The notes under the pieces were generated by a model, which saw nothing but the letters and a program-made list of their open reading frames with translations, was not told where the DNA came from and searched no databases. From positions 1 through 5,695 of the forward strand of contig CAKUPI010000122.1 in NCBI GenBank assembly GCA_934675045.1: a DNA stretch of 5,695 bases, in the 5' to 3' direction. Below are positions 1 through 5,695 of this stretch, one piece after another. The stretch is from an uncultured Eubacteriales bacterium (GTDB lineage: Bacteria; Bacillota; Clostridia; Oscillospirales; Butyricicoccaceae). Position 1 is the first letter of the stretch; every line of letters begins with the position of its first letter. Made by a program: the position numbers and the translations under genes.

Positions 1-67
1 GGCCCGCCGCGCGCTCGGCGCCGTCCTGCCCGCCGGGCGCGCCCGGCTTTTGTTTTTTCCGCGCCAT
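1..67 (-). CDS. Start of a downstream gene, probably the partner ABC half-transporter (partial)
   Basis: Only the first 22 codons are inside the window; the gene runs off the left edge. The visible N-terminus is MARKKQKPGAPGGQDGAERA, a basic, Gly/Ala-rich tail with no domain of its own. The ATG (67-65) shares one base with the TGA of the preceding ABC gene (a TGATG junction), and a GGAGG ribosome site lies just inside the end of that gene, so the two are translationally coupled. The upstream product is a half-transporter carrying the degenerate catalytic site, and such genes are normally followed by the gene for the catalytically complete half. Flexible basic or Gly-rich tails are common at the start of these partners. 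The assignment rests on context only; the sequence itself proves just that a gene starts here. Confidence 0.6.
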   Translation of the reverse strand, partial: MARKKQKPGAPGGQDGAERAAG

Positions 68-1773
68 CAGCTCACCTCCTCCATCTGTACGCTCACGATA
101 AACCGGTAGCTTTCGCAGGTGTCCATCAGCTCGTCGTGCGTGCCGTAGCCGACCGCCTTTCCGTCCTCCAGCACCAGAATCTTGTCGGCATTGCGGATGG
201 AGCTGACGCGCTGCGCCACGATAATTTTGGTTGTGTCGGCAAAATCGCGGGCCAGCGCGCGGCGAAGCTCCGCGTCGGTTTTGTAGTCAAGGGCGCTGGA
301 GCTGTCGTCGAGCAGCAGAATATCGGGCGAGGCCGCCATTGCGCGCGCCAGCAGCAGCCTTTGCTTCTGCCCGCCGCTCAGGTTGGCCCCCTTGGGCACC
401 AGCTCGTACTCAAATCCCTCCTCGCGCCCGGCGATAAACTCCGCCTGCGCCGTGCAGGCGGCCGCTTCGATCCGCTCGCGCGACAGCCCGCGGCCGAAGT
501 CGATGTCCTCTGCAATCGACCCGGCATACAGAAAATCGTTCTGGAACACAACGCCGAACATGGTGTGCAGCACCTCGTGGGGGATGCTGCGCACATCGCG
601 GCCGCCGATGCGCACGCTGCCCTTGTCCGGGTCGTAAAACCGCAGCAGCAGGTTGAGAATGGTGCTCTTTCCGCTGCCCGTCGGGCCGATGATGCCCAAG
701 GTTTCGCCCTTGTTCAGCGAAAAGCTGATGTCGGTCAGGTTGTCGCGCATTTTGCCGTAGGAAAAGGTGACGTGGTCAAACGCAATGCAGCTTTCCTCGT
801 CGCGGACGGGCACCGGCTGCGGCTCCATCTGCTTTTCGCTGTTCATCACCTCGGCAATGCGGTTGGCGCTGGCCACGCCCTTGGAGTACATGACAAACAG
901 GCGAGTCACCATCAAAAGCGCGTTGAGAATGATGGTAAAGTAGCTCATAAAGGCGATGATGGCACCCGGGCCGGTGACGCCGGCGTTGACGCGGTAGGCG
1001 CCCACGACAATGACGCAGACCAGGCCGGTGTTGAGCAAAAAGTTCATGACCGGGTTGGTGATGTTCATCAGCGCGGCGGCGCGGCGCTCGCAGCGCACGA
1101 CGTCGGCGTTGGCCTCGTCAAAGCGCTGCTTTTCATAGTCCGACTTGGACAGCGCCTGAATGACGCGAATGCCCGCCATGCTCTCCTGCGCGCGGCGGAG
1201 CATACGGTCAAGCGCCTGCTGCGTTTTTCCGTACAGCGTGACACCGCGTTTCGACACCTGCCGCACAATCACGGCCAGCAGCACCATGACGGCGGCCAGC
1301 ACCATCGTCAGCACCGGGTCCAGCAGCAGGGTGAGCGCCGTGCCGCCCAGCAGCAGAATGGGGGCGCGGATACCCAGCCGCTGCATGCGATCGATCATCT
1401 GATACACATGGTAGGTGTCGGTGGTCAGACGGGCGACCAGCGACGGCGTGGTAAACATGTCCTCCTGCGCGCAGGACAGATGCGCCGTTCGGGTAAACAG
1501 ATCGCGGCGCAGCTGCTGCGTAATGCTGCGCGAAATGCGGGTGGCCATGCGGTTGGCCGTTATGTTGGCGCAAAGGGCCAGCGCGGCGCACAGCACCATG
1601 CCCAGCCCCCAGCAGACAATGCGGCGGACATCGCGCAGCGGCACCAAATCATCCAGAATGACGGACAGCATCCACGGCAGCAGCAGCTCGACGATGGTAC
1701 CGCCGAACTTGATGGTGACCTGCAGCGCCATGCCTTTCAGCCGGGGCCTGATATACGTATAAATCATCTTCAT
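67..1773 (-). CDS. ABC exporter half-transporter (TMD-NBD) with degenerate catalytic site
   Basis: This 568-residue ABC-type multidrug/lipid exporter half-transporter has a six-helix membrane domain (about residues 14-295) followed by a nucleotide-binding domain. Visible motifs are Walker A GPTGSGKST (363-371), Q-loop VVFQND (Gln about 411), signature LSGGQ (465-469), Walker B ILLLDD (485-490), D-loop SALD (493-496) and switch region VAQRVSSI. Two key residues are altered: the catalytic Glu after Walker B is Asp490, and the switch His is Gln521. Heterodimeric exporters such as TM287/288 and BmrCD carry this pattern in one subunit, which binds but barely hydrolyses ATP, so this is inferred to be the non-catalytic half. 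The start is the ATG at 1773, which overlaps the upstream marR stop (ATGA) and is preceded by GGAG; an in-frame start 32 codons earlier would lie inside the regulator gene. The substrate is unknown; co-transcription with a MarR repressor suggests drug or stress efflux. Confidence 0.93.
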   Translation of the reverse strand: MKMIYTYIRPRLKGMALQVTIKFGGTIVELLLPWMLSVILDDLVPLRDVRRIVCWGLGMVLCAALALCANITANRMATRISRSITQQLRRDLFTRTAHLSCAQEDMFTTPSLVARLTTDTYHVYQMIDRMQRLGIRAPILLLGGTALTLLLDPVLTMVLAAVMVLLAVIVRQVSKRGVTLYGKTQQALDRMLRRAQESMAGIRVIQALSKSDYEKQRFDEANADVVRCERRAAALMNITNPVMNFLLNTGLVCVIVVGAYRVNAGVTGPGAIIAFMSYFTIILNALLMVTRLFVMYSKGVASANRIAEVMNSEKQMEPQPVPVRDEESCIAFDHVTFSYGKMRDNLTDISFSLNKGETLGIIGPTGSGKSTILNLLLRFYDPDKGSVRIGGRDVRSIPHEVLHTMFGVVFQNDFLYAGSIAEDIDFGRGLSRERIEAAACTAQAEFIAGREEGFEYELVPKGANLSGGQKQRLLLARAMAASPDILLLDDSSSALDYKTDAELRRALARDFADTTKIIVAQRVSSIRNADKILVLEDGKAVGYGTHDELMDTCESYRFIVSVQMEEVS

Positions 1774-2192
1774 TGCAGCTTCTCCGCACGAGCCGCCAGA
1801 CGCTCCAAAAGCTCTTCCAGCACCTCGATTTCTCTCTCGTCCATCCCCTCGGTCAGCGCGTTGCGCCATGCGCCGAAAACTTCGCGCACGACCGGCAGGG
1901 CCTTCTCCATTTTTTCCGTCGGGTAAACGCAGAGCACACGCCTGTCATTGGGACTGCGCGTGCGGGTGATGAATCCGTTTTCCTCCAGCAGCGCCAGCTG
2001 CCGCGTCACGCTGCTGCGGTTGACGCGCAGGCTCTGCGCCAGCTCATCCTGCGCAATGCCGGGCATGCGGCAGATGCGCGTGACATAGGGCGCCTGATAG
2101 CCGCTGATGCCGATGTGCTCCAGCTTCGCGTCGCGGTAAAGCGATGCACACCGCGCAATCAGCCCGATGTTCCACATGAGGTTGCCTTTCAT
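1770..2192 (-). CDS. MarR-family transcriptional regulator
   Basis: This 140-residue protein has the usual MarR length. The winged helix-turn-helix covers about residues 46-92: IAQDELAQSLRVNRSSVTRQ is the helix-turn-helix core, followed by LEENGFITR and a wing containing the family-typical PNDRR (81-85). The flanking N- and C-terminal helices form the dimer interface in this family. The start at 2192 has GGAGG seven bases upstream; a Met at codon 6 is an alternative with poorer spacing. The gene is first in the operon, and its TGA overlaps the ATG of the ABC subunit by four bases. A near-perfect palindrome (2211-2224) sits at the predicted transcription start of a consensus promoter, so autorepression with relief by a ligand, possibly a substrate of the exporter, is the likely mode. 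The family call is firm; the ligand cannot be read from the sequence. Confidence 0.94.
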   Translation of the reverse strand: MKGNLMWNIGLIARCASLYRDAKLEHIGISGYQAPYVTRICRMPGIAQDELAQSLRVNRSSVTRQLALLEENGFITRTRSPNDRRVLCVYPTEKMEKALPVVREVFGAWRNALTEGMDEREIEVLEELLERLAARAEKLQ

Positions 2193-2210
2193 CTTCTCTC
2201 GCCTCCAATC

Positions 2211-2224
2211 GTTGCGTATGCAAC
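2211..2224. promoter_or_regulatory. Probable MarR operator
   Basis: GTTGCGTATGCAAC is an inverted repeat with perfect five-base arms (GTTGC/GCAAC) and 12 of 14 positions symmetric. TTGC-N4-GCAA-like palindromes are a common MarR-family operator form. It covers the predicted transcription start and the leader between the -10 box and the ribosome site of the marR gene, a position from which a bound dimer would block initiation. Binding is inferred, not shown. Confidence 0.75.
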
Positions 2225-2230
2225 AATTAA

Positions 2231-2259
2231 ATTATAGCGCCTTGTCACTCCTTTGTCAA
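2231..2259 (-). promoter_or_regulatory. Perfect-consensus sigma-A promoter of the marR-ABC operon
   Basis: On the minus strand TTGACA (2259-2254) is followed by a 17-bp spacer and TATAAT (2236-2231), so all 12 consensus positions match. The predicted start is about 2224, giving a leader of roughly 32 bases before the marR ATG. Such a strong promoter fits an operon normally held off by its own repressor. Confidence 0.93.
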
Positions 2260-2368
2260 GCCGGAGCAAAGGACCGGTTGAAAGCCCCCCCTGTGCGTAA
2301 AAGATCCCTGTTCTGTATCGGAAAAAGCCCGCTTTTGGCGGCCCGAAAGCCCGGCAGCCGTGTTTGTC
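2260..2368. other. Intergenic spacer with no recognised gene
   Basis: This stretch lies between the marR promoter and the start of the repeat array. It has runs of C and A and a short CCGC/GCGG inverted repeat around 2330, but no start codon with a ribosome site and no convincing RNA gene. Long open frames on both strands pass through it into the array; they lack initiation signals and cross the promoter, so I do not call them. Confidence 0.5.
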
Positions 2369-2575
2369 TTGCTTGCGCCCGTGCTTGCCCATTTTGCTCT
2401 GTGCTTGCCTGTATTTGCCTGTTTTTGCCCCGCGTTTGCCTTGCTTTCGCCGTGCTTGCCCGCATTTACTCTATGCTTGCCTGTATTTTCCCCGCGACCG
2501 CCCCGCGTTTGCCTTGCTTTCGCCGTGCTTGCCCGCATTTGCTCTGTGCTTGCCTGTATTTGCCTTGCGTTTGCC
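2369..2575. repeat. Helically phased TTGC array in ~72-bp higher-order tandem units
   Basis: On the plus strand TTGC, or one-base variants of it, recurs at 2405, 2415, 2425, 2436, (2446), 2456, (2466), 2477, (2487), 2509, (2519), 2529, 2539, 2550, 2560 and 2571; brackets mark variants such as TTCGC, TTAC or TTTC. The mean step is about 10.4 bp, one DNA turn. Above this is a longer unit: 2428-2490 and 2501-2563 match at 60 of 63 positions at an offset of 73 bp, and a third, weaker copy of part of the unit begins near 2381. Neither 73 nor 10.4 is a multiple of three, so this is not a coding repeat. The plus strand is pyrimidine-rich. It lies between the tRNA terminator and the marR operon promoter; its function is unknown. 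Confidence 0.85.
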
Positions 2576-2606
2576 CCGCTTTCACCCGTGATTGTCCTGA
2601 AAGCAC

Positions 2607-2646
2607 AAAAAAGCCTCTTCCGTCCGACAAGGACGAAAGAGGCTTT
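2607..2646 (-). terminator. Intrinsic terminator of the tRNA operon
   Basis: Read on the minus strand, the 16-base arms 2646-2631 and 2625-2610 pair fully, with one G-U, around a five-base loop. The stem includes GCCTCTT/AAGAGGC and leads into a run of six U (2612-2607, the first three within the stem). It begins eight bases after the CCA end of tRNA-Cys. The plus-strand reading lacks a comparable U run, so it is directional. Confidence 0.93.
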
Positions 2647-2653
2647 GTTCATA

Positions 2654-2728
2654 TGGAGGCGCCACCCAGATTTGAACTGGGGAATCAGGGTTTTGCAGAC
2701 CCGTGCCTTACCACTTGGCTATGGCGCC
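2654..2728 (-). tRNA. trnC: tRNA-Cys (GCA)
   Basis: A cloverleaf can be folded: acceptor GGCGCCA/TGGCGCC, T-arm CCCAG-TTCAAAT-CTGGG, and anticodon loop CTGCAAA with GCA at 2696-2694. The discriminator base is U, as required for tRNA-Cys, and the CCA end is encoded (2656-2654). Its length is 75 bases with CCA. The first anticodon-stem pair is a C-U mismatch. It is the last gene of the five-tRNA operon, followed directly by the terminator. Confidence 0.96.
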
Positions 2729-2736
2729 ATAGAAGA

Positions 2737-2770
2737 TGACAGGAGCTTTTAACGCTAAAAACTCCTGTCA
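2737..2770 (-). other. Hairpin in the tRNA-Gly/tRNA-Cys spacer
   Basis: TGACAGGAG (2737-2745) and CTCCTGTCA (2762-2770) are a perfect nine-base inverted repeat. After one C/A mismatch the stem continues with TTTT/AAAA, closing on a six-base loop. No U run follows on either strand, so it is not a standard terminator; a processing or 3'-trimming signal within the polycistronic tRNA transcript is the likelier role (inference). Confidence 0.75.
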
Positions 2771-2776
2771 GAAAAC

Positions 2777-2852
2777 TGGAGCGGATGACGAGGCTCGAAC
2801 TCGCTACCTCCACCTTGGCAAGGTGGCGCTCTACCAGATGAGCTACATCCGC
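2777..2852 (-). tRNA. trnG: tRNA-Gly (GCC)
   Basis: The acceptor stem is GCGGATG/CATCCGC, the T-loop is TTCGAGC, and the anticodon stem-loop is CCACC-TTGCCAA-GGTGG with anticodon GCC at 2819-2817. The discriminator is U and the CCA end is encoded (2779-2777), giving 76 bases. Only three bases separate it from tRNA-Phe upstream, so the two are processed from one transcript. Confidence 0.97.
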
Positions 2853-2855
2853 AGG

Positions 2856-2931
<76 letters not shown>

Positions 2932-2935
2932 ATAA

Positions 2936-3012
2936 TGGCGACCGTGAACGGGCTCGAACCGTCGACCTCTAGCGTGACAGGCTAGCGTTCTAACCAACTG
3001 AACTACACGGCC
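2936..3012 (-). tRNA. trnD: tRNA-Asp (GTC)
   Basis: The acceptor is GGCCGTG/CACGGTC (one G-U pair), the D-arm contains AGTTCAGTTGGTTAGAAC, and the anticodon loop is CTGTCAC with GUC at 2978-2976. The discriminator is G, an identity base for tRNA-Asp, and CCA is encoded (2938-2936). Length is 77 bases. A 56-base spacer with a small hairpin separates it from tRNA-Trp. Confidence 0.96.
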
Positions 3013-3042
3013 ATGAGGAGGAAAGAACCCCCGGTCTCTATC

Positions 3043-3063
3043 AAAACCTCATCAGAGGATTTT
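3043..3063 (-). other. Small hairpin in the tRNA-Trp/tRNA-Asp spacer
   Basis: On the minus strand AAAA-T-CCTC, loop TGAT, GAGG-TTTT forms a short stem with one bulged T and four trailing U. It resembles a weak terminator, but three more tRNA genes follow, so it is more likely a processing or partial attenuation element. The stem is short and the call is tentative. Confidence 0.45.
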
Positions 3064-3068
3064 AACAG

Positions 3069-3144
3069 TGGCAGGGGCAGAAGGAATCGAACCCTCGGCA
3101 CGCGGTTTTGGAGACCGCTGCTCTACCGGCTGAGCTATACCCCT
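3069..3144 (-). tRNA. trnW: tRNA-Trp (CCA)
   Basis: The acceptor is AGGGGTA/TGCCCCT, and the anticodon stem-loop is GCGGT-CTCCAAA-ACCGC with anticodon CCA at 3111-3109. The discriminator is G, as in bacterial tRNA-Trp, and CCA is encoded (3071-3069). Length is 76 bases. It is the first gene of the operon, starting about nine bases after the predicted transcription start. Confidence 0.97.
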
Positions 3145-3159
3145 GTATGACGCTTGATC

Positions 3160-3189
3160 ATTATACAACACAACAGGGTGATTTGTAAA
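3160..3189 (-). promoter_or_regulatory. Promoter of the tRNA operon
   Basis: On the minus strand TTTACA (3189-3184, five of six consensus bases), an 18-bp spacer and a perfect TATAAT (3165-3160) predict a start near 3153. No discriminator-level detail can be tested here. An A-rich block lies directly upstream. Confidence 0.88.
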
Positions 3190-3240
3190 GCCCTAAAAGT
3201 GATTTTTTTTGAAAAAGATTTTATTTTCGGTTTTTTTGCA
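3190..3240 (-). promoter_or_regulatory. A-tract block upstream of the tRNA promoter (candidate UP element)
   Basis: Reading the minus strand, an eight-base A run (3210-3203) falls at about -50 to -57, the place of the distal UP-element subsite bound by the alpha C-terminal domain of RNA polymerase. More A and T runs lie further upstream (3237-3231, 3227-3224, 3216-3212). UP elements are typical of stable-RNA promoters; function here is inferred. Confidence 0.5.
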
Positions 3241-3289
3241 AAAAAGCAAAATAAACTCCCCGCAAAGCGGAAAACCTTACGGGGAGTTT
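3241..3289 (-). terminator. Intrinsic terminator after the small membrane-protein gene
   Basis: Arms AAACTCCCCG (3253-3262) and CGGGGAGTTT (3280-3289) pair over ten bases around a 17-base loop. On the minus strand the stem is followed by AUUUUGCUUUUUU. It starts 11 bases after the stop codon of the small gene and separates it from the tRNA promoter. Confidence 0.85.
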
Positions 3290-3300
3290 GGCGGTGACGT

Positions 3301-3438
3301 TCAGTCGGCGAAATCCTCTTCGTTTTCCTCTTTGCAGCAGGGGCAATATTGGGGGTTGACCTTGAAGAAGTAAAAAACGAAAACGAGGAAGGCGGAAACG
3401 ACAGACAATGCCGCGAGCCAGCCCAACAGCTTTTTCAT
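3301..3438 (-). CDS. Small single-span membrane protein with CPCC motif
   Basis: This 45-residue protein has three parts: a short basic start (MKKLLGW), a hydrophobic helix (about residues 8-25, rich in Val/Phe/Ala), and a tail containing YCPCC (31-35) followed by an acidic end EENEEDFAD. The three closely spaced cysteines could bind metal or take part in disulfide exchange, but nothing here proves it. The basic N-terminus suggests N-in topology with the Cys/acidic tail outside, or alternatively an uncleaved signal anchor. The start at 3438 is supported by AAGGAG eight bases upstream; a longer reading beginning at 3498 would start inside the promoter. The gene has its own promoter (3470-3498) and terminator, so it is probably a real gene. 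I do not recognise the family and give no function. Confidence 0.8.
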   Translation of the reverse strand: MKKLLGWLAALSVVSAFLVFVFYFFKVNPQYCPCCKEENEEDFAD

Positions 3439-3469
3439 AAAAGTATCTCCTTCCGTCATATAATATGAT

Positions 3470-3498
3470 AGTATATCACAAAAACATCGAAATAGCAA
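3470..3498 (-). promoter_or_regulatory. Promoter of the small CPCC membrane-protein gene
   Basis: On the minus strand TTGCTA (3498-3493), a 17-bp spacer and TATACT (3475-3470) with an upstream TGA (extended -10, TGATATACT) predict a start near 3463 and a leader of about 25 bases. No clear terminator separates the dihydroorotase-like gene upstream, so read-through may also supply this gene. Confidence 0.75.
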
Positions 3499-3522
3499 AA
3501 CTTTTTTGCCCAGATGGCCGCG

Positions 3523-4791
3523 TTATTTCAAAGCGCCCTTTTCCACGATGACGCGGCCGGCCTTGACGGTGTACAGAACCCTGCCGCGCAGTGTTTTGCC
3601 CTCGAAGGGGGTGTTCTGGCCGCGGGAAACAAAGCGGCGGCCGGAGCAGACCCATTCGGCGTCGGGGTCAAAGAGGACAAAGTCGGCGTCGTACCCGGCG
3701 GCGAGCCGCCCGGTCTTGAGGCCCAGCAGGGAAGCCGGTGCGGCCGACAGGCGGTCAAGCACCCCGGCCAGCGGCATTTCGCCCGTGTGGTACAGGGCGG
3801 TCAGGCAGACCGGCAGGGCGGTTTCCAAAGAGGAGGCGCCGCAGGCGGCCGACAGCAGGGAGCGGTTTTTGTCGGCGGCCGTCAGGGGGGTGTGGCCGGA
3901 GGCGACGCAGTCGATGACGCCGCTTTTGAGCCCGTCGCGCAGCGCGCGGACGTCCTCGGGGTTGCCGAGGGGCGGGTCGAGCTTGCAGAGGGGGCTGAAC
4001 GAGCGCAGCTCAGACGAGGTGAGGGCCAGATAATGCGGCTCGGTCGAGCAGGTCACGGGCAGGCCGTGCGCCTTGGCCTCGGCGATCAGGCTGACGGTGG
4101 CCGCCGTGCTGACGTGGGCCAGATGCACGGGCGCGCCCGACTCGCGGCACAGCACAAGGTCGCGCGCCGCCATGACGGCTTCGGCTGAGGCGGGAATGCC
4201 CTGCACCTCCATCATGCGGGAAAAGGCGCCCTCGCGGATGTAGCCCTCGCCGCACAGCCGCTTTTCGCGGCAGCGCGACAGGAGAAAGGCGCTGTGCTTT
4301 TTGGCGCGGAAGAGCGCGTCGCGCATCAGCAGGGGGTCGTCGATGCCCTCCTCGTTGTAAAAGGCGCGCGCGCCCGCCAGCTTGAGGTCGCCGTAGTGCA
4401 GAAGCTCGCGCCCGTCGGCCGTCAGCCGCGCCGCGGGCAGAAGATCACAGCTGGCATACTGCGCGCGCTCGATAAAATCGGTGATGTCCTGCGGCGTACA
4501 CGCGCCGAAGTGGGCGCACACCGCGGTGTACCCGCCGGCGGCCGCCGCGCGCGACAGGCTGATGGCGCTTTCGTGCCCCTGCGCCGACGGCTCGGTAACG
4601 CGGGCGTACAGGTCGACAAGCCCGGGGGCGAGGCAAAGCCCGCCGGCGTCAATGCGGGGGAAGTCACCGGCGCCCCTGCCGGCGTCCGGGCCGATGGCGG
4701 CGATGCGTCCGTCCTCGACGCGCACGTCGCCCGGGCCGTCAAGGCCGTCGCGCAGGCTGAGCAACCGGGCGTTTTGAATGAGCAGTTTCAT
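3523..4791 (-). CDS. pyrC-like: Dihydroorotase-family protein (PyrC-like), probable catalytically dead pseudoenzyme
   Basis: At 422 residues it has the normal length and domain order of a class I dihydroorotase (amidohydrolase fold, cyclisation of carbamoyl-aspartate in pyrimidine synthesis). Family landmarks are clear: APGLVD (55-60), AAAAGGYTAV (82-91), HLAHVST (223-229), LPVTCSTEPHYL (244-255), KLDPPL (270-275) and NTPFEG (393-398). The active site is not preserved. The metal-binding HxH after PGLVD is Tyr62-Ala-Arg64; the bridging DDG region is EEG (147-149); the HCE histidine is Arg173; the ATDHAPH motif is ASGHTPL, with the catalytic Asp as Gly299 and the last His as Leu303. The substrate-binding FREP arginine is Thr66 and the MPNT asparagine is lost. 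Only His226 of the metal histidines remains. The frame is intact, so this is a maintained protein, not decay. An inactive structural partner, like PyrC'/PyrX of pseudomonads with aspartate transcarbamoylase, is the best analogy; a new activity is also possible. Confidence 0.9.
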   Translation of the reverse strand: MKLLIQNARLLSLRDGLDGPGDVRVEDGRIAAIGPDAGRGAGDFPRIDAGGLCLAPGLVDLYARVTEPSAQGHESAISLSRAAAAGGYTAVCAHFGACTPQDITDFIERAQYASCDLLPAARLTADGRELLHYGDLKLAGARAFYNEEGIDDPLLMRDALFRAKKHSAFLLSRCREKRLCGEGYIREGAFSRMMEVQGIPASAEAVMAARDLVLCRESGAPVHLAHVSTAATVSLIAEAKAHGLPVTCSTEPHYLALTSSELRSFSPLCKLDPPLGNPEDVRALRDGLKSGVIDCVASGHTPLTAADKNRSLLSAACGASSLETALPVCLTALYHTGEMPLAGVLDRLSAAPASLLGLKTGRLAAGYDADFVLFDPDAEWVCSGRRFVSRGQNTPFEGKTLRGRVLYTVKAGRVIVEKGALK

Positions 4792-4796
4792 AAGCA

Positions 4797-4802
4797 CACC
4801 TC
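4797..4802 (-). promoter_or_regulatory. Ribosome binding site fixing the start of the dihydroorotase-like gene
   Basis: GAGGTG on the minus strand ends five bases before the ATG at 4791. An in-frame GTG at 4797 lies inside this site and cannot use it, so the ATG two codons later is the better start. Confidence 0.75.
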
Positions 4803-4826
4803 GCTGTTCACTGAAATGATAAGGAA

Positions 4827-4856
4827 GCGGCGCGGTTTGCGCACGTGCAGCGCCGC
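4827..4856 (-). other. GC-rich hairpin in the leader of the dihydroorotase-like gene
   Basis: Perfect seven-base arms GCGGCGC (4827-4833) and GCGCCGC (4850-4856) enclose 16 bases that include the 8-bp palindrome GCACGTGC (4841-4848). It lies within the predicted 74-base leader. It has no U run and no recognisable PyrR-binding consensus, so a regulatory role is only possible. Confidence 0.5.
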
Positions 4857-4871
4857 GGATGGGACAATTTC

Positions 4872-4900
4872 AGTATATCATACCGCCGGGAAGGGCGCAA
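4872..4900 (-). promoter_or_regulatory. Promoter of the dihydroorotase-like gene
   Basis: On the minus strand TTGCGC (4900-4895), a 17-bp spacer and TATACT (4877-4872) with TGA before it (extended -10, TGATATACT) predict a start near 4865. The -35 is weak (three of six), but the extended -10 is the same as in the small CPCC gene promoter. Confidence 0.7.
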
Positions 4901-4910
4901 TTCCCCTCGG

Positions 4911-4916
4911 TATAAA
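4911..4916 (+). promoter_or_regulatory. Candidate -10 box of the 59-residue protein gene
   Basis: TATAAA matches five of six -10 bases and lies about 50 bases before the ATG at 4966. No convincing -35 box stands 16-18 bp upstream and there is no TGn extension, so the call is weak. The position would place this promoter back to back with that of the dihydroorotase-like gene. Confidence 0.3.
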
Positions 4917-4965
4917 GTGTGCGCCGGCGGGGATACTAAGCGGCGAAACAAGGAGGTATCAAGCC

Positions 4966-5145
4966 ATGGCAAAGGGATTTTTCGCGCCGATGACCGTCGG
5001 TATGCTGGCCGGGGCCGCGCTGAGCGTGGCCGTCATGGGCCTGTCGGACAGCCGCGGCCGCCGGGCCGTGCGCAAGCAGGCCAACCGGGCGGTGAACGCG
5101 GTCAACGACATGGCCGATGAGCTGGGCGGGATCATCGGAAAGTGA
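4966..5145 (+). CDS. Small hypothetical protein with N-terminal hydrophobic Gly/Ala segment
   Basis: This 59-residue protein starts [10 protein letters not shown], continues with a Gly/Ala/Val-rich hydrophobic stretch (about residues 8-26, [15 protein letters not shown]), then a basic region [13 protein letters not shown] (29-41) and an amphipathic C-terminal helix with Asn, Asp and Gly-rich ending (DELGGIIGK). Its layout, a glycine-zipper-like hydrophobic segment then a charged helix, resembles small YtxH-like or similar clostridial membrane-associated proteins, but I cannot assign a family. AAGGAGG lies nine bases upstream of the ATG. The gene is divergent from the dihydroorotase-like gene and is closed by hairpins before rarA, so it appears to be a single-gene unit. 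Its codon use is GC-rich like its neighbours, which supports it being a real gene. Confidence 0.82.
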
Positions 5146-5176
5146 GAAAGCCCGGCCTGCCGGGCCGGGCGCTTTC
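5146..5176 (+). other. GC-rich hairpin directly after the small gene
   Basis: GAAAGCCCGG pairs with CCGGGC-GC-TTTC with a two-base bulge; an alternative stem is GCCCGG-CCTG-CCGGGC. It starts at the base after the TGA. The trailing U run is short (TTTC), so it is at best a weak terminator; a stabilising 3' stem ahead of the better terminator downstream is plausible. Confidence 0.6.
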
Positions 5177-5201
5177 GCAGCCTGCACGCCAAAAGCCGCG
5201 A

Positions 5202-5230
5202 GCCGGACGGGGTTTTCCCGCCCGGCTTTT
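5202..5230 (+). terminator. Intrinsic terminator between the small gene and rarA
   Basis: GCCGGACGGG (5202-5211), loop GTTTT, CCCGCCCGGC (5217-5226) pair over ten positions with one A/C mismatch, and TTTTGCCTTT follows. AAAA lies upstream of the stem, and it works in the plus direction only. It isolates rarA transcription from the small gene. Confidence 0.82.
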
Positions 5231-5261
5231 GCCTTTGCCCCCGGCAGAGGGGCGCGGGTTC

Positions 5262-5290
5262 TTGTTTTTTGCCGGGCCCGGTGGTATGCT
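5262..5290 (+). promoter_or_regulatory. Candidate promoter of rarA with a palindromic spacer
   Basis: TTGTTT (5262-5267), a 17-bp spacer and TATGCT (5285-5290) with TGG before it (extended -10) predict a start near 5297, 19 bases before the ATG. The spacer contains a perfect 10-bp palindrome CCGGGCCCGG (5272-5281). The boxes are moderate matches (3/6 and 4/6). Confidence 0.5.
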
Positions 5291-5315
5291 GAAAGCGGAA
5301 AGCGAGGTGGGAGAT

Positions 5316-5695
5316 ATGGAGCAGCAGAGCCTTTTGGATGGCCGCGCGCAGGCGCTGCGTCCGCTGGCCAGCCGTCTGCGCCCGCGCACGCTCGGCGAGT
5401 TTGTCGGGCAGGAGCATCTGTTGGGGCCGGGCAAGGTGCTGCGCCAGCTGATCGAGCAGGACCAAATCGGGTCGATGATTTTCTGGGGGCCGCCGGGCGT
5501 CGGGAAAACGACGCTGGCCCGCATCATAGCCGGGCGCACGAAGGCCGCCTTCATCGACTTCAGCGCCGTGACAAGCGGAATCAGGGAAATCCGCGAGGTC
5601 ATGAACCGCGCCGAGGAAAACCGGCGCTTTGGGGAGAAAACCATCGTCTTTGTCGACGAAATCCACCGCTTCAACAAGGCGCAGCAGGATGCATT
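5316..5695 (+). CDS. rarA: Replication-associated recombination protein A (RarA/MgsA), N-terminal part
   Basis: This is an AAA+ ATPase of the RarA/MgsA/WRNIP1 family, acting at stalled replication forks and related to clamp-loader ATPases and RuvB. The 126 visible codons include the family N-terminal block [20 protein letters not shown] (16-35), Walker [10 protein letters not shown] (58-66), the sensor-region stretch [20 protein letters not shown] (77-96), and Walker [18 protein letters not shown] (110-126). The full family length is about 420-450 residues, so roughly two thirds lies beyond the window; there is no sign of damage in the part seen. The start at 5316 has GAGGTGGGAG upstream. An in-frame ATG ten codons earlier (5286) overlaps the candidate -10 box and lacks a ribosome site. 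It has its own promoter after a terminator, so its expression looks independent of the small gene. Confidence 0.96.

Follow-up and report, generated by a model that had tools for sequence, protein, structure and literature searches.

A putative dihydroorotase-fold pseudoenzyme encoded away from the pyr genes in uncultured Clostridia

Results

The window, that is, the whole stretch of 5,695 nucleotides analysed here, was compared with genomes of relatives, among them 87 of the family to which G001, a goat-rumen MAG holding locus L001, belongs. It carries an intact homologue of the class I dihydroorotases (DHOases), the frame of which is open over its full length, as the first-pass annotation of this DNA had stated. 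The genes and other features are listed in Table 1. An alternative in-frame GTG lies at 4797, upstream of the ATG at 4791. Judged on the sequence, the ATG is the better candidate start, because G087 conserves a stretch reading GAGG...TTATGAA upstream of it, and G069 and G001 conserve part of this stretch. Residue numbers are counted here from the GTG and exceed those of the first-pass annotation by 2. Alignment to solved DHOases and a predicted structure model (pLDDT 93.2) indicate homology to the amidohydrolase barrel over the full length of the protein, which scores 267.8 bits against TIGR00857, below the curated cut-off of 279.05.

Table 1. Genes and other features located in the window.
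Feature	Position	Strand	Remarks
MarR-type regulator, then ABC exporter	67..2192	-	exporter start probably further in, since the listed ATG is inside the regulator gene
Tandem repeat, 73-base unit, 3.1 copies	2358..2579		82% matches; between MarR-like gene and tRNA cluster
Cluster of five tRNAs	2654..3144	-	Cys, Gly, Phe, Asp, Trp
Small protein, 45 aa (MKKLLGWLAALS...)	3301..3438	-	downstream flank; also flanks the gene in G087
Putative dihydroorotase-fold pseudoenzyme, 422 aa	3523..4791	-	ATG start; open frame, PDB DHOase matches, family of 32 clusters
Intergenic stretch between divergent genes	4792..4965	.	carries weak promoter-like site on minus strand
Promoter-like site, TTGATA-18-TAGTAT	4962..4933	-	9/12
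Divergent small protein, 59 aa	4966..5145	+	hydrophobic stretch near start; homologues at related loci
AAA ATPase, presumably RarA-like, 5' part	5316..5695	+	upstream flank; 91-92% identical over 126 aa to G084, G085, G086

None of the genes in the window was recognised as a pyr gene, in agreement with the earlier statement that pyrimidine neighbours are missing there. Pyrimidine-linked RNA regulation was considered and set aside, since an Rfam search of the window matched the five tRNAs only. The gene had also been credited with a promoter of its own; a promoter-like site is indeed present upstream, but it is weak, and it overlaps the ribosome-binding region of the divergent small gene.

The small protein encoded by this divergent gene had no Pfam match. 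A homologue lies upstream of the pseudoenzyme gene in five of the six loci compared (the window included, G067 not), and it also occurs without the pseudoenzyme gene: matches with E values of 0.001 or better were found in 41 of the 87 family genomes, and in G066 and G068 the small gene stands beside a flippase-like ORF (~3 kb of ORFs read by eye). It is therefore no specific partner. The window and G087 share the order divergent small protein, pseudoenzyme gene, 45-aa protein gene and tRNA-Trp. In G086, the RarA-like fragment of which is 91% identical to that of the window, the divergent small gene and that for the 45-aa protein adjoin, ~150 bases apart, with no pseudoenzyme gene between them, and no match was found in this 5.9-kb contig or elsewhere in that draft. 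Because G086 has both flanks and no copy, a relative can live without the gene. A conserved operon partner was sought across the six loci and rejected; the only common neighbours were the divergent small protein and, in G001 and G069, a gene that we take to be PhzF-like. The genomic context thus names no partner.

We compared the active site with solved DHOases from B. anthracis (3mpg, 4yiw) and Aquifex (3d6n, 4bjh) and with 90 reference DHOases; the references were chosen for their HxH motif, so both HxH columns are 100% in this set. In DHOases the Arg, Asn and His of the FREP, MPN and ATDHAPH motifs bind the substrate, and at these three positions the window protein has T68, G98 and L305. 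At the alpha-site ligands that characterise class I enzymes, HxH and the metal Asp (D153 in Aquifex), gapless alignment stretches to the solved enzymes place Y64-A65-R66 and E149, the latter followed by a one-residue deletion. The HCE histidine is R175, and ATDHAPH reads ASGHTPL, with G301 in place of the Asp and H302 kept. A beta-site histidine, H228, is retained at its own position. The earlier view that almost the whole DHOase active site is lost is therefore borne out, as are its individual calls (YAR, Thr66, Arg173, ASGHTPL and the missing MPNT Asn), once renumbered. Its statement that only His226 is kept holds for that histidine (H228) but was slightly too strong, because the carboxylate at 149 and H302 are retained as well.

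In the Aquifex enzyme, according to a published study (PMC3880350), the single zinc is held by His61, His63 and Asp153, with Asp305 next closest, and replacement of beta-site histidines or ligands had no effect on activity. Because such replacements are reported to be harmless there, the change from His to Arg at position 175 is by itself no proof of inactivity. The prediction of inactivity is therefore based on the lost HxH, the lost ATDH Asp (Asp305 of Aquifex) and the lost substrate residues, which together suggest that the window protein has likely lost dihydroorotase activity.

Among the best 120 of 675 matches to a profile search, 32 protein clusters, counting that of the window, score at least 623 bits; below these came P0030 at 400 bits and others at 374 or less. 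P0030, a 332-aa protein on a 1.6-kb contig in which repeat-like and FKBP-like pieces are joined to the C-terminal half of the pseudoenzyme family, is most likely an assembly chimera. Arg175, Ser251, Asp274 and His302 are each present in 32/32 family clusters, Ser300 and Ala65 in 31/32, and Glu253 in 25/32. Position 228 is His in 27 clusters and Gln in 5. None has His at 64 and two have it at 66, and the substrate Arg, Asn and His are retained in 0, 4 and 0 of the 32. Position 301 is Gly in 26 clusters and Asp in the remaining 6, a sub-branch, and a carboxylate stands at 149 in 28/32, so one metal is still conceivable for some members.

For the comparison of alignment columns, fourteen loci were left out by hand before aligning (L003, L004, L012, L017, L030, L032, L033, L035, L037, L039, L041, L042, L044 and L047). 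Fifty-seven columns are fixed in the 90 HxH-bearing DHOases. The family has lost 18 of these, 13 of them inside motif segments, and eight columns are fixed to one residue in DHOases and to another in the family, all in motif segments. This pattern is as expected for a pocket that was re-specified rather than eroded, of which it is no proof. A further 24 columns are newly fixed in the family and variable in DHOases; 21 of them lie outside motif segments, and the new constraint is therefore not peculiar to the pocket. Fixed pocket columns occur in PyrX-like proteins as well (His175 and Ser274, 14/14 each), and these are regarded as scaffolds. The window protein and its G087 counterpart are 77.9% identical, with dN 0.160 and dS 0.664 (Nei-Gojobori); dN/dS is ~0.24 for this one pair, other pairs being near saturation. 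Among the six pairs of G001, G065, G069 and G087, the pseudoenzymes are more alike than the other PyrC proteins in four and less alike in two, the other PyrC of G069 being partly masked. The bounded family, the residues Arg175, Ser251 and Asp274 in every cluster and the dN/dS of ~0.24 argue that the gene is not decaying, and we conclude from these comparisons that the family is real and maintained.

Carriers of the gene number at least five among the 87 family genomes (G001, G065, G067, G069 and G087), a lower bound because the genomes are drafts of unstated completeness. A scan of 394 genomes across the order, with at most four candidates scored in each, found a family member only in G001; the next scores were 412 bits or less, and the 29 best of these had canonical motifs. 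A second, canonical-type PyrC is encoded on another contig in all carriers except G067. HxH could be read in that of G001, G065 and G087; the G069 copy is masked over HxH, and its SDDG, HCED and ATDHAPH are intact. The second PyrC of G001 is 35% identical to the window protein. In G001, G069 and G087 it is encoded beside pyrB. In four carriers the matches to pyrB, pyrC, pyrD and pyrE all lie on contigs other than that of the pseudoenzyme gene, with no pyrE over the cut-off in the G087 draft and only two pieces of pyrD, both under the cut-off, in G069. In the G067 draft, neither a second PyrC match nor any pyrB, pyrD or pyrE above the cut-offs turned up. We did not use G067 as proof of a pyrimidine auxotroph that keeps the gene, as the pyr contig may be missing from the draft.

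The role most familiar for dead dihydroorotases is that of a partner to aspartate transcarbamoylase (ATCase), and the gene for such a chain, PyrC'/PyrX, adjoins pyrB. The pseudoenzyme gene has no pyrB beside it in the window; four carriers have pyrB on other contigs, and no PyrB of G067 exceeds the cut-off. We built a tree of 72 rows, 20 from the family and 5 PyrX-like, the latter assigned by motif and not by annotation, with a quick search and SH-aLRT support only. The family forms one clade (support 100, 20 rows sampled), and its neighbour in the tree is a degenerate PyrC of G052 (support 82). The best tree places the family apart from the PyrX-like proteins; a joint clade of the two is not rejected (p 0.143). 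The carriers' canonical-type PyrC is on another branch than the family. The PyrB proteins of G001, G069 and G087 (partial) are of the same type as those of eight aligned non-carriers (G054, G058, G062-G064, G084-G086), and no carrier-specific N-terminal extension was seen in the aligned PyrBs, the true start codons of which are uncertain. G065 has a different PyrB type.

Other degenerate PyrC proteins were also seen. That of G052 lies behind pyrB in a second pyr operon (L087:5887-10809, contig C34) with PyrR-like, atypical PyrB, partly degenerate PyrC, PyrF-like and CarA-like genes, the names other than PyrB and PyrC being read by eye. The atypical PyrB scores 211.5 bits, under the cut-off, and G052 also has another PyrC, canonical in its motifs, and a PyrB that passes the cut-off. 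Two Pseudoflavonifractor MAGs (L003:6308-8757; L004, match 10001-11263, next gene 11321-12127) carry an independent, more recent degenerate PyrC, in which HAH is kept and the HCE His is Cys, the HVST His is Arg and the ATDH Asp is Gly. It is followed by a degenerate PyrF that has lost the DIKRGDI motif and ~20 residues after it. A PyrC with canonical motifs is also present in G440 (L004); one was looked for and not found in G439 (L003).

Discussion

These data are consistent with a bounded, conserved family of non-catalytic proteins that would lack dihydroorotase activity and metal and would use the old active-site pocket to bind a ligand; we give this reading a rough probability of 0.45. The metal- and substrate-binding residues of a DHOase have been exchanged in this family, several giving way to other residues that are now fixed, and dihydroorotase activity was probably lost along with the alpha-site histidines, the ATDH Asp and the substrate residues. 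The pocket, lined by Arg175, Ser251, usually Glu253, Asp274, Ser300 and His302, might then bind a small, perhaps anionic, metabolite, and binding might be relayed to a partner or a process that lies beyond the pyr operon; these last two steps are the more weakly grounded ones. A more far-reaching version, for which the odds are clearly lower though it deserves mention, is that a clostridial clade turned a DHOase into a metal-free receptor or a new enzyme rebuilt on Arg175, Ser251, Glu253, Asp274 and Ser300, which left the pyr operon and serves another process as a counterpart of animal CRMP. A place for the pseudoenzyme in pyrimidine synthesis is doubtful. The pseudoenzyme label of the first-pass annotation describes well what the protein looks like, and another DHOase is present in the relatives' genomes.

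The best-known precedent would make it a structural subunit. In P. aeruginosa, as reported (PMC7053772), the dead DHOase chain is required for ATCase activity because PyrB alone forms no trimers, and by analogy the window protein might help PyrB to assemble. We consider this unlikely. Neither the position of pyrB nor its type fits: it is away from the pseudoenzyme gene wherever it was found, three carriers share their PyrB type with non-carriers and add no N-terminal extension that could be seen, G065 carries the gene with a different PyrB, and in three carriers it is the canonical-type PyrC that stands next to pyrB. The best tree also keeps the family apart from PyrX-like proteins. The earlier proposal of a Firmicute counterpart of PyrC'/PyrX is weakened by the pyr genes on other contigs and by the PyrB type common to non-carriers, and it retains some ground in the joint clade that is not rejected and in the G052 neighbour, which lies behind a pyrB; the family might have arisen from a PyrX-like protein after its departure from the operon.

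Heterodimers formed with the cell's own active PyrC, tuning its activity, would make use of the preserved scaffold (39 of the 57 DHOase-fixed columns are not lost) and of the canonical-type PyrC present in four of the five carriers. That PyrC is, however, a distant relative on another branch of the tree and has no positional link to the pseudoenzyme gene, and we rate this idea somewhat below the subunit.

Equally improbable, in our estimate, is a zinc-sparing dihydroorotase or other zinc-independent enzyme. A Zur-regulated proteobacterial PyrC paralogue without the conserved zinc ligands has reportedly been found active, and regulation by zinc is predicted for it (PMC2770081); the new fixed polar residues in the pocket motifs (Arg, Ser, Asp and mostly Glu), together with the carboxylate at 149 in most clusters, would suit an enzyme. 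The substrate Arg, Asn and His have, however, likewise been lost; no zinc gene was noticed beside the gene in the window; and G086 has no copy at the shared site or, as far as found, elsewhere in its draft.

A decaying duplicate without function would account for the patchy occurrence in these drafts and the empty site in G086, and is very improbable in view of the open frames in all five carriers, the dN/dS of the one unsaturated pair, the new fixed residues and 66 invariant columns across 28 family sequences.

The predicted loss of activity has a practical side. Four full-length members named by their source are among the best 120 of 675 matches, three as dihydroorotase and one as amidohydrolase family protein, and names of this kind can make a genome look capable of a pyrimidine step that the pseudoenzyme probably cannot perform. 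The family also offers a clean case for exploring which new roles a metal-free amidohydrolase barrel can take on.

Set against known systems, the family differs from class I DHOase (PyrC) in the replaced HxH, HCE His, ATDH Asp and substrate Arg, Asn and His, and it is not seen with pyr genes. With PyrC'/PyrX of the class A2 ATCase of P. aeruginosa it shares a DHOase homologue predicted inactive with HxH lost (PMC7053772), and it differs in that its gene is not beside pyrB; PyrX-like proteins keep His175 in 14/14, Asp301 in 14/14 and Arg68 in 12/14, the pseudoenzyme family in 0/32, 6/32 and 0/32. The Zur-regulated paralogue, compared by its published description (PMC2770081), is likewise an additional PyrC copy that lacks the conserved zinc ligands, but it is reported to be active and regulation by zinc is predicted for it, and no such link was seen for the pseudoenzyme. 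Searches of the open-access PMC literature listed no clostridial pseudo-dihydroorotase. The CRMP/DPYSL proteins of animals have the amidohydrolase fold and non-enzymatic roles, and resemble the pseudoenzyme as proteins of this fold for which a non-enzymatic role is proposed. Dead dihydroorotase homologues are thus a known kind; the present one is a free-standing family found away from the pyr genes, which four of five carriers have alongside a further PyrC and which bears newly fixed pocket residues.
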